From Gemmatimonadaceae bacterium (GTDB taxonomy: Bacteria; Gemmatimonadota; Gemmatimonadetes; Gemmatimonadales; Gemmatimonadaceae), in assembly GCA_035533015.1 (NCBI GenBank), contig DATLUQ010000011.1, positions 1 to 64,000 on the forward strand: a DNA stretch of 64,000 nucleotides, in the 5' to 3' direction. This document shows, piece after piece, positions 1-64,000 of this stretch (the first letter of the stretch is position 1; every line of letters begins with the position of its first letter). The notes beneath the pieces are model-generated. The model was not told where the DNA came from. It saw only the letters and a list, made by a program, of their open reading frames with translations, and did no database searches. The translations under genes and the position numbers were made by a program.

Positions 1-259
1 GATCATATTCCCATGAAGGAGCCAGGAATATGCCAGCGTCGTGTACGTACGCGGTCGACAACGCACGGGCTTGAGCGGGCGTGACCGAGCCCGGAGGGAG
101 CGAGGCGAGTTTGAAGGTGCCGTCGGGCTGCAGAGCAGCCGTGGCGGCACCCGTCACGGCCGCTGCAATGTTTGGCCGCGCCGGACCACTCGGTGCCTCA
201 TTGCAGGCGGTGGCACCGCAGCCAAGGCAGGTCGCCAACAGCGCGCCGAGTAGGCGCAT
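1..259 (-). CDS. Lipoprotein, paralogue of the 1600-2526 gene (partial, left edge)
   Basis: The reading frame starts at the ATG read on the minus strand at 257-259 and is open to the window edge, so only about 86 N-terminal residues are visible. The start reads MRLLGALLATCLGCG, a short hydrophobic segment with candidate lipobox cysteines at residues 11, 14 and 19. Residues from about 30 onward align with the plus-strand lipoprotein at 1600. Shared features are a G-A-A-x-A-A-L/I stretch, an LQPDG/ILPNG turn, an A-x-A-x-x-L-x-x-A-Y helix, and L-x-PSW at matching spacing. The two genes point away from each other. Function is unknown; it is likely an envelope-anchored protein. The homology is my reading by eye. 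Confidence 0.7.
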   Translation of the reverse strand, partial: MRLLGALLATCLGCGATACNEAPSGPARPNIAAAVTGAATAALQPDGTFKLASLPPGSVTPAQARALSTAYVHDAGIFLAPSWEYD

Positions 260-1599
260 CAGATCAACTCCACCATCAAGAAACATCTGACCGCCGGGCG
301 AGCACGGCGTCGTGCCACGTCATGCAATGAGAACAGAACGACGGCAGCACCACCGGTGTCAAGTTGTGTAATCCAACTGTCAAGACCTCTCAAGACTCTT
401 ACGTAGTATAGCGTGATTCAGATCCACTAAGATAATGTCAACCTCGCCCGCCACGACTTGTGCGGAGAGAATGGGAGACCTAATGCTTATTTCCATAAGC
501 CAGGCCATCGCACGAGAGACGTGGACATTACGAGGACCCGCCGACGAGCGCTGCTCCAGTTCCGCGCGACATTGTCCGTGGAGCGCCTCGGGTCCAGCGA
601 CGTGTCCGATGCGTACCCGACGCCGGGACGCGTGGAAACTCAGGGCTGTGAAGTTGGTGCTGGGCGAAGGAGGTAGCGGTGGCGCAGGCGGGTCGGGAGT
701 TTGACTTCTGCCAGGCAGTGCCCAGCCGGTGGCCGTGGACCCTTGCCAGAGTTCCGTGGAACGCCGCCCACGTGTCTCGCAGACAGCAGACGAAGCCGGA
801 GTCGTGGGAGTTCGCCCGACTGCGCAATCAAGTGGCGCGGCTCATGGGGAACCGCGAGATCCGGAAGAGTTGTGACCTGTATCGGCAAGAAGTCGACGTG
901 AGTTTTGATTTCGTGGCGAAGTATGTGAGGGTCACGCGGTTGTCGGTGGAGCACGAACCCACCGTCCTCTCGCAGAACGATGTCTGCGCATCGCTTTTGC
1001 GTAAGCCGACCCACCCCGCCTCGGCCTCAGCGACAACTCGCATCACGGACTCAGCGCATCAGGCTGAGCGCAGCAGCATCGCCTTCAACATATTGGACCT
1101 ACGGGTCGCGGTCAGGCGCCTCCGGAGAAAGGCGTCGCCGACTTCCGGGCCATCTGGCCCAGCGGCTAATGGCACAAGGTCACGGCCGCGCTCGACGGAT
1201 GCTCGCGACGCGCCGCCAATTGATCGAGGCCGGCGACGACGACGCGCCAGCACCTGACGGACTCGCCGATCGTGACGGTGTAACAGGGTGGGCCGACAAC
1301 CACCGTGCGGCAGAGTCCGACCGACGCATCACATGACGAAGCCTTCTGCGACGAACCGATCGCTTTGGACGTTACCCGCGACCACCTGTTGCTGCGCCAC
1401 GCTTAGCGGCGCGACAAATGGGGAACATTTCTTCTCGACCGCGAAACGCAAGCGCACCAGTCGCCAGCACATATATGTCTATGCGCAAGGGCGCGCGGCC
1501 TGGCGCCGAGGCATGGCGTCAGGGGCAACCGACGCCCAGTCAACCGAGAGCGCGAAGCAGCGGCTTCGCTCAGCGTCCATCGAACCGTGGAGTTATCGC
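260..1599. other. 1.3 kb between divergent lipoprotein genes, no supported gene
   Basis: Short open frames occur on both strands, but none has a recognisable domain, signal or convincing start, and they overlap in conflicting frames. Positions 355-440 are AT-richer than the surroundings and contain two TCAAGAC copies about 10 bases apart (380-396). This is the most likely place for a promoter of the minus-strand lipoprotein. The rest may be decayed coding DNA. Confidence 0.5.
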
Positions 1600-2526
1600 A
1601 TGCGGCAAACTAGTGGATGGCTATTGGCATGTCTTCTCATCGTGCTCGCCGGCTGTGGCAGATACCTGGATCGCCCGACAGCGCCCTCACTCCGCGAGTC
1701 AGTCCCCAACCTCACAGGATCGGTCGTCGGCGCCGCCGCCGCCGCAATCCTACCAAACGGGGAATTCGAACTGCCAAGCCAGTACACGGGAGGGTTGTCG
1801 GCGACGGAGGCCGCTAAGTTAGCGTTAGCGTATGGGCACATGGCCGGCCGCTTCCTCGAGCCCTCATGGGCGTGGGATCGCAATGGCGAACCGATTGATG
1901 TGAGTGCGCTCAAGCTGTGTGGAAGAGTGTACTTGGCGGAGAACGCATTTGCCGAGCTACCGGCTTCAGCTGGTCCCGCGCTTCAGCAACGAGTGGAAGC
2001 GCAATGGCTGGTTTTGCTCTGTGGTTCCGCTGGGGATCCAGAGGTCAGCATCGCGGTTCCCGTTCGAGACACCAACCTGTATGTCCGGTCGGACAGCGTT
2101 ATCACGAACGTCGCCACGGCTTACTTCTTATCTACGGGGGTGCGTGGTGTGGCTTTCCCCCCCACCCCGGAGGATGCAGCTCAAGCTGTCGCAGCCGCGA
2201 CTGGGATGCGCGTGTCGGAGGTTCCGACATTGGTACTACCGCCTCCGCCGTACCTACCGCAGCTCGCCCAATGGCGGCTGACGCTTGAGGCCCCAGCGAC
2301 AGTGGTTCGGCGCGATACACACTCGGCGACGAGCACATTCGAGATTTACTTCGGCTACGGTCATGTGGTTGCCGCCTCCACGTATGGACTCTGGCTTGCC
2401 CTGGACGATGCGACGACGATGCCACGTTTACCCTTAGCCTTCCACCGCAACGGTGTCACGATTCCGCTCCTGCTACGAACGAATTACGCCGACCAGTTTG
2501 CACGTGTTGATGGGGAGGACAAATGA
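1600..2526 (+). CDS. Predicted lipoprotein (308 aa), unknown function
   Basis: The open frame extends upstream to 1288. I chose the ATG at 1600 because it begins a textbook lipoprotein signal: MRQ, a hydrophobic run, then a V-L-A-G-C lipobox with Cys at about residue 19. The mature protein has no domain I recognise. It resembles the minus-strand gene at the left edge from the G-A-A-A-A-A-I segment through L-x-PSW (about residues 42-90), so the two are paralogues. It overlaps the next lipoprotein by 4 bases (ATGA), so the two are probably co-translated. Export to the outer membrane or periplasm is inferred from the signal only. Confidence 0.75.
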   Translation: MRQTSGWLLACLLIVLAGCGRYLDRPTAPSLRESVPNLTGSVVGAAAAAILPNGEFELPSQYTGGLSATEAAKLALAYGHMAGRFLEPSWAWDRNGEPIDVSALKLCGRVYLAENAFAELPASAGPALQQRVEAQWLVLLCGSAGDPEVSIAVPVRDTNLYVRSDSVITNVATAYFLSTGVRGVAFPPTPEDAAQAVAAATGMRVSEVPTLVLPPPPYLPQLAQWRLTLEAPATVVRRDTHSATSTFEIYFGYGHVVAASTYGLWLALDDATTMPRLPLAFHRNGVTIPLLLRTNYADQFARVDGEDK

Positions 2527-3605
2527 CGCTTTCAAAGTGTCTGTCAAGCGTTACCTTTGCGGCGCTCGTCGTTGCTACCCTTGGCACCGGGTGCCCTAAC
2601 GGTCAACAAACCACATGCGGTGGCGGCGGTAACAACAACGATGGGTGCGGGCACAACGAATGCAAGCCCACCGTCAACTCCGCATGGACTGATAGTCGCC
2701 TGGGCCTACAGGTCATCACGCCACCGTGTCCCTATACGGTGGGTTCGAAGTCCGCAGGTATCGGATACGGGGGCGATGACACTACGCGCCATGGCAATTT
2801 GACCTGGGACTCCCAAGCCAACTTTTATGTGTTGGACACGGTAACGGATAACACGATAATCCAGCAGACCGGCGTGCAGTTTACCGCCTTTGCGTTCGAC
2901 ACCAGTTTGTATGGCGCTCATTTCTTTATGACCGGTTACCCGGGCACTTATACCGTGCCCGGTAACGACACACTCACTGTGGATGAGCTCGAGAGTACGG
3001 CGGATAACATGTACTACGGTGGTTCTCCGCTGGCGTGGGAGATCATCCACGGCCACATCAACAACTCGAGTCAAGCCCTGATCGGTGCCAACGCCGCCGT
3101 GGAAGGTGCGCCGACGATGTGGCGGAGCGAGCCGGCGTGGGATACGACTGCATACGCGTTCAAGTGGATCCTAGACGGCACCCAGGTGGCCACCACCGAC
3201 GAGTACACCGCGTCGCTCTCCACTGGGTTGCATACGCTGTCGAATGTGACGATTCGCACCGACAATAGCCGTGACTCGGTAGTTCTGGCTGTTAAAGCGT
3301 ATGATGCTGCGATCAACGGCCCGACGACGGTTCGGCCATTCGCGACCTGCACTTGGTATGGCTCTGCTTCGAACGGCTCGTCTCCATACTCATACGATTG
3401 GACATCACCCGTGTCGTCGAGCGACCAGTATTTTACCTATGAAAACGGCTCGAACGATGGCGAGGCCTTTTATCTGACGCTGGACGTGACGGACGCGGCG
3501 GGATACGAAATTCCGCTCACCGAAACAATTCACGTGAGCACCAATGCGCCTATCTGTCCGGACGTCCCTATTCGCGGAGGGCAACTCGCCACTGGTGGGC
3601 AATAG
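2523..3605 (+). CDS. Secreted lipoprotein with Ig/PKD-like repeats (360 aa)
   Basis: Starts at ATG 2523 inside the preceding stop. The signal region is followed by a candidate lipobox cysteine at about residue 24 (L-G-T-G-C). A Gly/Asn/Cys-rich low-complexity linker follows (about residues 30-48). The remainder is rich in Thr, Ser, Tyr and Asn. Its short beta-strand-like stretches resemble PKD/Ig-type surface domains near residues 215-345, for example FKWILDG and YSYDWTSPV. No catalytic motif is visible. It is probably exposed on the cell surface and works with the lipoprotein encoded just upstream, but the role is unknown. Base composition is less GC-rich than in the housekeeping genes. Confidence 0.75.
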   Translation: MTLSKCLSSVTFAALVVATLGTGCPNGQQTTCGGGGNNNDGCGHNECKPTVNSAWTDSRLGLQVITPPCPYTVGSKSAGIGYGGDDTTRHGNLTWDSQANFYVLDTVTDNTIIQQTGVQFTAFAFDTSLYGAHFFMTGYPGTYTVPGNDTLTVDELESTADNMYYGGSPLAWEIIHGHINNSSQALIGANAAVEGAPTMWRSEPAWDTTAYAFKWILDGTQVATTDEYTASLSTGLHTLSNVTIRTDNSRDSVVLAVKAYDAAINGPTTVRPFATCTWYGSASNGSSPYSYDWTSPVSSSDQYFTYENGSNDGEAFYLTLDVTDAAGYEIPLTETIHVSTNAPICPDVPIRGGQLATGGQ

Positions 3606-3658
3606 GAATCAACCGACGATTTTGTCTCACCGTCTTCTTGAACACGGTAGAGAGAGCC

Positions 3659-3696
3659 GGCATGCCTTCGCGCCCTTTGGGGTGCGAAGGCATGCC
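3659..3696. terminator. Strong hairpin after the lipoprotein pair
   Basis: A perfect 13-bp stem (3659-3671 with 3684-3696) encloses a 12-base loop. It lies 54 bases after the stop of the second lipoprotein and just before the IS remnant. No T-run follows, so it may be a factor-assisted terminator or an element-end structure. Confidence 0.5.
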
Positions 3697-3704
3697 ACCT
3701 CCGC

Positions 3705-4550
3705 CTACCGGGGCCTGATCTTCCCCGCAACTTGGGGGCGCATGTATGGCGGGTCGGTTGACGTAGCAGTTAAGACGAATGCTTTAGCAAGACTCTCGGG
3801 CATGGCGTTGCAAAGTCCGTGATGGGGCCGAGCTCCGCTATAATCCCACCGCCACTGCTCGTTCTGGATCCTGGCGTCGGCGAGGTCGAGGAACCTATTC
3901 GCCGAGAGACATTCGTCCTGCAGCTTGCCGTTAATGCTCTCGATGAACGCGCTCTCCATCGGCGTGCCCGGGGGGATGAACCGGCGCTTGATCCCGCGCC
4001 GGCAGGCCCACGCGTCGAACTTCCAGTTTGTAAACCTGCTCCCATTGTCGCAAACCAGCGCGGTTGGCAACCCGCGTCGATAGGCGAGCTCCGCTCCGCC
4101 ACAACGGCGATCACGGCGGCGCTCGAGAGATGTGTGTCGACGGCAATCACGAGCCACTTCCGGGTGAGGTCATCGAGGACCGTGAACGCGCGGAACGGCC
4201 GACCATCGGCAAACGTGTCGCTGCCGACGTCCATGGACCAGCGCTCGTTCGGCGCGACGGGTGCCGGTGGAACGATCCGGGGCATGCTCACGTGCTCCCG
4301 GCGCCGGTGGCGCTCCACGGCGAGATGCTCCTCGCGGTAGAGCCGCTCGGTTCGGTTGTGATTGGTCACCAGCCCCTCGCGCGCGAGGAGTCAGTGGAGC
4401 TGCGGACTCCCCCACCGCGGCCGCTGCCCGCCAGCACCCACAGGCGCCGCCGCACCGGAGCATCCCGCGCCGGCCGGTGCGACGCGTAGCGATAACTCGA
4501 CGCGGCGATGCCGGCCACGCGGCAGGCGCGCCGATCGGAGGCTGGGCCGG
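3705..4550 (-). pseudogene. IS3-family OrfB transposase, frameshifted remnant
   Basis: Pieces of one IS3-type OrfB lie in successive frames on the minus strand. The helical region (VAGIAASSYRYASHRP) is near 4480-4530. The middle part (LYREEHLAVERH, then ERWSMDVGSDTFADG) is at about 4150-4370. The C-terminal catalytic part (LVCDNGSRFTNW, FIESINGKLQDEC) is at about 3720-4080. All three DDE residues can be pointed out: D in SMDV, D in CDNG, and E in FIES. The frame changes at about 4380 and 4090, so the protein cannot be made intact. No OrfA belonging to it is seen immediately upstream. Confidence 0.85.
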
Positions 4551-4564
4551 CGGTCTGGAGCCAG

Positions 4565-4800
4565 GTGACCGGTACAGCCGGCCCAAGATCTTCAACACCG
4601 ACCAGGGGGCGCAGTTTACCTGCGCCGCGTTCACCGGCCTGCAGCGCGGCCAAGGCATTCAGATCAGCGTGGATGGCCGGGCCTGCTGGCGCGACAATAT
4701 CTTCGTCGTGTGCCTCCGGCGCACGATCAAGTACGAGGAACACCATCCCCGGATGCGTCACTCGCGTCAGACCACCAAAACGGCCCTCAGCAGAGTTTCA
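4565..4800 (+). pseudogene. Second IS3-family transposase fragment (OrfB C-terminal part)
   Basis: The plus strand encodes IFNTDQGAQFT, then WRDNIFVV and RTIKYEE, matching the region around the second catalytic Asp and the third catalytic position of IS3-group OrfB. In active members the third motif reads FVERLWRT. Here the Glu position is Val (FVVCLRRT), so the piece is dead as well as truncated. It faces the opposite way from the neighbouring remnant and belongs to a different IS3 subgroup. Confidence 0.75.
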
Positions 4801-4929
4801 GGACCGACACTAGGCTAACCAGTAGCGCCAGGTGGAAATTCAGGGCGAAGTTGGAGTGACCCCCACGGGCTGGACAGAAGCAGGGTCAGGATTTGACTTT
4901 CGAGGCCGTACCTGCGGCGGCCATCATAG

Positions 4930-4995
4930 CGCAGACGTACCGCCGCTTTAGCACGGAGTTCAAGCTGGGCCTGATCGAAGCGTATATCGCCGTCC
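4930..4995 (+). pseudogene. Short IS3-like OrfA fragment
   Basis: About 20 codons read [17 protein letters not shown], the usual N-terminal helix of IS3-family OrfA proteins ('RRRxTxEFKxxxVxxY'). The similarity stops abruptly near 4993, where a different reading frame encodes a permease tail. The boundary therefore looks like an insertion or deletion junction. Confidence 0.55.
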
Positions 4996-5001
4996 GCGGC
5001 C

Positions 5002-5157
5002 CGGGTGCTCGCAGGCTTTCCGTATGCGACGACCGCCACCGACCCCGTGGCATTCGCCGGGGTGGCGCTGCTGCTCGGCCTGGTAGCGCTCGCTGCGAGT
5101 TGGCTGCCAGCGCGCCGGGCAGCGCGTATGCCGCCGAGCGACGTATTGCGGGGCTAA
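5002..5157 (+). pseudogene. Severed C-terminus of an FtsX/MacB-type ABC permease
   Basis: In the frame ending at TAA 5155-5157 the DNA encodes about 50 residues. They comprise [20 protein letters not shown], a transmembrane helix, then [10 protein letters not shown] and a DVLRG ending. This is the conserved last helix and tail of FtsX/MacB-family permeases, where the usual tail is PARRAARxxPxxALR. No upstream part exists here. The gene was cut by the IS activity to its left, or was carried in as a fragment. Confidence 0.75.
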
Positions 5158-5482
5158 AGCTGGGAGCGCGACGAATGGAGCATGGGCGTTGGCGGCTTCA
5201 CCTGACCCGCGGAAGCTGATCGCGTGAAACCTTCCCTGCGGAACGACTCTCCGGTTGTCCCGCTGACAACGTGCTCACGCGTTCTCGGTCGAGCGAATGC
5301 AAGTCCGCCTGTCTAGGGGCTCCGTCTCTATCAAGAGTGGATCCAATCGGCGTGCGATCTCGAATGGTCGATCCTCAGCGGATTTCTCGTCCCGCTGCCG
5401 TTCCGAGTATCGACGGCCATCAACTGCGCGTCCCGGGCAAGCCCCTCCGGGCCGTGTCCAAGCGATTCACCGCGCGGAGCCA
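5158..5482. other. Intergenic, no gene seen
   Basis: 325 bases between the permease tail and the end of the hybrid kinase gene. I see no open frame with recognisable content, no clear hairpin with a T-run and no further transposase similarity. Confidence 0.4.
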
Positions 5483-7387
5483 CTATTCCGCTGGCCGATC
5501 AATGGCCTCGCGCACGGCGCGGGCGAGTTCCGCTGCTCCAAATGGCTTCGGCAGGAAGGCGAAGCCTTCGGCGTTCGGCCCCAGATTTCCGGCAGCCCCC
5601 GATGTCAGCAATACCTTGAGCTCAGGGAGTACCGTCCGCATCCGGCGCGCGATCTCGATTCCGCTCTCGTCGGGCAAGTTCACGTCCAGGATCACGAGGT
5701 CCGGCGGCGGAGTCAAGCGCACGACCACCTCGACCGCCGCCCGGCCGGTTCCCACGCTGTGGACGGTATAGCCGCGGTTGGCGAGCACCCGGCGCGCGAT
5801 GCTCCGCAGCTGCTCCTGGTCCTCGACAACCAGCACGGTTTCGGTTCCGGTCAGCGGACGATCACTCACGGCAGCCGCCGGTTCCGTCGCGACGCCTTCG
5901 GCGCGCGGGAGGAACACGCTGAACGTCGATCCGCGTCCCAGTCGGCTCTCCACCGCAATGAAGCCGCCGAAACCATTGATGATCCCGTAGCTCGTGGCCA
6001 AGCCGAGTCCCGTTCCCTTATCCCGGTCCTTCGTCGTAAAGAACGGCTCGAAGAGACGACGTCGCACGTCTTCCGGCATACCGGCTCCCGTGTCTGTTGC
6101 CTCAATGACCACCCATCGGCCGGCCTGCATCCCGGGCGGCGCCTGTCCGCTCCCGAAGTCCCGATTAAACGTGCGGAGCGTGAACGTGCCCCCGTCAGGC
6201 ATCGCATCTCGCGCGTTGGCGGTGAGATTGGTGATGACCTGCTCCAACTGTTGACGATCCGCGTGGACCGTGCCGAGTTCGGACGCCATCTCGGTTCGGA
6301 GTTCGATCCGCTCGCCGAGGAGGCGGCGCACAATCCGATCGGCCTCCGCGAGCAGGCCATTCGCGTTGAACATCGTGAGTTCCGTCTTCTGCCGGCGTGC
6401 GAAGGTCAGGAGTTGCCGGGTAAGCGTGGCCCCACTGCTCGCCGCGTGGCGAATGCTGGTGAGCGTCTCGCGGGCCGGCTGCACGAGGTCGGATGCGCCC
6501 AGCGCGAGTTCGGCCTCTGCGAGAATGACGGCGAGGAGGTTGTTAAAGTCGTGCGCCATCCCGCCCGCCAACCGTCCCACGGCATCGAGGCGCTGCGACT
6601 CGCGGAGATGTTCCTCAATGCGTCGCCGCTCGGTGATGTCCTCGTACAGGGCGAGCAGCCCGGTCACCCGGCCCTCGGCATCGGTGAGCGGCGCCTGCGT
6701 CAGGCGGACATCGACGCGTTGCCCGCTTCGCGTTCGTCGGGCCGCCTCAATGCCAACGAACATCTCACCGCGAAGCGAGGCCGCCCGCAGGGCGCGATCT
6801 CGATCGATGTCCTCCGTGAGGACGATCGGTGGGACCTGCTGCATGGCCTCCGCCGCCGTCCACCCGAATAGACGCGCCGCGGCGGGATTCCAAAGCGTGA
6901 CCCGGTGCTCGCGGTCATACGTGATGATGGGCAGGGGCGACGCATCGAATGTCGCGCGGAGCACCTGCTGCGTCATCTCAAGCTGATGCTCCGTGCGCCG
7001 TAACCGCCACCGGCCCTCGGCCAGGCGCAGCGTGCGCACGAGGTGCGTGGGTTCCACGGGTTTGAGCAGATAGTCACACGCTTCGTCGCGCAGCGCGCGG
7101 ATGGCCGTCTCCACGGTCGCGTTGCCGGTGAGAATCACGACCTGCAACTCGTGGTCAGCATGGCGGAGCTCGCGGGTCAGATCCAGCCCGTTCATGTCGG
7201 GTAGGCGCAGGTCCACGACGGCGACGATCGGCGCGGGTCGGAGATTCGCCTGCAATGCCAGGGCGGCGCGGCCATTTGGCGCCCCATGGGGAGCGAATCC
7301 ATGCAGCCGGAGGATGTCGACCGCCGTCCCCCGGAGGGCGTCGTCATCATCGACGAGCAAGACGGACGGCGACTCAGCGCGTTCCAT
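5483..7387 (-). CDS. Hybrid sensor kinase: receiver-PAS-HisKA-HATPase-receiver (634 aa)
   Basis: Cytoplasmic signalling protein with no membrane segment. An N-terminal receiver spans about residues 8-120 (DDDD acidic pocket, VVDLRLPDMNG phospho-Asp, K in LLKPVEP). A PAS domain covers about 145-255 (WNPAAARLFGWTAAEA). The dimerisation helix carries the phospho-His in MAHDFNN, and a HATPase has NARDAMPDGG and the GTGLGL lid. A C-terminal receiver spans about 515-630 (VVILDVNLPDESG reads LVILDVNLPDESG). It overlaps the upstream double-receiver gene by 14 bases. It is last in a three-gene operon and probably passes phosphate between its own receivers and that partner. No output domain is present. 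Confidence 0.9.
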   Translation of the reverse strand: MERAESPSVLLVDDDDALRGTAVDILRLHGFAPHGAPNGRAALALQANLRPAPIVAVVDLRLPDMNGLDLTRELRHADHELQVVILTGNATVETAIRALRDEACDYLLKPVEPTHLVRTLRLAEGRWRLRRTEHQLEMTQQVLRATFDASPLPIITYDREHRVTLWNPAAARLFGWTAAEAMQQVPPIVLTEDIDRDRALRAASLRGEMFVGIEAARRTRSGQRVDVRLTQAPLTDAEGRVTGLLALYEDITERRRIEEHLRESQRLDAVGRLAGGMAHDFNNLLAVILAEAELALGASDLVQPARETLTSIRHAASSGATLTRQLLTFARRQKTELTMFNANGLLAEADRIVRRLLGERIELRTEMASELGTVHADRQQLEQVITNLTANARDAMPDGGTFTLRTFNRDFGSGQAPPGMQAGRWVVIEATDTGAGMPEDVRRRLFEPFFTTKDRDKGTGLGLATSYGIINGFGGFIAVESRLGRGSTFSVFLPRAEGVATEPAAAVSDRPLTGTETVLVVEDQEQLRSIARRVLANRGYTVHSVGTGRAAVEVVVRLTPPPDLVILDVNLPDESGIEIARRMRTVLPELKVLLTSGAAGNLGPNAEGFAFLPKPFGAAELARAVREAIDRPAE

Positions 7388-8102
7388 GACCGTCGAGCAC
7401 GTCGAGCAGTTCGGGCACCGGGATCGGTTTCATAAACGCCGCATCGATTAGGTTGGCCGCTGAGCTTTGCACGGTCTCGGCAAGCGCCGCCGAATGGCCG
7501 CTGTACAACACCAACAGCACCGATGGGCTGACGCGCCGGATGGCGAGGATCCCGGCGCTTTGCTCCACGCCCGGCAGCTTCAAGTCGAGGATAACCGCCC
7601 CTGGGGCGTCTTGTTCCAGGAGCGCGAGCGCTTCGGGAAGGGACCGAGCCTTCGTGGGCACCAGCCCATGATCGGCCAGGAGGTCGGCCAGTGTCGTGAG
7701 GTACGCCGGATCGTCGTCCACGACGAGCACCGTCCGTGCCTCTTTCGCCGCTTCGTCCAGGAGCGCGAACAGATCGGTGAGCTCCACGGGTTTCCGGAGA
7801 ATCTGAAGCGCACCCTCCGCTTCGGCCCGGGCCAGCAACTCTTGCGCCGCATACGCGGTCATAAGGACGACGCGCGTTCCGGGTCGCCGGGTCTTGATGT
7901 CGCGCAACGCCGAGACGCCGTCGACCTTTGGCATGCGCACATCCATCAGGACGACATCCACGGCATGAGCCTCCGCAAGGGCCGATGCCTCGGCGCCGTC
8001 GTACGCTCGGACCGTTTCCCAGCCCCGCAATTCCAGAATGTCGCAGAGTGTCGCCACCATGGCGCGATCATCGTCGACCACGAGGATGCGCTTCGACATC
8101 AT
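7374..8102 (-). CDS. Tandem receiver protein (two REC domains, 242 aa)
   Basis: Two response-regulator receiver domains in tandem. REC1 covers about residues 4-118 (VVDDDRAM, phospho-Asp in VVLMDVRMPKVDG, K in ILRKPVE). REC2 covers about 124-238 (VVDDDPAY, phospho-Asp in AVILDLKLPG, K in FMKPIPV). No DNA-binding or enzymatic output domain follows. It starts at ATG 8102, overlapping the stop of the histidine kinase (ATGA), and overlaps the hybrid kinase by 14 bases. It is likely a phosphate relay or sink between the two kinases. Confidence 0.9.
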   Translation of the reverse strand: MMSKRILVVDDDRAMVATLCDILELRGWETVRAYDGAEASALAEAHAVDVVLMDVRMPKVDGVSALRDIKTRRPGTRVVLMTAYAAQELLARAEAEGALQILRKPVELTDLFALLDEAAKEARTVLVVDDDPAYLTTLADLLADHGLVPTKARSLPEALALLEQDAPGAVILDLKLPGVEQSAGILAIRRVSPSVLLVLYSGHSAALAETVQSSAANLIDAAFMKPIPVPELLDVLDGHGTR

Positions 8103-9868
8103 GCCGCCGGCAATTGCAGCGTGAACGTGGCGCCATCCCCCAAGTGGCTGACCACACTGATGTCGCCGCCATTCGCCTGCGCGAGCGATCGCGAGACTGA
8201 AAGCCCCAAGCCAATGCCCCGGGCTTTGGTGGTAAATAACGGTTCGAAGATCTTCGGAAGGTGATCCGGGGCGATCCCAGGGCCCGTGTCGCGCACGACC
8301 AGTCGTACCACGCCGTTCGTCGCCTCGGTGCGGAGCGCGAGTGTACCTCCGGTCTCTTCCATCGCCTGGACGGCGTTGGTGAGTAAGTTCAGGACGACCT
8401 GCCCGATTTGCACCGGGTCGACGAGCACGTCGGTGGCGCTCACTGCGCTGCGATCGAGATACACCGATTCCGGGAGCGTCACGCGCTGGAGTTGATCTCC
8501 GATGAGGCCGGCAATCGAGACGGCCTCGCGTTGCGGCGGTTTGATGCGCGCAAAATCAAGCAGATCGGAGACGATCTTTTCCGAAAGCCCAATCTGCTGT
8601 CGGAGGATCCCTAGGTACTCGGTGGTCTTGGGATGGGGCGAGGCAACGGTGGCGTCTAGGAAATAGACTGCGTTCGCCATCACGCCCAAAGGATTCCGGA
8701 GTTCGTGGCCGACGCTGCTCGACAGCTGCCCGAGAGTCGCCAGCCGCTCTTGCTTCACCAGCTCCGCCTGGGCGTCGCGTAGCTCTGCCGTTCGACGGGC
8801 GATCTGATCTTCCAGGTGATCCCGCGCGTCGCGGACGGCGCCGGTCATACGGGTGAAGGCTCGCGACAACCTCCCGATTTCATCCGCCCGGTCCGAGGCG
8901 GGCGAGGGGTGCGCAAAATCGCCCGCGCTGATGGCTTCGGCTGCGCTGGTCAGGGACGCCAGCGGGACCGTCACGCCGCGGCTCAGCCACCAGCCGAGCG
9001 CTGCCCCGATCGCTACGATCAGCGCGGCGAGGGCTGCGTACTCCCATAACAAGGCGTGGAGGGGATCGGCGACGTGCGCCGCATCGAACTCGAATCCGAG
9101 CACGAGCGGGGTATTCGGGATCGCGGCGGTGGCCGCGAGGCGCGGGCGTCCGTCGCGGGTGTACCGCGCGAGACCTGGCCCGGGCGCCGGCCGCCGAATG
9201 GTCGCTCGAAGATCGGTCCAGAGCGTGCCGTCCGCATTGCCCAACAGGAGCGCACCGTCCGCCCCCATCAGCTGCGAGACGGTCTTCGTGCCCGCGGCGT
9301 TGGAGGTCTCGGCGGTGCGAACCTGCACGATCTGGCCCACGAGGTGCCCATCCGCGACGACGTTCGCACGGAGATCAAATGCGACGCCCGTGCCTCGCGC
9401 ATACAGAGGACTGACTGCCGTGGTGTCGATTTCCGCCGTCTGGCGCGAGCGATCGTCCGTGGGCGTGACCGGCACGCCCTTGGCGAGAGCCGTGACCACC
9501 CGACCGGTGCTGTCACGCAGTTCCACGACCAGCACGCCGGCCGTATCCCGGGCTACCGTCTGCAGCAAAGAGGTGGCGTTCGTGGCCGGGCGGCCGGCGC
9601 CGGCGCGGAGTTGCGCGACGATCGCGGGATCGGCGGCTACGCCTTCCAGTGCTCGGATGCGCGTGCCGATCTGCGTTGCCATCTGCGGCGCGAATTCCTG
9701 AGCCAGGTTGGCGAGGCGGGCGTATGCCGCGCGCATGAGCGACTGGCTCGTGGTGCGGTAGGCGAGCGCGGCGAAGCTCGAAACTCCGACCAGGAGCACC
9801 GCCGCGATCAACAGCGGTAGCCGGCGTCGCAATGAGCCGCCGCCTTGAGCCAACACAGTCCTCTTCAT
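8099..9868 (-). CDS. Membrane sensor histidine kinase with HAMP (589 aa)
   Basis: I chose the ATG at 9868 (MKRTVLAQ) because a basic stretch and a transmembrane helix (LPLLIAAVLLVGVSSFAALAY) follow at once; the frame is open 24 codons further. The extracytoplasmic domain is about 250 residues and looks cache-like. A second membrane helix (about 295-318) leads into HAMP, then HisKA with the phospho-His in VGHELRNPLG. The HATPase has NLLTNAVQAME, DTGPGIAP and GIGLGLSV motifs. It is first in an operon with the double receiver and the hybrid kinase. The signal sensed cannot be deduced. Confidence 0.9.
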   Translation of the reverse strand: MKRTVLAQGGGSLRRRLPLLIAAVLLVGVSSFAALAYRTTSQSLMRAAYARLANLAQEFAPQMATQIGTRIRALEGVAADPAIVAQLRAGAGRPATNATSLLQTVARDTAGVLVVELRDSTGRVVTALAKGVPVTPTDDRSRQTAEIDTTAVSPLYARGTGVAFDLRANVVADGHLVGQIVQVRTAETSNAAGTKTVSQLMGADGALLLGNADGTLWTDLRATIRRPAPGPGLARYTRDGRPRLAATAAIPNTPLVLGFEFDAAHVADPLHALLWEYAALAALIVAIGAALGWWLSRGVTVPLASLTSAAEAISAGDFAHPSPASDRADEIGRLSRAFTRMTGAVRDARDHLEDQIARRTAELRDAQAELVKQERLATLGQLSSSVGHELRNPLGVMANAVYFLDATVASPHPKTTEYLGILRQQIGLSEKIVSDLLDFARIKPPQREAVSIAGLIGDQLQRVTLPESVYLDRSAVSATDVLVDPVQIGQVVLNLLTNAVQAMEETGGTLALRTEATNGVVRLVVRDTGPGIAPDHLPKIFEPLFTTKARGIGLGLSVSRSLAQANGGDISVVSHLGDGATFTLQLPAA

Positions 9869-10467
9869 AATGGGCACGGCGGTTTGAGTCTGGGGATCGA
9901 CCGGCGGCCACTTCCCGTACCGGCTAGGAAGTCGTCCCATTCATTGGGCATCGGATAATGACGAGCGTAGGGGATTCTGGAAACGCCCGTGCGCGCCGTC
10001 ACCAATTCGCAGGACCCACGGGCACCGACGCATCCGCCATGGCTGACTTGCCGGTTCATATATGCGCGTCGAGCACCTAATGGTGCGGTCCCGCGCGTCC
10101 TGGCCTGGCGATTCCGCCACCCGGGAATCCCCCTAGTAGCGCTTCGCGCCCGCGGCATGCTCAGGTGGGAGAATCGGTCTCGCGGGACGATGGGGGTTGG
10201 TCGCGGCGCTCACCAACGACGTCAGCCCATGTCGCTGATAATGTGCTTCCATGAGAATGCCAGTTCGTCAAGGCCGACGCGGCGGCTCCTCGGGTGCGAG
10301 CTGCCTTCCACGCGCCATGGTTCCAGTCGCACTCGCGCTGGGCAGGCGACCGTGTAGTACTTGAAATCACGGGCGCCAGATGGCGCCCAATGGGAGATCA
10401 CGCATTACGCGTACGTGTGCTAGTTTTCTCAATCATGCCCAATGTCTGATTTCTCTCGACCGACACA
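9869..10467. other. Intergenic between divergent kinase operon and recombinase pair
   Basis: About 600 bases. The left part should hold the promoter of the minus-strand kinase operon, but I cannot pick out convincing -35/-10 boxes. The right part contains the palindrome annotated at 10371-10388. The short open frames here have no recognisable content. Confidence 0.4.
10371..10388. promoter_or_regulatory. 18-base perfect dyad upstream of the HTH gene
   Basis: GGGCGCCA-GA-TGGCGCCC, an 8-bp perfect inverted repeat with a 2-base centre, 79 bases before the ATG of the tandem-HTH protein. The tight spacing suits an operator better than a transcription terminator. An operator role for the adjacent HTH protein is inference. 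Confidence 0.4.
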
Positions 10468-10959
10468 ATGCCCAGACGGAAATTGCGAGTCTCCCATAGG
10501 TCTCCGCGTGCGACGGACTCGCCGCCGCCGGACCGGGCGCCCAAGCGTGCGGAGGAACTACTCGGATGGCTCCTGGAGTTTCGCCAGCTATTGATGCCGG
10601 GCGAGGTGGCCGGAATCCTCCGGATCGACAAGAAGAAGGTCTATGTGTTGCCGATTCCCCGGATCGAACTTTCCGAACGCCGGGTGCGGTACGACCCACA
10701 TTCTGTCCGGAGTTACCTGATCAGCAAGACGACCGGTATGCTTGACCCGACTCCCTTGGCTTCGTTCTGCACCTCGTTTGGCATGCACGGAGGCATGATG
10801 AACGCGCACGATGTCGGCCGGTTTCTTCGCGTACCGACTCGCCATGTCGGCACGCTCGACATTCCGAGCCAATCGTCCAGGGAACCCGGGCGGACGTGGC
10901 CCGCCGCGCAGGTAGCAGCTTGGCTCTGGGCACACAGACGTGAGCCGGCCCGTGATTGA
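10468..10959 (+). CDS. Small protein with two excisionase-like HTH segments (163 aa)
   Basis: Two short segments resemble the winged-helix 'helix_turn_helix_17' (excisionase/MerR-type) fold. The first is LLMPGEVAGILRIDKKKVYV (about residues 40-60) with RRVRYDPHSVRSYL. The second is MMNAHDVGRFLRVPTRHV (about 110-128) with WPAAQVAAWL. It overlaps the tyrosine recombinase by 20 bases, the usual arrangement for a recombination directionality factor or regulator beside its integrase. The similarity is weak and made by eye. It could instead be a general DNA-binding regulator. Confidence 0.6.
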   Translation: MPRRKLRVSHRSPRATDSPPPDRAPKRAEELLGWLLEFRQLLMPGEVAGILRIDKKKVYVLPIPRIELSERRVRYDPHSVRSYLISKTTGMLDPTPLASFCTSFGMHGGMMNAHDVGRFLRVPTRHVGTLDIPSQSSREPGRTWPAAQVAAWLWAHRREPARD

Positions 10960-12340
10960 GGATCGCGACGGACGGTATCGCGTCATCGCCAGGTGGCGAG
11001 GCTTCCCGTATATCTGCGTCACCGTCGGCGCCAAGAAGACCGATGCGAGCGCGTACCACGACACCCTGAAGGCTCTTCGGGATGATGGCCGCCGCGACAT
11101 ACTTGAATGCATCGCGAGCGGCGAGATCGATCTTCAAACGGTTCACCACTGTGTCCGCGATCGAGGGGCGCGCCGCTTGACCCTCAAGGACCTCGGCGTT
11201 GGCGCTCACACCGCGCCGAGTCTGAAGGTTCTCTACGACGCCTGGGTTGTATGGCTGAAGCTGCCGGGTACGACGTCGCCGCGCACTGGCCGGCCGTTCG
11301 CCGCCGGAACCATCGAGCGTTACGAGGACAGTTGGGGTGAACTCTTCCTGTTTCTGAAAGGACGCGAGGCGTCTCTTGCCTCCCTCACTCGCGACAAGTT
11401 GGATGCGTTCGCCGACAAGCGCATCGCGGGAGGGGCATCGCCCTCTACGATCAATCGCGATTTCACAGCCTTCTACAGCTTCTTTCACTGGATTGCTGAT
11501 CATCGCTCTGAGTTCGAGTTCAACCGCCCGCGCCTGGTGAAGCGCGCGGAACCCAAGTACAGCGATCAAGACCGTCACCTGGAGCCCGAAGAACTCGAGA
11601 GAGTGCGAAGCCATTGTCCAGCCGACTGGTGGCCGCTGTTCGAACTCCTGTACCGCACGGGGCTTCGCATCACCGAGATGCAGTATCTGCAGCGTGGCGA
11701 CGTAGACCTCACGCGGGGTATCATTCGTGTCGTGGACCGGCCCGCCAACCACCTCAAGTCGCGAACAAGCGAGCGGCAGCTGCCGCTCACTCCACGGGCC
11801 ACGAAGATCTTTGGGGTGTTCCTCGCGAACGGCGGTACGCCAACCGGTTTCGTCTTCCCCACGCAGCTACGGCATTATGACGACGCGTACCGCTGCTTCG
11901 AGGCCGTCTGTATCGCCGCGGGACTCCACGATGACGGCGCGGGTACAGCAGATGAAATCGCAACGATCGAGAATCGGATCGCCGCCTCCGATGGCAAGCC
12001 GAATGTTGAAGACGTGCGGAAGCTCGAGCAGTTGAGGAAGCGTGGGCCTCAGATTCGAGCGACGCGCAGCCTTCACAGTCTCCGTCATACCTTCGGGGTC
12101 GCCTGCGCCCGTGCCGGTCTGCATTCCACGGTAATCCGGGACCTCCTGGGGCACAGCACCGTGTTGACGACCGAGCGATATATGCGCTACGCCGCCGATG
12201 CGACTGAAGGGCGGCGTCACGCGAAGGCCATCGAGCAGGCGTTGTCCGGAAATGGATCAAGGCGCCGGAAGGTTACCCCAAATTTACCCCAAAGCACGAA
12301 ACGAGGCCCTGGTGGTCGGCGCCCGCGGCACCCCAGATAG
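10940..12340 (+). CDS. Tyrosine recombinase (phage-type integrase, 466 aa)
   Basis: Site-specific recombinase. An N-terminal SAM-like core-binding domain spans about residues 93-195. The catalytic domain (about 210-430) shows R243 in RTGLRITEM, H379 and R382 in HSLRHTFG, H405 in LLGHS, and nucleophile Y414 in TERYMRY. A charged insertion of about 40 residues (330-372) sits inside the catalytic domain, longer than usual. It starts at GTG 10940, overlapping the HTH gene. It ends 111 bases before tRNA-Ser(TGA), a typical setting for an integrated element. All catalytic residues are present, so the enzyme looks intact although no clear cargo surrounds it. Confidence 0.92.
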   Translation: MSRPVIEDRDGRYRVIARWRGFPYICVTVGAKKTDASAYHDTLKALRDDGRRDILECIASGEIDLQTVHHCVRDRGARRLTLKDLGVGAHTAPSLKVLYDAWVVWLKLPGTTSPRTGRPFAAGTIERYEDSWGELFLFLKGREASLASLTRDKLDAFADKRIAGGASPSTINRDFTAFYSFFHWIADHRSEFEFNRPRLVKRAEPKYSDQDRHLEPEELERVRSHCPADWWPLFELLYRTGLRITEMQYLQRGDVDLTRGIIRVVDRPANHLKSRTSERQLPLTPRATKIFGVFLANGGTPTGFVFPTQLRHYDDAYRCFEAVCIAAGLHDDGAGTADEIATIENRIAASDGKPNVEDVRKLEQLRKRGPQIRATRSLHSLRHTFGVACARAGLHSTVIRDLLGHSTVLTTERYMRYAADATEGRRHAKAIEQALSGNGSRRRKVTPNLPQSTKRGPGGRRPRHPR

Positions 12341-12451
12341 CCGCGTATTCCAGTATCGTGTGGATGTTCTCGCGTAGCGCTCTCACTCTGAAGCAAGCGA
12401 CTTTTCGTGTGTGTTGCGCGGACCGACGCGGCCCGCGATCTTAGGAGTCTG

Positions 12452-12536
12452 GGAGGGCTGGCAGAACGGCTATTGCACCGGTCTTGAAAACCGGCGCCGC
12501 GAAAGCGGCTTACAGGTTCGAATCCTGTGCCCTCCG
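12452..12536 (+). tRNA. tRNA-Ser(TGA)
   Basis: A 7-bp acceptor stem (GGAGGGC with GCCCTCC), anticodon loop CTTGAAA giving TGA, and a long variable arm (class II) typical of Ser. The T-arm is GGTTCGAATCC. The CCA end is not encoded. It lies just downstream of the integrase gene. Confidence 0.95.
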
Positions 12537-12654
12537 TTGTCCGCCGTAGCGCATGCCCGCCGACGGCCGCCCCTCGGCCAAGCCGAACGCTCCCACGACC
12601 GAATCGGGTTGAACCCCGCCCCCCCCACGTCTAGATTCCGCCTCTCGCACCGCC

Positions 12655-12745
12655 GGAGACGTGGCCGAGAGGCTGAAGGCGGCGGTTTGCTAAACCGTTA
12701 TAGGGCCTAAAAGCTCTATCGAGGGTTCGAATCCCTCCGTCTCCG
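12655..12745 (+). tRNA. tRNA-Ser(GCT)
   Basis: The acceptor stem GGAGACG pairs with CGTCTCC. The anticodon loop TTGCTAA gives GCT, which reads AGC/AGU. A long variable arm is present and the T-arm is GGTTCGAATCC. CCA is not encoded. The gene starts 118 bases after tRNA-Ser(TGA). Confidence 0.95.
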
Positions 12746-12751
12746 TGTACT

Positions 12752-12779
12752 CCCCGCCGAGATCGTATACAAGGCGGGG
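12752..12779 (+). terminator. Possible terminator after tRNA-Ser(GCT)
   Basis: A 7-bp stem (CCCCGCC with GGCGGGG) and a 14-base loop directly follow the tRNA. No T-run is present, so this is weak. Confidence 0.3.
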
Positions 12780-12816
12780 GACCAGACCCCGACCGGGGGT
12801 AACGCACATACCAATT

Positions 12817-12945
12817 GTAGGAGAGTACGAGGGTAGGAGAGTAGGTTGGTGAGACGGCGGGACGGCCTGACCGTCTCGCCGTCTTCCTTATTACTACCCT
12901 CCTGCCCTCCTACCCTTCTACCGTCCTACTCTCCTACTCTCTCCC
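12817..12945. repeat. Purine-rich GTAGGA repeat with nested hairpins upstream of gltX
   Basis: The left arm (12817-12845) repeats GTAGGAGAGTA-type units. The right arm (12895-12943) carries the complement as CCTACTCTCC-type units. Between them is a 13-bp hairpin with one G-T wobble (12853-12865 with 12871-12883, loop CCTGA). The whole can fold as a nested stem. A related sequence lies after prs at 36611-36713. It ends 1 base before the gltX ATG, so it must lie in the gltX leader or promoter. Confidence 0.7.
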
Positions 12946-12946
12946 T

Positions 12947-14386
12947 ATGACCGCCCCCCGCCTCCGCTTCGCCCCTAGCCCCACCGGATATCTCCACGTG
13001 GGCGGCGCGCGCACGGCGCTGTTCAACTGGCTCTACGCCAAGAAGTACGGCGGCCAGTTCCTGCTGCGCATCGAAGACACCGATAAGGCGCGCAGCACCG
13101 AAGCGAGCACGCGCGCGATCTTCGAAGGACTGGAGTGGCTGGGGCTCACGTGGGACGAAGAGGTCGTGTACCAGGGCGCCAACCTGCCACGCCACCAATC
13201 CGACGCCCGCCGGCTGCTCGACGCGGGCGCAGCCTACCGCTGCTTCTGCACCCGCGAGGAACTCGACGCGCGGCGCGCCGAGGCCGAGGCGCGCAAGGAG
13301 TCGTTCAAGTACGACCGGCGGTGCGATGCGCTGCCCCGCGAAGAGGTGGACCGCCGGGTGTCGGCGGGCATGCCATTTGTGATCCGCTTTCGCGTGCCCG
13401 ACGGCGCGACGAGTTGGACCGACCTGGTGCACGACACGATCAGCTTCCCCAACAAGGACATCGAGGATTTCGTGATCCTCCGATCCGACGGGACGCCGAT
13501 CTACAACCTGGCGGTGGTGTCCGACGACATCGCCATGCGGATCACGGTGGTGATGCGCGGCGACGACCACATCTCGAACACGCCCAAACAGATTCTGCTG
13601 TACGCCGCGCTGGGCGCCGAGCTGCCGACGTTCGCGCACCTGCCCATGATCCACGGATTGGACGGCAAGAAGTTGAGCAAGCGGCACGGCGCCACGGCCG
13701 TGGCCGACTACCAGCACATGGGGATCCTCCCCCAAGCGATGCTCAACTTTCTGGCCCTCCTCGGCTGGTCGCCGGGCCGCGACATCGAGGTGATGACGGT
13801 ACCGCAGATGATCGAGTTGTTCAGCGTGGACGGGTTGCTCAAGAAGGCGTCTGTGTTCGACACGGCCAAGCTCGAATGGATGAACGGACAGCATCTGAGC
13901 CTGCTCGCGAGCGCCGAGATCGAGCCGCGGGTGACGCCGGCCCTCGTCAAGGCAGGGCTGGCCACGGCGAGCGAGCTGCGGGAGCGGCACGAGTGGTACC
14001 TGTCGCTACTCGACCAGCTCAAAGTGCGCTCACGTACGATCGACGACATCGTGCGGCAGGCCGCGCCCTTCCTCCAGGACGAGATCACCTACGACGCGGC
14101 AGCCGAGGCCAAGCAGTGGAGCGACCGGCCCGCCGCGGCCGAACTGCTGCACGCGACCCGCGACGCGCTGGCCGGTGTGGCCGAGTGGGAGGCCGCGCCG
14201 ATGGAACTGGCGCTGCGAGGGCTGGCCGACGCCAGAGGCCTGAGCGGCGGTAAGGTATTCCAGCCGCTGCGCGTGGCACTCACCGGCCTCGGCGTGAGCC
14301 CCGGCATTTTCGAGGTGCTCGTGCTGCTCGGTCGCGAGCGATCGCTGGCGCGCATCGACGCGGCAATCCATCATCTCAGCGCGTGA
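12947..14386 (+). CDS. gltX: Glutamate--tRNA ligase
   Basis: Charges tRNA-Glu with glutamate, or both tRNA-Glu and tRNA-Gln in bacteria using the transamidation route. Class I synthetase signatures are clear. The HIGH-like motif is in FAPSPTGYLHVGGARTALFN (about residues 8-27), RIEDTD follows, and the KMSKS-like loop is KKLSKRHG (about 243-250). At 479 aa it has the usual bacterial length, with the C-terminal anticodon-binding helical domain. It starts at ATG 12947 directly after the purine-rich repeat. The stop at 14384-14386 is followed by a hairpin at 14426. Confidence 0.97.
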   Translation: MTAPRLRFAPSPTGYLHVGGARTALFNWLYAKKYGGQFLLRIEDTDKARSTEASTRAIFEGLEWLGLTWDEEVVYQGANLPRHQSDARRLLDAGAAYRCFCTREELDARRAEAEARKESFKYDRRCDALPREEVDRRVSAGMPFVIRFRVPDGATSWTDLVHDTISFPNKDIEDFVILRSDGTPIYNLAVVSDDIAMRITVVMRGDDHISNTPKQILLYAALGAELPTFAHLPMIHGLDGKKLSKRHGATAVADYQHMGILPQAMLNFLALLGWSPGRDIEVMTVPQMIELFSVDGLLKKASVFDTAKLEWMNGQHLSLLASAEIEPRVTPALVKAGLATASELRERHEWYLSLLDQLKVRSRTIDDIVRQAAPFLQDEITYDAAAEAKQWSDRPAAAELLHATRDALAGVAEWEAAPMELALRGLADARGLSGGKVFQPLRVALTGLGVSPGIFEVLVLLGRERSLARIDAAIHHLSA

Positions 14387-14425
14387 CCGCGGGTCGGGCC
14401 GCTCGGCGGGGGGCCGGCCACGCGA

Positions 14426-14450
14426 CCGTCGGGCTAATCCCGACGGCTTT
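14426..14450 (+). terminator. Hairpin after gltX
   Basis: A perfect 8-bp stem CCGTCGGG/CCCGACGG with loop CTAAT, followed by CTTT. It lies 40 bases after the gltX stop and before the proposed promoter of the LexA-like gene, so it probably separates the two transcripts. Confidence 0.55.
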
Positions 14451-14466
14451 GCCGGGGAAACATATG

Positions 14467-14496
14467 TTGACCCTCCGCCGCAAAAAGCCGTACATT
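14467..14496 (+). promoter_or_regulatory. Sigma70-like promoter of the LexA-like gene
   Basis: TTGACC (14467-14472), 18-base spacer, TACATT (14491-14496). The boxes match the consensus at 5/6 and 4/6. Transcription would begin near 14503, leaving a leader of about 65 bases before ATG 14569. This supports that ATG over the upstream GTG at 14383. Confidence 0.5.
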
Positions 14497-14568
14497 CGTG
14501 GCCGAACGCGGAGCACGCGATCGCTGCTTGCCGCAGCGGCGCGCCCCCGCCGCGGACGAGGCCGGCCG

Positions 14569-15216
14569 ATGACGGAGCCACTTACCCAGTTGGAACGGCG
14601 CGTCTATCACTATTTGATAGACTTCCTCGCCGAACATACTTACCAGCCGAGCATTCGCGAGATCGCGAAGAAGTTCCGCATCAAGTCCACCAAAACGGTG
14701 TCGGACCTGCTGCACTCGCTGGAGAGCAAGGGGTACATCCAGCGCGACGAATCGCGCTCGCGCGGCGTGCACATTTTCGGATTCGCGGCGGCCGGCGCCA
14801 CGCAGCCCGTGCCCTGCCTGCCGATGTCGGCGGCGGGCGAAGCCGGCGCGCTGCCCCATACCAAGCGCTACATCACGATGGACCGCCGGTTCCTGCCGGG
14901 CGACGACGTGGTGTTCCTGCGCGCCGCGGACGACGCGGTGAGCAGCCGCGGCATCCTGGCCAACGACTATGTGATGGTGTCACCGTCGGCGCGAGCCAAG
15001 GACGGCGACATCGTGGCGGCGCGCGTGGGCGGTCTGACGACGGTACGCACGCTCACCCACCGCGGGGCGACGATCGTGCTCGAAGGCGCGGCGACGACGC
15101 CGCCCATCGAAGTGGGCCCGACCGACGACTTCGCGATTCTGGGCGTGGTCTGCGGGGTGTTCCGCCCGTTCGTGGAGAACGAACCCGCGCCGCCGGAACC
15201 GCTGCCGGCCGACTGA
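14569..15216 (+). CDS. LexA-like repressor lacking the autocleavage Ser/Lys dyad (215 aa)
   Basis: LexA architecture. An N-terminal winged HTH spans residues 1-70 (LTQLERRVYHYLIDFL, then PSIREIAKKF and TVSDLLHSLESKGYIQR), and an S24-type C-terminal domain spans about 80-200. The scissile pair is present (A89-G90 in SAAGEAG). An ungapped alignment from FLR to GIL puts A123 at the nucleophilic Ser (AADDAVSSRGIL versus SGMSMKDIGIM in E. coli). R160 lies at the catalytic Lys (TTVRTL versus VTVKRL). The protein should bind DNA and dimerise but not cleave itself. An open frame reaches GTG 14383, but the extra 62 residues are Arg-rich and unlike LexA, so I start at ATG 14569. Confidence 0.85.
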   Translation: MTEPLTQLERRVYHYLIDFLAEHTYQPSIREIAKKFRIKSTKTVSDLLHSLESKGYIQRDESRSRGVHIFGFAAAGATQPVPCLPMSAAGEAGALPHTKRYITMDRRFLPGDDVVFLRAADDAVSSRGILANDYVMVSPSARAKDGDIVAARVGGLTTVRTLTHRGATIVLEGAATTPPIEVGPTDDFAILGVVCGVFRPFVENEPAPPEPLPAD

Positions 15217-15232
15217 GGGCTCGCCGGGCGCG

Positions 15233-16084
15233 TCAGTGCGAGGATGAATCGGGCGGGGCCGCGTTTCCCGCCCGCTCCTTCTCCCGCGCTTCGTGCAGCT
15301 TCTCGTTGCGCGCACGGATGCGTTCGACCGCTCGCTTGAACTCGTCCTCGGTCACGGACATCTGCGCGTGGAAGAGCAGGTCCTCGCGCATCCCCTCGTC
15401 GTACCGGCTGTTCAACGTGGGGTTGGCCTGCAGCCTGAGCGGCAGCAACGCGAACAGCGCATTCGGAATCATGAACTTGCCGAGTTGGATGCCCTGCTGA
15501 TCCCACCCGTACTTCTTGCCGTCCTTGGTGACGGTCCAGTCGCCGGGGGTGCGCTGGTGCCCCGCGGCCTCGAGCGAATCGAGCATCGCACCGTAGACGT
15601 CGGCCACCATGCTGTCGATCTTCTCGGCGGGCGTCTTGAGCGGCAACGCGAAGTAGCCGGGCTCCACCTTGATGCGGGCGTCGGGCAGCGCGGGCACGAC
15701 GCCGGTGGCGACGCCGGCCCCGCCCGGCACGCCCAGTCCATTGCCGGTACCGCCGGCCGCCTGCGCCGGCGGCACGGCGGTGGGGATCGTCACGGGCACC
15801 TGTGAGGGAATCGCGGTAGGCGCGACGAGCGGCGCCGGTCGTCCGGCCCTGGACGCCGCGGCCTTGGCGGGCGTCTGCACCGACGACGGCGCCACCTGTC
15901 CCACCCGCACGTAGTGGAGCGTTTCGGGCTTGATGTGCTCGGCCGCCGAGTACCCGCCAAGCAGGATCCCGATGGGATATCGGAACACCATCTGCGCAAG
16001 CAGGAGCGCAATCGCCAGGTGGAGGGCAATCGATGCCGCGAAGCCGCCGGGCGACCGTTTCCGGCGATCGAATTGCCGGATCAC
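15233..16084 (-). CDS. TonB-like single-span membrane protein (283 aa)
   Basis: The N-terminus has basic residues and one transmembrane helix (GFAASIALHLAIALLLAQMVF, about residues 13-33). A Pro/Ala/Val-rich stretch of about 70 residues follows (about 70-140), as in TonB or TolA spacers. The C-terminal periplasmic domain (about 140-280) is charged and partly helical. No TonB_C motif is recognisable. It starts at GTG 16084, overlapping the aminotransferase stop (GTGA). The role is unknown. A structural or energy-transducing envelope protein is possible from the layout alone. Confidence 0.7.
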   Translation of the reverse strand: MIRQFDRRKRSPGGFAASIALHLAIALLLAQMVFRYPIGILLGGYSAAEHIKPETLHYVRVGQVAPSSVQTPAKAAASRAGRPAPLVAPTAIPSQVPVTIPTAVPPAQAAGGTGNGLGVPGGAGVATGVVPALPDARIKVEPGYFALPLKTPAEKIDSMVADVYGAMLDSLEAAGHQRTPGDWTVTKDGKKYGWDQQGIQLGKFMIPNALFALLPLRLQANPTLNSRYDEGMREDLLFHAQMSVTEDEFKRAVERIRARNEKLHEAREKERAGNAAPPDSSSH

Positions 16085-17265
16085 GTCACGCCCGCGGTGA
16101 GGGATTGGAGCACGCGGCCGGCGCGGCGCGCCGCCTCGCCCAATCGCTCGGGATTCGTGATGAACGAGATGCGGAAGAACCCCTCGCCCCCCTGGCCGAA
16201 GCCGGAGCCGGCGAGCACGATCACCCCCTCGTCCTCGAGCAGCCGCTCGGCGAACAGCGCGCTGGGAATTCCCTCGGGGAGCGGGATCCACAGGTACATC
16301 GTGGCGCGCGGCGTCTCGCATTCGAAACCGGCCGCGCGAAACGCCGCCACGGCAGCGTCGCGGCGCTGCCGGAACACGGCCACGTTGGCCGGCACGAACT
16401 CCGCGTAGCTGTCCAGTGCCGCCACGGCCGCCGCCTGCACCGCCTGGAACGAACCGGTGTCGGTGAACGATTTGACGCGGGCGAGCGCGGCCGCGATCTC
16501 GGGCCGGGCCACGGCCCACCCACAGCGCCACCCGGTCATGTTGTAGGTCTTGGACATCGAGTGGAATTCGATGGCCACGTCGCGCGCGCCGTCGATCTCG
16601 AAGATACTCGGCGCCACGTACCCGTCGTACGTCAGTTCGCTATATGCATTATCATATACGAGCAGGAGGTCCAACTCGCGGCAGCGGCGCACCGTGCGTT
16701 CGAGGTAATCGCGCGGGGCGACGGCCGACGTCGGGTTGTTCGGATAGTTGAGGTAGACGATGCGCGACCGGCGGAGCACGTCGGCGGGCACGTCGTCCAG
16801 CTCGACGAGAAAGTTGGTGCGCGGCCGGAGGGCGTACGTGTACACCTCGCCGCCGGCGAGCCGCGTGCCGCCGGCGTACGAGTTGTAGCCCGGTTCGGGC
16901 ACGATCGTGGCCTGCCCCGGATCGACGTACGCCAGCGCGAGGTGGGAGATGCCCTCCTTGCTGCCGATGAGCGGCACCACTTCACGCATCGGGTCGAACC
17001 GCAGTCCGAACCGCTTGGCCATCCACGCCGACACGGCCTCACGGAACTCCACGAGCCCGATGCCGAATCCGTAGCGGTTCATGGCGGGCACGGTCGCCGC
17101 CTCGGCCAGCCGCCGCTGCGCTGCGGGCGGCGGCATCAGATCCGCGTCGCCCGGACCGAGATCGATCACGTCCACGCCCGCCGCCAGCAGCTCGCGCTTG
17201 CGCTGCGTGGCACGGGCCATGGCGTACTCGGGCAGGGTGTCCAGGCGATGCGCGGTCTTGAGCAC
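16081..17265 (-). CDS. PLP aminotransferase, LL-diaminopimelate aminotransferase-like (394 aa)
   Basis: Fold-type I, class I/II aminotransferase. Visible motifs are MNRYGFGIGLVEFREAVS, then YLNYPNNPTSA (substrate/PLP loop). VYDNAYSE contains the Asp and Tyr contacting PLP, and the Schiff-base lysine is in SMSKTYNMTGWRCG. The length and the NMTGWR signature fit the DapL/aspartate-aminotransferase branch. Substrate cannot be fixed by eye; lysine/peptidoglycan precursor synthesis or another amino acid are options. The GTG start at 17265 shares one base with the upstream stop (TAGTG), so it is coupled to the FAH-family gene. The frame is open further upstream but overlaps that gene. Confidence 0.88.
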   Translation of the reverse strand: MLKTAHRLDTLPEYAMARATQRKRELLAAGVDVIDLGPGDADLMPPPAAQRRLAEAATVPAMNRYGFGIGLVEFREAVSAWMAKRFGLRFDPMREVVPLIGSKEGISHLALAYVDPGQATIVPEPGYNSYAGGTRLAGGEVYTYALRPRTNFLVELDDVPADVLRRSRIVYLNYPNNPTSAVAPRDYLERTVRRCRELDLLLVYDNAYSELTYDGYVAPSIFEIDGARDVAIEFHSMSKTYNMTGWRCGWAVARPEIAAALARVKSFTDTGSFQAVQAAAVAALDSYAEFVPANVAVFRQRRDAAVAAFRAAGFECETPRATMYLWIPLPEGIPSALFAERLLEDEGVIVLAGSGFGQGGEGFFRISFITNPERLGEAARRAGRVLQSLTAGVT

Positions 17266-17903
17266 TAGGTGTGCATCCTGACGGGGTTGCGAACGGTGCT
17301 GAAGCCCGGAACGTCCACTTGTACCTCGTCGCCCGGGGCAAGGGTCCCGACGCCGGCCGGCGTACCCGTGAGCACCAGGTCGCCCGGCACGAGCGTCATC
17401 ACCCTTGAGATATACGCTAACAGAGCCGGAATCGTGAAGACCATGTGCGTTGCCGACCCCCGTTGGCGTTCCGTGCCGTTTACTTGGGTGACCACGGAAA
17501 GCGACGACAGGTCGGCCGGCGGGGCGTGGGGCGCCCCCACGGCGCAGAACGTGTCGAACCCCTTGGCGCGGGTCCACTGCGAATCGGACCGTTGGAGGTC
17601 GCGTGCCGTCACGTCGTTGGCGGCGAACACGCCGCCGATCGCCGAGCGAGCCTGGTCTTCGGACGCGTGGCTGAGCGACCGCCCCAGGAGGATGCCGATC
17701 TCCCCTTCGTATTCCACCTGCTTTGACATCGCGGGGAGCACGATGGGTTGCCCCGCCGGAATGAGGCTCGAGGGCGGCTTCAGGAAGATCAGCGGCTCGG
17801 CGGGCACGTCGTTGCCAAGTTCCCTGGCGTGTTCGGCGTAGTTGCGCCCTACGCAGACGATCTTGGACGGAAGCGCAAAGGGCAGCGGAGCGGAGGCGGG
17901 CAT
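17265..17903 (-). CDS. Fumarylacetoacetate hydrolase family protein (212 aa)
   Basis: Short single-domain FAH-superfamily member. It begins KIVCVGRNYAEHARELGN, followed by EPLIFLKPPSSL. The metal-binding acidic residues are in VEYEGEIGILLG, with GGVFAANDVTARDLQ and a VLTGTPAGVG ending. The family includes acylpyruvases, oxaloacetate decarboxylases and 2-hydroxyhepta-2,4-diene-1,7-dioate isomerases. All act on C-C bonds or tautomers of keto acids with a divalent metal. The exact substrate is not readable. It is the first gene of a three-gene minus-strand run with the aminotransferase and the TonB-like protein. Confidence 0.9.
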   Translation of the reverse strand: MPASAPLPFALPSKIVCVGRNYAEHARELGNDVPAEPLIFLKPPSSLIPAGQPIVLPAMSKQVEYEGEIGILLGRSLSHASEDQARSAIGGVFAANDVTARDLQRSDSQWTRAKGFDTFCAVGAPHAPPADLSSLSVVTQVNGTERQRGSATHMVFTIPALLAYISRVMTLVPGDLVLTGTPAGVGTLAPGDEVQVDVPGFSTVRNPVRMHT

Positions 17904-17979
17904 AGCGGGAAGTTAGCGGCTGGCGAGGCCACCGGCCATTTGCGGCCCCTTCACCGGACGCGGCCGGCCGTTGTCGGCG

Positions 17980-20457
17980 CTAGTCCGCGGCGTAGAAGCG
18001 GCGGATCACGGGGCGCAGGTCCTCCCACGGCTCCATGACCCGGAGCGCCGGCGGAAGTCCGCGCAGCAGTTCGGCGCCATACCGTGCCGTGACGATGCGC
18101 GAATCGGCGATCACCACGGCCCCGCGGTCGGTACCCGAGCGGATCAACCGTCCGAATCCCTGCTTGAGCTTGAGCGCGGCGTCGGGGATCATGTAGTCCT
18201 CGAATGGGTCCCCGCCCCGCTGTTCGATGGCTTCGCAGCGCGCCGCGGTGAGTGGTTCACCCGGCACGCGGAAGGGAATCTTGGCGATCAACAGCGCGCG
18301 CAGCGGCTCGCCCGGCACGTCCACCCCCTCCCAGAACGAGGTCGTGCCGAGCAACACGCCGCGCCCCGATTCCTGGAAGCGCGTGAGCAGGCGGTCGCGC
18401 GAGTCCTCGCCGTGCACGAGTAGCGGCCACCGGCGCTCCACGTTCTTGGCGCGCAGCAGTTCGGCGGCGCGGCGCACCTCGCGGTGGCTGGTGTACAACA
18501 CGAATACGCCGCCATCGGACGCATCGGCGAGGTCGAGCAGCATGCGCACCACGGCGTGTGCGTGGCGCTCGACGTCGCGGTTGGGCGCGGGCGTGTCGGT
18601 GGGAATGGCGAGCAGCGCCTGGTGCGCGTAGTCGAACGGCGATGGCAGGATGCGCGTGACCGGCTCCAGGTCCGACGTCGTGAGCCCCAGCCGGCCGGCC
18701 ATGAAGTCGAACCGGCCTTCGGCGGCCAGCGTGGCGCTCGTGACCACCGCCGTCCGGACCCGCGCGAACAGATCCTCGCGCAGAATGGGGGCGAGGTCCA
18801 GCGGCACGCTCGATACGGCCACGGCCCGATCTCGGCCGCGCGCTTCGATCCATCGCACGGTCTCGCTGCCCGGGTTGGGATCGAGTGCTTCGCGCAGCGC
18901 ATCGCCGGCCCCCTGCAGTCGGCGGGAGACGGCGCGCATCTCGGCGAGCATCGGTGCCGCGTCCTCCGCGCGCTGGCTGCCCTCGAGGCGCTCGCGCACC
19001 AGCGTCAGCCCCTCATCGAGCAGCGACAGCTCGCCCAGCGTGTTCTCCAGCGATACACGCAGCCCGCCGCGCCACGCGGGGTGCAGCGCGAAGTCGTCGG
19101 TGAGGCGCAGCACCTGCCCGCCCGACTGCGCCAGCAGCTCGTCGAGCACGTCGAACAGGATGGCGCTCTTGTCTCGCGCCGAATGGACAGACGGTGCGAG
19201 GCGCTTGCCGATGAGGTCCAGGCTCGCCTCGCCGAGCAGGTCGCGCGCCGATGACAGCCGGGCCACGAGCGTGGGCAGCAGGCCGCGCCCCCTCCGCTCG
19301 AGCCGATTGAACAGGCGCTGCAGGCCGCGGCGCGTGACGCTCGCGCCCAGGTGAGCGGCGGCGGCGTCTTCGAGGTGGTGCCCTTCGTCGATCACGATGC
19401 GCCGGTACGACGGGAGCACCGCGGCCTCCTGCCAATTCTGCGACGCGCGGCGCACGGCGATGTCGGCCAGCAGCAAGTGGTGGTTCACCACCACGACGTC
19501 GGCCTGCGCGGCGGCCCGGCGCGCCTTGAACAGGAAGCAGTCGTTGAAATGCGGGCACTGCATGCGCGTACAGAGGTCCGACTCGGCGGCCACCTCGTCC
19601 CAGATCTCGGGCGACGGCGCCGTGACGAGATCGCTGAGCGAGCCGTCGGTGGTGCGGCGCGCCCATTTCGCGATCGACTCGAGTTCGTCCTGCGTGCCGT
19701 CCTCGAACAGCGACGAGCCCGACGCCCGCGCCTGCTCGAGCCGCGCCAGACAGAGGTAGTTGCGCCAGCCCTTGAGCAGGGCGAAGCGCACCTTCTGGTC
19801 GGTGAGGGCCCGCGCGAGAAAGGGCAGGTCCTTGCGCACGAGCTGTTCCTGGAGGTTGATCGTGTTGGTGGACACGACGGTGCGTTCGCCGTTGGCGGCG
19901 GCCCAACGCAGGGCCGGCACGAGGTAGCCGAGCGACTTGCCGATGCCGGTGCCGGCCTCGAGCATCGCCACGCCGCCGTCGTTGTACGTCTGCGCGACCA
20001 GCCGCGCCATCTCGCGCTGCGCGGGGCGGTCTTCGTACCGCTGGTGGATGCCGGCCACGGGGCCGCCCGGCCCCAGGTCGCGCGACAGCTGGTCGAGATC
20101 GATGGGCCGGGCTTGCGCTTCGTGCGGCACCTCGACCACCACGTACAGGCGGGAGGCGGCGTTGTCGATGATCGCGAAGCCGATGCCGTCGTCGTGCAGG
20201 CGCGCGGCCACGGCAAGGTCGGCGTCCGAGGGATCGAGCACGCCCGAGGGGTGGTTGTGCACGAGGATCTCGCCGCGCTGCGCGAACCCGGGCAGGGCCA
20301 GCACGCTGGTGACGTCGCCGCGGGAGACGACGCGGCCGGTCTGGAACACACCGTCGGCGTCTTCAGTGCAGACGAAGCACACCTCGCGGCCCCCGGCAAG
20401 TCCGATCGCCGCGCGCAGCGCGGCGGCGACTTTGGGGCTGAGGCGCGACTCCGGCAT
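17980..20457 (-). CDS. dinG: DinG-type ATP-dependent helicase with N-terminal RadC/JAB domain (825 aa)
   Basis: Superfamily 2 XPD/DinG helicase. Walker A is in EAGTGIGKSLGY (about residue 170), the DEAH variant is in VIDEGHHLED (about 357), and motif VI reads QGFGRLIRS. Four cysteines between motifs Ia and II (C in NYLCLARL, C in SDLCTRMQCPHFNDC) should hold the 4Fe-4S cluster. Residues 20-112 resemble RadC/JAB. They run from REVCFVCTEDADG to ILVHNHPSGVLDPSDADL, with the JAMM pattern H-x-H, Ser and Asp intact. In many Firmicutes DinG carries an exonuclease at this position; here it is a JAMM-type domain. It probably unwinds R-loops or damaged DNA. No overlapping neighbour. Confidence 0.9.
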   Translation of the reverse strand: MPESRLSPKVAAALRAAIGLAGGREVCFVCTEDADGVFQTGRVVSRGDVTSVLALPGFAQRGEILVHNHPSGVLDPSDADLAVAARLHDDGIGFAIIDNAASRLYVVVEVPHEAQARPIDLDQLSRDLGPGGPVAGIHQRYEDRPAQREMARLVAQTYNDGGVAMLEAGTGIGKSLGYLVPALRWAAANGERTVVSTNTINLQEQLVRKDLPFLARALTDQKVRFALLKGWRNYLCLARLEQARASGSSLFEDGTQDELESIAKWARRTTDGSLSDLVTAPSPEIWDEVAAESDLCTRMQCPHFNDCFLFKARRAAAQADVVVVNHHLLLADIAVRRASQNWQEAAVLPSYRRIVIDEGHHLEDAAAAHLGASVTRRGLQRLFNRLERRGRGLLPTLVARLSSARDLLGEASLDLIGKRLAPSVHSARDKSAILFDVLDELLAQSGGQVLRLTDDFALHPAWRGGLRVSLENTLGELSLLDEGLTLVRERLEGSQRAEDAAPMLAEMRAVSRRLQGAGDALREALDPNPGSETVRWIEARGRDRAVAVSSVPLDLAPILREDLFARVRTAVVTSATLAAEGRFDFMAGRLGLTTSDLEPVTRILPSPFDYAHQALLAIPTDTPAPNRDVERHAHAVVRMLLDLADASDGGVFVLYTSHREVRRAAELLRAKNVERRWPLLVHGEDSRDRLLTRFQESGRGVLLGTTSFWEGVDVPGEPLRALLIAKIPFRVPGEPLTAARCEAIEQRGGDPFEDYMIPDAALKLKQGFGRLIRSGTDRGAVVIADSRIVTARYGAELLRGLPPALRVMEPWEDLRPVIRRFYAAD

Positions 20458-20656
20458 GCCACAAACCTAACCCGTGGGCGGCGGGCACCACAGTTCAGGC
20501 GCGGCGGGCGGGATCATCTTGCCGCAGAGGGTCGCGATCTGGATGGTGGAGCAGTTCCAACGAGTGAGTTGCTGTTGCCGTTCAGATCCGCCGCATCCGT
20601 CTCATCCGTCAGATTGCAGTTCTGGCACTTGCGCGTGTCGTTGCTGTTGAGGCGTC

Positions 20657-21937
20657 CTACGTCTTGAGCGGCTTCTTCCTGGCCGCCGGGAACAGGACAT
20701 TGTTGAGAATGAGCCGGTACCCGGGGGAGTTCTTGTGGAGCGACAGGTCGGTGGGCGGATTGCCGATCGCGTGCTCGGGGTCTTCGGGATCGTGGCCGCC
20801 GTAGTAGGTCCACGTTCCCTTGCCGTAGTCGCCGTGGAGGTATTTGACCCACGGCGTGCCCTCCTCGAAGGCCAGCACGACGTCGCTGGGCTTGAGGGTG
20901 GTCTTGGTGAAGCTGGTCGTGACCCCATAGAAATCGTTGATCACGCTCCGGTGGTCCTGCACGAGCATCGACGCCACGGGATCGAACTTGGCCGAGAAGT
21001 TGAACAGCGTGAACGTGCCCAGCGGCTGACGGCGGGCCGGGTCGTTCACCTGGTGGCCGTCGATGTCGCTCATCGAGTTCACGTAGGGCGACATCTCGAG
21101 GTGGGCATCGCGGAAGGCGAGGGCGCGCGACCAGTCCATCTTCCGGTCGGCGTCGGGGTCCATGGGTGTGCCGTCGGAGAAGGGCTGCGCGATGTCCACG
21201 TCGTGGCCGGCCAGCGCGAGGTCCAGCGTCTCGGTGGCTCCGCACATCGCGAACAGGAAGCCGCCGTTGGTCACGAACTGGCGGATGCGGTCGGCGACGT
21301 CCTTCTTGAGCGCCGGCACATTCGCAAACCCATATTTCCGAGCCGTGGTGAGCGCGGTCTGCACCATCTCGATGAACCAGGGCGCGTCGCGGTACCCCAG
21401 ATAGAACTTGTTGAACTGCCCCGTGAAGTCCTCGTGGTGCAGGTGCAGCCAGTCGTACTTGCTCAGGTCGCCGTGTTCGACCTCGTCGTCGTAGACCGGC
21501 GTGTACGCGATGCCCGCGTACTTGAGCGCGAGCGTCACCGCGTCGTCCCACGGCGCGGCATCGGGCGGCGTGTACACGGCGATGCGCGGCGCTTTCTCCA
21601 GCGGCACCGAGTCCATGTTCGAGTCCTGGATGAGCGCGCGCACCGACGCGAGCTTGGCGTCGTCCATCGGCTCGACGGTGACGCCGTCCAGCGCCGCCTC
21701 CGTGCGCAGTTCCTCCACGTCGGGCAACAGGAACGACCCGCCCCGATAGTTGAGCAGCCATTCCGATTTGAGCCCGGCCTTGAGCGCCCCGAAGGTGAGC
21801 CCGTACGCCTTGAGGTGGTCGGCCTGTGCGTCATCCATGGGCACGAGCACGTGCGCCACGTCGAACCGCGGCAGCCGCACGAAGCGCGCCCCCACGGCGG
21901 CCACCGCCATGTGCCGCAGCCAGTCGCGCCGCCTCAT
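20657..21937 (-). CDS. 'Asparagine synthetase B'-like exported protein (426 aa)
   Basis: The start is ATG 21937, overlapping the TPR gene stop (ATGA). The N-terminus RRRDWLRHMAVAAVGARF resembles a Tat/Sec export signal with a leading RRRDWLR. It is followed by VAHVLVPMDDAQADHLKAYG and EWLLNYRGGSFLLPD. The central part (about residues 115-300) looks like a class I glutamine-amidotransferase-like fold of the kind used in ThuA/DUF4159-type proteins (FVTNGGFLFAMCGATETLDLA, WTYYGGHDPED). From memory, homologues are often labelled asparagine synthetase B, but no ATP-pyrophosphatase motif (SGGxDS) is present. The catalytic function is unknown. It is last in an operon with DUF4159, DUF4175 and TPR proteins. 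Confidence 0.75.
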   Translation of the reverse strand: MRRRDWLRHMAVAAVGARFVRLPRFDVAHVLVPMDDAQADHLKAYGLTFGALKAGLKSEWLLNYRGGSFLLPDVEELRTEAALDGVTVEPMDDAKLASVRALIQDSNMDSVPLEKAPRIAVYTPPDAAPWDDAVTLALKYAGIAYTPVYDDEVEHGDLSKYDWLHLHHEDFTGQFNKFYLGYRDAPWFIEMVQTALTTARKYGFANVPALKKDVADRIRQFVTNGGFLFAMCGATETLDLALAGHDVDIAQPFSDGTPMDPDADRKMDWSRALAFRDAHLEMSPYVNSMSDIDGHQVNDPARRQPLGTFTLFNFSAKFDPVASMLVQDHRSVINDFYGVTTSFTKTTLKPSDVVLAFEEGTPWVKYLHGDYGKGTWTYYGGHDPEDPEHAIGNPPTDLSLHKNSPGYRLILNNVLFPAARKKPLKT

Positions 21938-23667
21938 GCCTGCACCGCCGCGGCCGCAGGGCGTCCGCCACCCTGGCCGCCCCCGGGAATGGACTGACGG
22001 GCCAACTCCAATTCGCGCCGCGCCTGCGGCACGAGCGCGCTCTCCGGATACGTGAGGATCATGTGTTCCAACCGCTGCAAGGCGCCGGCCGCGTTGCCGC
22101 TGCGGCGCAACTGGCGTGCCCACGCCAGCTCCGCGCCCGGCGCTTCGGGGCTGTCGGGAAAATCCTTCAGAATGCGCGCCCAGATCCCCACCGCCGCGCT
22201 GTCGGCGTGGCGGGCCTCGTCGATGCGCGCCACCAGGGACAGCAGCGCGGACGCCGCATCGGCGTGGCCGGCCGCGGCCTGCGTGAACGCGGTCGCGGCG
22301 CCGGTCGAATCGAGCCGCGCCAGGGCGAGGAACGCCCGCCCCACGTCGGGAGCGCTGTCTTCCGGCATGCGCGTGATGAGCCCCAAGGCTTCGGCCAGTT
22401 CGGGGGAAGCGTCGGTGGAGTTGCGGAGCATGGCGCGGGCGCCGGACAGGTTTCCCTCGTAGAGCGCCAGCCATCCCGCCGCGTCGCTGGAGTCGGCGTC
22501 GGGGCCGGCGCGATCGAGCGCCGCCCGCGCGCGCTCGAGATTCCCCGTGCGCACCCAGCCGAACGCCACCGATCGTTCCAACGCTTCGAGCTGCACCGGA
22601 AGCAGCAGGTGCGCGAAGCCCTGCACGAGCGCGTCCGCTTCGGCCGGCTTGCCGGCCGCCGCCAGCGCCCGCACGCGCAGCGGCAGCACCGTTGCCGCAG
22701 CGTTGGCCGAATCGACGCCGGACGCGGGGGCGAGGGCGAGCGCCGTTTGCGGATCGCCGGCGTTGAGCGCGGCCGCGGCGGCCTGCAGGGCGAGCGTGGG
22801 CGAGGCGCGCACGTGCAGCGCGGCCACGTACGCGTCGCGGGCCAGCGCCCATCGCTCTTCGGCTCCGGCGCGCGCCGCGAAGTCCAGCCACGCATCGATG
22901 CTCGCGCTGTCGGGGCGGAGATCCCGCAGCGCGGCCCACGCGTTGCCGGGCGATCCCCAACTCATCTCCAGTTCGGCCAGCGCGCGGCGCGCGCCGAGAT
23001 CCACCGGCAGCGAGCGGAACGCGGCGCGCACCGAGTCGCGCGCGCCCTCCGGCGCCGGCGCCAGCGCGTACGCCGCCGCCTGGTCGAGATCCGGATTGGC
23101 GGCCAGCGCGCCTCGCCACGCCGCGGCCGACGACGCCCACTGGCCGAGCGCGGCGCGCGACTCCGCGAGTTCCATCTGGAGCGACGACGTGGTGCCCAAG
23201 GCGAGCCCGGCCAGCCGAATGATCGAGTCCGCCTCGACGGCCCGGCCGTTCTGCAGCAGGAGGCGCGCGTACTCGCGGTACGGATCGGCCGAGCCGGGAA
23301 TGGCCTGGACCCAATCCTCGAACGATCGACGCACCATGTCGTCGCGCGCCAGCATGCTGTAGGCGCGCAGCTGCACGCTGCGGAACACCGGCTCGGTAGG
23401 ATTCTGCGCGATGAGCGAGTCGAGCGGCACGAGCAGCGAGTCGGTCTGGTGCAGCTCGGCGTACACGCGTTCGAGCCCGAGCATGGCGTTCACGCGGTCG
23501 GGGCCCTGCAGCGCCGTGCGGTACAGCGGCGCCGCCGCGCGGTAGTTTCCGGAACCCTCGAGGTCGAGCGCGCGGTAGAAGGCCGACGTGTCGGCCCGCT
23601 GCGCGCTGGCCAGCGCGGGCGCGAGGAGGGCGATGGCCAACGCGAGCCTACGGATTGCCGCCGCCAT
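21934..23667 (-). CDS. Exported TPR-repeat protein (577 aa)
   Basis: A Sec signal peptide (RRLALAIALLAPALASAQ, cleavage after ASA) is followed by a run of Ala-rich helical pairs with the TPR pattern (for example FYRALDLEGSGNYRAAAPLYRTAL, then HLLLPVQLEALERSVAFGWVRTGNLERARAALDRA split over several repeats). It is a periplasmic scaffold predicted to bind partners. It overlaps the DUF4175-like gene by 20 bases and the downstream gene by 4. In similar operons such TPR proteins accompany large membrane coiled-coil proteins. Confidence 0.8.
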   Translation of the reverse strand: MAAAIRRLALAIALLAPALASAQRADTSAFYRALDLEGSGNYRAAAPLYRTALQGPDRVNAMLGLERVYAELHQTDSLLVPLDSLIAQNPTEPVFRSVQLRAYSMLARDDMVRRSFEDWVQAIPGSADPYREYARLLLQNGRAVEADSIIRLAGLALGTTSSLQMELAESRAALGQWASSAAAWRGALAANPDLDQAAAYALAPAPEGARDSVRAAFRSLPVDLGARRALAELEMSWGSPGNAWAALRDLRPDSASIDAWLDFAARAGAEERWALARDAYVAALHVRASPTLALQAAAAALNAGDPQTALALAPASGVDSANAAATVLPLRVRALAAAGKPAEADALVQGFAHLLLPVQLEALERSVAFGWVRTGNLERARAALDRAGPDADSSDAAGWLALYEGNLSGARAMLRNSTDASPELAEALGLITRMPEDSAPDVGRAFLALARLDSTGAATAFTQAAAGHADAASALLSLVARIDEARHADSAAVGIWARILKDFPDSPEAPGAELAWARQLRRSGNAAGALQRLEHMILTYPESALVPQARRELELARQSIPGGGQGGGRPAAAAVQA

Positions 23668-26600
23668 TGATCCGCTTGAAGTACTCGAGAACGGCGCGGC
23701 GCTCGTCGGCCGACAGGCCGCGCAACTCGTCCCAGGTGGGTGGGCGGTACTTCACGCCGGCCCGCCCCGCGGCCTCCTGGTTCTGCGGCGCGAACAGCTT
23801 GGGGTTCACCGCCGACTCGGACTCGCGCTTGCCCGTGTCGTCGCGCTCGTCCTTCTGGAGGGAGCGGCCGGCATCGAGCATGTGACGCAGCAACTGTTCC
23901 TGGCGGGCGACCGTGGCGGCGTCCACTCGGCCATTCTGGAGCGCGTCGGCCACGGCGCGCGCCTCCTTGGCGAGTTGAGCGGCGCGGTCACCGCCCGCGG
24001 CGTCGCTGAGGTCGTCGAGCTGCTGCGATAGCCGCCGCTCCTGGTTGGCCAGCATGCGCGCCGTGGCCTGCGCGTCGAGACTCATCTGGCCCTGGCCAGG
24101 CAGCGGAAGCAGGCTCTGCGCCTGCGAATTGATGGAGCCCTGCTTCTTGGCGGCGTCCTGCAGCTGCTGCAGCATCTCGGCGAACCCGGACGCCGAGCTG
24201 GCGGAGTTGGCGCGCTGCCGGTCGCGGGCCAGCGCGGCCGCCGCCTGGTTGAGCGCGTCGGCGGCGGCGCCCATCGTGGACGGCGTCTGTTCGGCGTTGC
24301 GCGGATCGGCGGCCGATTTCGTGGCCTGGGCCACTGTCTGCGCCGCGTCACTCACCGCGCGCTGGGCGCGTCCCGAGAGCAGCGTGGTCTTCTGCGCCTG
24401 CTCCTGGAGTTGGCGCTGCGTCTGTTCGACGCCCTGCTGCAAGGCGCTCTGGTCGCCGCGCAGCCGTTCGGGTGCCGCCTGGCCGCTGCGCGTCTGGTCC
24501 TCGAGGCGAGACTCCTGCCGCGCCATCTGGAGCAGTTCCTGGACGGCGCGGTCCAGCTCCTGGGTGAGTTCGTTCTTCCATTCCGCCACCTGCGCGTCGC
24601 GCGCCTGCTGCATGGCTTGGGCGGCGTGCTGCATTTCGTCGGCGGCCGACCGGGCGTCGGCCCGTTGGCGCATGGACTGCTCGGACGCGCGGGCCATGGT
24701 CTGGGCGTCGTCCGCGCGCTTGGCGCCGGCGTTCGCGTGCTGATCGGCCAGCTTCTGCTGCAACTGCTGGATGGCGCTGGCCAGCCGGCCGGAGCGGTCG
24801 GCCAACTCGCGGGGCAGGTCGCGCGCGCCCACGGGCGGATTATTATCGTTCTGTGATGACCCGGCGGAGTCGGCGGTCGCGCCGCGGCGTGGGGCAGAAT
24901 CGGCCAGCGTCCGCTCGCGTCCCGCAATATCCCGCGCCTCGTCGTGCAGCGTCTGCATGGCGCCCTCGAACGCGGCGCGCTGCAGCATCTGGGCGCTCTT
25001 GTCCAACTGCGCGCGCAACTGCTTCTGCAACGCCGCCAGGTTGGCCAGCGACCGCTGTGCGCTCCGCGCGTCGAGCTGCGTGGCGGCTGACCGGAGCTTC
25101 TGCATCTCGGCCAGAAGCTGGGGGGTGAGCGCGTCCTTGAGCATCTGCTGCGCGTCGCGCAGCTGCCGCGCCAGCGCGCTGTCGAGCGCGCCGGCCTGCG
25201 CGAGCTGCGCCTGAAGCTGGGCCGCCGCCTTCTGCAGTTGCTGCACGCGGTCAGCCAGGTCCTGCTGCTCCTTGGCCAACGCCTTGGCCTTTTCCGCCGA
25301 CTCGTAGCTCATCGAGCGGGCGCGGTCGGCCGCGGCGGCGGCGGCCCGCGGGGCGTTCTCCACGGCCCGGTTCATCCCCTCGCGCGCCGCCTCGCTGGTT
25401 CGCTCCTGGAGGCTCTGTTCGGCAGTGGCGGTGCGCTGCACGGCGGTGACCGCGGAATCGGCCGCGGCGCGCGCGATCGCCCGGCGTTCGTCGAGGCTCG
25501 GCACCTTGAGCAGGAGCTCGCGGCTCGTGGCCCGCTGGGCCCAGGGAGAATTGTCCACCGCCGACAGCGTCACGTGGAGCGCGTCGCCCGGCTGCAACTG
25601 CCGGGCGGCGAGATCGATGATCACGTCCCCGCCCCACGCCGGCCCCTGGTTGGCCGCCAGGCGCTGAGTGGTTTCGGTGCGCCGGTCACCGGCGCCATCG
25701 CGCCAGAGGTGCAACTCCACCACCGACAGCCCGTGGTCATCGGCCGCCGCGCCCTGCAGCGTCACGGTGTCGAAGGCCGCGACGAGGGTGTCGGCACGTG
25801 GCGCCAGGATCTCCACGTGGGGCGCCGAGTCGGGCACCACCGTGACGTCGAGGACGGCGGGCACGTCCTGCACGGCGGCCTCGGCGCCGCGCGCGTACCA
25901 GCTCCAACGGCCGGTGGCGGGCGGCGCGAGCCGGCCGCTGAACGCGCGGCCGTCGGCGTGCAACGCCACGGAGTCGCGCTCGCCGGCCAGCCCGACGGCC
26001 ACGAGCGGCGTGGACGCGCGGCCGGTGAATTCGATGATCGTGCCGCGCGGGATCACCACCGGTTCGCCCACGGGCAGCGTCTCGGCCGGGCGGTCGAGAT
26101 ACGACGGATAGACGGCGCGCATGGTGATCGCGCCCACGAACGGGCGATCCGTCACGCGCACCACGGCGGTATCGCTGTGCGCACGCCCGTCGGTGACGAC
26201 GAGACTCAGGTCGCCGCCCAGCGGGCCGAGGACGAGCGACGCGAGCCCGGTGGCCGGCGACACGTCGAGTCTGCGGGTGGTCCATCCCTCACCGGTGGTG
26301 CGGTCCTGCAAGTCCACCGTGGCGCGCCCGATCGCGGTCACGGTCACGCGCACGGTATCGCCGCGCAGTACGAGGCGCGGCAGCCCCTCGAAGGCGAGCG
26401 GCGCGAGCAGCGTACCGCGCCAGGCGCTCACGGGGCGCAGCAGCGCCATGAGGCCGTCGCCCTGCAGCGGCGCCACGACGCCGAGCAGCAGGGCGGTGAC
26501 GGCCGCCGCGGCTCCCACCTGGAGCGTGCGACGGCGGGCGTGTCCGCGCATGACCGGAGCGAGGGCCCCGCCGTGGGCGCCCAGCGACTCGCCGAGCACC

Positions 26601-26953
26601 GCCGCCGCGCGGCGGCCGAACGCGCCGGTGTCGGCCACTTCGATGGCGCCGCGCAGTGCGCCCGCGCGCAACGACCGCTCGCGCTCGATGGCGGCGGCGA
26701 TCTGGGCGCGCGATGTGCGCTGGTGCAGGCGGCGGCGCGTGCGGAAGGCCACGGCGCCCACGCCGGTCACCAGCAGCGCCCACACGATCAGCGGCAGGGC
26801 GCGTGGCAGGGCCAGCCAGCGGGCGTGGCCGAGCAGGAGCACCGCGGCCGAGGCCAGCCCGCAGCACAGGGCCACGCCGAGCGCGGCGCCGGCCGCCAGT
26901 TCGAGCCGGCGGGCGCCAGCGCGCTCCCGCTCCACCAACTCGACGATCGTCAC
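23648..26953 (-). CDS. DUF4175-like membrane protein with long Gln/Ala coiled coil (1101 aa)
   Basis: Two N-terminal transmembrane helices (about residues 18-42 and 48-70) and a third near 150-170 precede an extracytoplasmic Ig/beta-rich part (about 190-470). A very long helical region follows (about 490-1060), dominated by Ala, Gln, Asp and Arg with heptad character. This matches the overall plan of DUF4175 proteins found beside BatA/DUF4159 genes. No enzymatic motif is seen. It starts at GTG 26953, overlapping DUF4159 by 4 bases. It probably forms an envelope assembly with the TPR protein. Assignment rests on layout and neighbours. Confidence 0.75.
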   Translation of the reverse strand: MTIVELVERERAGARRLELAAGAALGVALCCGLASAAVLLLGHARWLALPRALPLIVWALLVTGVGAVAFRTRRRLHQRTSRAQIAAAIERERSLRAGALRGAIEVADTGAFGRRAAAVLGESLGAHGGALAPVMRGHARRRTLQVGAAAAVTALLLGVVAPLQGDGLMALLRPVSAWRGTLLAPLAFEGLPRLVLRGDTVRVTVTAIGRATVDLQDRTTGEGWTTRRLDVSPATGLASLVLGPLGGDLSLVVTDGRAHSDTAVVRVTDRPFVGAITMRAVYPSYLDRPAETLPVGEPVVIPRGTIIEFTGRASTPLVAVGLAGERDSVALHADGRAFSGRLAPPATGRWSWYARGAEAAVQDVPAVLDVTVVPDSAPHVEILAPRADTLVAAFDTVTLQGAAADDHGLSVVELHLWRDGAGDRRTETTQRLAANQGPAWGGDVIIDLAARQLQPGDALHVTLSAVDNSPWAQRATSRELLLKVPSLDERRAIARAAADSAVTAVQRTATAEQSLQERTSEAAREGMNRAVENAPRAAAAAADRARSMSYESAEKAKALAKEQQDLADRVQQLQKAAAQLQAQLAQAGALDSALARQLRDAQQMLKDALTPQLLAEMQKLRSAATQLDARSAQRSLANLAALQKQLRAQLDKSAQMLQRAAFEGAMQTLHDEARDIAGRERTLADSAPRRGATADSAGSSQNDNNPPVGARDLPRELADRSGRLASAIQQLQQKLADQHANAGAKRADDAQTMARASEQSMRQRADARSAADEMQHAAQAMQQARDAQVAEWKNELTQELDRAVQELLQMARQESRLEDQTRSGQAAPERLRGDQSALQQGVEQTQRQLQEQAQKTTLLSGRAQRAVSDAAQTVAQATKSAADPRNAEQTPSTMGAAADALNQAAAALARDRQRANSASSASGFAEMLQQLQDAAKKQGSINSQAQSLLPLPGQGQMSLDAQATARMLANQERRLSQQLDDLSDAAGGDRAAQLAKEARAVADALQNGRVDAATVARQEQLLRHMLDAGRSLQKDERDDTGKRESESAVNPKLFAPQNQEAAGRAGVKYRPPTWDELRGLSADERRAVLEYFKRINGGGNP

Positions 26954-27654
26954 GGGGTGGGCCGGCTGGTCACGGCGTAGACGAACAGATTGACGCCCAT
27001 GCGCAGCGCCGCCTCGTGCAGGGCCGGCGGGTCGTGGTACACGTCGGGGTCCTCCCAGCCGTTGCCGAGATCGCTGGAGAACGAGTAGTACACGGCCAGC
27101 CGGTTGCCGAGAAAGATGCCGAATCCGCGCGCCGGGAGCCCATCGTGGACGTGGATCTTGGGCAGCCCTTTAGGGAAATCGTATACTATGTGGTAGATCG
27201 GGTGCGACAGCGGCACGTCGACCAGCGGCCGGTCGGGGAACACCCGCTTGATCTCGCGCCGGAAGTACGGGTCGAGCCCGTAGTTGTCGTCCACGTGCAG
27301 GAATCCGCCCCGCTCCAGGTATTCGCGCAAGCGCACGATCTCGGCATCGCTGAAGTGGATGTTGCCGTGCCCGGTGACGTGGATGAACGGATAGTCGAAC
27401 AGCTTGTCGTCCATCAGCGTGACGCGGGCCTCGGTGCGGTCCACCTTGAGCGAGGTGCGTTCGCGGATCGCTTCGAGGAGATTGGGCAGACTCGAGGGAT
27501 TGGCGTACCAGTCGCCGCCCCCCTCGTACTGCAGGCGCGCGATGGTGAGCCGCGGCGCCGCGAACGCCGCCGCACGGACCGCGCCTGCCGGGCGCGCGCC
27601 GGCCAGCGGCAGCAGCAGGGCCGCCACCACCGCCGCCCGCCAGGCCCGCCTCAT
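26950..27654 (-). CDS. DUF4159 domain protein, exported (234 aa)
   Basis: A signal peptide (residues 1-25) is followed by the DUF4159 fold. Recognisable blocks are RLQYEGGGDWYANPSSLPNLL, then FPFIHVTGHGNI-type (here YPFIHVTGHGNIHFSD), LREYLERGGFLHVDDNYG, LSHPIYHIVYDFPKGLP, and GRLAVYYSFSSDLGNGWED-type (here NRLAVYYSFSSDLGNGWED). The domain belongs to a glutamine-amidotransferase-like superfamily, but the active-site Cys is absent, so a binding role is likelier. It is fused by 4-base overlaps to rsmI upstream and the DUF4175-like gene downstream. Confidence 0.88.
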   Translation of the reverse strand: MRRAWRAAVVAALLLPLAGARPAGAVRAAAFAAPRLTIARLQYEGGGDWYANPSSLPNLLEAIRERTSLKVDRTEARVTLMDDKLFDYPFIHVTGHGNIHFSDAEIVRLREYLERGGFLHVDDNYGLDPYFRREIKRVFPDRPLVDVPLSHPIYHIVYDFPKGLPKIHVHDGLPARGFGIFLGNRLAVYYSFSSDLGNGWEDPDVYHDPPALHEAALRMGVNLFVYAVTSRPTP

Positions 27655-28511
27655 TCGGCGTCCTGTGCCATGCGGTAGGCGAGGTTGCGCGGCGCGTCGA
27701 GTTCCCGGGTCAGCTCGGCGGCGGTGTCGCGCACCGAGTAGCCCTGGGCGCGCAGCTCGCGCGCGCGTTCCCGCAACGCCGCCTCATCCAGCACGGGCGC
27801 GGGCGCTCCGGCCACGACGATCACGACTTCCCCCTTGGGCGGCGTCTCCGAATAGTACGCCGCCAACTCGGCCAGCGTTCCCCGCCGCACCTCCTCGTGC
27901 AACTTGGTCAGTTCGCGCCCCACCGCCGCCAGCCGCGCCGGTCCGGCCCGATCGGCCAGCGCCGTGAGTGTGTCGAACACGCGGGCGGGCGCCTCGTACA
28001 GCACCACCGTGAACGGCGACTGCACCATCTCGACCAGCCGCCGGGCGCGGTCGGCGCCCCCGCGCGGCAGGAACCCGAAGAACGTGAACGGCTCCGCGGG
28101 AAATCCGGCGACGACAAGCGCCGCGAGCAGTGCCGACGCCCCGGGAACCGGGACCACCGCGATTCCCGCGTCGATGGCCGCGCGCACCAGCCGCGCCCCA
28201 GGATCGGACACGAGCGGCGTGCCGGCGTCCGTTACAAGCGCCACGTCGTCGCCGCGCTGCAGCCGCTCGAGTATGCGTGGTGTGAGCTTCGCCTCGTTGT
28301 GCTCGTGGTACGCCTGGGTGGGCGTGGCGATGTCGTACCGATCGAGCAGATGACGGGAGTGGCGCGTGTCCTCGGCCAGCACGAGCGCCACCGCGCGCAG
28401 CGTCTCCACCCCCCGAAACGAAAAATCCCCCATGTTCCCGATGGGGGTACTCACCACGAACAGGCGCCCGGGCACCACGACCGCCCCGCCCCCGCCGTCG
28501 GCGGGAGTCAC
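27651..28511 (-). CDS. rsmI: 16S rRNA (cytidine-1402-2'-O)-methyltransferase RsmI
   Basis: Tetrapyrrole-methylase-fold enzyme that 2'-O-methylates C1402 in the decoding centre of 16S rRNA using SAM. Signatures are LFVVSTPIGNMGDFSFR, LAEDTRHSRHLLDRYDI, HEHNEAK, ALVTDAGTPLVSDPG, VPGASALLAAL and FFGFLPR. I use GTG 28511 (286 aa), which overlaps the upstream stop as GTGA. The longer frame to 28649 lies within the upstream gene. It sits within a six-gene overlapping operon. Confidence 0.95.
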   Translation of the reverse strand: MTPADGGGGAVVVPGRLFVVSTPIGNMGDFSFRGVETLRAVALVLAEDTRHSRHLLDRYDIATPTQAYHEHNEAKLTPRILERLQRGDDVALVTDAGTPLVSDPGARLVRAAIDAGIAVVPVPGASALLAALVVAGFPAEPFTFFGFLPRGGADRARRLVEMVQSPFTVVLYEAPARVFDTLTALADRAGPARLAAVGRELTKLHEEVRRGTLAELAAYYSETPPKGEVVIVVAGAPAPVLDEAALRERARELRAQGYSVRDTAAELTRELDAPRNLAYRMAQDAE

Positions 28512-29500
28512 ACCACCTTCCACGGCAGCCGCTCGTACAGGCCGGCCGACTGGAACAGGTGACGCCGGCCCCAGGTGAGGTCGTGGAGGACCGTCTCGGG
28601 TGACGCCGTCTCGTGGTCCGTGGCGACGAAGAGGAATTCCTTGATCCACGCGCCCACGCCGTCGGTGAGCGTCTTGGTGTCCGCCACCACGTCGCCGGCT
28701 GCGCGGCCGTCGAAACCGAAGCCATCGAGCACCGGATGGTCGGGCAGGACGTTCTGGCGCGCCGACTCGGCCAGCGTGGCGGCGTTCTCGCGGCCGCCGG
28801 TGGTGAGGCGGTCGACGAGTGCCGCCACAAGGTCGCGATAGGCGAGCAGGAGCCCTGGCGGCGCCTGCGTGGGCAATGGATCGAGCCCCGCCCAGCGGCG
28901 CAAGCGCGTGCCCTCGGCCTGGCCCTCGCGCGCGAAGAGTTTGGCCACGCGGTCGGCGGGCGTGCCGTGGTGGGTCGTGGACAAAAAGGAGCGCTGCACC
29001 GCGCCGTTGTTGAACACGAGATAGTTCACCGTGTCCTCGGCCACGATCTCCATGAACCCGTCGAACGCCATCGCGTTGAGGTACGGGAAGAGCACCTCGG
29101 GGTCGGTGACGCGCATGCCGGGGGACCAGGGTTCATCGGGGCGCGCCTGCGATTCGAACATGCAGGCGAGCTGCTGTTCGTCGGCTTCATGGAAGCAGAT
29201 GTCGCCGTACTCAGGCTCGGACGGAATGCGTTCGAGTGCCGTGGCGATCCCCACGGCGCGGGATCCGCTCGCGTTCATGATCGTGGCGTTCACCACCTCG
29301 CCGCGCAGGAGGTAGAACACCACGAACTCCTCGGGCAGCCACACGGCGACATAGGCGGCCACGCGCGCCGACCGGTCGCGCTTGGCGTCGGTGAGGAGAT
29401 TGCGGACGTGGATGTACGCGAGCCGCGTGCGTGGCAGGAGGACGCGCACGTACGGGAAGCGGAGAGCGGCTACGGTCGACGGCATCCAGCGGGGGCGCAT
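28508..29500 (-). CDS. Conserved hypothetical protein (330 aa)
   Basis: I start at ATG 29500 (MRPRWMPSTVAALRFPYVRV). The frame is open further but the extra residues look like non-coding translation. No signal peptide or membrane helix is present. The protein is a soluble mixed alpha/beta type with no motif I recognise; distinctive stretches are YVAVWLPEEFVVFYLLRGEV and FDGFMEIVAEDTVNYLVFN. It heads the operon that continues with rsmI, DUF4159, DUF4175, TPR and the GAT-like protein, linked by a GTGA overlap. Function unknown. Confidence 0.75.
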   Translation of the reverse strand: MRPRWMPSTVAALRFPYVRVLLPRTRLAYIHVRNLLTDAKRDRSARVAAYVAVWLPEEFVVFYLLRGEVVNATIMNASGSRAVGIATALERIPSEPEYGDICFHEADEQQLACMFESQARPDEPWSPGMRVTDPEVLFPYLNAMAFDGFMEIVAEDTVNYLVFNNGAVQRSFLSTTHHGTPADRVAKLFAREGQAEGTRLRRWAGLDPLPTQAPPGLLLAYRDLVAALVDRLTTGGRENAATLAESARQNVLPDHPVLDGFGFDGRAAGDVVADTKTLTDGVGAWIKEFLFVATDHETASPETVLHDLTWGRRHLFQSAGLYERLPWKVV

Positions 29501-29529
29501 GGGCGAGAGTACCGAATACACGAACGCCT

Positions 29530-29551
29530 GGAAGGCCGAGACCGGCCTTCC
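29530..29551 (-). terminator. Hairpin between trxA and the downstream operon
   Basis: A perfect 9-bp stem GGAAGGCCG/CGGCCTTCC with a 4-base loop (AGAC), 42 bases past the trxA stop on the minus strand. There is no T-run. It probably ends or attenuates the trxA transcript. Confidence 0.4.
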
Positions 29552-29592
29552 CGGCGAAACATGCGACGCGCCAGCGACCGTGGCAATACGGA

Positions 29593-29919
29593 TCAGGCCG
29601 CGTGCTGCTGGACTTTGGACTCGATGTGCGCGCGCGGCACCGCACCCACGATCTGATCCACCACCTTGCCATCCTTGAAGAACAGGAGCAGGGGAATGGA
29701 ACGCACGTTGAACCGTGTGGCCGTCTTGATGTTGGTGTCCACGTCGAGCTTGGCCACTTTGACCTTTCCGGCGTAAGTGATGGCGATCTGATCCAGCACC
29801 GGCGCTATCATCCGGCACGGTCCGCACCACGTGGCCCAGAAGTCCACGATCGTGAGGCCCGGGTTCTTCTCGACTTCCTGTTCGAAGTTGGTGTCCGTAA
29901 CCGCCGTGGTATTCGACAT
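29593..29919 (-). CDS. trxA: Thioredoxin
   Basis: 108-aa cytoplasmic thioredoxin. The active site WCGPC is at residues 31-35 (FWATWCGPCRMIAP), the buried Asp is near 26 (VDFWA), and the cis-Pro is in VRSIPLLLFF. Length and motifs are canonical. It reduces protein disulphides with electrons from thioredoxin reductase. It is divergent from the epimerase gene at 30001, with an 81-base shared upstream region containing GTTATAGC/GCTATAAC, which could serve as a -10 in either direction. Confidence 0.96.
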   Translation of the reverse strand: MSNTTAVTDTNFEQEVEKNPGLTIVDFWATWCGPCRMIAPVLDQIAITYAGKVKVAKLDVDTNIKTATRFNVRSIPLLLFFKDGKVVDQIVGAVPRAHIESKVQQHAA

Positions 29920-30000
29920 CCCGTTCTCCCCGGCGCGAGCCTGACCGGCCCGGCGCCCATCGTTATGTTATAGCGCCCAAGCCCAGTTGGAGCGCTCCCC

Positions 30001-30411
30001 ATGTCCGCATCTCCGCCGCGCGGCACCCGCATCGCCCACATCGGAATCGCCGTGCCCGCGCTGGACGCGATCTTGCCGTTCTACCGAGACGTGCTCGGCA
30101 TGCCCGTCGTGCCGCTCGACGACGCCGACGGGGCCCGCATCGCGGGGCTGGCCGCCGGCGACTCGCTGGTGGAACTGCTCCAGGCCCAGACAACCGATTC
30201 GCCCGTCGCGAAGTTCCTGGCCAAACGCGGCCCCGGCATCCATCACATCTGCTTCGCGGTGGACGACCTCGACGCCACGCTCGCGCGCTGCCGCGCCGCG
30301 GGGCTCCGCCTGTTGGACGCGACCCCGCGCATCGGTGCCGAAGGCAAGCGGATCGCGTTCCTGCATCCGTCCTCCACCGGCGGCGTGTTGATCGAGTTGA
30401 GCGAGCATTGA
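30001..30411 (+). CDS. mce: Methylmalonyl-CoA epimerase (VOC family)
   Basis: 136-aa vicinal-oxygen-chelate fold protein. It begins RIAHIGIAVPALDAILPFYRD (metal-binding His) and continues with GDSLVELLQ (Glu), GPGIHHICFAVDDLDATLAR (second His) and GVLIELSEH (final metal Glu). These match methylmalonyl-CoA epimerases, which interconvert the 2R and 2S epimers in the propionate/methylmalonyl-CoA route. No mutase gene is present in the window, so pathway assignment relies on the family. Confidence 0.9.
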   Translation: MSASPPRGTRIAHIGIAVPALDAILPFYRDVLGMPVVPLDDADGARIAGLAAGDSLVELLQAQTTDSPVAKFLAKRGPGIHHICFAVDDLDATLARCRAAGLRLLDATPRIGAEGKRIAFLHPSSTGGVLIELSEH

Positions 30412-30424
30412 CCCGGCGTCTCGG

Positions 30425-30886
30425 CTACTTCTTGCCGCAGACGTCCTGGAATTCCGGGAAATTGTTCACGGAAAAGACGTAGTAGCGCCCGTTGGACGCC
30501 GGCCCCACCGCGAACTGCCCGGTGTGTCTGATCTTGCCATACGTGATCTCGACCGCGAACACGCGGTCGCGATTCAGCGACGGCGCGTCGCCCAGGACCG
30601 TGTACGTGTCGTGCTTCAGGTAGCAGAGCATGATCAGCTCGCGCTCCTGTAGTATCTTCACGTCCATCTGGTCGCGGGCCGGACCGTTCTTGGTGCCCCA
30701 GATCGCACCCAGCGCCTGGAGATCCTCGGCCTTGACCGCGCCCATGAACTGGTTCACGGCATCGCGCGCCGAGGCCGCCCCGGTCACGTTCCCCCGCTCG
30801 GGAGCGACCGGGCGTGGGCCCGACGCCATCGATCCGCCAGACCGGCATCCCGCTGCGAGCGCCAAGCCGATGATTAACTTCCTCAC
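30425..30886 (-). CDS. Small predicted lipoprotein (153 aa)
   Basis: I use GTG 30886 because it gives a compact signal (RKLIIGLALAAGC) with a good L-A-A-G-C lipobox. An alternative GTG at 30898 adds four residues. The mature part has an SnoaL/nuclear-transport-factor-2-like look: ARDAVNQFMGAVKAEDLQAL, then GAIWGTKNGP, with beta strands to FSVNNFPEFQD. It is tail-to-tail with the epimerase gene and divergent from pdxJ with about 40 bases between. Function unknown. Confidence 0.75.
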   Translation of the reverse strand: MRKLIIGLALAAGCRSGGSMASGPRPVAPERGNVTGAASARDAVNQFMGAVKAEDLQALGAIWGTKNGPARDQMDVKILQERELIMLCYLKHDTYTVLGDAPSLNRDRVFAVEITYGKIRHTGQFAVGPASNGRYYVFSVNNFPEFQDVCGKK

Positions 30887-30926
30887 GCGTGTCTCCACCG
30901 AGGTCTTGTTGCGAACCTAACGGGGC

Positions 30927-31691
30927 ATGACGATGCGAGCAACCGATCGTGCCGGCGACGGGCCGCGATACCAGCGGCTCTACATCAACATCGACCACGT
31001 CGCGACGCTGCGGCAGGCGCGCCGCGGCACGGAGCCCGATCCGTTCTCCGCCGCGCGGGTGTGCGAGGACGCCGGCGCCGACGGCATCACCGCCCACCTG
31101 CGCGAAGACCGCCGCCACATCCAGGACGCCGACATCGAGCGCCTGCGCGCCGGGATCGCGACCGTCTTCAACCTGGAAATGGCATGCACCGACGAGATGC
31201 TGGCCATCGCCGAACGGCTGCGGCCGCACCAGGCGACCCTGGTGCCCGAGAAGCGCGAGGAGATCACGACCGAGGGCGGGCTGGACCTGCACCGCGACGA
31301 GAAGCGCCTGGCCGACGGCATTGCGCGCCTCAACCGGGCCGGCATCCGGTCGAGCCTGTTCATCGACCCCGACGCGGCAGCCGTCCGCCAGTCGCTCGCC
31401 CTGGGGGCGCGCGCCGTGGAGCTGCACACGGGCATGTACGCCAACTATCCCGGCGACCCGGTGCCGCTGGCCTCGCTCGCCGCGGCCGCGGACCTCGGCG
31501 CGTCGCTGGGGCTCGCCGTCCACGCCGGACACGGGCTCACGGTGTCGAACGTGGGACCGGTCGCGGCGCTGCTCCCGGTGGAGGAGCTCAACATCGGCCA
31601 TTCGATCGTGGGCCGAGCCCTGTTCGTGGGGCTCGTCGAAGCGGTACGCGAGATGCGGCGGGCAATGGACGCGGCGCGTCAGCCGTTCTAA
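30927..31691 (+). CDS. pdxJ: Pyridoxine 5'-phosphate synthase
   Basis: TIM-barrel enzyme that condenses 1-deoxy-xylulose 5-phosphate with 3-amino-2-oxopropyl phosphate in the DXP-dependent vitamin B6 pathway. Signatures are YINIDHVATLRQARRG (residues about 13-28), DGITAHLREDRRHI, FNLEMA, LVPEKREEITTEGGLDL, SLFIDPD, ELHTGMYAN, VHAGHGLTVSNV and ELNIGHSIVGRALF. The length of 254 aa is slightly long at the N-terminus. ATG 30927 was chosen. It is followed 32 bases later by the HPt-like gene. Confidence 0.97.
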   Translation: MTMRATDRAGDGPRYQRLYINIDHVATLRQARRGTEPDPFSAARVCEDAGADGITAHLREDRRHIQDADIERLRAGIATVFNLEMACTDEMLAIAERLRPHQATLVPEKREEITTEGGLDLHRDEKRLADGIARLNRAGIRSSLFIDPDAAAVRQSLALGARAVELHTGMYANYPGDPVPLASLAAAADLGASLGLAVHAGHGLTVSNVGPVAALLPVEELNIGHSIVGRALFVGLVEAVREMRRAMDAARQPF

Positions 31692-31723
31692 CTTCGAATC
31701 GCGGCAAACTCAACGGAGCGGGC

Positions 31724-33517
31724 ATGACGTCGCGGACGGGGTTCATCGACTTTTTCGTGCTGGAAGCGGCGGAGTACATCGACCAACTCGATGGACTGTT
31801 GCAGCAGGCGCCCGCCAGCGCCCCGAACGGTGAGGCGATGCAGCGCGCCGGCCGCGCCCTGCGCGGCGTCGCGACGATGGCCAAGCTGCCCGCGTTCGCC
31901 AACCTGGCCGCGGCCGTGGAGGGCATTGCCCGCGCCACCCGCGACGACGTGATCGAGTGGACGCCGGCGCTGCGCGCTGCCATGACCTCGGCCATCGACG
32001 ACCTCAAGATCCTGCTCCGCGCCGCGCGCAACTGGGGCGACGCCGAGATCGCGCGCGCGGCCGCGCGCACCCGCGAGTTGATCGAATTCGCGCCGGCCCC
32101 GCGCCGGAGCTCGGGCGGGCCGGGGGTGGTCGCGTCGCCCGCCTACCTGATTGGCGAGGCGAACAACATCGCCGCCGGCCTCGAACTGCTCAGCGCACGA
32201 CCGGAGAACCGCGCGGCGGCGGGCGCCGTGCTGGGACGGGTCCGCGCCCTTCGCGGAGTAGCGGGGATCAAGGATCTTCCGCCTCTGGCCGAGGTGACCG
32301 AGGCCGCCGAGGCCGCGGCCCAACCGCTCGAACACGGCGATTCGCGGCTGTCGGTGGAGCGAATGGATCTGCTGCGCGCCGCGGCCGCGGTGCTGCGGCG
32401 CATCGCCGCCGCGATTCGCGACGGCAAGCCCACCAACACCCCCTCGGCGGAGTACGACCAGTACGTGGCCGCCGCGGCGGCGTTCGAGAACAGCGACGAG
32501 GACGGCGCCATCATCGTGCCCGTCCACACGCTCTTCTATGATGACGACGGGTCGACGGTCGTGACGCGGGCCCCCGATCCGCCCACCACGCCCCGCCAGC
32601 GTTTCCGTATGGAAGCGGTGAGTCTCGCCGAACATCTCAGAGCGCTCGTGGCCGTGGCACGCGCCACCGCCGATCCCGAGGCGCGCGAGCGGGTGCGGCG
32701 CGACCTGGGCCGCGGGCTGCGCGCCATTCGCCTGGCGGCCGAGAGCTTCGGCGAACAGCCGGCCGTGCAATTCATCCTCGCGCACGCCGACGCAGCCGAC
32801 GCGGTGGACGAGCAGTCGCTGGCCACCATCGAACGCATCGTGCAGACGATCGCGTATGCCGATGCGCCGGTCTCCTCGTCGGCGCCCACTCCATTTGCAG
32901 GGATGCCGGTGATCCGCCCGACGCCGGCGGCCCCGTCACCCGCCGTGCCCCGTCGGGCCACGCCCGTGAGGCCGGCGACTGCCGTCCCGCCGCGGACCAC
33001 GCCCGTGATGCCGGCGGCTGCCGTTCCGCCACGGACCACGCCCGTGATGCCGGCGCCTGCCGTCCCGCCCCGGACCACGCCCGTGATGCCGGCGGCTGCC
33101 GTCCCGCCGCGGACCACGCCGGTGATGCCGGCGCCTGCCGTCCCGCCGCGGACCACGCCGGTGATGCCGGCCGCTGCCGTCCCGCCCCGGACCACGCCGG
33201 TGATGTCCGCCCCGGCCGTCGCGCCCCGGCTCACGCCGGTGATGCCGATCGACGCGGTGGCCGCCCAGCCCATGCAGCCCGTGTCGTCGCTGGACGAGGG
33301 TATCGCCGCGCTCGATTCGTTCGCCGCCACACCGTTCGCGGAGCCCGCGCCCGTTGGGGACACCGATGTGCCGATCGACGCCTTGGTGTACCGGGGGCGC
33401 GCGGCGGTGGAACGCGCCATTTGGCTCCGCGAGCAGATCCGCCAGTCCGGCAGCGCACCGTCCCCGGAAGTGCTGGGCGAGTTGTTCGAACTGCTCGACC
33501 TCGCCCTTTCGGAGTAA
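31724..33517 (+). CDS. Protein with two His-less HPt-like domains and a Pro-rich tandem repeat (597 aa)
   Basis: The N-terminal helical bundle (about residues 6-120) and a second one (about 138-260) both look like CheA-type HPt domains. They share the core R-A-L-R-G-V-A at 44-50 and 174-180. In functional HPt domains this block reads A-H-T-L-K-G, so the phospho-accepting His is Arg in both copies. A third helical region (about 285-385) precedes a 13-residue Pro/Ala repeat (about 405-508) and a short acidic C-terminal helix pair. It is probably a non-phosphorylatable scaffold. I start at ATG 31724, after pdxJ; the frame is open further upstream inside pdxJ. Confidence 0.75.
   Translation: MTSRTGFIDFFVLEAAEYIDQLDGLLQQAPASAPNGEAMQRAGRALRGVATMAKLPAFANLAAAVEGIARATRDDVIEWTPALRAAMTSAIDDLKILLRAARNWGDAEIARAAARTRELIEFAPAPRRSSGGPGVVASPAYLIGEANNIAAGLELLSARPENRAAAGAVLGRVRALRGVAGIKDLPPLAEVTEAAEAAAQPLEHGDSRLSVERMDLLRAAAAVLRRIAAAIRDGKPTNTPSAEYDQYVAAAAAFENSDEDGAIIVPVHTLFYDDDGSTVVTRAPDPPTTPRQRFRMEAVSLAEHLRALVAVARATADPEARERVRRDLGRGLRAIRLAAESFGEQPAVQFILAHADAADAVDEQSLATIERIVQTIAYADAPVSSSAPTPFAGMPVIRPTPAAPSPAVPRRATPVRPATAVPPRTTPVMPAAAVPPRTTPVMPAPAVPPRTTPVMPAAAVPPRTTPVMPAPAVPPRTTPVMPAAAVPPRTTPVMSAPAVAPRLTPVMPIDAVAAQPMQPVSSLDEGIAALDSFAATPFAEPAPVGDTDVPIDALVYRGRAAVERAIWLREQIRQSGSAPSPEVLGELFELLDLALSE
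32938..33249 (+). repeat. 39-bp in-frame tandem repeat, about 8 copies
   Basis: Units encode A-V-P-P-R-T-T-P-V-M-P-A-(A/P), 13 residues each. The inner copies are nearly identical and alternate Ala/Pro at the last position. The outer copies have diverged (PRRATPVR, APRLTPVM). The period keeps the frame. Identity among central units suggests recent expansion or gene-conversion. Confidence 0.9.
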
Positions 33518-33520
33518 TCG

Positions 33521-34555
33521 GTGAAGCTCCGCTGGCGTGGCGCGCTCGGCATCGGGCTGAGCGCGGTGGGACTCTGGTGGGCGCTTCACGGCGTTCCGTG
33601 GCACGACGTCACCAACCGGCTGCGGGACGCGAACATTCCGCTACTCGTGCTTTGCTCGATCGCGGCCACCGGGATCTTTCCGCTGCGCGCCATCCGTTGG
33701 CGCATCATTCTCGCTCCAGTGGCGCCGAAGCTGCCCCTCGGGCCTCTCTGGCGCTCGGTGGCCATCGGGATGATGGTGAACAACGTCGTGCCGGCGCGGG
33801 CGGGGGAGTTGGCACGCGCGTATGCGCTCACTCGCGAGCGTCCGGACGTGTCGTTCAGCACGTCGCTGGCCTCGCTGGTGGTGGACCGCTTGTTCGACGG
33901 CGCCTCGGTTCTGCTGCTCATGGCGGTGGCGATGCTCGATCCACGGTTTCTCGGCGTGGCCGACATCCACGGATGGTCCATCCGCGACGCGGCAGCCTTC
34001 GGCATCGGGGGCATCCTGCTCGGGTTCGCCGCCCTTTATCTGTTCGCGAGCTACCCGCAACGCGCGATCGCGGTCTATGAACGATTCGCGCGCCGCGTCG
34101 CGCCGGCCATCGAGGCGCGGGGCAGCGCGGTGCTGGCATCGTTCGCGGGCGGTCTGAGTGTGCTGCGGAGCCCGGCCCGGTTCATCGCCGTGTTGTGGTG
34201 GGCGGTGCTGCACTGGCTGCTCAATGCGTTCGCGTTCTGGCTCGCGTTCCGTGCCCTGCACATCCAGGCCCCGTTCTCCGCGGCGCTGTTCGCCCAGGGA
34301 GTGATCGTGGCGTTCGTGTCGGTCCCATCCACGCCCGGATTCGCCGGGGTGTTCGAGTTGGGGGGCCGTGTCGGGCTGGCGGCGTACGGGGTGGCGGCCA
34401 GTGCAGCGGCGGCGTGGAGCCTGACCTTCCACATCGTCTCGTACATCCCCATCACGGTCATCGGGCTGTGGTACTTGAGCCGCACGGGCATCACCTACGG
34501 CGAGATCCGCGCCGTGGGAGAGCCGGGCGTGGCAGCGGCCGGAGGCGGCTCATGA
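33521..34555 (+). CDS. Flippase-like integral membrane protein (LPG synthase TM / UPF0104 family, 344 aa)
   Basis: Starts at GTG 33521. About eight hydrophobic helices are visible. The family signatures are PLRAIRWRIIL, then GMMVNNVVPARAGELARAYAL (about residues 82-102), SLVVDRLFDG, and FVSVPSTPGFAGVFELG near the C-terminus. This matches the flippase-like domain found alone in UPF0104 proteins and fused to the synthase in MprF. Transport of a lipid-linked substrate is a family-level inference. The 3' end overlaps ispE by 4 bases. Confidence 0.88.
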   Translation: MKLRWRGALGIGLSAVGLWWALHGVPWHDVTNRLRDANIPLLVLCSIAATGIFPLRAIRWRIILAPVAPKLPLGPLWRSVAIGMMVNNVVPARAGELARAYALTRERPDVSFSTSLASLVVDRLFDGASVLLLMAVAMLDPRFLGVADIHGWSIRDAAAFGIGGILLGFAALYLFASYPQRAIAVYERFARRVAPAIEARGSAVLASFAGGLSVLRSPARFIAVLWWAVLHWLLNAFAFWLAFRALHIQAPFSAALFAQGVIVAFVSVPSTPGFAGVFELGGRVGLAAYGVAASAAAAWSLTFHIVSYIPITVIGLWYLSRTGITYGEIRAVGEPGVAAAGGGS

Positions 34556-35484
34556 CAGGCATCACGGGTACGCCAGCGTCGAACGCGGCCATCGCCGGGG
34601 CCCGAACCGCGCGCGGCGCGGCCCAGGCCAAGATCAACCTCCGGCTGCGCGTGTTGAGCCGCGAGTCGTCGGGCTATCACCAGATCGAGACCGCTTTCCA
34701 GCGGCTCGACCTGGCCGACGAGGTGACGGTACGCACGAACGTTTCCGGGCGCGCGGTCGAGTGCACGGGAGACGTGGTTCCCGACGGGGGGCTGGGTCCT
34801 GCGGAACAGAACCTCGCCTACCGCGCGGCATTGGCGTACCGCGAGGCAGCGGGTTGGCCCGACGGATTCGCCATTGAGATCGTGAAGCGCATTCCGGTCG
34901 GGGGCGGACTGGGGGGCGGAAGCGCCGACGCCGGCACCGTGCTGCGTATTCTCGAGGCACTGGCCCCGCGGCCGATGGGAGTGCGGGTGCTCGAACTCGC
35001 GGCGCGTCTGGGGGCCGACGTGCCGTTCATGACCACCGAGGCCCCGCTGGCGTTCGCGTGGGGGCGCGGCGAACGGATGTTGGGGCTCACCCCGCTCCCG
35101 CGTCGGCGCGTGCAGCTGGTGGTGCCGGCATTCGGCATCGGAACGGCCGAGGCATACTGCTGGCTGTCGGATTCGCGGTCGCCGTACGAGCTGACGGGCG
35201 CTTTGCTGCCGGCGGCGGCGCTGCAGTCGTGGCCCGAGGTGGCGGACGTGGCGGAGAACGATTTCGAGGGGCCGGTGGAGCAGCGGCATCCGGAAATCGC
35301 CCGCTATCGGAAGGCGCTGGAACGCGCGGGCGCCCGGATCGCAATGCTCGCGGGGTCCGGCTCGACCGTGTTCGGGGTGTTCGAGGATGGGGGCCGGGGG
35401 GCGGTGGCGGCAGATCTGGACGGGGCGCGACTGATCGAGACGCGGACGGCCGCTCACGTTGTTCCGATTCGGATGATCGAGTAG
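34552..35484 (+). CDS. ispE: 4-diphosphocytidyl-2-C-methyl-D-erythritol kinase
   Basis: GHMP-family kinase of the MEP isoprenoid pathway; phosphorylates CDP-methylerythritol. Motifs are AQAKINLRLRVLSRESSGYH near residues 23-42, the ATP-binding glycine loop RIPVGGGLGGGSADAG (about 116-131), DVPFM, and the C-terminal LAGSGSTVFGVF. ATG 34552 overlaps the upstream stop (ATGA). The first 20 residues before the conserved block are a nonconserved extension. tRNA-Gln follows 17 bases after the stop. Confidence 0.95.
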   Translation: MTGITGTPASNAAIAGARTARGAAQAKINLRLRVLSRESSGYHQIETAFQRLDLADEVTVRTNVSGRAVECTGDVVPDGGLGPAEQNLAYRAALAYREAAGWPDGFAIEIVKRIPVGGGLGGGSADAGTVLRILEALAPRPMGVRVLELAARLGADVPFMTTEAPLAFAWGRGERMLGLTPLPRRRVQLVVPAFGIGTAEAYCWLSDSRSPYELTGALLPAAALQSWPEVADVAENDFEGPVEQRHPEIARYRKALERAGARIAMLAGSGSTVFGVFEDGGRGAVAADLDGARLIETRTAAHVVPIRMIE

Positions 35485-35501
35485 GTTGCGGGGGCCGCAA
35501 C

Positions 35502-35572
35502 TGCCCCCTCGTCCAACGGCAGGACATCGGACTTTGGATCCGAGAATGGTGGTTCGAATCCACCGGGGGCAA
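35502..35572 (+). tRNA. tRNA-Gln(TTG)
   Basis: The acceptor stem TGCCCCC pairs with GGGGGCA. The anticodon loop CTTTGGA gives TTG. The T-arm is GGTTCGAATCC. CCA is not encoded. It lies between ispE and prs. Confidence 0.95.
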
Positions 35573-35638
35573 TGTCGAGCGTCGCCACCCCACGACGTTG
35601 ATTAACTTCCGACCCTCTAGTAGCTTACAAGGCTAATC

Positions 35639-36592
35639 ATGGACGGCCTTTCGGTTCCCAGCCACGGATTCAAGCTGCTCTCCGGAACGGCCAACCCGGC
35701 ATTGTCGGAAGAGATTGCACGGCAGATCGGCACGGAGCTGTGCAAGGTCACGCTCACGCGGTTCGCCGACGGCGAGATCTTCGTCCGGATCGACGAGAAC
35801 GTGCGCGGCAACGACGTATTCATCATCCAGCCGACGAACCCGCCGGCGGAGAACATTCTGGAGTTGCTGCTGATGATCGACGCCGCCAAGCGGGCCTCGG
35901 CGGCGCGGGTCACGGTGGTGATGCCGTACTACGGCTATTCGCGGCAGGACCGCAAGGATCAGCCGAGGGTGGCGATCGGGGCGAAGCTGCTGGCCAACAT
36001 GATCATGGCGGCGGGCGCGCACCGGGTGTTGGGGATCGATTTTCACCAGCATCAGTTGCAGGGATTCTTCGACATTCCCGTGGATCATCTGTACGCGATG
36101 CCGGTGTTCACGGCGCATTACCGCAAGAAGCAGCTCAAGGACATCGTGGTGGTGGCCCCGGACGTCGGCTCGGCCAAGATGGCGCGCGGGTTCGCCAAGC
36201 GGTTGAACGCGTCGCTGGCCATCATCGACAAGCGGCGGCCCGCGGCGAACGTCGCGGAGGTGGTGAACGTGGTAGGCGAGGTCGAAGGCAAGGACTGTAT
36301 CCTGGCCGACGACATGATCGATACGGCGGGCACGGTGTCGGAGGCGGCCCGGGCATTGAAGACGCTCGGCGCCAACTCGGTGTACGTGTGTGCCACGCAC
36401 GCGCTGCTCTCGGGCCCGGCCCGCGAGCGGCTGATGAACGCGCCGATCCAGGAGGTCGCAGTGACCGACTCGATCGCGCTGCCCGAGGAGCGGCGGTTCG
36501 ACAAGCTGGCCATTCTGTCCGTGGGCGAGTTGTTGTCAAAGGCCATCCGCTTCACGCACGCCGAACAGAGCGTGAGCAGTTTGTTCGACTAG
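35639..36592 (+). CDS. prs: Ribose-phosphate pyrophosphokinase
   Basis: Makes PRPP from ribose 5-phosphate and ATP for nucleotide, His, Trp and NAD synthesis. The 317-aa class I enzyme shows FADGEIFVRIDENVRGNDVF and YYGYSRQDRKDQPR (ATP loop). It also has GIDFHQHQLQGFFDIPVDHLYA with internal metal-binding His, and the PRPP loop DDMIDTAGTV. ispE, tRNA-Gln and prs in this order is a common arrangement in bacteria. It is followed by an intergenic repeat and then rplY. Confidence 0.97.
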   Translation: MDGLSVPSHGFKLLSGTANPALSEEIARQIGTELCKVTLTRFADGEIFVRIDENVRGNDVFIIQPTNPPAENILELLLMIDAAKRASAARVTVVMPYYGYSRQDRKDQPRVAIGAKLLANMIMAAGAHRVLGIDFHQHQLQGFFDIPVDHLYAMPVFTAHYRKKQLKDIVVVAPDVGSAKMARGFAKRLNASLAIIDKRRPAANVAEVVNVVGEVEGKDCILADDMIDTAGTVSEAARALKTLGANSVYVCATHALLSGPARERLMNAPIQEVAVTDSIALPEERRFDKLAILSVGELLSKAIRFTHAEQSVSSLFD

Positions 36593-36610
36593 GGGTACCC
36601 CGGGACGACT

Positions 36611-36713
36611 GGTAGGGCAGTAGGACAGTAGGACAGTAGGACGGAGACTGCGTGAGGCAGTTATCCGTCATGCCGTCAAACCGTCCCACCCTCCTACCGG
36701 GTCATGGTAGGGA
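36611..36713. repeat. AGTAGGAC tandem repeat with inverted complement after prs
   Basis: Three perfect 8-base AGTAGGAC units (36619-36642) follow a degenerate copy GGTAGGGC. About 40 bases on, CCGTCCCACCCTCCTACC (36681-36698) is largely the complement, and GGTAGGGAGGAC follows. It closely resembles the element before gltX, so the two loci belong to one intergenic repeat family. It lies in the rplY leader/promoter region. Confidence 0.7.
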
Positions 36714-36791
36714 GGACGCAGCCTCCTGAGAGTAGCGCAGACCGTTCCGGGTTCGCTGCAACGATGGACCGCTTTCAGGAAGAAACACTCA

Positions 36792-37451
36792 ATGGCAAAC
36801 GCACAATTTTCGGCCACGCCGCGCACTGCGGTCGGCACCGGCAACGCGCGCAAGATCCGGCAGTCAGGCAACGTGCCGGCGGTGATCTACGGGCACGGAC
36901 GCGATCCGCAGCACCTCGCGCTCAACGCGCGCGACTTCGACAAGCTGCTCTCGCGCATCGCCTACGCGAGCACCGTCATCGAACTCGACGTGGGCGGCAC
37001 GCGCGCGCTCACGCTGATCCGCGAGATCCAGCGTCATCCGTTCAAGAAGGAGATCATCCACGTCGACTTCCAGGAACTGGTGGCCGGCGAGAAGGTCACC
37101 GTCAGCGTGCCGTTCGTGTTCATCGGCATTCCAGACGGCGTGCGCAACAGCGGCGGCATTCTGGACCAGGTGATGCACGAGGTATCGATTCGCGTCGATC
37201 CGGCGGCGATCCCGAACCACGTCGACGTCGACGTGACCGAGCTGACCATCGGCCATGGCTTCCACGTGGGCGACCTCAAGCTTCCCGAGGGCATCGAGGT
37301 GCTGGATGACGACGACGCGACGATCTGCGTCGTGACCGCTCCCAAGGCGGTGGTCGAGGAGGCGCCGGCGGTCGAGGCGGCGGTCGAGGCACCGGCCGAG
37401 CCCGAGCTCATCCGCAAGCCGAAGCCTGAAGAGGCCGAGGGCGAGAAGTAA
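36792..37451 (+). CDS. rplY: 50S ribosomal protein L25/general stress protein Ctc
   Basis: 219-aa long-form L25 (TL5/Ctc type). The N-terminal L25 domain binds 5S rRNA (GTGNARKIRQSGNVPAVIYG at about residues 17-36). A TL5 beta domain follows (about 95-185; DFQELVAGEKVTVSVPFVF, GFHVGDLKLPEGIEVL). The tail is acidic and Pro/Ala/Glu-rich (about 190-219). It starts at ATG 36792. It is followed 59 bases later by pth, the classic rplY-pth pair. Confidence 0.95.
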   Translation: MANAQFSATPRTAVGTGNARKIRQSGNVPAVIYGHGRDPQHLALNARDFDKLLSRIAYASTVIELDVGGTRALTLIREIQRHPFKKEIIHVDFQELVAGEKVTVSVPFVFIGIPDGVRNSGGILDQVMHEVSIRVDPAAIPNHVDVDVTELTIGHGFHVGDLKLPEGIEVLDDDDATICVVTAPKAVVEEAPAVEAAVEAPAEPELIRKPKPEEAEGEK

Positions 37452-37510
37452 TTCTTCCCGACTGGATCCGGTCGCTCTTCGCGCCCCGCGCGTCGTCGGA
37501 CGGCGAACCG

Positions 37511-38086
37511 ATGAAAGTCGTCGTCGGCCTGGGAAATCCGGGCCTGGAATACGAGCGGACACGCCACAACGTCGGCTGGTGGGTCCTCGACCACCTGGCC
37601 GGCGTTTGGCGTTTTGACCGGTGGACGAAGGACGGCCAAGCGATGATCGCCGCCGGAAGCGTCGGCGGAGCGCGGGTGCGGCTGGTCAAGCCGCTCACGT
37701 ATATGAATCTCAGCGGCGCCGTGCTCACGCCGTACCTGCGCAGGCCCGCCTGGACGGCGGCGACGGATCTGCTCGTGGTGGTGGATGACGTGGCCATTCC
37801 GGTGGGGACGTTCCGCATTCGCGCCACGGGCTCGGCGGGCGGGCACAACGGGCTCAAGAGCGTGCAGGCGACGATCGGCTCGCCGGACTATGCGCGGTTG
37901 CGGGTGGGAATCCGGCCGGAGGACGAGCGGCAGTTGCGCGGCGATCTGGCCGATTTCGTGTTGGCCAAGTTCGGGCGGCACGATGCGGCGACGGTGGAGG
38001 CCGTGATTCCGCGAATCGGGAAGGCGGTGGAGTGCTGGGTGAGGAACGGCGTGGAAACCGCGATGAATGAGTTCAACGCAGGGTAA
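37511..38086 (+). CDS. pth: Peptidyl-tRNA hydrolase
   Basis: Releases tRNA from stalled peptidyl-tRNA. 191 aa. The motifs are VVVGLGNPGLEYERTRHNVG with catalytic His19 and Asn9, KPLTYMNLSG, VVVDDVAIPVGTFRIR and GSAGGHNGLKSV. All catalytic residues are present. ATG 37511 is the first start with the conserved N-terminus. Confidence 0.96.
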   Translation: MKVVVGLGNPGLEYERTRHNVGWWVLDHLAGVWRFDRWTKDGQAMIAAGSVGGARVRLVKPLTYMNLSGAVLTPYLRRPAWTAATDLLVVVDDVAIPVGTFRIRATGSAGGHNGLKSVQATIGSPDYARLRVGIRPEDERQLRGDLADFVLAKFGRHDAATVEAVIPRIGKAVECWVRNGVETAMNEFNAG

Positions 38087-38341
38087 CCCGTCTCCAACAG
38101 CACGCATACCGCTCGGGGCTGCGCGCTACGAGCCTTTCGCAACGACGCCGGCACGCATTGCGTTGGCCGGGCCAGACCCGCTCCCGTCGCGGGCCAGGAG
38201 CTGGTGGTATTCCAATTCGCTCGCCGACGCATAGCTGATATCGAGGAACTTGACGAAGTCGCGCACTCGACCCTCCGGCCGGTTTGCGCCATAGTGACCA
38301 CGCCGCCCATCGCGTTTGTAACCCAACTTTCGCTCCTCCCC
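38087..38341. other. Intergenic pth-ychF
   Basis: About 255 bases. I see no gene. It should hold a terminator for pth and a promoter for ychF, but no convincing hairpin with a T-run or -35/-10 pair is visible. Confidence 0.35.
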
Positions 38342-39442
<1,101 letters not shown>

Positions 39443-39633
39443 GCGCGGCCGGCGAGTCAGCGGGCCATTGACGGGGCGCCGGAACGGCGAGGCGGCCCTT
39501 TGCCGCCGATGGCACAATCGGTTAGGTTTCTGGCTCGCTCCGCCGGCCGACCGGCGACTACAACAAGCACCCTCCTCCCGCTCCGGCAACCAGCGGGGGG
39601 CGGAACCATGACCAAAGGGAGGATTGCCGCGAT
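39443..39633 (+). promoter_or_regulatory. rpsF leader/promoter region
   Basis: 191 bases before rpsF. In many bacteria the rpsF leader carries an S6:S18-binding autoregulatory RNA. GC-rich complementary segments exist here (GCCGGCC and nearby CGGCGAC-type runs at about 39541-39560), but I cannot confirm the conserved bulge. Offered only as a candidate. Confidence 0.25.
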
Positions 39634-39996
39634 ATGTCTCGCCCATACGAGGCGGTGTACATCTTCGACTCTACGCTCGAAGACGCCGCCATCAACGAAA
39701 AACTGACGCGTTTCCAGGAGCTCCTCGGGAACCCCGCGGACCTCACGAGCGACCATTGGGGCCGCCGCCAGTTGGCCTACCACATCGGCCGCAAGGATAC
39801 CGGCTACTACGTCGTGAGCCGGTTCACCGCCGATCCCCTGACGCTCCCCGAGTACGAGCGCGCGCTCAGACTCGACGAGGGCGTGGTGCGGTATCTCCTC
39901 TCGTTGCACGAAAACGAGACGGGTGCGCCGCCGATGAGCGAAGAAGAGCTGGCGGCCGCCGCGCGCCGTCAGGACGACGACGACGACGAGGAGTAA
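39634..39996 (+). CDS. rpsF: 30S ribosomal protein S6
   Basis: 120 aa. The N-terminus is SRPYEAVYIFDSTLEDAAIN, followed by HWGRRQLAYHIGRKDTGYYV, which carries the conserved basic strand, and DEGVVRYLL. The acidic C-terminal tail DDDDDEE is typical. It is followed directly by rpsR (3-base gap). S6 and S18 bind the 30S platform as a pair. Confidence 0.97.
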   Translation: MSRPYEAVYIFDSTLEDAAINEKLTRFQELLGNPADLTSDHWGRRQLAYHIGRKDTGYYVVSRFTADPLTLPEYERALRLDEGVVRYLLSLHENETGAPPMSEEELAAAARRQDDDDDEE

Positions 39997-39999
39997 GCC

Positions 40000-40221
40000 A
40001 TGCGCCGCCAAAACAAGACCTGCCCGTTCTGCGAGGGCCGGGTGCGTTGGGTCGACTACAAGGACGATCGGACGCTCGGCCGTTTCATCACCGATCACGG
40101 CAAGATCCTGCCCAGCCGACTGAGTGGTACCTGTGCGCGCCATCAGCGGCAGTTGGCCACGGCGATCAAGCGTGCGCGGTACCTGGCGCTGATCCCATAC
40201 ACCAGCGGTCTGCAGAGCTAG
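40000..40221 (+). CDS. rpsR: 30S ribosomal protein S18
   Basis: 73 aa. A CPFCEG zinc-type motif at the N-terminus ([12 protein letters not shown]) is followed by [21 protein letters not shown] and [28 protein letters not shown] (two segments of one conserved block). The second Cys-x-x-His is also present (TCARH), so this looks like the zinc-binding (C+) form. Directly downstream of rpsF. Confidence 0.97.
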
Positions 40222-40222
40222 C

Positions 40223-41278
40223 ATGTCCGAGTCCGTTGCCCCGGCGCCGGCCGAGCACGGATGGGCCAAGCTCATCCTCGCCGTCCTGGCGTTCGTCCTC
40301 GTGCCCACCATTCCGCAGTTCCGGGCGGTGTTGCCGGTCGAGCAGACGTTGGGTCTGCTGGTGCCGGCGCTGGCCGCCTGCTTCGTGGTGGGCTGGTGGG
40401 CGGGGGGCCGGCTGACCGTGGCACTCCTGTTCCTCGCGTTGGCGGTGTATGCCGTGGTGCAGCCGCCCAGCGAGCCCTCGGTGTTCGCCAATCTGCAGCG
40501 GGGCTGGAGCCTGCTGCTGGCGGGCGCCTTCGGGCTGGTGTGTCTGTTCGGCGTACGGCGTCCACTGTTCGTGCGGGCGCTGGTGGCGTTGGGCATTGCG
40601 CTGGCCCTGGCGCTCGTGATGAGCCAGCTGGGCCCGGTGCGCAGCACCGAGGTGCACACCGCCGTGCAGACCGAGCTGACGCGGCGGAACGCCGAGACGA
40701 TGAGCACGCTCGACGCGTTCATCGGCCAGTACCCGGACGACTGGAAGGCGCTCGTGCAGAAGGTGCCACGGCTCGATTCGCTGCCCGCCGAGACGCAGGT
40801 GCAGCTGGGCGTGCTGGCCACGGCGGGCACGAGTCTGTATCCGTCGCTGTTGCTGTTGGAATCGCTCGCGGCGCTGGCCATCGCCTGGGCCGTGTATCAC
40901 CGCCTCGGACGCGCGCGTCTCGGTCCACCGCTGGCGCCGCTGCGGGAATTCCGTTTCAACGATCAGCTCGTCTGGGGGCTGATCGTGGGACTGACCCTCG
41001 TCTTTCTGCCGACGCTGTCGGCGTTCGAGTCGTTCGGCCGCAACCTGCTCGTGTTCTTCGGCGCGCTGTATGCCATGCGCGGGCTGGGTGTGCTGTCCTG
41101 GTTCCTCGCGCCCAAGGTGCTGGCCGTCGCGGCCGTCATCGGATTCGTGATGCTCTGGGCGCCCTTCCTCAACGTCGTTGCCGTGCTCGGCTTCATGTCG
41201 CTGGCGCTCGCGGCGTTCGGCCTTGGCCTGGGAGACACCTGGGCCGACTGGCGGAACCGCGCCCGCCCCACTTCGTAA
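40223..41278 (+). CDS. DUF2232/YybS-like integral membrane protein (351 aa)
   Basis: About eight to nine transmembrane helices are visible: at residues about 15-35, 45-65, 68-90, 95-112, 115-135, 205-225, 250-270 and 280-330. A soluble loop lies at about 140-195. Placement between rpsR and rplI matches the DUF2232 (YybS-like) protein seen at this locus in many bacteria, for example Bacillus YybS before rplI. No catalytic motif. Function unknown; a transport role has been suggested from the fold only. Confidence 0.85.
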   Translation: MSESVAPAPAEHGWAKLILAVLAFVLVPTIPQFRAVLPVEQTLGLLVPALAACFVVGWWAGGRLTVALLFLALAVYAVVQPPSEPSVFANLQRGWSLLLAGAFGLVCLFGVRRPLFVRALVALGIALALALVMSQLGPVRSTEVHTAVQTELTRRNAETMSTLDAFIGQYPDDWKALVQKVPRLDSLPAETQVQLGVLATAGTSLYPSLLLLESLAALAIAWAVYHRLGRARLGPPLAPLREFRFNDQLVWGLIVGLTLVFLPTLSAFESFGRNLLVFFGALYAMRGLGVLSWFLAPKVLAVAAVIGFVMLWAPFLNVVAVLGFMSLALAAFGLGLGDTWADWRNRARPTS

Positions 41279-41296
41279 CCGTATTCGGGTATTCCT

Positions 41297-41740
41297 ATGC
41301 AAATCATCCTTCGCCAGGCCATCGAGAATCTCGGCAAGCCGGGAGACGTGGTCACGGTCCGGCCGGGCTACGCCCGCAACTTCCTGCTGCCGCGCGGGCT
41401 CGCGTACGAGGCGACGCCGGGCAACCTCAAGCGCATCGCGCAGGAGCGGTCGCGACTCGAGGCCGCAGAGAACGAGCGGCGTGAGGCGGCGCAGGGCGTG
41501 GCCGGCCGGCTCGAACAGGTCTCGCTCACCTTCTCCGCCCGCGTGGGTGAAGAAGGCAAGCTGTTCGGCTCGGTGACCGCCGCCGACATTCACCACCAGC
41601 TCGAAGCGCAGGGCTTCAAGCTCGAGCGGCGGCAGATCGACCTGCACGAGCCGATCAAGGCGCTGGGCGTGTACAAGGTGCCGGTGCGCCTGCACGCCGA
41701 CGTGAAGCCCGAAATCCGGGTGTGGGTCATCAAGGAATAG
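41297..41740 (+). CDS. rplI: 50S ribosomal protein L9
   Basis: 147 aa. The N-terminal L9 domain reads QIILRQAIENLGKPGDVVTV, then RPGYARNFLLPRGLAYEAT. A connecting helix and the C-terminal domain follow (about residues 80-147; GKLFGSVTAADIHHQL, ending EIRVWVIKE). Starts at ATG 41297, 18 bases after the DUF2232-like gene. Confidence 0.97.
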   Translation: MQIILRQAIENLGKPGDVVTVRPGYARNFLLPRGLAYEATPGNLKRIAQERSRLEAAENERREAAQGVAGRLEQVSLTFSARVGEEGKLFGSVTAADIHHQLEAQGFKLERRQIDLHEPIKALGVYKVPVRLHADVKPEIRVWVIKE

Positions 41741-41801
41741 CGCCGGCGGGCACGTCCCGCCGGTGCAGCGCGCCGCCGGCCGCTCCGCGGCCGGCGGCGC
41801 G
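41741..41801 (+). terminator. Double GC hairpin after rplI
   Basis: The first hairpin has CCGGCGGG (41743-41750) pairing with CCCGCCGG (41756-41763). The second is a perfect 15-bp stem with a 3-base loop (41769-41783 with 41787-41801). No T-run follows. This is the strongest structure in the window after the rpsF-rplI operon and probably marks its end. Confidence 0.6.
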
Positions 41802-41846
41802 TCCGTTCAGGCTCCCGCGGCCCCACGGGCGGGGTTAATCTACGAC

Positions 41847-42221
41847 ATGACTTCCCGCGCTTCCGGGGTGCCGCGGCTCGTCCAGCTGGCCGCGCAGACC
41901 TGCGTTGACCACAAGGCCGAACACGTCGTCATCCTGAACCTCGCCGGCGTCTCGGACATGACCGACTACTTCGTGATCGCCAGCGGCACGTCCGACACGC
42001 ACGTCCGCGCGCTGGCCAATCACGTCGCCGAACGGCTGGCCAAGGCGGGCCAGCACGCCGCGCATACCGAAGGACTCCCCCAGGGCCGGTGGGTGCTGCT
42101 CGATTACGTGGATTTCGTGGTCCACGTGTTCCATCCCACGCTCCGCAGCTTCTACCAACTCGAGCGGCTGTGGAGCGACGCCGAGGTGGTGCCGGTGGCG
42201 GCGCAGCGGGCGGGGGCGTGA
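41847..42221 (+). CDS. rsfS: Ribosomal silencing factor RsfS
   Basis: 124 aa, DUF143/Iojap family. It binds L14 and blocks subunit joining under starvation. Signatures are DHKAEHVVILNLAGVSDMTDYFVIASGTSDTHVRAL in consecutive segments, then EGLPQGRWVLLDYVDFVVHVF and FYQLERLWSDA. I start at ATG 41847; the frame is open 28 codons further but those residues are not conserved. It overlaps the next gene by 4 bases (GTGA). Confidence 0.94.
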   Translation: MTSRASGVPRLVQLAAQTCVDHKAEHVVILNLAGVSDMTDYFVIASGTSDTHVRALANHVAERLAKAGQHAAHTEGLPQGRWVLLDYVDFVVHVFHPTLRSFYQLERLWSDAEVVPVAAQRAGA

Positions 42222-45200
42222 CCCGGGCCACGGCGGCGGCGATCGCGCTGGCGCTGTGGGCCGCGCCCGCCCGAACGCTGCAGGCCCAGGACTACTTTGG
42301 CCAGAATCAGGTGCACTACACGCACTTCGACTGGCACCTGCTCGAGACCGACCACTTTCTCATTTACTACTATCCGGCCGAGCGCACGGCCACGATGGAC
42401 GCCGCCCGCATGGCCGAGCGGGATTACGCCCGCCTGTCGCGCATTCTCGACCACAAGTTCATCGAGAAGAAGCCGATCGTCCTGTTCGCGTCGCGCACCG
42501 ACTTCGCGCAGAACAACGTGACCGGCGACCTGGGCGAAGCGACGGGCGGCGTGACCGAAGCCCTGCGCCACCGCATGCTGCTCAACTTCACCGGCGATTA
42601 CGGCAGCTTCGAGCACGTGCTCACGCACGAGATGGTGCACGCCTTCCAGTACGACGTATTCGCGCGCGGGCACGCCGGCAACGGGCTGCAGGCGCTGGCG
42701 CGGGTCAATCCGCCGCTGTGGTACGCCGAAGGCATGGCGGAGTACCTGTCGCTGGGCCCCTCCACGCCGCTCACCGATGCCTGGATGCGCGATGCCGCGC
42801 TCAACGGCACGATCCCGACGATTCAGGAGATGACCGACGACCCCGACAAGTACTTCCCGTACCGCTACGGCCACTCGCTGTGGGCGTACATCGGGCAGCG
42901 TTGGGGCGACGACGCCATCGGCCAGATCCTGCGCGCCACCCCCAGCCTGGGCGTGGCCAAGGCCATCACGCGCGAGACCGGACTGTCGCTGGACGACCTG
43001 GGCGAGGAGTGGAAGGAGTACCTGCAGCGCCGCTACCTGCCGGCCATCGCCACTCTGCAGCGCATTCGCGACGTGGCGAAGCCGCTGCTCAATCCCAAGC
43101 GGAGCGGCGGCGACATCTTCCTCGCCCCCACCCTCTCCCCCGACGGCAAGACCGTGGCGTTCCTCGCCAACGGGAGCCGCCTCCGCGGGCAGGTGTTCAT
43201 CGACCTGTGGCTGGCCAACGCGCAGACCGGCAAACGCATCGAGCGACTGGTGCAGAGCACCAGGAATCCGAACTACGAAGAGTTGCGCGTGCTGTATTCG
43301 CAGAGTGCGTTCTCGCCCGACGGTCGCAAGCTCGCGTTCGCCGCGCAGTACGCCGGACGCGACGTGCTGTACGTGCTCGACGTGGCCACCCGCAAGGCGA
43401 TCGCGCGATTCGACCAGCTGCCGTTCGAGAGCGTCACCAATCCCACCTGGTCGCCCGACGGCAAACGCATCGCCTTCAGCGGCGACCACGGCGGCATCAC
43501 CGACCTCTGCGTGGTGAACGCCGACGGCACGGACCTGCAGCGCCTGACGATGGACAAGTACGCCGAACTGCAGCCCGCCTGGTCGCCCGACGGCACGACC
43601 ATCGCGTTCGTCACCGACCGCGGGCCCGACGCCAGCTTCGCGCTCCTGCGCTTTCCCAAGTGGCGCATCGCGCTGTACCACCTGGCGTCGGGCTCGATCA
43701 CACTCCTCCCCGACCAGGCCGGCCTCAACCTGAATCCGCAGTGGTCGCCCAACGGGCAATCGCTGGCCTACATCTCGGACCGCGCGGGCACGGCCAACAT
43801 CTTCCTGTACGACTTCGACACCGGCCAGCACTACCAGCTCACCAACCTCGTGGGCCCGGTGTCCGGCGTCACCGAGTACAGCCCCGCCATCTCATGGGCG
43901 CGCAATGCCGACCGCCTCGCCCTGACCTACTACGAGAACGGCAAGTACACCGTGTGGACCGTCGACCACCCCGATTCGCTGGCCCGCACGCCCTACCACC
44001 AGCCGGCGGTCGTGGCCCAGGTGCCCACTCCGCCACCCGCGCGCCGCGACTCGACGTCGCTGCGCCAACACCCCGATTCGGCCGTGATCACGGTGGCCGG
44101 GATGCTCGACAGCATGAGTCTTGGCCTACCCGACACCACCCGGTTCCGCGACGAGCCGGCCGGCATGAGCTTCCTGCCCGAGTACGTGGCCCGCCCGAGT
44201 ATCGGCTATGCCCCCGACAACTACGGCCGCAACCTGTTCGGCGGCGCGACGATGGTGCTGGGCGACATGCTCGACGACCATCGCGTGGCCCTCTCCCTGG
44301 CGATCAACGGCCGGCTGAGCGAGGCCCGCGTGTACGCCGCGTTCAGCGATCTCGCACACCGGTGGCAGTACACGGCCGGGGTCGCCCAATCGCCCTTCTA
44401 CTTTCTCACCGGCGATTCCGTGGAGTCCGCCACCGGGCGCGCCCAAGGTATCGAGCACCAGGAGATCACCACCTACGTGGCGCGCCAGGTGTACGGACTC
44501 ACCTCCTATCCGTTCAACCGCTTCGCGCGCGTCGAGCTGGGGGGCGGGTTCAACAACATCGACCGCGAGCGGTGGTTCATCAGCCGGTCGCTGACCAACG
44601 GCATTTCCGTATCGCCGTTCACCTTCGACAGCACGCGCCGCGACCCCACCCTCAACTACCTCGACGCCCAAGCCGCGTACGTATTCGACAACTCGCTGTA
44701 TACTCCCACCGGCCCGATCGCCGGGCAGCGGTACCGCCTGCAGGTCACCCCCGTGTTCGGCGCCTATCAGTGGATGGAGTATCTTGCCGACTACCGTCGC
44801 TACGATCCCATCATCTTCGACTATCTCACGCTCGCCACGCGCCTCTACGCCGACGTAGCCGTGGGACGCGACGAGACGGCGTTTCCCAAGTACATCGCCC
44901 GCCCAGATTTCGTGCGCGGGTACGACCGCAACAATCAGTTCAGCGCCGACTGCCCGGTGGTCGGCGCCAACCAGTCCAATTGCAGCGCACTCCAGTTGCT
45001 GGGCAGCCGCGTGCTCGTGGGCAACGTGGAACTGCGGTTCCCGCTCATCAAGAAGCTCCAGTTGGGCGGGCTTCCGTTCACGTTCCCGGACGTGAACGGC
45101 GCCCTGTTCTACGACGAGGGACTGGCCTGGTCGGGTGGCCAGACGGTGTACGGATCGCGCCCGGACAACTATGATCTCACACACCAACGATATCCGCTGC

Positions 45201-45328
45201 GCAGCTATGGGGTGGGCCTCCGATTGAACCTGTTCGATTACGCGCTCATCAGCTGGGACTATTCCATTCCGCTCGATCAACCCGGGCGGCACGGATTCTG
45301 GACCTGGTCGCTATGGCCGAGCTTCTGA
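42218..45328 (+). CDS. Gluzincin protease-beta-propeller-outer-membrane-barrel fusion (1036 aa)
   Basis: A signal peptide (residues 1-23, ending LQAQ) is followed by a metalloprotease-like domain. Its zinc motif HEMVH is at 137-141, with WYAEGMAEYLS giving a downstream Glu (171 or 175), the M1/peptidase-MA gluzincin pattern. PD40/TolB-type propeller blades follow (about 300-590; repeated SPDGKxIAF and WSPDG motifs, including LSPDGKTVAFL and WSPDGKRIAFSGD). The C-terminal 330 residues look like an Omp85/BamA-type barrel: FVRGYDRN, then LLGSRVLVGNVELRFPL and a terminal Phe. It should be outer-membrane anchored. GTG 42218 overlaps rsfS. Confidence 0.85.
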   Translation: MTRATAAAIALALWAAPARTLQAQDYFGQNQVHYTHFDWHLLETDHFLIYYYPAERTATMDAARMAERDYARLSRILDHKFIEKKPIVLFASRTDFAQNNVTGDLGEATGGVTEALRHRMLLNFTGDYGSFEHVLTHEMVHAFQYDVFARGHAGNGLQALARVNPPLWYAEGMAEYLSLGPSTPLTDAWMRDAALNGTIPTIQEMTDDPDKYFPYRYGHSLWAYIGQRWGDDAIGQILRATPSLGVAKAITRETGLSLDDLGEEWKEYLQRRYLPAIATLQRIRDVAKPLLNPKRSGGDIFLAPTLSPDGKTVAFLANGSRLRGQVFIDLWLANAQTGKRIERLVQSTRNPNYEELRVLYSQSAFSPDGRKLAFAAQYAGRDVLYVLDVATRKAIARFDQLPFESVTNPTWSPDGKRIAFSGDHGGITDLCVVNADGTDLQRLTMDKYAELQPAWSPDGTTIAFVTDRGPDASFALLRFPKWRIALYHLASGSITLLPDQAGLNLNPQWSPNGQSLAYISDRAGTANIFLYDFDTGQHYQLTNLVGPVSGVTEYSPAISWARNADRLALTYYENGKYTVWTVDHPDSLARTPYHQPAVVAQVPTPPPARRDSTSLRQHPDSAVITVAGMLDSMSLGLPDTTRFRDEPAGMSFLPEYVARPSIGYAPDNYGRNLFGGATMVLGDMLDDHRVALSLAINGRLSEARVYAAFSDLAHRWQYTAGVAQSPFYFLTGDSVESATGRAQGIEHQEITTYVARQVYGLTSYPFNRFARVELGGGFNNIDRERWFISRSLTNGISVSPFTFDSTRRDPTLNYLDAQAAYVFDNSLYTPTGPIAGQRYRLQVTPVFGAYQWMEYLADYRRYDPIIFDYLTLATRLYADVAVGRDETAFPKYIARPDFVRGYDRNNQFSADCPVVGANQSNCSALQLLGSRVLVGNVELRFPLIKKLQLGGLPFTFPDVNGALFYDEGLAWSGGQTVYGSRPDNYDLTHQRYPLRSYGVGLRLNLFDYALISWDYSIPLDQPGRHGFWTWSLWPSF

Positions 45329-46821
45329 TGCGGCGCACCCTGCTCGCGGCGGCCGCCGTGATCGCCGCATGCGGTGGTGAGCCCAAGGGACTCGTGCCCG
45401 TGAGCGGCGCCGGCAATGGCTCACAGAGCGGCCCTGACGCCCTCGTGCTGCGCGTGCCGCGCACCGGCGGCAAGCCGCGCGTCTTCGCATACTCGCACCT
45501 CGACTCGGTGGTGTGGAGCGGGTCGAACGCCGCGGCCGTGGATCGCGTGCTCGGCTTCGACGAGGACGCCGGCGCGGTCGTGTTCGCCGACGACCGGGAG
45601 CGCGCCATGCGCATTGACTTCCGGCTGGGGCAGACCGACCAAGTGTCCGTCATGCCCCTGCTCGGCGCCAACTCCGCCGACGGCTCGGCGCTCTACGGCA
45701 TGGACGCCATGGGGTCCGTCGTCCGCCTCACCCAATCCGCCAATTGGACGTTCAAGCCGCCGCGGTCGGCGCGCGCCGTGTTTCCGCAGCGCGACGGGAC
45801 GCTGCTCGTCGTGGGTGGACGCGGCCCGCAGACTACGGTGTGGAAGCTCTTTCCACCGGAGCCGAAGATCCTCGACTCGGCCAGCTTTCCCGCCACCTGG
45901 CGGCCGCTGCCGGAGCAGGTGGGCGACCGCCTCTACCTGATCGTGGACTCCGGGCTCGTGAGCCTCGCCACGCGCACCCTGGACTGGACCCCGCCGGTAC
46001 ACTTCCGCTCGCCCATCGTCGCCGCCGTATCGTCACCCAGCGGCGACCGGGTGTTCGTGGCCAACGAAGGGAGCCACCAGGTGAGCGTGGTGGACCGGTA
46101 CCGCAACCGGGTCACCGACCACATCGACCTGCCCGGCCAGCCATCGGACCTGCGCGTCGATCCGCTGGGGCGCTACGTCCTGGCCCGCACCGCCAATGGC
46201 GATTCGGCGTGGGTCGTGGCGATCGGCACCGGGCGCACGATCGGCACGGTGGCCACTGCCTGGCGGCGGGACCTGCCCTTCGTGGGACCCGACGGGGCGA
46301 TCGCCCTGGCGCAGAATGGCGACGTGACGTTCGTGGACGGTGAGACGCTGCGACCAGCGCGGACCGTGGCTGGCGGCGCGAGCGACTTCTGGTTCGCATT
46401 CCACTGGAACGGCTTCCGTCCGCGCGCCTCGTCGCTCGACCAGCCGGTGAGCTTCAACCTCGCGTCGGCCGACAGCGTGCGCACGGCCATCGACGCTGCG
46501 GCAGCCGACTCCGCCGCCCGGGCGGCGCAGGCCGCCGACAGTGCGGCACGCCGCGCCGGGCGGGCCCTGGCCGCCGATTCCGAAGCCCGGGGCCCCGTGG
46601 GGTATGTCGTGTCCTTCGCGGCGCTGCTGTCGGAGAGTCACGCCGGGGACCTCGCGTCGCAGATCGAAGTCGAGGGCCAGAAGGCCCGCGTCCTCGTTAC
46701 GGTTCGAGACGGGACGCCGATCTACCGCGTGGTCCTCGGCCCGTTCCCCACCCGCGACGAGGCCGAGCGCGTGGGGCGGGCGTCGCAACACTCCTATTGG
46801 GTCTACGAGGCCACACCATGA
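45328..46821 (+). CDS. Lipoprotein with beta-propeller and C-terminal SPOR-like domain (497 aa)
   Basis: I use ATG 45328, sharing one base with the upstream stop (TGATG). It yields RRTLLAAAAVIAAC with a lipobox Cys. ATG 45313 is an in-frame alternative. The central part (about residues 30-360) has propeller-like repeats reminiscent of YncE/40-residue blades, for example VFVANEGSHQVSVVDRYRNR and DLRVDPLGRYVLARTANGD. An Ala-rich coil (about 380-420) leads to a SPOR-like domain (about 425-495; YVVSFAALLSESHAGDLASQ, YRVVLGPFPTRDEAERVGR). SPOR domains bind denuded peptidoglycan at septa. The assignment of both parts is by eye. Confidence 0.78.
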   Translation: MRRTLLAAAAVIAACGGEPKGLVPVSGAGNGSQSGPDALVLRVPRTGGKPRVFAYSHLDSVVWSGSNAAAVDRVLGFDEDAGAVVFADDRERAMRIDFRLGQTDQVSVMPLLGANSADGSALYGMDAMGSVVRLTQSANWTFKPPRSARAVFPQRDGTLLVVGGRGPQTTVWKLFPPEPKILDSASFPATWRPLPEQVGDRLYLIVDSGLVSLATRTLDWTPPVHFRSPIVAAVSSPSGDRVFVANEGSHQVSVVDRYRNRVTDHIDLPGQPSDLRVDPLGRYVLARTANGDSAWVVAIGTGRTIGTVATAWRRDLPFVGPDGAIALAQNGDVTFVDGETLRPARTVAGGASDFWFAFHWNGFRPRASSLDQPVSFNLASADSVRTAIDAAAADSAARAAQAADSAARRAGRALAADSEARGPVGYVVSFAALLSESHAGDLASQIEVEGQKARVLVTVRDGTPIYRVVLGPFPTRDEAERVGRASQHSYWVYEATP

Positions 46822-47537
46822 TGACCCCCGCCGTTCATACGCTGCCCCCTCGCGTTCGTCGCGTGGCGCCGGGCCTGCTCGGCGTCGCCCTGTTCGCCTG
46901 TTGCATCGCCCTGGCCGGCTGGCTCATGGAGCGGCCGCTGGTGCGGGGACACGGGCCCTACTATCAGCGCGCTCGCACCGGGCAACGGCAGACGGCGGGA
47001 GCAGCCGCCCTGGCGTTGGGGCTCGCGGCCGCGGCCATGCCCGGCGTGACGGGCGATTCGGCGACGGCCGCCGGCTATGCCGTGCATCTGGCGGATGCGA
47101 ATACGGCAGCCGGTGCTATCTTATTGCTGCGTCAAATGGGGGCGGACCTGCCGGCAGGCACGTACGTCGCCATCCCACACGTTGTGGCCGGCGAGTATCA
47201 GGTGCTGGCTGGGGCCTACCGGGACTCCGTGGAAGCCGCGGGACTGCTCGATGACCTGCGCTCCCACGGCCAACTCAGTGAATCGGGCGGAACGGTGGTG
47301 CATGTTCCCCTGGCCTATATGATCGAGCGGGACGTTGCGGCCGGCTCCGCGGCGGCCCGCATGGCGGTGTATACCGCGCGCGGAGTGCCGGTGTACGCGC
47401 TGCGTCAGGCCGACGGCCGGGCGCGGCTCTACGCCGGCGCGTTTGCTTCGGCGTCGGACACGACGCTGCTGGCGGCCGCGCTGCGCCGGGCCGGCGTGCA
47501 CGCCACGCTCGCCTACCGAACGGGGAGACCATTCTAG
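46818..47537 (+). CDS. Membrane-anchored protein with two SPOR-like halves (239 aa)
   Basis: One N-terminal membrane segment (about residues 18-40; GLLGVALFACCIALAGWLM) is followed by two periplasmic alpha/beta halves. The first is YAVHLADANTAAGAILLLRQ, then YQVLAGAYRDSVEAAGLLDDL. The second is MAVYTARGVPVYALRQADGR with RLYAGAFASASDTTLLAAALRRAG. The L-A-G-A-(Y/F) element matches the SPOR beta-strand. It overlaps the previous gene (ATGA) and shares one base with the smc start, so it is tightly coupled to smc. A role in septal or cell-wall processes is inferred. Confidence 0.72.
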   Translation: MMTPAVHTLPPRVRRVAPGLLGVALFACCIALAGWLMERPLVRGHGPYYQRARTGQRQTAGAAALALGLAAAAMPGVTGDSATAAGYAVHLADANTAAGAILLLRQMGADLPAGTYVAIPHVVAGEYQVLAGAYRDSVEAAGLLDDLRSHGQLSESGGTVVHVPLAYMIERDVAAGSAAARMAVYTARGVPVYALRQADGRARLYAGAFASASDTTLLAAALRRAGVHATLAYRTGRPF

Positions 47538-50500
47538 TGCGGCTGACCAGACTCGAGTTGCACGGCTTCAAGTCGTTCGCCGATTCCACGACGCTCACCT
47601 TCGACCAGGGCGTGACCGCCATCGTCGGGCCGAACGGGTGCGGCAAGTCCAACGTATCGGACGCCGTCCGCTGGGTGCTGGGCGAGCAGCGGGCGCGCCT
47701 GTTGCGCGGCGCCAAGATGGAAGAGGTGATCTTCCAGGGGTCATCGGCGCGCCGGGCGGTGAACGTGGCCGAGGTGTCGCTGCACTTCGACAACCAGGAC
47801 GGCGGGCTGCCGGTCGCCTTCCGCGAGGTGGTGATCACACGCCGGCTGTCGCGGTCGGGCGAGAGCGACTACCTGCTCAATGGCGCGCCGTGCCGCCTGC
47901 GCGACATCCACGACCTGTTGCGCGGGACGGGGCTGGGAGCCGACACGGGCGTGGTGATCGAAAGCAAGATGATCGACGCCCTGCTCTCCGACCGGCCCGA
48001 CGACCGCCGCGAGCTGTTCGAGGAAGCGGCCGGCGTGGGCCTGTACCGCGACCGCCGGCGCACCACGGAGCGCCGGCTGGAGGAGACGACCGTCGACCTG
48101 CAGCGGCTCGACGACCTGATCGCCGAGGTCACCACGCAGGTGCGGTCGCTGGCCCGCCAGCGCCGCCGGGCGGAGCGCCACAGCGAGTTGAGCGCGCGGC
48201 GGTACACCGTGGAGATCGCCCTCGTCGCCCGCGAGATGGAGGCCTGGCGCGAGGAGCTGGCCGTTCTCGAGGGGCGCGTACAGGAACTGCGCGCCGAGCT
48301 CCCCGTTGCTGAAACTCGTATAGCCGCCGCCGAGCAGGCGCGCGACGCCGCCCACGGCGCGCGTGCGGGCGCCGAGGCCCAACGCGGCGAGTTGGCGCGC
48401 CTGGTGTCTGAACTGCGGGAACGGACCCAGCAGTTGCGCGGCGAGCTCGCCGTGGCCGAGGAACGGCGGCGCAACACGCAGATGCGCCGCGAGCGCGCCG
48501 AGACCGAGGCCTCCCACGGTCACACCGCCCGCGCCCGCCTACTCGAAGATCGCGACCGCGCCCTGGCCGAGCGGCAGGAGTTGGAGGCGACCCTCCACGC
48601 GCTCGAAGCCGAGTTGGCCGATCGCCAGCGCCGGGAGGACGCCAGCCGCGAGACCGTGGCCGCCGCCCGCGCCGCTACCGAGCGGGCCGACGCCGCGCTG
48701 CGCGACGTCCAGGACGGCGCTCGCCGCATCGAACTGGACCGCGAGCGCGCCCAGCGCGAACTGGCCGACGCCACCACGCAGGTGAGCGCGCTCGAACTCG
48801 AACGCGCCGCGCTCGCCGATGCGCTCGCCGGCGTGATGGGCGAGCAGGACGCCACCGCCGTGGAACGCGATGCCGCCCAGGCCCGCGCCAGCGCCGGCGA
48901 AACCGAGCTGCACGCCGCTCGCGACGCCGAGCGCACCGCCCGCGAACGCGACGCCGATGCCCGTGCCGCCCTGACCCGGGTCGAGCAGTCGGTGACCCAA
49001 CTCGAGGGCAAAGTGCATGCCCTCGAAGGCCTGGAGCGCGAACGCGTGGGCCTCGCCCCCGCCGCCGCTCGTCTGCTCAAGGAGCGCGAGCGCTTCGGGA
49101 ACGGGGCCGTGCTTGGCCCGCTGAGTGATTTCGTCTCGGCCGATCAGGCGTCCGCCGTGCTCGTCGAGCGCTTCCTCGGGGCCACCGTCCACGCGGTGCT
49201 GGTGCGCGACCGCAAGGTGGCCGAGGCCGTACGCGAGTGGCACCTGCAGGCCAACCCCGGCCCGCTCCTCTTGTTGCCGGCGGATGCGGCCCCGAAGGCG
49301 CCCACCAGTCTGCCCCCGGCTACCGCGCTTCGCGAGGCGTCCGCCGATCTGCAACCGGCCAGCGCGCTCGCCACGGTGGTCCAGGCCGCCGCCCCCGCGC
49401 AGGCCTGGGTGCGGGCGCTGCTCGGCGAGGTATTCGCTGAATCCGACGGCACGGCCTTCGTCGACGGGCGCGGCGCGGTGTGGCTGCCCGGCACGGGCGG
49501 CGGTCCCGGACCTCTGCGCCGGCGCGCCGAGCTGTTTGCCCTGCGCACCGGACTGACCGCCGCTCAGGCATGGCGTGGAGCGGCGCTGGCCACCCTGGAA
49601 TCGGCCAGCGCCGCGCTCGCCCAGACCGAGCAGCGACTCACCGAGGCGGCGCGCGAGGCGTCGGTGGCGCACGATGCCGGCGACCGCGCGAGTGCTCGCC
49701 ATGCCGAGGCCGCGCGTGCCGTGCAGCGCGCCGAGCGCGACGTCCAGGACGCGTCCGAACTGGCCCGCCGTCTCGGCGACCGATGTGGGGAGCTGCGCAC
49801 GACCATCCTGGCCTTCGACGACCAGGGCCGGGCGCTGAGCGCCGCCATCGCGGAGCGGGAGATCGAGATCGCGAACGCGCGCGCCGCCCAGGCCCGCGCC
49901 GAGGCCGAACAGGAGCGCGCGCGTGAACAGCGCGCCGCGTGGCAGGTGGAACAGGCGCAGGCGCAGGCCCGCGCCCAGGTGGCTGCCGACCGCGAGCGCC
50001 GGATGAGCGAGGAACTGAACGCCGCGTCCGAGCGGCTGGAATCGCTGAGCGCCGAGTTGGGCGGCCTGTCCGACAGCGATGCCTCGCTGGCCGAGCAGAC
50101 GCTGGCCTGGCAGACCGACCTCGAGGCTCGGCAGGCCGCTCTCGCCGACGGCGAGGAGCGCCTGTTCGCCGCCGAGCGCGCCGTGGGGAATACCGACACC
50201 GCGCTCACCGAGGCCGAACACGCGCTGGACCACGCGCGCCACGAAGGGCGCACCACGGCCGACGAACTCCACCAGGCGGAACTGCGGTTCACCGAGCTGT
50301 CGGGCCGCCGCACCGCCATTCGCGAGCGGCTCGAGACCGAGTGGCGCAAGCCGCTCGATCAGATGATCGCCGCCGCCGAGCCGCTGGACCTCGACGACGA
50401 GGCGCTCCGCACCGAGACCGAGGACCTGCGCCAGCAGCTCGAGCAACTGGGGGCCGTGAATGTCCTGGCCGTCGAGGAGCACGACGAGACGGCCAAGCGC

Positions 50501-51100
50501 CTGGAGTTCCTGACCGCGCAGCGCACGGACCTGACCGATGCGCGGAACGCGCTGCAACAGGCCATCAAGGAGATCGACACCACCGCCCGAGAGCTGTTCC
50601 TGCAGACGTTCGCGCAGGTGCGGGAGAACTTCCGTCAGATCTTCATGACGCTGTTCGGCGGCGGCGAGTGCGACCTGCGGCTGGAGACCCCCGAAACGCC
50701 GCTCGACTGCGACATCGAGATCCATGCCTCGCCGCGCGGCAAGCGCACGCAGCGCATCAACCTGTTGTCCAGCGGCGAGCGGGCCCTGGTCGCGCTGTCG
50801 CTGCTGTTCGGCATCTTCCTCACCAAACCCAGTCCCTTCTGCCTGTTGGACGAGGTGGACGCACCGCTCGACGACGCCAACATCGGCCGGTTCGTGCGCA
50901 TGCTCACCGAGTTCAAGAAGAAGACGCAGTTCATCGTCATCACCCACAACCCGCGGACGACCACCGAAGCCGCCGACGCGGTGTACGGCGTCACGATGCA
51001 GGAACCGGGCGTGTCGTCGCTGGTCAGCGTGCGCATGAAGGGCGCCTCGGTGGACGAGTCGCCGGCCGACGAGCCCGCGGAGACCGCCGCCACGGCATGA
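47537..51100 (+). CDS. smc: Chromosome segregation protein SMC
   Basis: ATPase of bacterial condensin. 1187 aa, the usual length. Walker A is in TAIVGPNGCGKSNVSDAVRW (about residues 29-48). Long Arg/Ala/Glu-rich coiled coils (about 160-500 and 660-1010) flank the hinge (about 510-650; GPLSDFVSADQASAVLVERF). The ABC signature is in NLLSSGERALVALSLLFGIF, and Walker B is FCLLDEVDAPLDD. GTG 47537 overlaps the preceding stop. The neighbours are not scpA/scpB; instead SPOR-like proteins precede it. Confidence 0.97.
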   Translation: MRLTRLELHGFKSFADSTTLTFDQGVTAIVGPNGCGKSNVSDAVRWVLGEQRARLLRGAKMEEVIFQGSSARRAVNVAEVSLHFDNQDGGLPVAFREVVITRRLSRSGESDYLLNGAPCRLRDIHDLLRGTGLGADTGVVIESKMIDALLSDRPDDRRELFEEAAGVGLYRDRRRTTERRLEETTVDLQRLDDLIAEVTTQVRSLARQRRRAERHSELSARRYTVEIALVAREMEAWREELAVLEGRVQELRAELPVAETRIAAAEQARDAAHGARAGAEAQRGELARLVSELRERTQQLRGELAVAEERRRNTQMRRERAETEASHGHTARARLLEDRDRALAERQELEATLHALEAELADRQRREDASRETVAAARAATERADAALRDVQDGARRIELDRERAQRELADATTQVSALELERAALADALAGVMGEQDATAVERDAAQARASAGETELHAARDAERTARERDADARAALTRVEQSVTQLEGKVHALEGLERERVGLAPAAARLLKERERFGNGAVLGPLSDFVSADQASAVLVERFLGATVHAVLVRDRKVAEAVREWHLQANPGPLLLLPADAAPKAPTSLPPATALREASADLQPASALATVVQAAAPAQAWVRALLGEVFAESDGTAFVDGRGAVWLPGTGGGPGPLRRRAELFALRTGLTAAQAWRGAALATLESASAALAQTEQRLTEAAREASVAHDAGDRASARHAEAARAVQRAERDVQDASELARRLGDRCGELRTTILAFDDQGRALSAAIAEREIEIANARAAQARAEAEQERAREQRAAWQVEQAQAQARAQVAADRERRMSEELNAASERLESLSAELGGLSDSDASLAEQTLAWQTDLEARQAALADGEERLFAAERAVGNTDTALTEAEHALDHARHEGRTTADELHQAELRFTELSGRRTAIRERLETEWRKPLDQMIAAAEPLDLDDEALRTETEDLRQQLEQLGAVNVLAVEEHDETAKRLEFLTAQRTDLTDARNALQQAIKEIDTTARELFLQTFAQVRENFRQIFMTLFGGGECDLRLETPETPLDCDIEIHASPRGKRTQRINLLSSGERALVALSLLFGIFLTKPSPFCLLDEVDAPLDDANIGRFVRMLTEFKKKTQFIVITHNPRTTTEAADAVYGVTMQEPGVSSLVSVRMKGASVDESPADEPAETAATA

Positions 51101-52134
51101 CGCGCGCCGCCGCGGTGCGGGCGGCCCTCGCCGCCGCCCTGGTCGCGATCGCGGGTGGGACCGCGCGCGGCCAACTCGCCACGCTTCCCATCCCCGGCGG
51201 CGATAGCATCGCGGCCGCTCCGTACCTCGCCGCGCACACCGTGGGCGTGACCGATTCGATGCGCCCGGTCACCCTGCAGCTCGACATCGCCAACACCCCG
51301 GACTTTGCCAACCCCGTATACTCGGCGGCGCGCCAGGGCGACACGGCGACGTTCTTCCTCATGCATCCGCTCAAGGCCAACTCGACCGTGTACTTTCGCC
51401 TGCGCGGCATCACGGCCAGCGGGCGCACCTTCTCGGAAGAGGTGAGCGCGCCGAAGTTCGTCGGCTCCTGGCTCACGCTGCTCTCGCCCAACGGCTTCAA
51501 CAACGTTTCGGTGTCGACCCTGCGCCCCACCTTCGTGTGGCACTCCATCGGCGTCACCGCGCCGCCAGGGCCCTGGCGCTACGCGCTCAGCGTGGTGAAC
51601 GCCAAGACCAACGTCGTCGAGTTCCTCGCCCAGTTTCTGGGCGACACGACCTACACGCTGCCCGCCGACCTCCTCCAGTCGCAGACGTCGTACACCTGGA
51701 ACGTCGTGGCCCAGCTCGTCAACGGTTCGCCCCTCGACACCGCTATCGCCGAGAGCAACGCCACGTTCGTCATCCTCGGAACCGCCCGCACGACCCTGCT
51801 CTATCAGAATTTTCCGAACCCCTTCCCGTCGCCGGCGTCGGCCGTCACGTGTATCTGGTTCGACCTCGCCGCGTCGGACTTCGTCCACCTCGGCATCTAT
51901 GACCTGCGCGGCAACGCGGTGAAGACCATCGTGCCGGGCCCCGACCAGGGCGGCTCGATGGCCGCCGGCGAATACGGCCGCAACACCGACCAGGGAGAGT
52001 CGGGATGCGATCCCCGCTTCCAGTGGGACGGCACCGATGCCGCCGGCCGCGTCGTGCCACCGGGGATCTACTTCGTGCGCCTGCGCGCCAACGGCAAGGA
52101 TCTGCTCAAGAAGATCGTCTTTCTCGGGAAATGA
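51097..52134 (+). CDS. Exported protein with C-terminal FlgD/T9SS-like Ig domain (345 aa)
   Basis: ATG 51097 overlaps the smc stop (ATGA). A signal peptide (residues 1-25) precedes fibronectin-like beta regions (about 60-240). The last about 90 residues match the FlgD-like/Por-secretion Ig fold. The pattern is [15 protein letters not shown], then [20 protein letters not shown], then [22 protein letters not shown] and a short Lys-rich end. Such domains act as sorting or attachment modules in many non-proteobacterial phyla. Whether this organism has a type IX system is not shown here. Confidence 0.82.
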
Positions 52135-52892
52135 TGCGCCTCACGATCCTCGGTACGGGCACCATCGCCCTCGCGCCCACCCGCGCCTGCGCCGGATACC
52201 TCGTGGAGGCGGGCGACGTGCGGCTGCTACTCGACTGCGGAAGTGGCGTGGCCCGCCGGCTCGCGGAGCTTGCCCTGCCCTGGCCGGCCATCACGCACGT
52301 CGCGCTGTCGCACTTCCACATCGACCACCACGGCGACCTGCCCACTCTGATCTTCGCCTGCCGATACGGCATCCTCCCTCCACGGAGCGCGCCACTCACC
52401 GTGATCGGGCCGGTCGGCACGGCCGACCTGCTCCACCGCCTGGCCGATGCCTACGGCCCCTGGGTGCTCGACCCCGGATTCCCCCTGCAGGTGGTGGAAA
52501 TCGCCCCCCAGACCCCCCTGGCCGTGGGGGAAGATCTCGTGCTCGAAGCCTTCAAGGTTCCCCATACCCCCGAGAGTGTGGCATATTCCGTGACGGCCGG
52601 CGCACACCGCCTCGTCTACACGGGAGACACGGGATACTTCCCCGCCCTCGCCGAGTGGGCCGATGGGTGCGACGTCCTGTTGTGCGAGTGCTCGCTCCCC
52701 GAGGCCCTGGCCATTCCGGAGCATCTGACGCCCGAACAGTGCGGCGCGCTCGCGGAACTGGCGAGACCACGGCGACTGGTGCTCACGCACCTCTATCCGC
52801 CGGTGGAAGAGACGGACATCCCAGCCGCGGTGGCGGCACGATACCCGGGTCCGCTCACCGTCGCTCGCGACGGGTGGCAGACCGAAATCTAG
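52131..52892 (+). CDS. Metallo-beta-lactamase-fold hydrolase, RNase Z/ElaC-like (253 aa)
   Basis: ATG 52131 overlaps the upstream stop (ATGA). The signature HFHIDHHGD is at about residue 62 (HxHxDH). [23 protein letters not shown] opens the fold, [15 protein letters not shown] supplies the fourth ligand Asp, and LTHLYP the last His. The arrangement is of the RNase Z/CPSF type of MBL proteins, but the tRNase Z exosite arm is not evident. The substrate is uncertain: RNA 3'-end, phosphodiester or another ester. Confidence 0.85.
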
Positions 52893-52900
52893 GAGTGCAC

Positions 52901-53953
52901 ATGTTGGTGGTGATGCAGCACGGCGCCACGCCCGACCAGGTGGACCGCGTCGTGCAGACGATCGAGGAGATGGGCTACCAGGCGCGGTCCATGCCGGGCG
53001 AGCAACGCACGGCGGTTGGCCTCGTGGGCAACGACGGGCGCGTCGATGCGTCGCGCATCGAGGCCCTGCCCGGCGTGGCCGAAGTCATTCACGTCTCCAA
53101 ACCGTACAAGCAGGTCTCGCGCGAGTGGCAGCCGCAGAACACCGTGGTCACGATCGCCCCCGGCGTGTCGTTCGGCGGGCACGACGTGGCCATCATCGCC
53201 GGACCGTGCTCGGTGGAGAGCGAACATCAGATCGTGACGGCGGCGCGCGCCGTGCGCGCGGCCGGCGCCACGGCGCTGCGGGGCGGCGCGTTCAAACCAC
53301 GCAGTTCGCCCTACGCCTTCCAGGGCCTCGGCAAGAAGGGGCTCGAGATGCTCGCCGTGGCCAAGCGCGAGACGGGTCTCCCCATCGTCACCGAGGCGCT
53401 GGACGAGGACGGCGCCCACCTGGTCGCCGAGTACGCCGACTGCATCCAGATCGGCGCGCGCAACATGCAGAACTACTCGCTGCTCCGCGCCGTTGGCCGC
53501 ATCGGCAAGCCCGTGCTGCTCAAGCGCGGCATGGCGGCCACGATCACCGACCTCCTCATGAGCGCCGAGTACATCCTGGCCGAGGGCAACAGCCAGGTGA
53601 TCCTGTGCGAACGCGGCATTCGCAGCTTCGACACCACCACGCGCAATCTGCTCGACCTGACGGCGATTCCGGTGGTGCAGAAGCTCTCGCACCTGCCGAT
53701 GATCGCCGATCCGAGCCACGGCACGGGCCTGCGCGACAAGGTCACGCCGATGGCCCGGGCCGCGATTGCCGCGGGCGCCGATGGGATCCTCGTCGAGGTG
53801 CACCCGAACCCCGACCGCGCACTATCCGACGGCGGCCAGTCGCTCTACCCCGAGCAGTTCGCGCGCTTGGTAGGCGAGATCCGCGCGATCGCGGCGGCGA
53901 TCGGACGGTCGGTGCTCCCCACGCCCGGCACCGCGCCGCTCCCGGTGGGGTAG
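52901..53953 (+). CDS. aroF: 3-deoxy-7-phosphoheptulonate synthase (DAHP synthase, AroA-I beta type)
   Basis: First step of the shikimate pathway. 350 aa. An N-terminal ferredoxin-like regulatory domain (about residues 1-75; [19 protein letters not shown]) precedes the TIM barrel. Motifs are [74 protein letters not shown], and [18 protein letters not shown]. The extra N-terminal domain is like the feedback-regulated Thermotoga-type enzyme. Starts at ATG 52901, 8 bases after the MBL gene. Confidence 0.95.
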
Positions 53954-54000
53954 GCCAGGGAACGTCGCGCCGCCAGTGCGGCGTTCCGGCCTCACGAATC

Positions 54001-54666
54001 ATGATCACCCGCCTCTCCCTCACCGGCCTCGCCACCGCGCTCCTCGTGAGCGCCGTCGGCGTGCAGGCCCAGCAATCATCGGCGCATGCCGCCGTACAGC
54101 ACGCCGTGGACGCCTGGTCCAAGGTCCGCACCGTACGGGCGACCTTCGAGCAGACGGTATCGAACGCGCTCACCGGGACATCGGCCCACGCACAGGGCGA
54201 ATACGAGCAGCGGCGCCCCAACAAGCTCGCCGTGCGGTTCCGCGATCCCGATGGCGACCGCATCGTGGCCGACGGCACCTGGCTCTGGCTCTATCTGCCG
54301 AGCAGCACCCCCGGCCAGGTGATCAAGCGGCCAGTCGCCGAGGGGGGCGGCACGGTGGATCTCACCGGCGCGTTCCTCGACGATCCATTCACGAAGTACG
54401 ATCTGGCGGATGGGGGCGCCGCAACCGTGGACGGCCGGCCGGTGCGCGTGGTCGTGCTCACGCCGAAGCCCGACGGCCCCAGGGAGTTCTCGAAGGCCAC
54501 GGTCTGGATCGACGATGCCGACGGGTACGTCCGACAGTTCGAGGTGGTGGAGCCCAACGGCGTCACGCGCCGAGTGCATCTCACGTCGCTGCGCGTCAAC
54601 GTGCCGGTGGACGACGCCGCGTTCAATTTCGCGGTGCCCAAGGGCGCGCGGGTGGTCGCTCGTTGA
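54001..54666 (+). CDS. lolA: Outer-membrane lipoprotein carrier protein LolA
   Basis: A signal peptide (residues about 1-22) is followed by VRTVRATFEQTVSNALTG and GEYEQRRPNKLAVRFRDP, then GTWLWLYLPS, the classic LolA opening. It continues with FSKATVWIDDADGYVRQFEV and VPVDDAAFNFAVPKGARV. LolA is the periplasmic chaperone that carries lipoproteins from LolCDE to LolB. 221 aa. It supports a Gram-negative envelope with the outer membrane implied by the barrel protein upstream. Confidence 0.93.
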   Translation: MITRLSLTGLATALLVSAVGVQAQQSSAHAAVQHAVDAWSKVRTVRATFEQTVSNALTGTSAHAQGEYEQRRPNKLAVRFRDPDGDRIVADGTWLWLYLPSSTPGQVIKRPVAEGGGTVDLTGAFLDDPFTKYDLADGGAATVDGRPVRVVVLTPKPDGPREFSKATVWIDDADGYVRQFEVVEPNGVTRRVHLTSLRVNVPVDDAAFNFAVPKGARVVAR

Positions 54667-54710
54667 CCGCGCGCCGAGCAATCCGAACGCCTATATCGGG
54701 AGACTGACTC

Positions 54711-55547
54711 ATGGCTCGCAAGCAGACCCTGGTGCTGATCGTCGTCGCCATCGCGCTCGTCGGCACGATCGCCGCCGCCGTCAATCGCCGCAACGCCGCG
54801 CGCCAGCCGGTTGCGACCACGGCGGCGCCGATTCCGGTTCCCGCGGCCGTGATGGACGACCTCGCGTCCATTCCGCCGGCGGTCTGGGAACGCGCCGGCA
54901 CGACGGGGGCGTCGCGGCCCACGTTCGTCGGCAGCGTCGGCGGGTCCGGCGCCAAGCCGGTCGTGCTGTATATCGGTTCCCTCTACTGCCCGTACTGCGC
55001 GGCGGCCCGATGGTCGATGATCACCGCGCTCGCCCGGTTCGGCAGTTTCTCCGGGCTCACGTACTCCGCGTCGTCTTCGGTCGACGTGTATCCCAGCACG
55101 CCGACGTTCTCGTTTCACGGCGGCACCTATGCGAGCCAGTACATCGAGTTTCAATCGGTCGAACTGGAGAGCGACGTGCAGCTCCCCGACGGGCGGTATG
55201 AACCGCTCCAGGCGCCCACGGCGGAGCAGGAAGCGCTCCTGGAGCGGTACGACGCGCCGCCGTATGTCGACAAGGCGAACGTCGGCGGCATTCCCTTCAT
55301 CCTCATCGGCGGGCGCTACATGTGGAGCGGCTCCCCGTACTCGCCCGCCGTCCTGGCCAACCAGACGCAGGCCGCAATCGCCGCCACGCTGCCTACCGGA
55401 TCGGGAGACGCGGCGCGCGCCATCCTGACCAACGCCAACCAGATCACGGCGACCATCTGCGCCGTTGACGGCAACCGGCCGGCAGACGTCTGCGCCGGCG
55501 CGGCAATCCAGCAGGCGGTCAAGGCGCTGCCCGACAAAGCACCCTGA
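54711..55547 (+). CDS. DUF929-type thioredoxin-like exported protein (278 aa)
   Basis: An N-terminal membrane anchor (about residues 5-25) is followed by a thioredoxin-like domain. [20 protein letters not shown] carries the CPYC redox pair, [20 protein letters not shown] and [13 protein letters not shown] follow (cis-Pro type). The pattern matches DUF929 proteins that pair with VKOR. The next gene is a VKOR homologue, starting on the last base of this stop (TGATG). It should act as a periplasmic disulphide-transfer partner. Confidence 0.88.
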
Positions 55548-56008
55548 TGCGCCGCCGGACCTCCGATCGCGTCCGACTCGCGCTCACGCTTCTCGGGCTG
55601 CTCATCGCGGGGTATCTGACTCTCCTGCACTACGACAGCAGCGTTCCGCTGGTGTGCAGCGGTGGGTCGTTGGTCAACTGCGAGACGGTGTTGACCAGCC
55701 CATCGGCGTTCGCGTTCGGCGTACCGGTTGCCGTGTGGGGCCTGCTCTGGTTCGTCGTCGCCCTGGGGCTCGCGCTGCCGCCGGTTCGCGCGGGCGCGCG
55801 GGGGCAATCGCCCGCGCTGCGTGCGGCCGGCCTCGGCTGGACGTTGATCGGCACGTGCGCCGTGCTCTGGCTGGTGTACCAGGAACTGGGCGTGATCGGC
55901 CGGATCTGCGCCTGGTGCACCGCCATTCACGTGTTGGTGCTGGCGCTGCTCGTTATCCAGGTGCTGAGCGAACCGGAGCGCGGGGCCGGGCCGACCGATC
56001 ATTCGTGA
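55547..56008 (+). CDS. VKOR family quinone-linked disulphide-generating membrane protein (153 aa)
   Basis: Four transmembrane helices. The first periplasmic loop has a Cys pair (VCSGGSLVNCETVLTSPSA, split; Cys about residues 37 and 45). The C-terminal helix has the active-site CxxC (RICAWCTAIHVL). This is the bacterial VKOR pattern; VKOR oxidises periplasmic Trx-like partners by passing electrons to quinone, replacing DsbB. The start shares one base with the DUF929 stop, so the two are coupled. Confidence 0.9.
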   Translation: MRRRTSDRVRLALTLLGLLIAGYLTLLHYDSSVPLVCSGGSLVNCETVLTSPSAFAFGVPVAVWGLLWFVVALGLALPPVRAGARGQSPALRAAGLGWTLIGTCAVLWLVYQELGVIGRICAWCTAIHVLVLALLVIQVLSEPERGAGPTDHS

Positions 56009-56028
56009 CCGGCCAGGTGGATCGGCCC

Positions 56029-56670
56029 TCAGCCGATCCGCGGCTCGACCACCGCCAGTAGCCGCGCGAAGACGTCGTCCGCCGATCCCGACGCGTCGAC
56101 GGTCACGATCGGACCGCATTCGCGGTGCGCGGCCTGCCACGCCTCGGTGGCGAAGCTCGCGAACGCCTGCGCCACCCGGTGGTGGAATTCGTCGCCGTTG
56201 CGTTCCATGCGGTCGCGCTCCCCGCGCTTTTCGGCACGCGCCAGCCCTTCGGCCACCGGCAACGCGAACAGCAGCGTGAGATCGGGCACCAGCCCCGAGG
56301 TCGCCACGGCGTTGGCTTCCATCACTTCGCGCTCGGGCAGCCCGCGCCCCGCGCCCTGGTAGGCATACGTCGATAAGAAGAACCGGTCGAGCAGCACGAC
56401 GTGCCCCGCGGCGAGCGCCGGCCGCACGAGGGACTGGACCAACTGGGCACGCGACGCCATGAACAGCAGCGCCTCGGCCCGCGGCGTGATGTCGGAGGCG
56501 GGATCGAGCAGCAAACGCCGGATCTCGTCACCGAGGGGCGTACCGCCGGGTTCGCGGAGCGCGTGCACCACGCGCCCGCCCGACTCCAGCCACGACGTGA
56601 GCCGGCGGAGCTGCGTGGACTTGCCCACGCCCTCCGCCCCCTCGAATACGATCAGTGGGCCCCGGGTCAT
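56029..56670 (-). CDS. tmk: Thymidylate kinase
   Basis: 213 aa; makes dTDP from dTMP. The P-loop is in IVFEGAEGVGKSTQLRRL (about residues 7-24). ALREPGGTPLGDEIRRLLLD carries the DR-x-like TMP site, and VLLDRFFLSTYAYQGAGRGL is the DRY/DRF motif. The lid region has EKRGERDRMER. ATG 56670 matches the family start; the frame is open 11 codons further. It sits a few bases from the YlbF-like gene and is last of a minus-strand group. Confidence 0.95.
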   Translation of the reverse strand: MTRGPLIVFEGAEGVGKSTQLRRLTSWLESGGRVVHALREPGGTPLGDEIRRLLLDPASDITPRAEALLFMASRAQLVQSLVRPALAAGHVVLLDRFFLSTYAYQGAGRGLPEREVMEANAVATSGLVPDLTLLFALPVAEGLARAEKRGERDRMERNGDEFHHRVAQAFASFATEAWQAAHRECGPIVTVDASGSADDVFARLLAVVEPRIG

Positions 56671-56671
56671 G

Positions 56672-57025
56672 TCACCCCAGCATGATGATCGGACTCGACG
56701 CACCCTTCTCGATGCCGTCGAGAATCCAATCGTTCACCTTCGCCATCGTCTTGTCGAAGTTCTCCTGCGACACGATCAGCCGCTGGTACACGGGCTGTCC
56801 CTGCACCTTTGCCAACAGATCGTCGAGCTGCTGTTCCATCTCGGGCGTCGGCCGCTCACCGCGCGCGATCATCCGCTGCGCGTCCACCCGGAGTTGCTCC
56901 ATCTGACGCAGCATCGCCACCGCGTCCTTGTCTTCGCCCAGCGCCTCGTTGGCGCGCTTGAGCCCCTGGTACTCCGCGCTCTGGCCGATGAGGCGCCCCA
57001 GGTCCTTCGCCTTTTCTTCGATCAT
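56672..57025 (-). CDS. YlbF/YmcA family helical protein (117 aa)
   Basis: Small all-helical protein. KAKDLGRLIGQSAEYQGLKRANEAL, then LRQMEQLRVDAQRMI and DLLAKVQGQPVYQRLIVSQENFDK split into parts, match YlbF/YmcA/DUF964. In Bacillus, family members assist RNase Y-dependent RNA processing; whether that holds here is unknown. ATG 57025 overlaps the prmC end by 4 bases (ATGA). Ends two bases before the tmk start, so the genes are probably co-transcribed. Confidence 0.85.
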   Translation of the reverse strand: MIEEKAKDLGRLIGQSAEYQGLKRANEALGEDKDAVAMLRQMEQLRVDAQRMIARGERPTPEMEQQLDDLLAKVQGQPVYQRLIVSQENFDKTMAKVNDWILDGIEKGASSPIIMLG

Positions 57026-57951
57026 CTCCACTCCCGTCGCCGTGCAACGACGAACCGTTCGCGCCCGGCGAGGTCGAACCGCACCGAGACGTCTGCGAAA
57101 GCTGTATCGGCGGAGACCATCTCCGCCACCAATGAGGCGCGCCCCGCATCGACTTCGAGCGCCAGGACACCACCCGATTCCAACTGCGAGGCCGCCCCAC
57201 CCACCAGAGCCCGCGTCACCGCCAACCCGTGATCGGGACTCAGCAGCGCCGCGACCGGCTCCCAATCGCGCACCGACGCCGGCAGCGCGCGCACTTCGTC
57301 GTACGCAATGTAGGGTGGGTTCGACACGATCGCCCGCGCGCGAACACCGGCCAGCGGCCGCAGCAGCGACCCATGGCGGAACTCCGCCGCCGCCCGGAGC
57401 CCCTGGGCCAGCGCGGTGGCGTTGTGCCGCGCCACGTCGAGGGCGTCGAGCGACACGTCCACGCCGATCACGCGGTCGAACGTGCCTTCCTGCGCCAGCG
57501 CCAGCGCGATCGCCCCCGATCCCGTGCCGACATCGATCGCCAGCCCGCCGCGCGTCGCGCGCGTCGCGTCGAGCACCAGCTCCACCAGCATCTCCGTTTC
57601 CGGACGCGGGATCAGCACGCGCTCGTCCACGTCGAGCATGAGGGACCGGAACGCCGCGCGTCTCACCGCGTACGCAAAGGGCATCCCCCGCTTCAGCCGG
57701 TGCGCCGCCTCGAGGGCGCGGGCCAGAAGCATCGCATCCACGGGAGCGTCGGCGTGCAGGGCCGGCCAGTGGCGCCCCACGTCGAGCAGCGCGCCCACGA
57801 TCTCGCGGGCCTGCGCCGTGGCGGCCGCCGGGCTGGGGGCCGCGCATCCGTCGGCCACCTGCTGCACGACCGCCCCGACCGTGAGCGCGCCGAGGCCCAC
57901 GACCCGTGGCAGCCCCCGCGTGTCGTCCGGTAGCGGCCGGTCAGGCAACAC
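57022..57951 (-). CDS. prmC: Release factor glutamine methyltransferase PrmC
   Basis: 309 aa. It methylates the Gln of the GGQ motif in peptide release factors. A helical N-terminal domain (about residues 40-110; [18 protein letters not shown]) precedes a SAM-binding fold. Motif I is [17 protein letters not shown], and the catalytic NPPY is in [20 protein letters not shown] 57951 lies 11 bases inside the prfA 3' end, so the methylase is coupled to its substrate gene. Confidence 0.94.
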
Positions 57952-59008
57952 TCAGCCGCTCCTCGACATCGGCCATACGCAGGGCTTCGATCAGTCCGCC
58001 GATATCGCCGTCGAGTACGCCCGGCAGATTGTGGGTGGTGTAGCCGATGCGGTGGTCGGTGATCCGGCTCTGCGGAAAGTTGTAGGTGCGAATCTTGGCC
58101 GAGCGGTCGCCCGTGCCCACCTGCGTCTTGCGCATGCGGGCCCGCTCCGCTTCGCGCTCGGCCAGGCGGAGGTCGAGCAGGCGGGCCCGCAGCACGTCCA
58201 TGGCGCGCGCCTTGTTCTGGATCTGCGAGCGCTGGTCCTGTTGGCTGATCACGATCCCGGTGGGCAGGTGCGTGATGCGGACGGCGGAATCGGTGGTATT
58301 CACCCCCTGGCCGCCCGGGCCCGAGGCGCGGAAGACGTCGATGCGCAGCTCCTTCTCGTCGATCTTCACGTCCACCTCTTCGGCCTCGGGGAGTACCGCC
58401 ACGGTAGCGGCCGAGGTGTGGATGCGGCCCTGGTTCTCGGTGGCGGGCACGCGCTGCACGCGGTGCACGCCCGATTCCCAGCGCATGGCGCCGAAGGGGC
58501 CCTCGCCGGCCACCTTGAATATGACTTCTTTAATCCCACCGAGCGTGCCTTCGGAGTACGACATGACCTCGAGCTTCCAGCCGCGCCGCTCGCAGTAGCG
58601 GGTGTACATGCGGTAGAGGTCGGCGGCGAACAACGCCGCTTCGTCGCCACCCGTGCCGGCCCGGATCTCGACGATCGCGTTCCGGTCATCGAGCGGGTCG
58701 TGGGGCACGAGCATCGGCTTGAGCCGCTCCTCCATCCCGGCGATGGACGCCTCCAGCCGTTCGACCTCGGCCGTCGCCTCGGCCGCCATCTCGGGGTCGT
58801 CAACGGAAACGAGCTCGCGGGCCTGCGCGAGCTCGTTCTCTTGCTTGCGGAGCCGAGCGGCCAGCTCGACCAGCGGGGTCAGGCGACGGTGCTCGCGTCC
58901 CAGTTCGGCCAGCTTGCGCGAATCGCGCAGAGCCCCGGGATCGGACAGCGCACGCTCGACGTCGGCCGCGCGGGCCAGGGTATCGGCAAGTCGGTCGCGG
59001 AGGCTCAG
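57941..59008 (-). CDS. prfA: Peptide chain release factor 1, apparent CTG start
   Basis: Reads UAA/UAG and hydrolyses peptidyl-tRNA. The GGQ motif is in [15 protein letters not shown], the anticodon-like PxT loop region precedes it, and [20 protein letters not shown] is conserved. No ATG, GTG or TTG occurs near the family N-terminus in this frame. CTG 59008 overlaps the rpmE stop as CTGA and gives 355 aa, the expected length. The nearest in-frame GTG lies about 37 codons upstream, inside rpmE in another frame. The start is therefore probably CTG with coupling to rpmE termination. Confidence 0.9.
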
Positions 59009-59208
59009 GCCTTCTTCCCGAACTTCTGGCGGAACCGCTCGACGCGGCCGGCGGTATCCACGAGGCGCTGCTTGCCGGTATAGAACGGGTGGCACTGCGA
59101 GCAGACGTCGGTGTGGATCTCGGCCTGGGTGGACCGGGTTTCGAATGTATTGCCGCAGGCACACTTGACCGTGGCCGTGGCGTACGCAGGATGGATGTCG
59201 GCTTTCAT
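59005..59208 (-). CDS. rpmE: 50S ribosomal protein L31
   Basis: 67 aa, zinc-binding (C+) form: C16 and C18 in [10 protein letters not shown]36 and C39 in [18 protein letters not shown]. The C-terminus has [13 protein letters not shown] start at ATG 59208 (KADIHPAYA), the family N-terminus; the frame is open eight codons further. It heads the rpmE-prfA-prmC-ylbF-tmk run. Confidence 0.96.
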
Positions 59209-59240
59209 GGACCTGGACCTCTTGAAGGGCAAACTACCAA

Positions 59241-59277
59241 GCTAGAAAATATAGCCGGTTCCGCCCGTAAAAGACAA
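59241..59277 (-). promoter_or_regulatory. Sigma70-like promoter of rpmE operon
   Basis: On the minus strand TTGTCT (59277-59272), 18-base spacer, TATATT (59253-59248). The boxes match at 4/6 or better, and transcription would start near 59241, about 33 bases before ATG 59208. It is a plausible promoter for the whole rpmE-tmk run. Confidence 0.5.
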
Positions 59278-59346
59278 GCCGGCAAAGGGTTGCGATATGA
59301 CAAACATAGTGTGTCCGATCATGGGGTGCATCGCCCATCGGAAGCG

Positions 59347-59610
59347 TTGACGTACGGAGATTTCGCGCTCGTGCCGCGCGGCGCCAACGGCCATCTGGGG
59401 CTGAGCTTCTACGGCACGTATCACACGACCGTCCTGCCGTACACCATCGGGCTGCTCCTCACCGCGTACTTCCTTATCAAAGCCGCCCACGCACTACCGC
59501 GAGAGACGCAGAGGCTGCTGCGCTACCTGACCGAGGCGCTCCTCGTCCTGGCCATGCTCGTGGTGTCTCCTCCGGCTGACCAAGCCGGCGCCGGGCTGAC
59601 GAGCCGCCAG
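59347..59610 (+). pseudogene. Fragment of a small membrane protein
   Basis: The plus strand encodes LTYGDFALVPRGANGHLG, then SFYGTYHTTVLPYTIGLLLT and AYFLIKAAHALPRETQ, with a second hydrophobic run LLVLAMLVVSP. This is clearly membrane-protein-like. No good ATG is present (TTG 59347 is possible). The frame runs on into the antisense of the BTAD gene 3' end, where it loses protein-like character. It is probably a decayed N-terminal half of a membrane protein whose rest was lost. Family not recognised with confidence. Confidence 0.45.
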
Positions 59611-59612
59611 TT

Positions 59613-62252
59613 TCAATCGTGCGGCGCGGTCAATTCGATGAAGTCCGCACGGCCGCGCAATGACGCAAGGCCGGGATCGAAGTGGATCCACAGCGGCCAC
59701 GCCCCCTCGTCGATCGCGTCGCGCACGCGGGCCACCGCGACATCCCCGTGGCCGAGCAGCGCCGCCACCCGTGCGCGGTACAGGCTTGCGGTCCAGCCGA
59801 CGCGTGACACCGGTTGCGCCGCGAGCCATCGGTCGAGCGATTCGGCGAGCGCCGAATCGCCGGTCTCGGCGGCAAGCCCGGCAAGCTCTCCCCGATAATC
59901 CACGTTAGTGGAGTCTTCCGCGACCAGTTGCCTGGCCATGCGTATGGCCTCGGGATACGCGCCGAGCATCTCCAGCGACCAGCTGGCGACGAGACGTTCC
60001 TCGGGGGTCGAGCGCTCGTCGAGCGGACGACTCCGGTACCACGCAATGGCGCGCGCCGCCGCCTGATGTGCAGCCACCGCGTCGCCGTGCACGGCCAACT
60101 CGCGCGCGATCCAGTTGGCCACCCAGCCCGGCGTCGCGGTGTACTGCGGCCGGCCGTCGGTATACGGCGCAAGTCCGAGGTTCGTCATCTCCACGGGCAG
60201 CGTAAGCGCGCTGTCAATCACAGCCAGCGCCGCCGTCGGACGCGAGAGCGCGGCGAGCGCACGCCCCCGCATCCACGCGCGGCTCAATGGCGCGCTGGCC
60301 GGTATGCGACCGGCCGCCGCGAGCTCTTCGTCGTGGCGGCCCAGGAGATGCAGCGCCTCGGTGAGGTCGCTCCAATAGTCGAAGTGCGTGGTATCCGTGC
60401 TCCAGCCGAGGTCGGTCTGGGGATTGATCCGCTCGAGGAGGTCCAGGGCCCGTTGCGGACGGTCGGCCCACAACGCCGCCGCGGCGGCTGAGAGCTGTAC
60501 GTCAGACGAGCGCGGCTCGAGGTCGGCGCGCTCGAGAGCGAGCCGCAGCATCTCGTCGTTGCGGCCGTGACAGCGCGCCACTGCGATCTGCAGAGACAGG
60601 CCATGTATACGGCCCAGGGGCTGCGACCGCGCGTCGAGAGCGCGCGCCACCGAATCGACCAGCGCGCAGTCATTGACGCTCGCCCCCGTCGTGGCGGCGG
60701 CTATGGCCGCCGCCACAAAGCCGGTGTCCCGGTGCGCTGCCTGGAGGAACAGCGCTTCGGCGTGCCGGCCGTCGCCGTGCCAATACGTGTCCCAACCCTC
60801 CACATAGGCCTGGTACGCGTCGAACGGTGGAACCTCGCCCTCGCCGGGATCCAGAATGGAGTGCGAGTCCACCGCGGACGCGAGGGCCGTCATCACGCGG
60901 GACCGCAATTCGTCGAGCGCGGCGACCGGCGTGCGCACGTTGGCGAAGATCGGCCCTACCGCGCGCACGATGCGCCCCGTGCCAACATCCGTGACAGCCG
61001 CCTGCAGGAACAGCGTATCGCCGGTGCGATAATAGCTGCCCGAGACGAGCATGTCGGCCCCGGTGCGATGCGCCACCGTGATCGGGTCGACCGGTGCGCC
61101 CGCACCCGTGCGGCTCTGCACGAACACCGCATGCGGATCCACCACATCGACGAGGCGCGTGCGCAGGAGTCCCTCCGCGATCCAGTCCTGCGTCATGCGC
61201 CCGAGAGACTGGAGCGACGAGTCCCCCGTACGATTGTCGAACACCGCCACGAGTGCGCGCTTGCGGGTATCGGCGGCGCCTGACTGCCGCGCGTTCTTGG
61301 CGCGCACCACGAGCAGGACGACCGCCGCGGCGGCGCACGCCAGAACTCCCCAGACCACGGCGCGGCGCACGCGTGTCGTCCGTGGCTTCGTCGAAGCAGC
61401 GGCCGAATCGATGAGGGCGGCAGCCGGTGCGCTGGGGCCGTCGGCGGCGGCGGCGTGGACCTCGCCATCCCCCGTGACCGAATCCTGGGTCGGCGGTGCC
61501 GCGAGGCCGGGACGAGCCGCTGGCTGGCGGCTTCCGTCGCGAATTCGCGCGGCGAGTGCCTTGGCCTCTGCGCTCGGTTTTGCGTCGAAGTCGGTAGCCA
61601 GGCGACGCGTAAACGCATCATACAGGCGAAGGGCGCTTCCTGGATCGCTGCCCGCATCGAATAGCGTCATCGCTCGCCGCAGCCAACCCTCGTCGCCGGG
61701 AGCCAGCGCACACGCGCGCTGCGCCCAGTACGCAGCGCCGGCCACGTTGCCGGCCTGTTCTTCACGCTCGACCAGCGCCCGGATGGCCCGCGTGACGAGT
61801 TCGGCCACCCGGAGCCGCTCGCGCGACAACCACTCCTCGAACTCCTCGCCGGCGCTGGCGAAATGGATCCCGGGAAGCAGCTCGCCGTGGTACCAATCCA
61901 CCGCCTCTTCGTATCGGCCTGCCTGGACCGCATCCTGGAGCCTGGTCACGTCGCAGGTCAGCCGCGCCGGGTCGATGGACACCGCGTCGTCGCCGCGGGT
62001 GATGATCGCCCCCTCACCGAGCGCATCGCGCAGATGGTAGAGCGTATTCCGGAGCGCTCGCCGGGCCGCGAACTGGTCCAGATCGGGCCAGAACATCGCG
62101 GCCAGGGTGTCGCGGCGGTGGTACCCGCCGCCGCCGCTGACCGCAAGGTAAGCCAGCAGCGCGAACCGCTTGGGCTGGGCCGGCAACGACGTGATCTCTC
62201 GTCCGTCCGACCCGCGGAGGGCGTGGAGCCCCAGCAGACTGAGCTCGATCAT
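59613..62252 (-). CDS. BTAD transcriptional activator with TPR repeats (879 aa)
   Basis: I start at ATG 62252 (IELSLLGLHALRGSDGREI), the usual start of the winged-helix DNA-binding part (about residues 1-95; LLAYLAVSGGGGYHRRDTL, ALRNTLYHLRDALGEGAI). The BTAD helical domain follows (about 100-245; WYHGELLPGIHFASAGEEFE, ALRLYDAFTRRLATDF). A single membrane helix (about 288-310, VVWGVLACAAAAVVLLVVRA) leads to a TolB-like segment (about 320-420) and TPR-like repeats to the end. Membrane-anchored regulators of this plan are common in Gemmatimonadota. The target genes are unknown; the divergent Met-rich gene is a candidate. Confidence 0.85.
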   Translation of the reverse strand: MIELSLLGLHALRGSDGREITSLPAQPKRFALLAYLAVSGGGGYHRRDTLAAMFWPDLDQFAARRALRNTLYHLRDALGEGAIITRGDDAVSIDPARLTCDVTRLQDAVQAGRYEEAVDWYHGELLPGIHFASAGEEFEEWLSRERLRVAELVTRAIRALVEREEQAGNVAGAAYWAQRACALAPGDEGWLRRAMTLFDAGSDPGSALRLYDAFTRRLATDFDAKPSAEAKALAARIRDGSRQPAARPGLAAPPTQDSVTGDGEVHAAAADGPSAPAAALIDSAAASTKPRTTRVRRAVVWGVLACAAAAVVLLVVRAKNARQSGAADTRKRALVAVFDNRTGDSSLQSLGRMTQDWIAEGLLRTRLVDVVDPHAVFVQSRTGAGAPVDPITVAHRTGADMLVSGSYYRTGDTLFLQAAVTDVGTGRIVRAVGPIFANVRTPVAALDELRSRVMTALASAVDSHSILDPGEGEVPPFDAYQAYVEGWDTYWHGDGRHAEALFLQAAHRDTGFVAAAIAAATTGASVNDCALVDSVARALDARSQPLGRIHGLSLQIAVARCHGRNDEMLRLALERADLEPRSSDVQLSAAAAALWADRPQRALDLLERINPQTDLGWSTDTTHFDYWSDLTEALHLLGRHDEELAAAGRIPASAPLSRAWMRGRALAALSRPTAALAVIDSALTLPVEMTNLGLAPYTDGRPQYTATPGWVANWIARELAVHGDAVAAHQAAARAIAWYRSRPLDERSTPEERLVASWSLEMLGAYPEAIRMARQLVAEDSTNVDYRGELAGLAAETGDSALAESLDRWLAAQPVSRVGWTASLYRARVAALLGHGDVAVARVRDAIDEGAWPLWIHFDPGLASLRGRADFIELTAPHD

Positions 62253-62374
62253 GGGCGGTCGAATGTAGGTCTCGCCGCGTCGCCCGGCAACAAACAGCCA
62301 CGCCACGGCGGAGCGACGCAGCCACCGTACGTTGCCCGGGAATTCGACCGTTCAACGCCAGCCAGGGGGTAACC

Positions 62375-63538
62375 ATGTCTATCGTTCGTTCCGGGATCCG
62401 GATGGGGTTCGGACTCGCCGTCGTCGGGTGGGCCGGCCTCGTGGGGTGGGGCGGAAGTTCCGGGCCCCTTCATTTAATGGGCCCTGCAATTGCCCGCGGC
62501 GCGGTTCTCGCCCCCGGGGATCCGTGCACGCTGCTCTCGGCCAGCGAAGCCGCACCCTTTGTGGGCCCGCTCTCCTCGCCGCCGTACCGGACGAGTGACG
62601 GCGTGCCGGACGTGCACGGCGACCAGTGCGTGTATCGCGGCAAGGACGGGCGCGTGGTGACCGTCGAGGCCAGTTGGAGCGGCGGAGCGGCGGCCAGCAA
62701 GGTCACCCAGGACGTGCCCAACACGGTGGGCAGCGGAATGGCCAAGTCAGGCGCGACGGGCATGGACACCATGGCCCACCGCGTCATGAAGTCCGAGGCG
62801 ACCGGTCCGTGGGATCGCGCGACCTGGATACCCGGCGGCTCGGTGCTCGCCACGAAGGGCGACGCAACCGCCATCATCGACGTGACCGGATCGAGCGGCC
62901 AGGAAAGGGACGCGCTGACGCTGGCCAGGATCGCGGTCCCGCGTCTGGCTCATCCGCTCAACTACGATGGCGCCAAGGCCGTGGCGCTCGCGCCGAAGCC
63001 GGTCGCCCATCCCGCGCACGCGTGCGATTTCATTCCGGTTTCCGAGGTCGTGGCCGCCATCGGCCCACTCGATGGCGCGCCGACTTCCGATTCGCCTGAA
63101 ACGACATGCACGTATCGCGTGCACACGACGCAGGGCGAACGCACGTACGCCGTTTCGTACGGGTGGCAGAACGGCCAGAAGGCGTACGCCGCGCAAACGC
63201 ACGGGATGTCGACGATGGGTGGCATAATGGGCATGCCCGTGAGTTCACCGCTCGACACCATGCACCAATCGCCGCAAATGAAGACGATGATGGGCGCCAT
63301 GATGAAGATGGTCGGCGGCTCATCCAGCCCGCATGGCGCCGCAGCGGCGCCGGGCGCGACCGCGACGGTGGGGATGCGGACGGACACCGCACTCGTCGGG
63401 CCGTGGGACCACGCGGCGCTCCTCCACGGCACGCAGCTCATGGCCGTGCGGCGCGACGTTATGGTCGCCATGAGTCTCCAGTCGGCGGACTACAACAAGG
63501 CGAAGGCGCTCCTGGCAGCCATCTGCTCGCGACTGTGA
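62375..63538 (+). CDS. Exported protein with duplicated domain and Met-rich loop (387 aa)
   Basis: N-terminal hydrophobic signal (about residues 10-30). Two copies of one domain follow. Copy 1 is at about 46-185 (DPCTLLSASEAAPFVGPL, then DQCVYRGKDGRVVTVEASW). Copy 2 is at about 210-385 (HACDFIPVSEVVAAIGPLDG, then TTCTYRVHTTQGERTYAVSY). Each has a Cys pair at matched positions (C-x(2-3)-L/I-S-x-x-E ... C-x-Y-R). The pattern resembles DUF3558-like lipoproteins but the fit is loose. Copy 2 carries a Met-rich loop (about 275-330), with more than ten Met in 40 residues, between His-containing ends. Function unknown. It is divergent from the BTAD regulator. Confidence 0.7.
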   Translation: MSIVRSGIRMGFGLAVVGWAGLVGWGGSSGPLHLMGPAIARGAVLAPGDPCTLLSASEAAPFVGPLSSPPYRTSDGVPDVHGDQCVYRGKDGRVVTVEASWSGGAAASKVTQDVPNTVGSGMAKSGATGMDTMAHRVMKSEATGPWDRATWIPGGSVLATKGDATAIIDVTGSSGQERDALTLARIAVPRLAHPLNYDGAKAVALAPKPVAHPAHACDFIPVSEVVAAIGPLDGAPTSDSPETTCTYRVHTTQGERTYAVSYGWQNGQKAYAAQTHGMSTMGGIMGMPVSSPLDTMHQSPQMKTMMGAMMKMVGGSSSPHGAAAAPGATATVGMRTDTALVGPWDHAALLHGTQLMAVRRDVMVAMSLQSADYNKAKALLAAICSRL

Positions 63539-63566
63539 GCACAACGTGCATCGGAGGGACTTTCAG

Positions 63567-64000
63567 ATGAGCACACGGTCTCGGCGCCTGCTCTGGACCG
63601 CATCAGTCATCCTGGCGTTCATTCTCGGCTACCTGTTGGCGCGCCGGAGATGCGTGCGGGACTCGGCCGGCGCCAGCGGCATGGGCAACACGAGAGTGGT
63701 CGCGAAAGGCGACCCCTCCCAGTCCGCGCGCTCGCACATCAAGCTCGGCACGGGAGAGGGAGCCGCGTCGAGCACGGGCGGGACGTCCGGCAACATCGAC
63801 GGGGGTGTCGACACCGCCAACGGCGGCGGCGCAGCCGGCGGCGGCGGCGGCGCTGATGCCGGTAACGGTGGTGGATCAGGCGTGATGCCCGGCGGTTCCG
63901 GCGTATTCAAGAAGACTCCACGCGAGAGTGATTCCCTGTTCGGTAACTACGTCGCGCGGTTGGCAGAGGATCAGGACAACACCGGCAAGCGCATGTCGGA
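63567..64000 (+). CDS. Gly-rich membrane-anchored protein (partial, right edge)
   Basis: Starts at ATG 63567, 28 bases after the previous stop, and is open to the window end (144 codons). An N-terminal membrane segment (RLLWTASVILAFILGYLLA, about residues 7-25) precedes a basic stretch. A Gly/Ala/Asn-rich low-complexity region follows (about 75-125), then charged sequence. The C-terminus is outside the window. Likely co-transcribed with the Met-rich protein. Function unknown. Confidence 0.65.
   Translation, partial: MSTRSRRLLWTASVILAFILGYLLARRRCVRDSAGASGMGNTRVVAKGDPSQSARSHIKLGTGEGAASSTGGTSGNIDGGVDTANGGGAAGGGGGADAGNGGGSGVMPGGSGVFKKTPRESDSLFGNYVARLAEDQDNTGKRMS

Follow-up and report, generated by a model that had tools for sequence, protein, structure and literature searches.

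The 64,000-nucleotide stretch of DNA from a soil bacterium analysed here (the window) carries on its forward strand the gene lexA2 (14569..15216), which encodes a 215-residue LexA-fold protein without a Ser-Lys dyad, as identified from its open reading frame, profile matches, and an AF2 model searched with Foldseek. The conserved upstream neighbor of lexA2 is gltX (12947..14386, forward strand), which by sequence encodes glutamyl-tRNA synthetase. A GC-rich hairpin, CCGTCGGGCTAATCCCGACGG, is located between the two genes (14426..14446, forward strand); its dyad is conserved in congeners, and it is probably the gltX terminator. The sigma-70-like promoter of lexA2 (TTGACC, 18 nt, TACATT; 14467..14496, forward strand) is a single match against 0.2 expected. 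Its -35 element is overlapped by a candidate self-operator, AAACATATGTTG, an AACA-N2-TGTT dyad (14458..14469, forward strand) that holds the sole copy of AAACANNTGTTG in the source genome. Signals upstream of gltX that were considered as operators belong to a tRNA gene. An 8-bp direct repeat, GTAGGAnn, forms dispersed intergenic arrays, often as facing pairs, at 12936 (reverse strand) and 36620 (forward strand) of the window and at loci L190, L195, L205, L212, L215, L218, L224, and L228. One array is positioned just upstream of gltX. The arrays resemble a small repetitive or MITE-like element.

LexA2 is a member of the LexA family by sequence and fold. Both the winged helix-turn-helix (HTH) and the S24 domain exceed curated cut-offs, with 57.8 bits for Pfam LexA_DNA_bind (cut-off 23.7) and 50.3 bits for Pfam Peptidase_S24 (cut-off 23.3), and NCBIfam TIGR00498 lexA is matched at 125.8 bits (cut-off 110.95). 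The AF2 model has a mean pLDDT of 87.6, and its top Foldseek matches are LexA structures, including LexA S119A (1jhh). The winged HTH DNA-binding domain spans residues 3–66 (14575..14766, forward strand). Residues Q26, P27, S28, R30, I38, S40, T41, V44, K54, and R63–G66 are invariant in a 50-sequence alignment of LexA2s with intact and broken dyads, and in the recognition helix, S40, T41, K42, and V44 hardly vary in either group. Because part of the 148-sequence LexA2 set described below was gathered by a pattern on the HTH, the invariance was rechecked on a set drawn without this pattern.

The active site was located both by HMM-based alignment against solved LexA structures and with MAFFT, and the two placements agree. 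Residues A89-G90 (14833..14838) correspond to A84-G85 of E. coli LexA, A123 (14935..14937) to the nucleophilic Ser119, and R160 (15046..15048) to the catalytic Lys156, all on the forward strand. The Ser119/Lys156 dyad of self-cleaving S24 repressors is thus replaced. The first-pass annotation had described a protein with both autocleavage residues substituted that retains the LexA winged HTH, the S24 domain, and A89-G90, and this description is borne out by the alignments, the relatives, the curated profile matches, and the fold model. The Ala-Gly remnant of the scissile pair is present in the source species and gone in its congeners, which have AT or other residues in its place. S125 and S126, considered as substitute nucleophiles, align to K121 and D122, are non-homologous to Ser119, and have no lysine partner; in intact LexA2s their positions are mostly occupied by Ile/Val and Gly. 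The C-terminal domain contains only two lysines, K99 and K144, the latter of which aligns to R140, not K156, and the alignment revealed no suitably placed replacement Ser or Lys elsewhere in LexA2. An assembly error is ruled out, as the same A/R pair occurs in two congeners and in a further close relative (a MAG, locus L230). The alignments support the conclusion that LexA2 cannot use the standard Ser-Lys mechanism.

The same genome encodes a second LexA (LexA1) on contig C14, which is intact, with VAAG, GNSM, and TVKK all kept. Across the phylum, 50 distinct LexA1 sequences were scored, and each of them retains the Ala-Gly pair, Ser, and Lys. LexA1 and LexA2 are approximately 32% identical, with recognition helices reading SLATV in the LexA1 of this genome and STKTV in LexA2, and the tree separates LexA1 as a clade apart with 100/100 support. 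Most genomes of the source family f1 have a lexA2 homologue, and the two proteins mostly occur together there; homologues are also present in families f4, f5, f6, and f9. The gene is generally absent from families f2, f3, and f7, and from genera g4 and g21 of f1. One f1 genus lacking lexA2 includes the single-contig genome G019 (4,636,964 bases), which we take to be Gemmatimonas aurantiaca T-27; the lack of the gene there could be the reason that the paralogue has been overlooked. All 80 loci kept from a scan of named genomes for lexA2 belong to Gemmatimonadota. The gltX gene is located directly upstream of lexA2 in all f1 loci examined and in most loci elsewhere, and lexA2 is therefore one orthologous locus. 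LexA2 is an old paralogue encoded beside gltX across several Gemmatimonadota families. In family f5 (L344, L347, L348), a tadA-like deaminase gene follows close behind the broken lexA2, in the order gltX-lexA2-tadA. The match of the lexA2 homologue at G170:C9:1936-2580 (L158) runs across an in-frame TGA.

A survey of the Gemmatimonadota homologues for Ser and Lys, suggested in the first-pass annotation, showed both residues in 62 of 148 distinct LexA2s, the loss of both in 77, Ser only in seven, and Lys only in two. The Ala-Gly pair is kept by 59 of the 62 LexA2s with a complete dyad versus four of the other 86, and is thus gone from 82 of the 86 broken proteins. The tree requires about 10 changes between intact and broken states, at least eight of which are forced by well-supported branches; the count is the same with the active-site columns removed. 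Since all LexA1 proteins and E. coli LexA are intact, the direction of change was probably loss of the dyad. Intact and broken LexA2s even occur within one genus, in g13 (L161 S/K, L037 A/R), g6 (L011 S/K, L016 A/R), and g7 (L018 S/K, L019 T/R). The intact class also includes the LexA2 of Roseisolibacter sp. H3M3-2 (L255), and in genome G080 the dyad reads S/Q.

The DNA-binding domain of LexA2 is under stronger constraint than the former protease domain in the source genus. The dN/dS values, which are approximate as they were calculated by the Nei-Gojobori method from three species of this genus, are 0.016–0.057 for the winged HTH of LexA2, 0.229–0.362 for its C-terminal domain, and 0.364–0.475 for the linker, the least constrained part of the protein. 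The corresponding values for LexA1 are 0.044–0.076, 0.032–0.065, and 0.048–0.171. Across pairs of intact and broken LexA2s, the dN/dS of the winged HTH is 0.005–0.086. The conserved winged HTH and relaxed C-terminal domain and linker point to a working DNA-binding protein in which cleavage is no longer selected. This domain-wise constraint fits the SOS-independent repressor that had been proposed for the locus, released from SOS control.

Of 50 lexA1 loci, 49 have the direct repeat TTCGG-N6-TTCGG in the promoter, often in two copies, and none of 101 lexA2 loci has it upstream. The source genome contains 18 exact sites, compared with three for the reversed control. Boxes of LexA1 are located at G000:C14:29190-29231 and at 16 other sites (loci L171-L188), and the genes downstream, named by reading their translations, include lexA1 (two boxes), uvrB, ruvB, imuA, gyrB, and genes for a sigma factor and a radical-SAM protein. 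In most genomes examined, the box at the recA promoter deviates at one position (TTCGT-N6-TTCGG), whether LexA2 is present or absent and whatever its state. Because the boxes are found at lexA1 and at core SOS genes, including recA in its variant form, and are absent at lexA2, the operator pattern indicates that the SOS response runs through LexA1, and it argues against LexA2 as the SOS master regulator. It had been suggested that, if the genome held no second intact LexA, its DNA-damage response must be wired differently; the search for such a protein found LexA1 on contig C14, and its boxes at the core SOS genes leave a rewired response unsupported. Judged by its dyad and its promoter, LexA2 is not a self-cleaving SOS repressor. 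Control of the mutasome by LexA2, as in Pseudomonas, is rejected for the source genome because imuA has a LexA1 box. Counts of Y-family polymerases have no obvious relation to the state of the LexA2 dyad.

The sequence AAACANNTGTTG occurs as a single copy per genome in G000, G024, G210, and G025, each time at lexA2. The AACA-N2-TGTT dyad is positioned at the lexA2 -35 element in the source genus and three other lineages, in both intact and broken members and with varying spacer letters. Among dyads in 144 non-redundant lexA2 upstream regions it shows the highest enrichment, with 11 occurrences against 0.19 expected, uncorrected for kinship. Different dyads, GTACG-N4-CGTAC and AGAAA-N4-TTTCT, are found at the lexA2 promoter in other clades and are rare in their genomes. 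AGAAA-N4-TTTCT is located at the broken lexA2 promoter of family f5 and has just one or two copies in several f5 genomes. A wider regulon of GTACG-N4-CGTAC in genus g3 was rejected, as the second site examined (L381) is inside a thymidine kinase gene. These dyads are leads for lexA2 autoregulation, not proof of it; the restriction of the candidate self-operator to some lineages and the different dyads of other clades fit badly with the near-invariance of the recognition helix. No palindrome or direct repeat is common to all lexA2 promoters. A de novo dyad search of approximately 860 kb (about 28%) of the source genome gave no clear LexA2 box, and recovered the LexA1 box, the dispersed octamer repeat, and Rex-like sites. 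Among the intergenic palindromes, CTTGTGAA-N4-TTCACAAG or near-variants at L193 (~5816) and L201 (~6810) resemble sites of the Rex redox repressor.

We consider it likely that LexA2 is an old second LexA of Gemmatimonadota that, in the source genus, is a non-self-cleaving winged-helix repressor uncoupled from RecA and SOS. The protein, presumably dimeric, would have remained a winged-helix repressor after losing self-cleavage. It may repress a small set of targets, with its own promoter perhaps the main one, and RecA would not release it; its activity could be set by its level, by a ligand or modification, or by ordinary proteolysis. More tentatively, we speculate that on at least eight occasions the damage switch of a second LexA circuit gave way to a repressor that is blind to cleavage but retains its DNA-binding surface. 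Its pseudo-protease domain would probably receive a different input, and its control might extend to hardly anything other than lexA2 itself.

It is possible that LexA2 binds DNA without repressing, acting in activation or as a partner of LexA1. In the specific form in which LexA2 dampens the SOS response by heterodimerising with LexA1 or competing for its boxes, such a partnership could build on the shared LexA fold, a C-terminal domain of the type that dimerises in LexA, and the co-occurrence of both proteins in most f1 genomes; however, it is unlikely, given the different recognition helices, the approximately 32% identity of the two proteins, and recA boxes that look similar whether or not a genome has LexA2. 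Decay of lexA2, in which catalysis was lost because the protein is being eliminated, would account for the absence of the gene from families f2, f3, and f7 and from two genera (g4, g21) of the source family, and for the relaxed C-terminal domain. Nevertheless, purifying selection on the winged HTH is at least as strong as in LexA1, the frame is open in three congeners and almost all relatives, and the sigma-70-like promoter is retained, which makes decay quite improbable. The first-pass annotation had also proposed that the retained Ala-Gly pair could be cut in trans, and LexA2 would still be damage-switched if LexA1 or another S24 protease cleaved it at A89-G90. The pair is indeed present in the source species, with an intact LexA1 in the same cell, but congeners with the same A/R pair lack it, as do nearly all broken LexA2s, and no part of the protein is less constrained than the linker (dN/dS 0.36–0.48). 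Maintained trans-cleavage is therefore highly improbable.

LexA is the textbook repressor defined by self-cleavage, and annotation as LexA does not imply SOS control. The many independent losses of the dyad in one orthologous lineage, in some cases with intact relatives in the same genus, represent a natural replicate experiment on how a switch turns into a constitutive or differently sensed repressor. No study of LexA in Gemmatimonadota came up in our literature search, and TTCGG-N6-TTCGG provides a usable SOS motif for this phylum.

The best sequence and fold matches to LexA2 are the LexA proteins of Thermotoga maritima (3k2z) and E. coli (1jhf, 1jhh). Unlike LexA2, the native proteins have an active dyad; the S119A substitution in 1jhh is engineered. 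Genomes of Pseudomonas putida and Xanthomonas encode two LexAs with different operators, of which LexA2 is cleavable and linked to imuA-imuB-dnaE2, whereas imuA of the source genome is under a LexA1 box. Leptospira interrogans serovar Copenhageni also has a second LexA, which has its own binding motif, binds its own promoter, is depleted after UV, and is thought to have been horizontally acquired; unlike the source genome's LexA2, it keeps both Ser and Lys (PMC3789691). The LexA of Synechocystis sp. PCC 6803 has neither the Ala-Gly site nor the dyad serine and represses non-SOS genes; its cleavage was not seen, and phosphorylation has been proposed as its control (PMC4759255, PMC7567884). As a LexA fold without the dyad serine, it is the nearest precedent for Gemmatimonadota LexA2. 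In Synechocystis, however, the alterations are in the very LexA that was studied, with no SOS role seen, whereas in Gemmatimonadota LexA1 is intact and a second, orthologous lineage has lost the dyad repeatedly.
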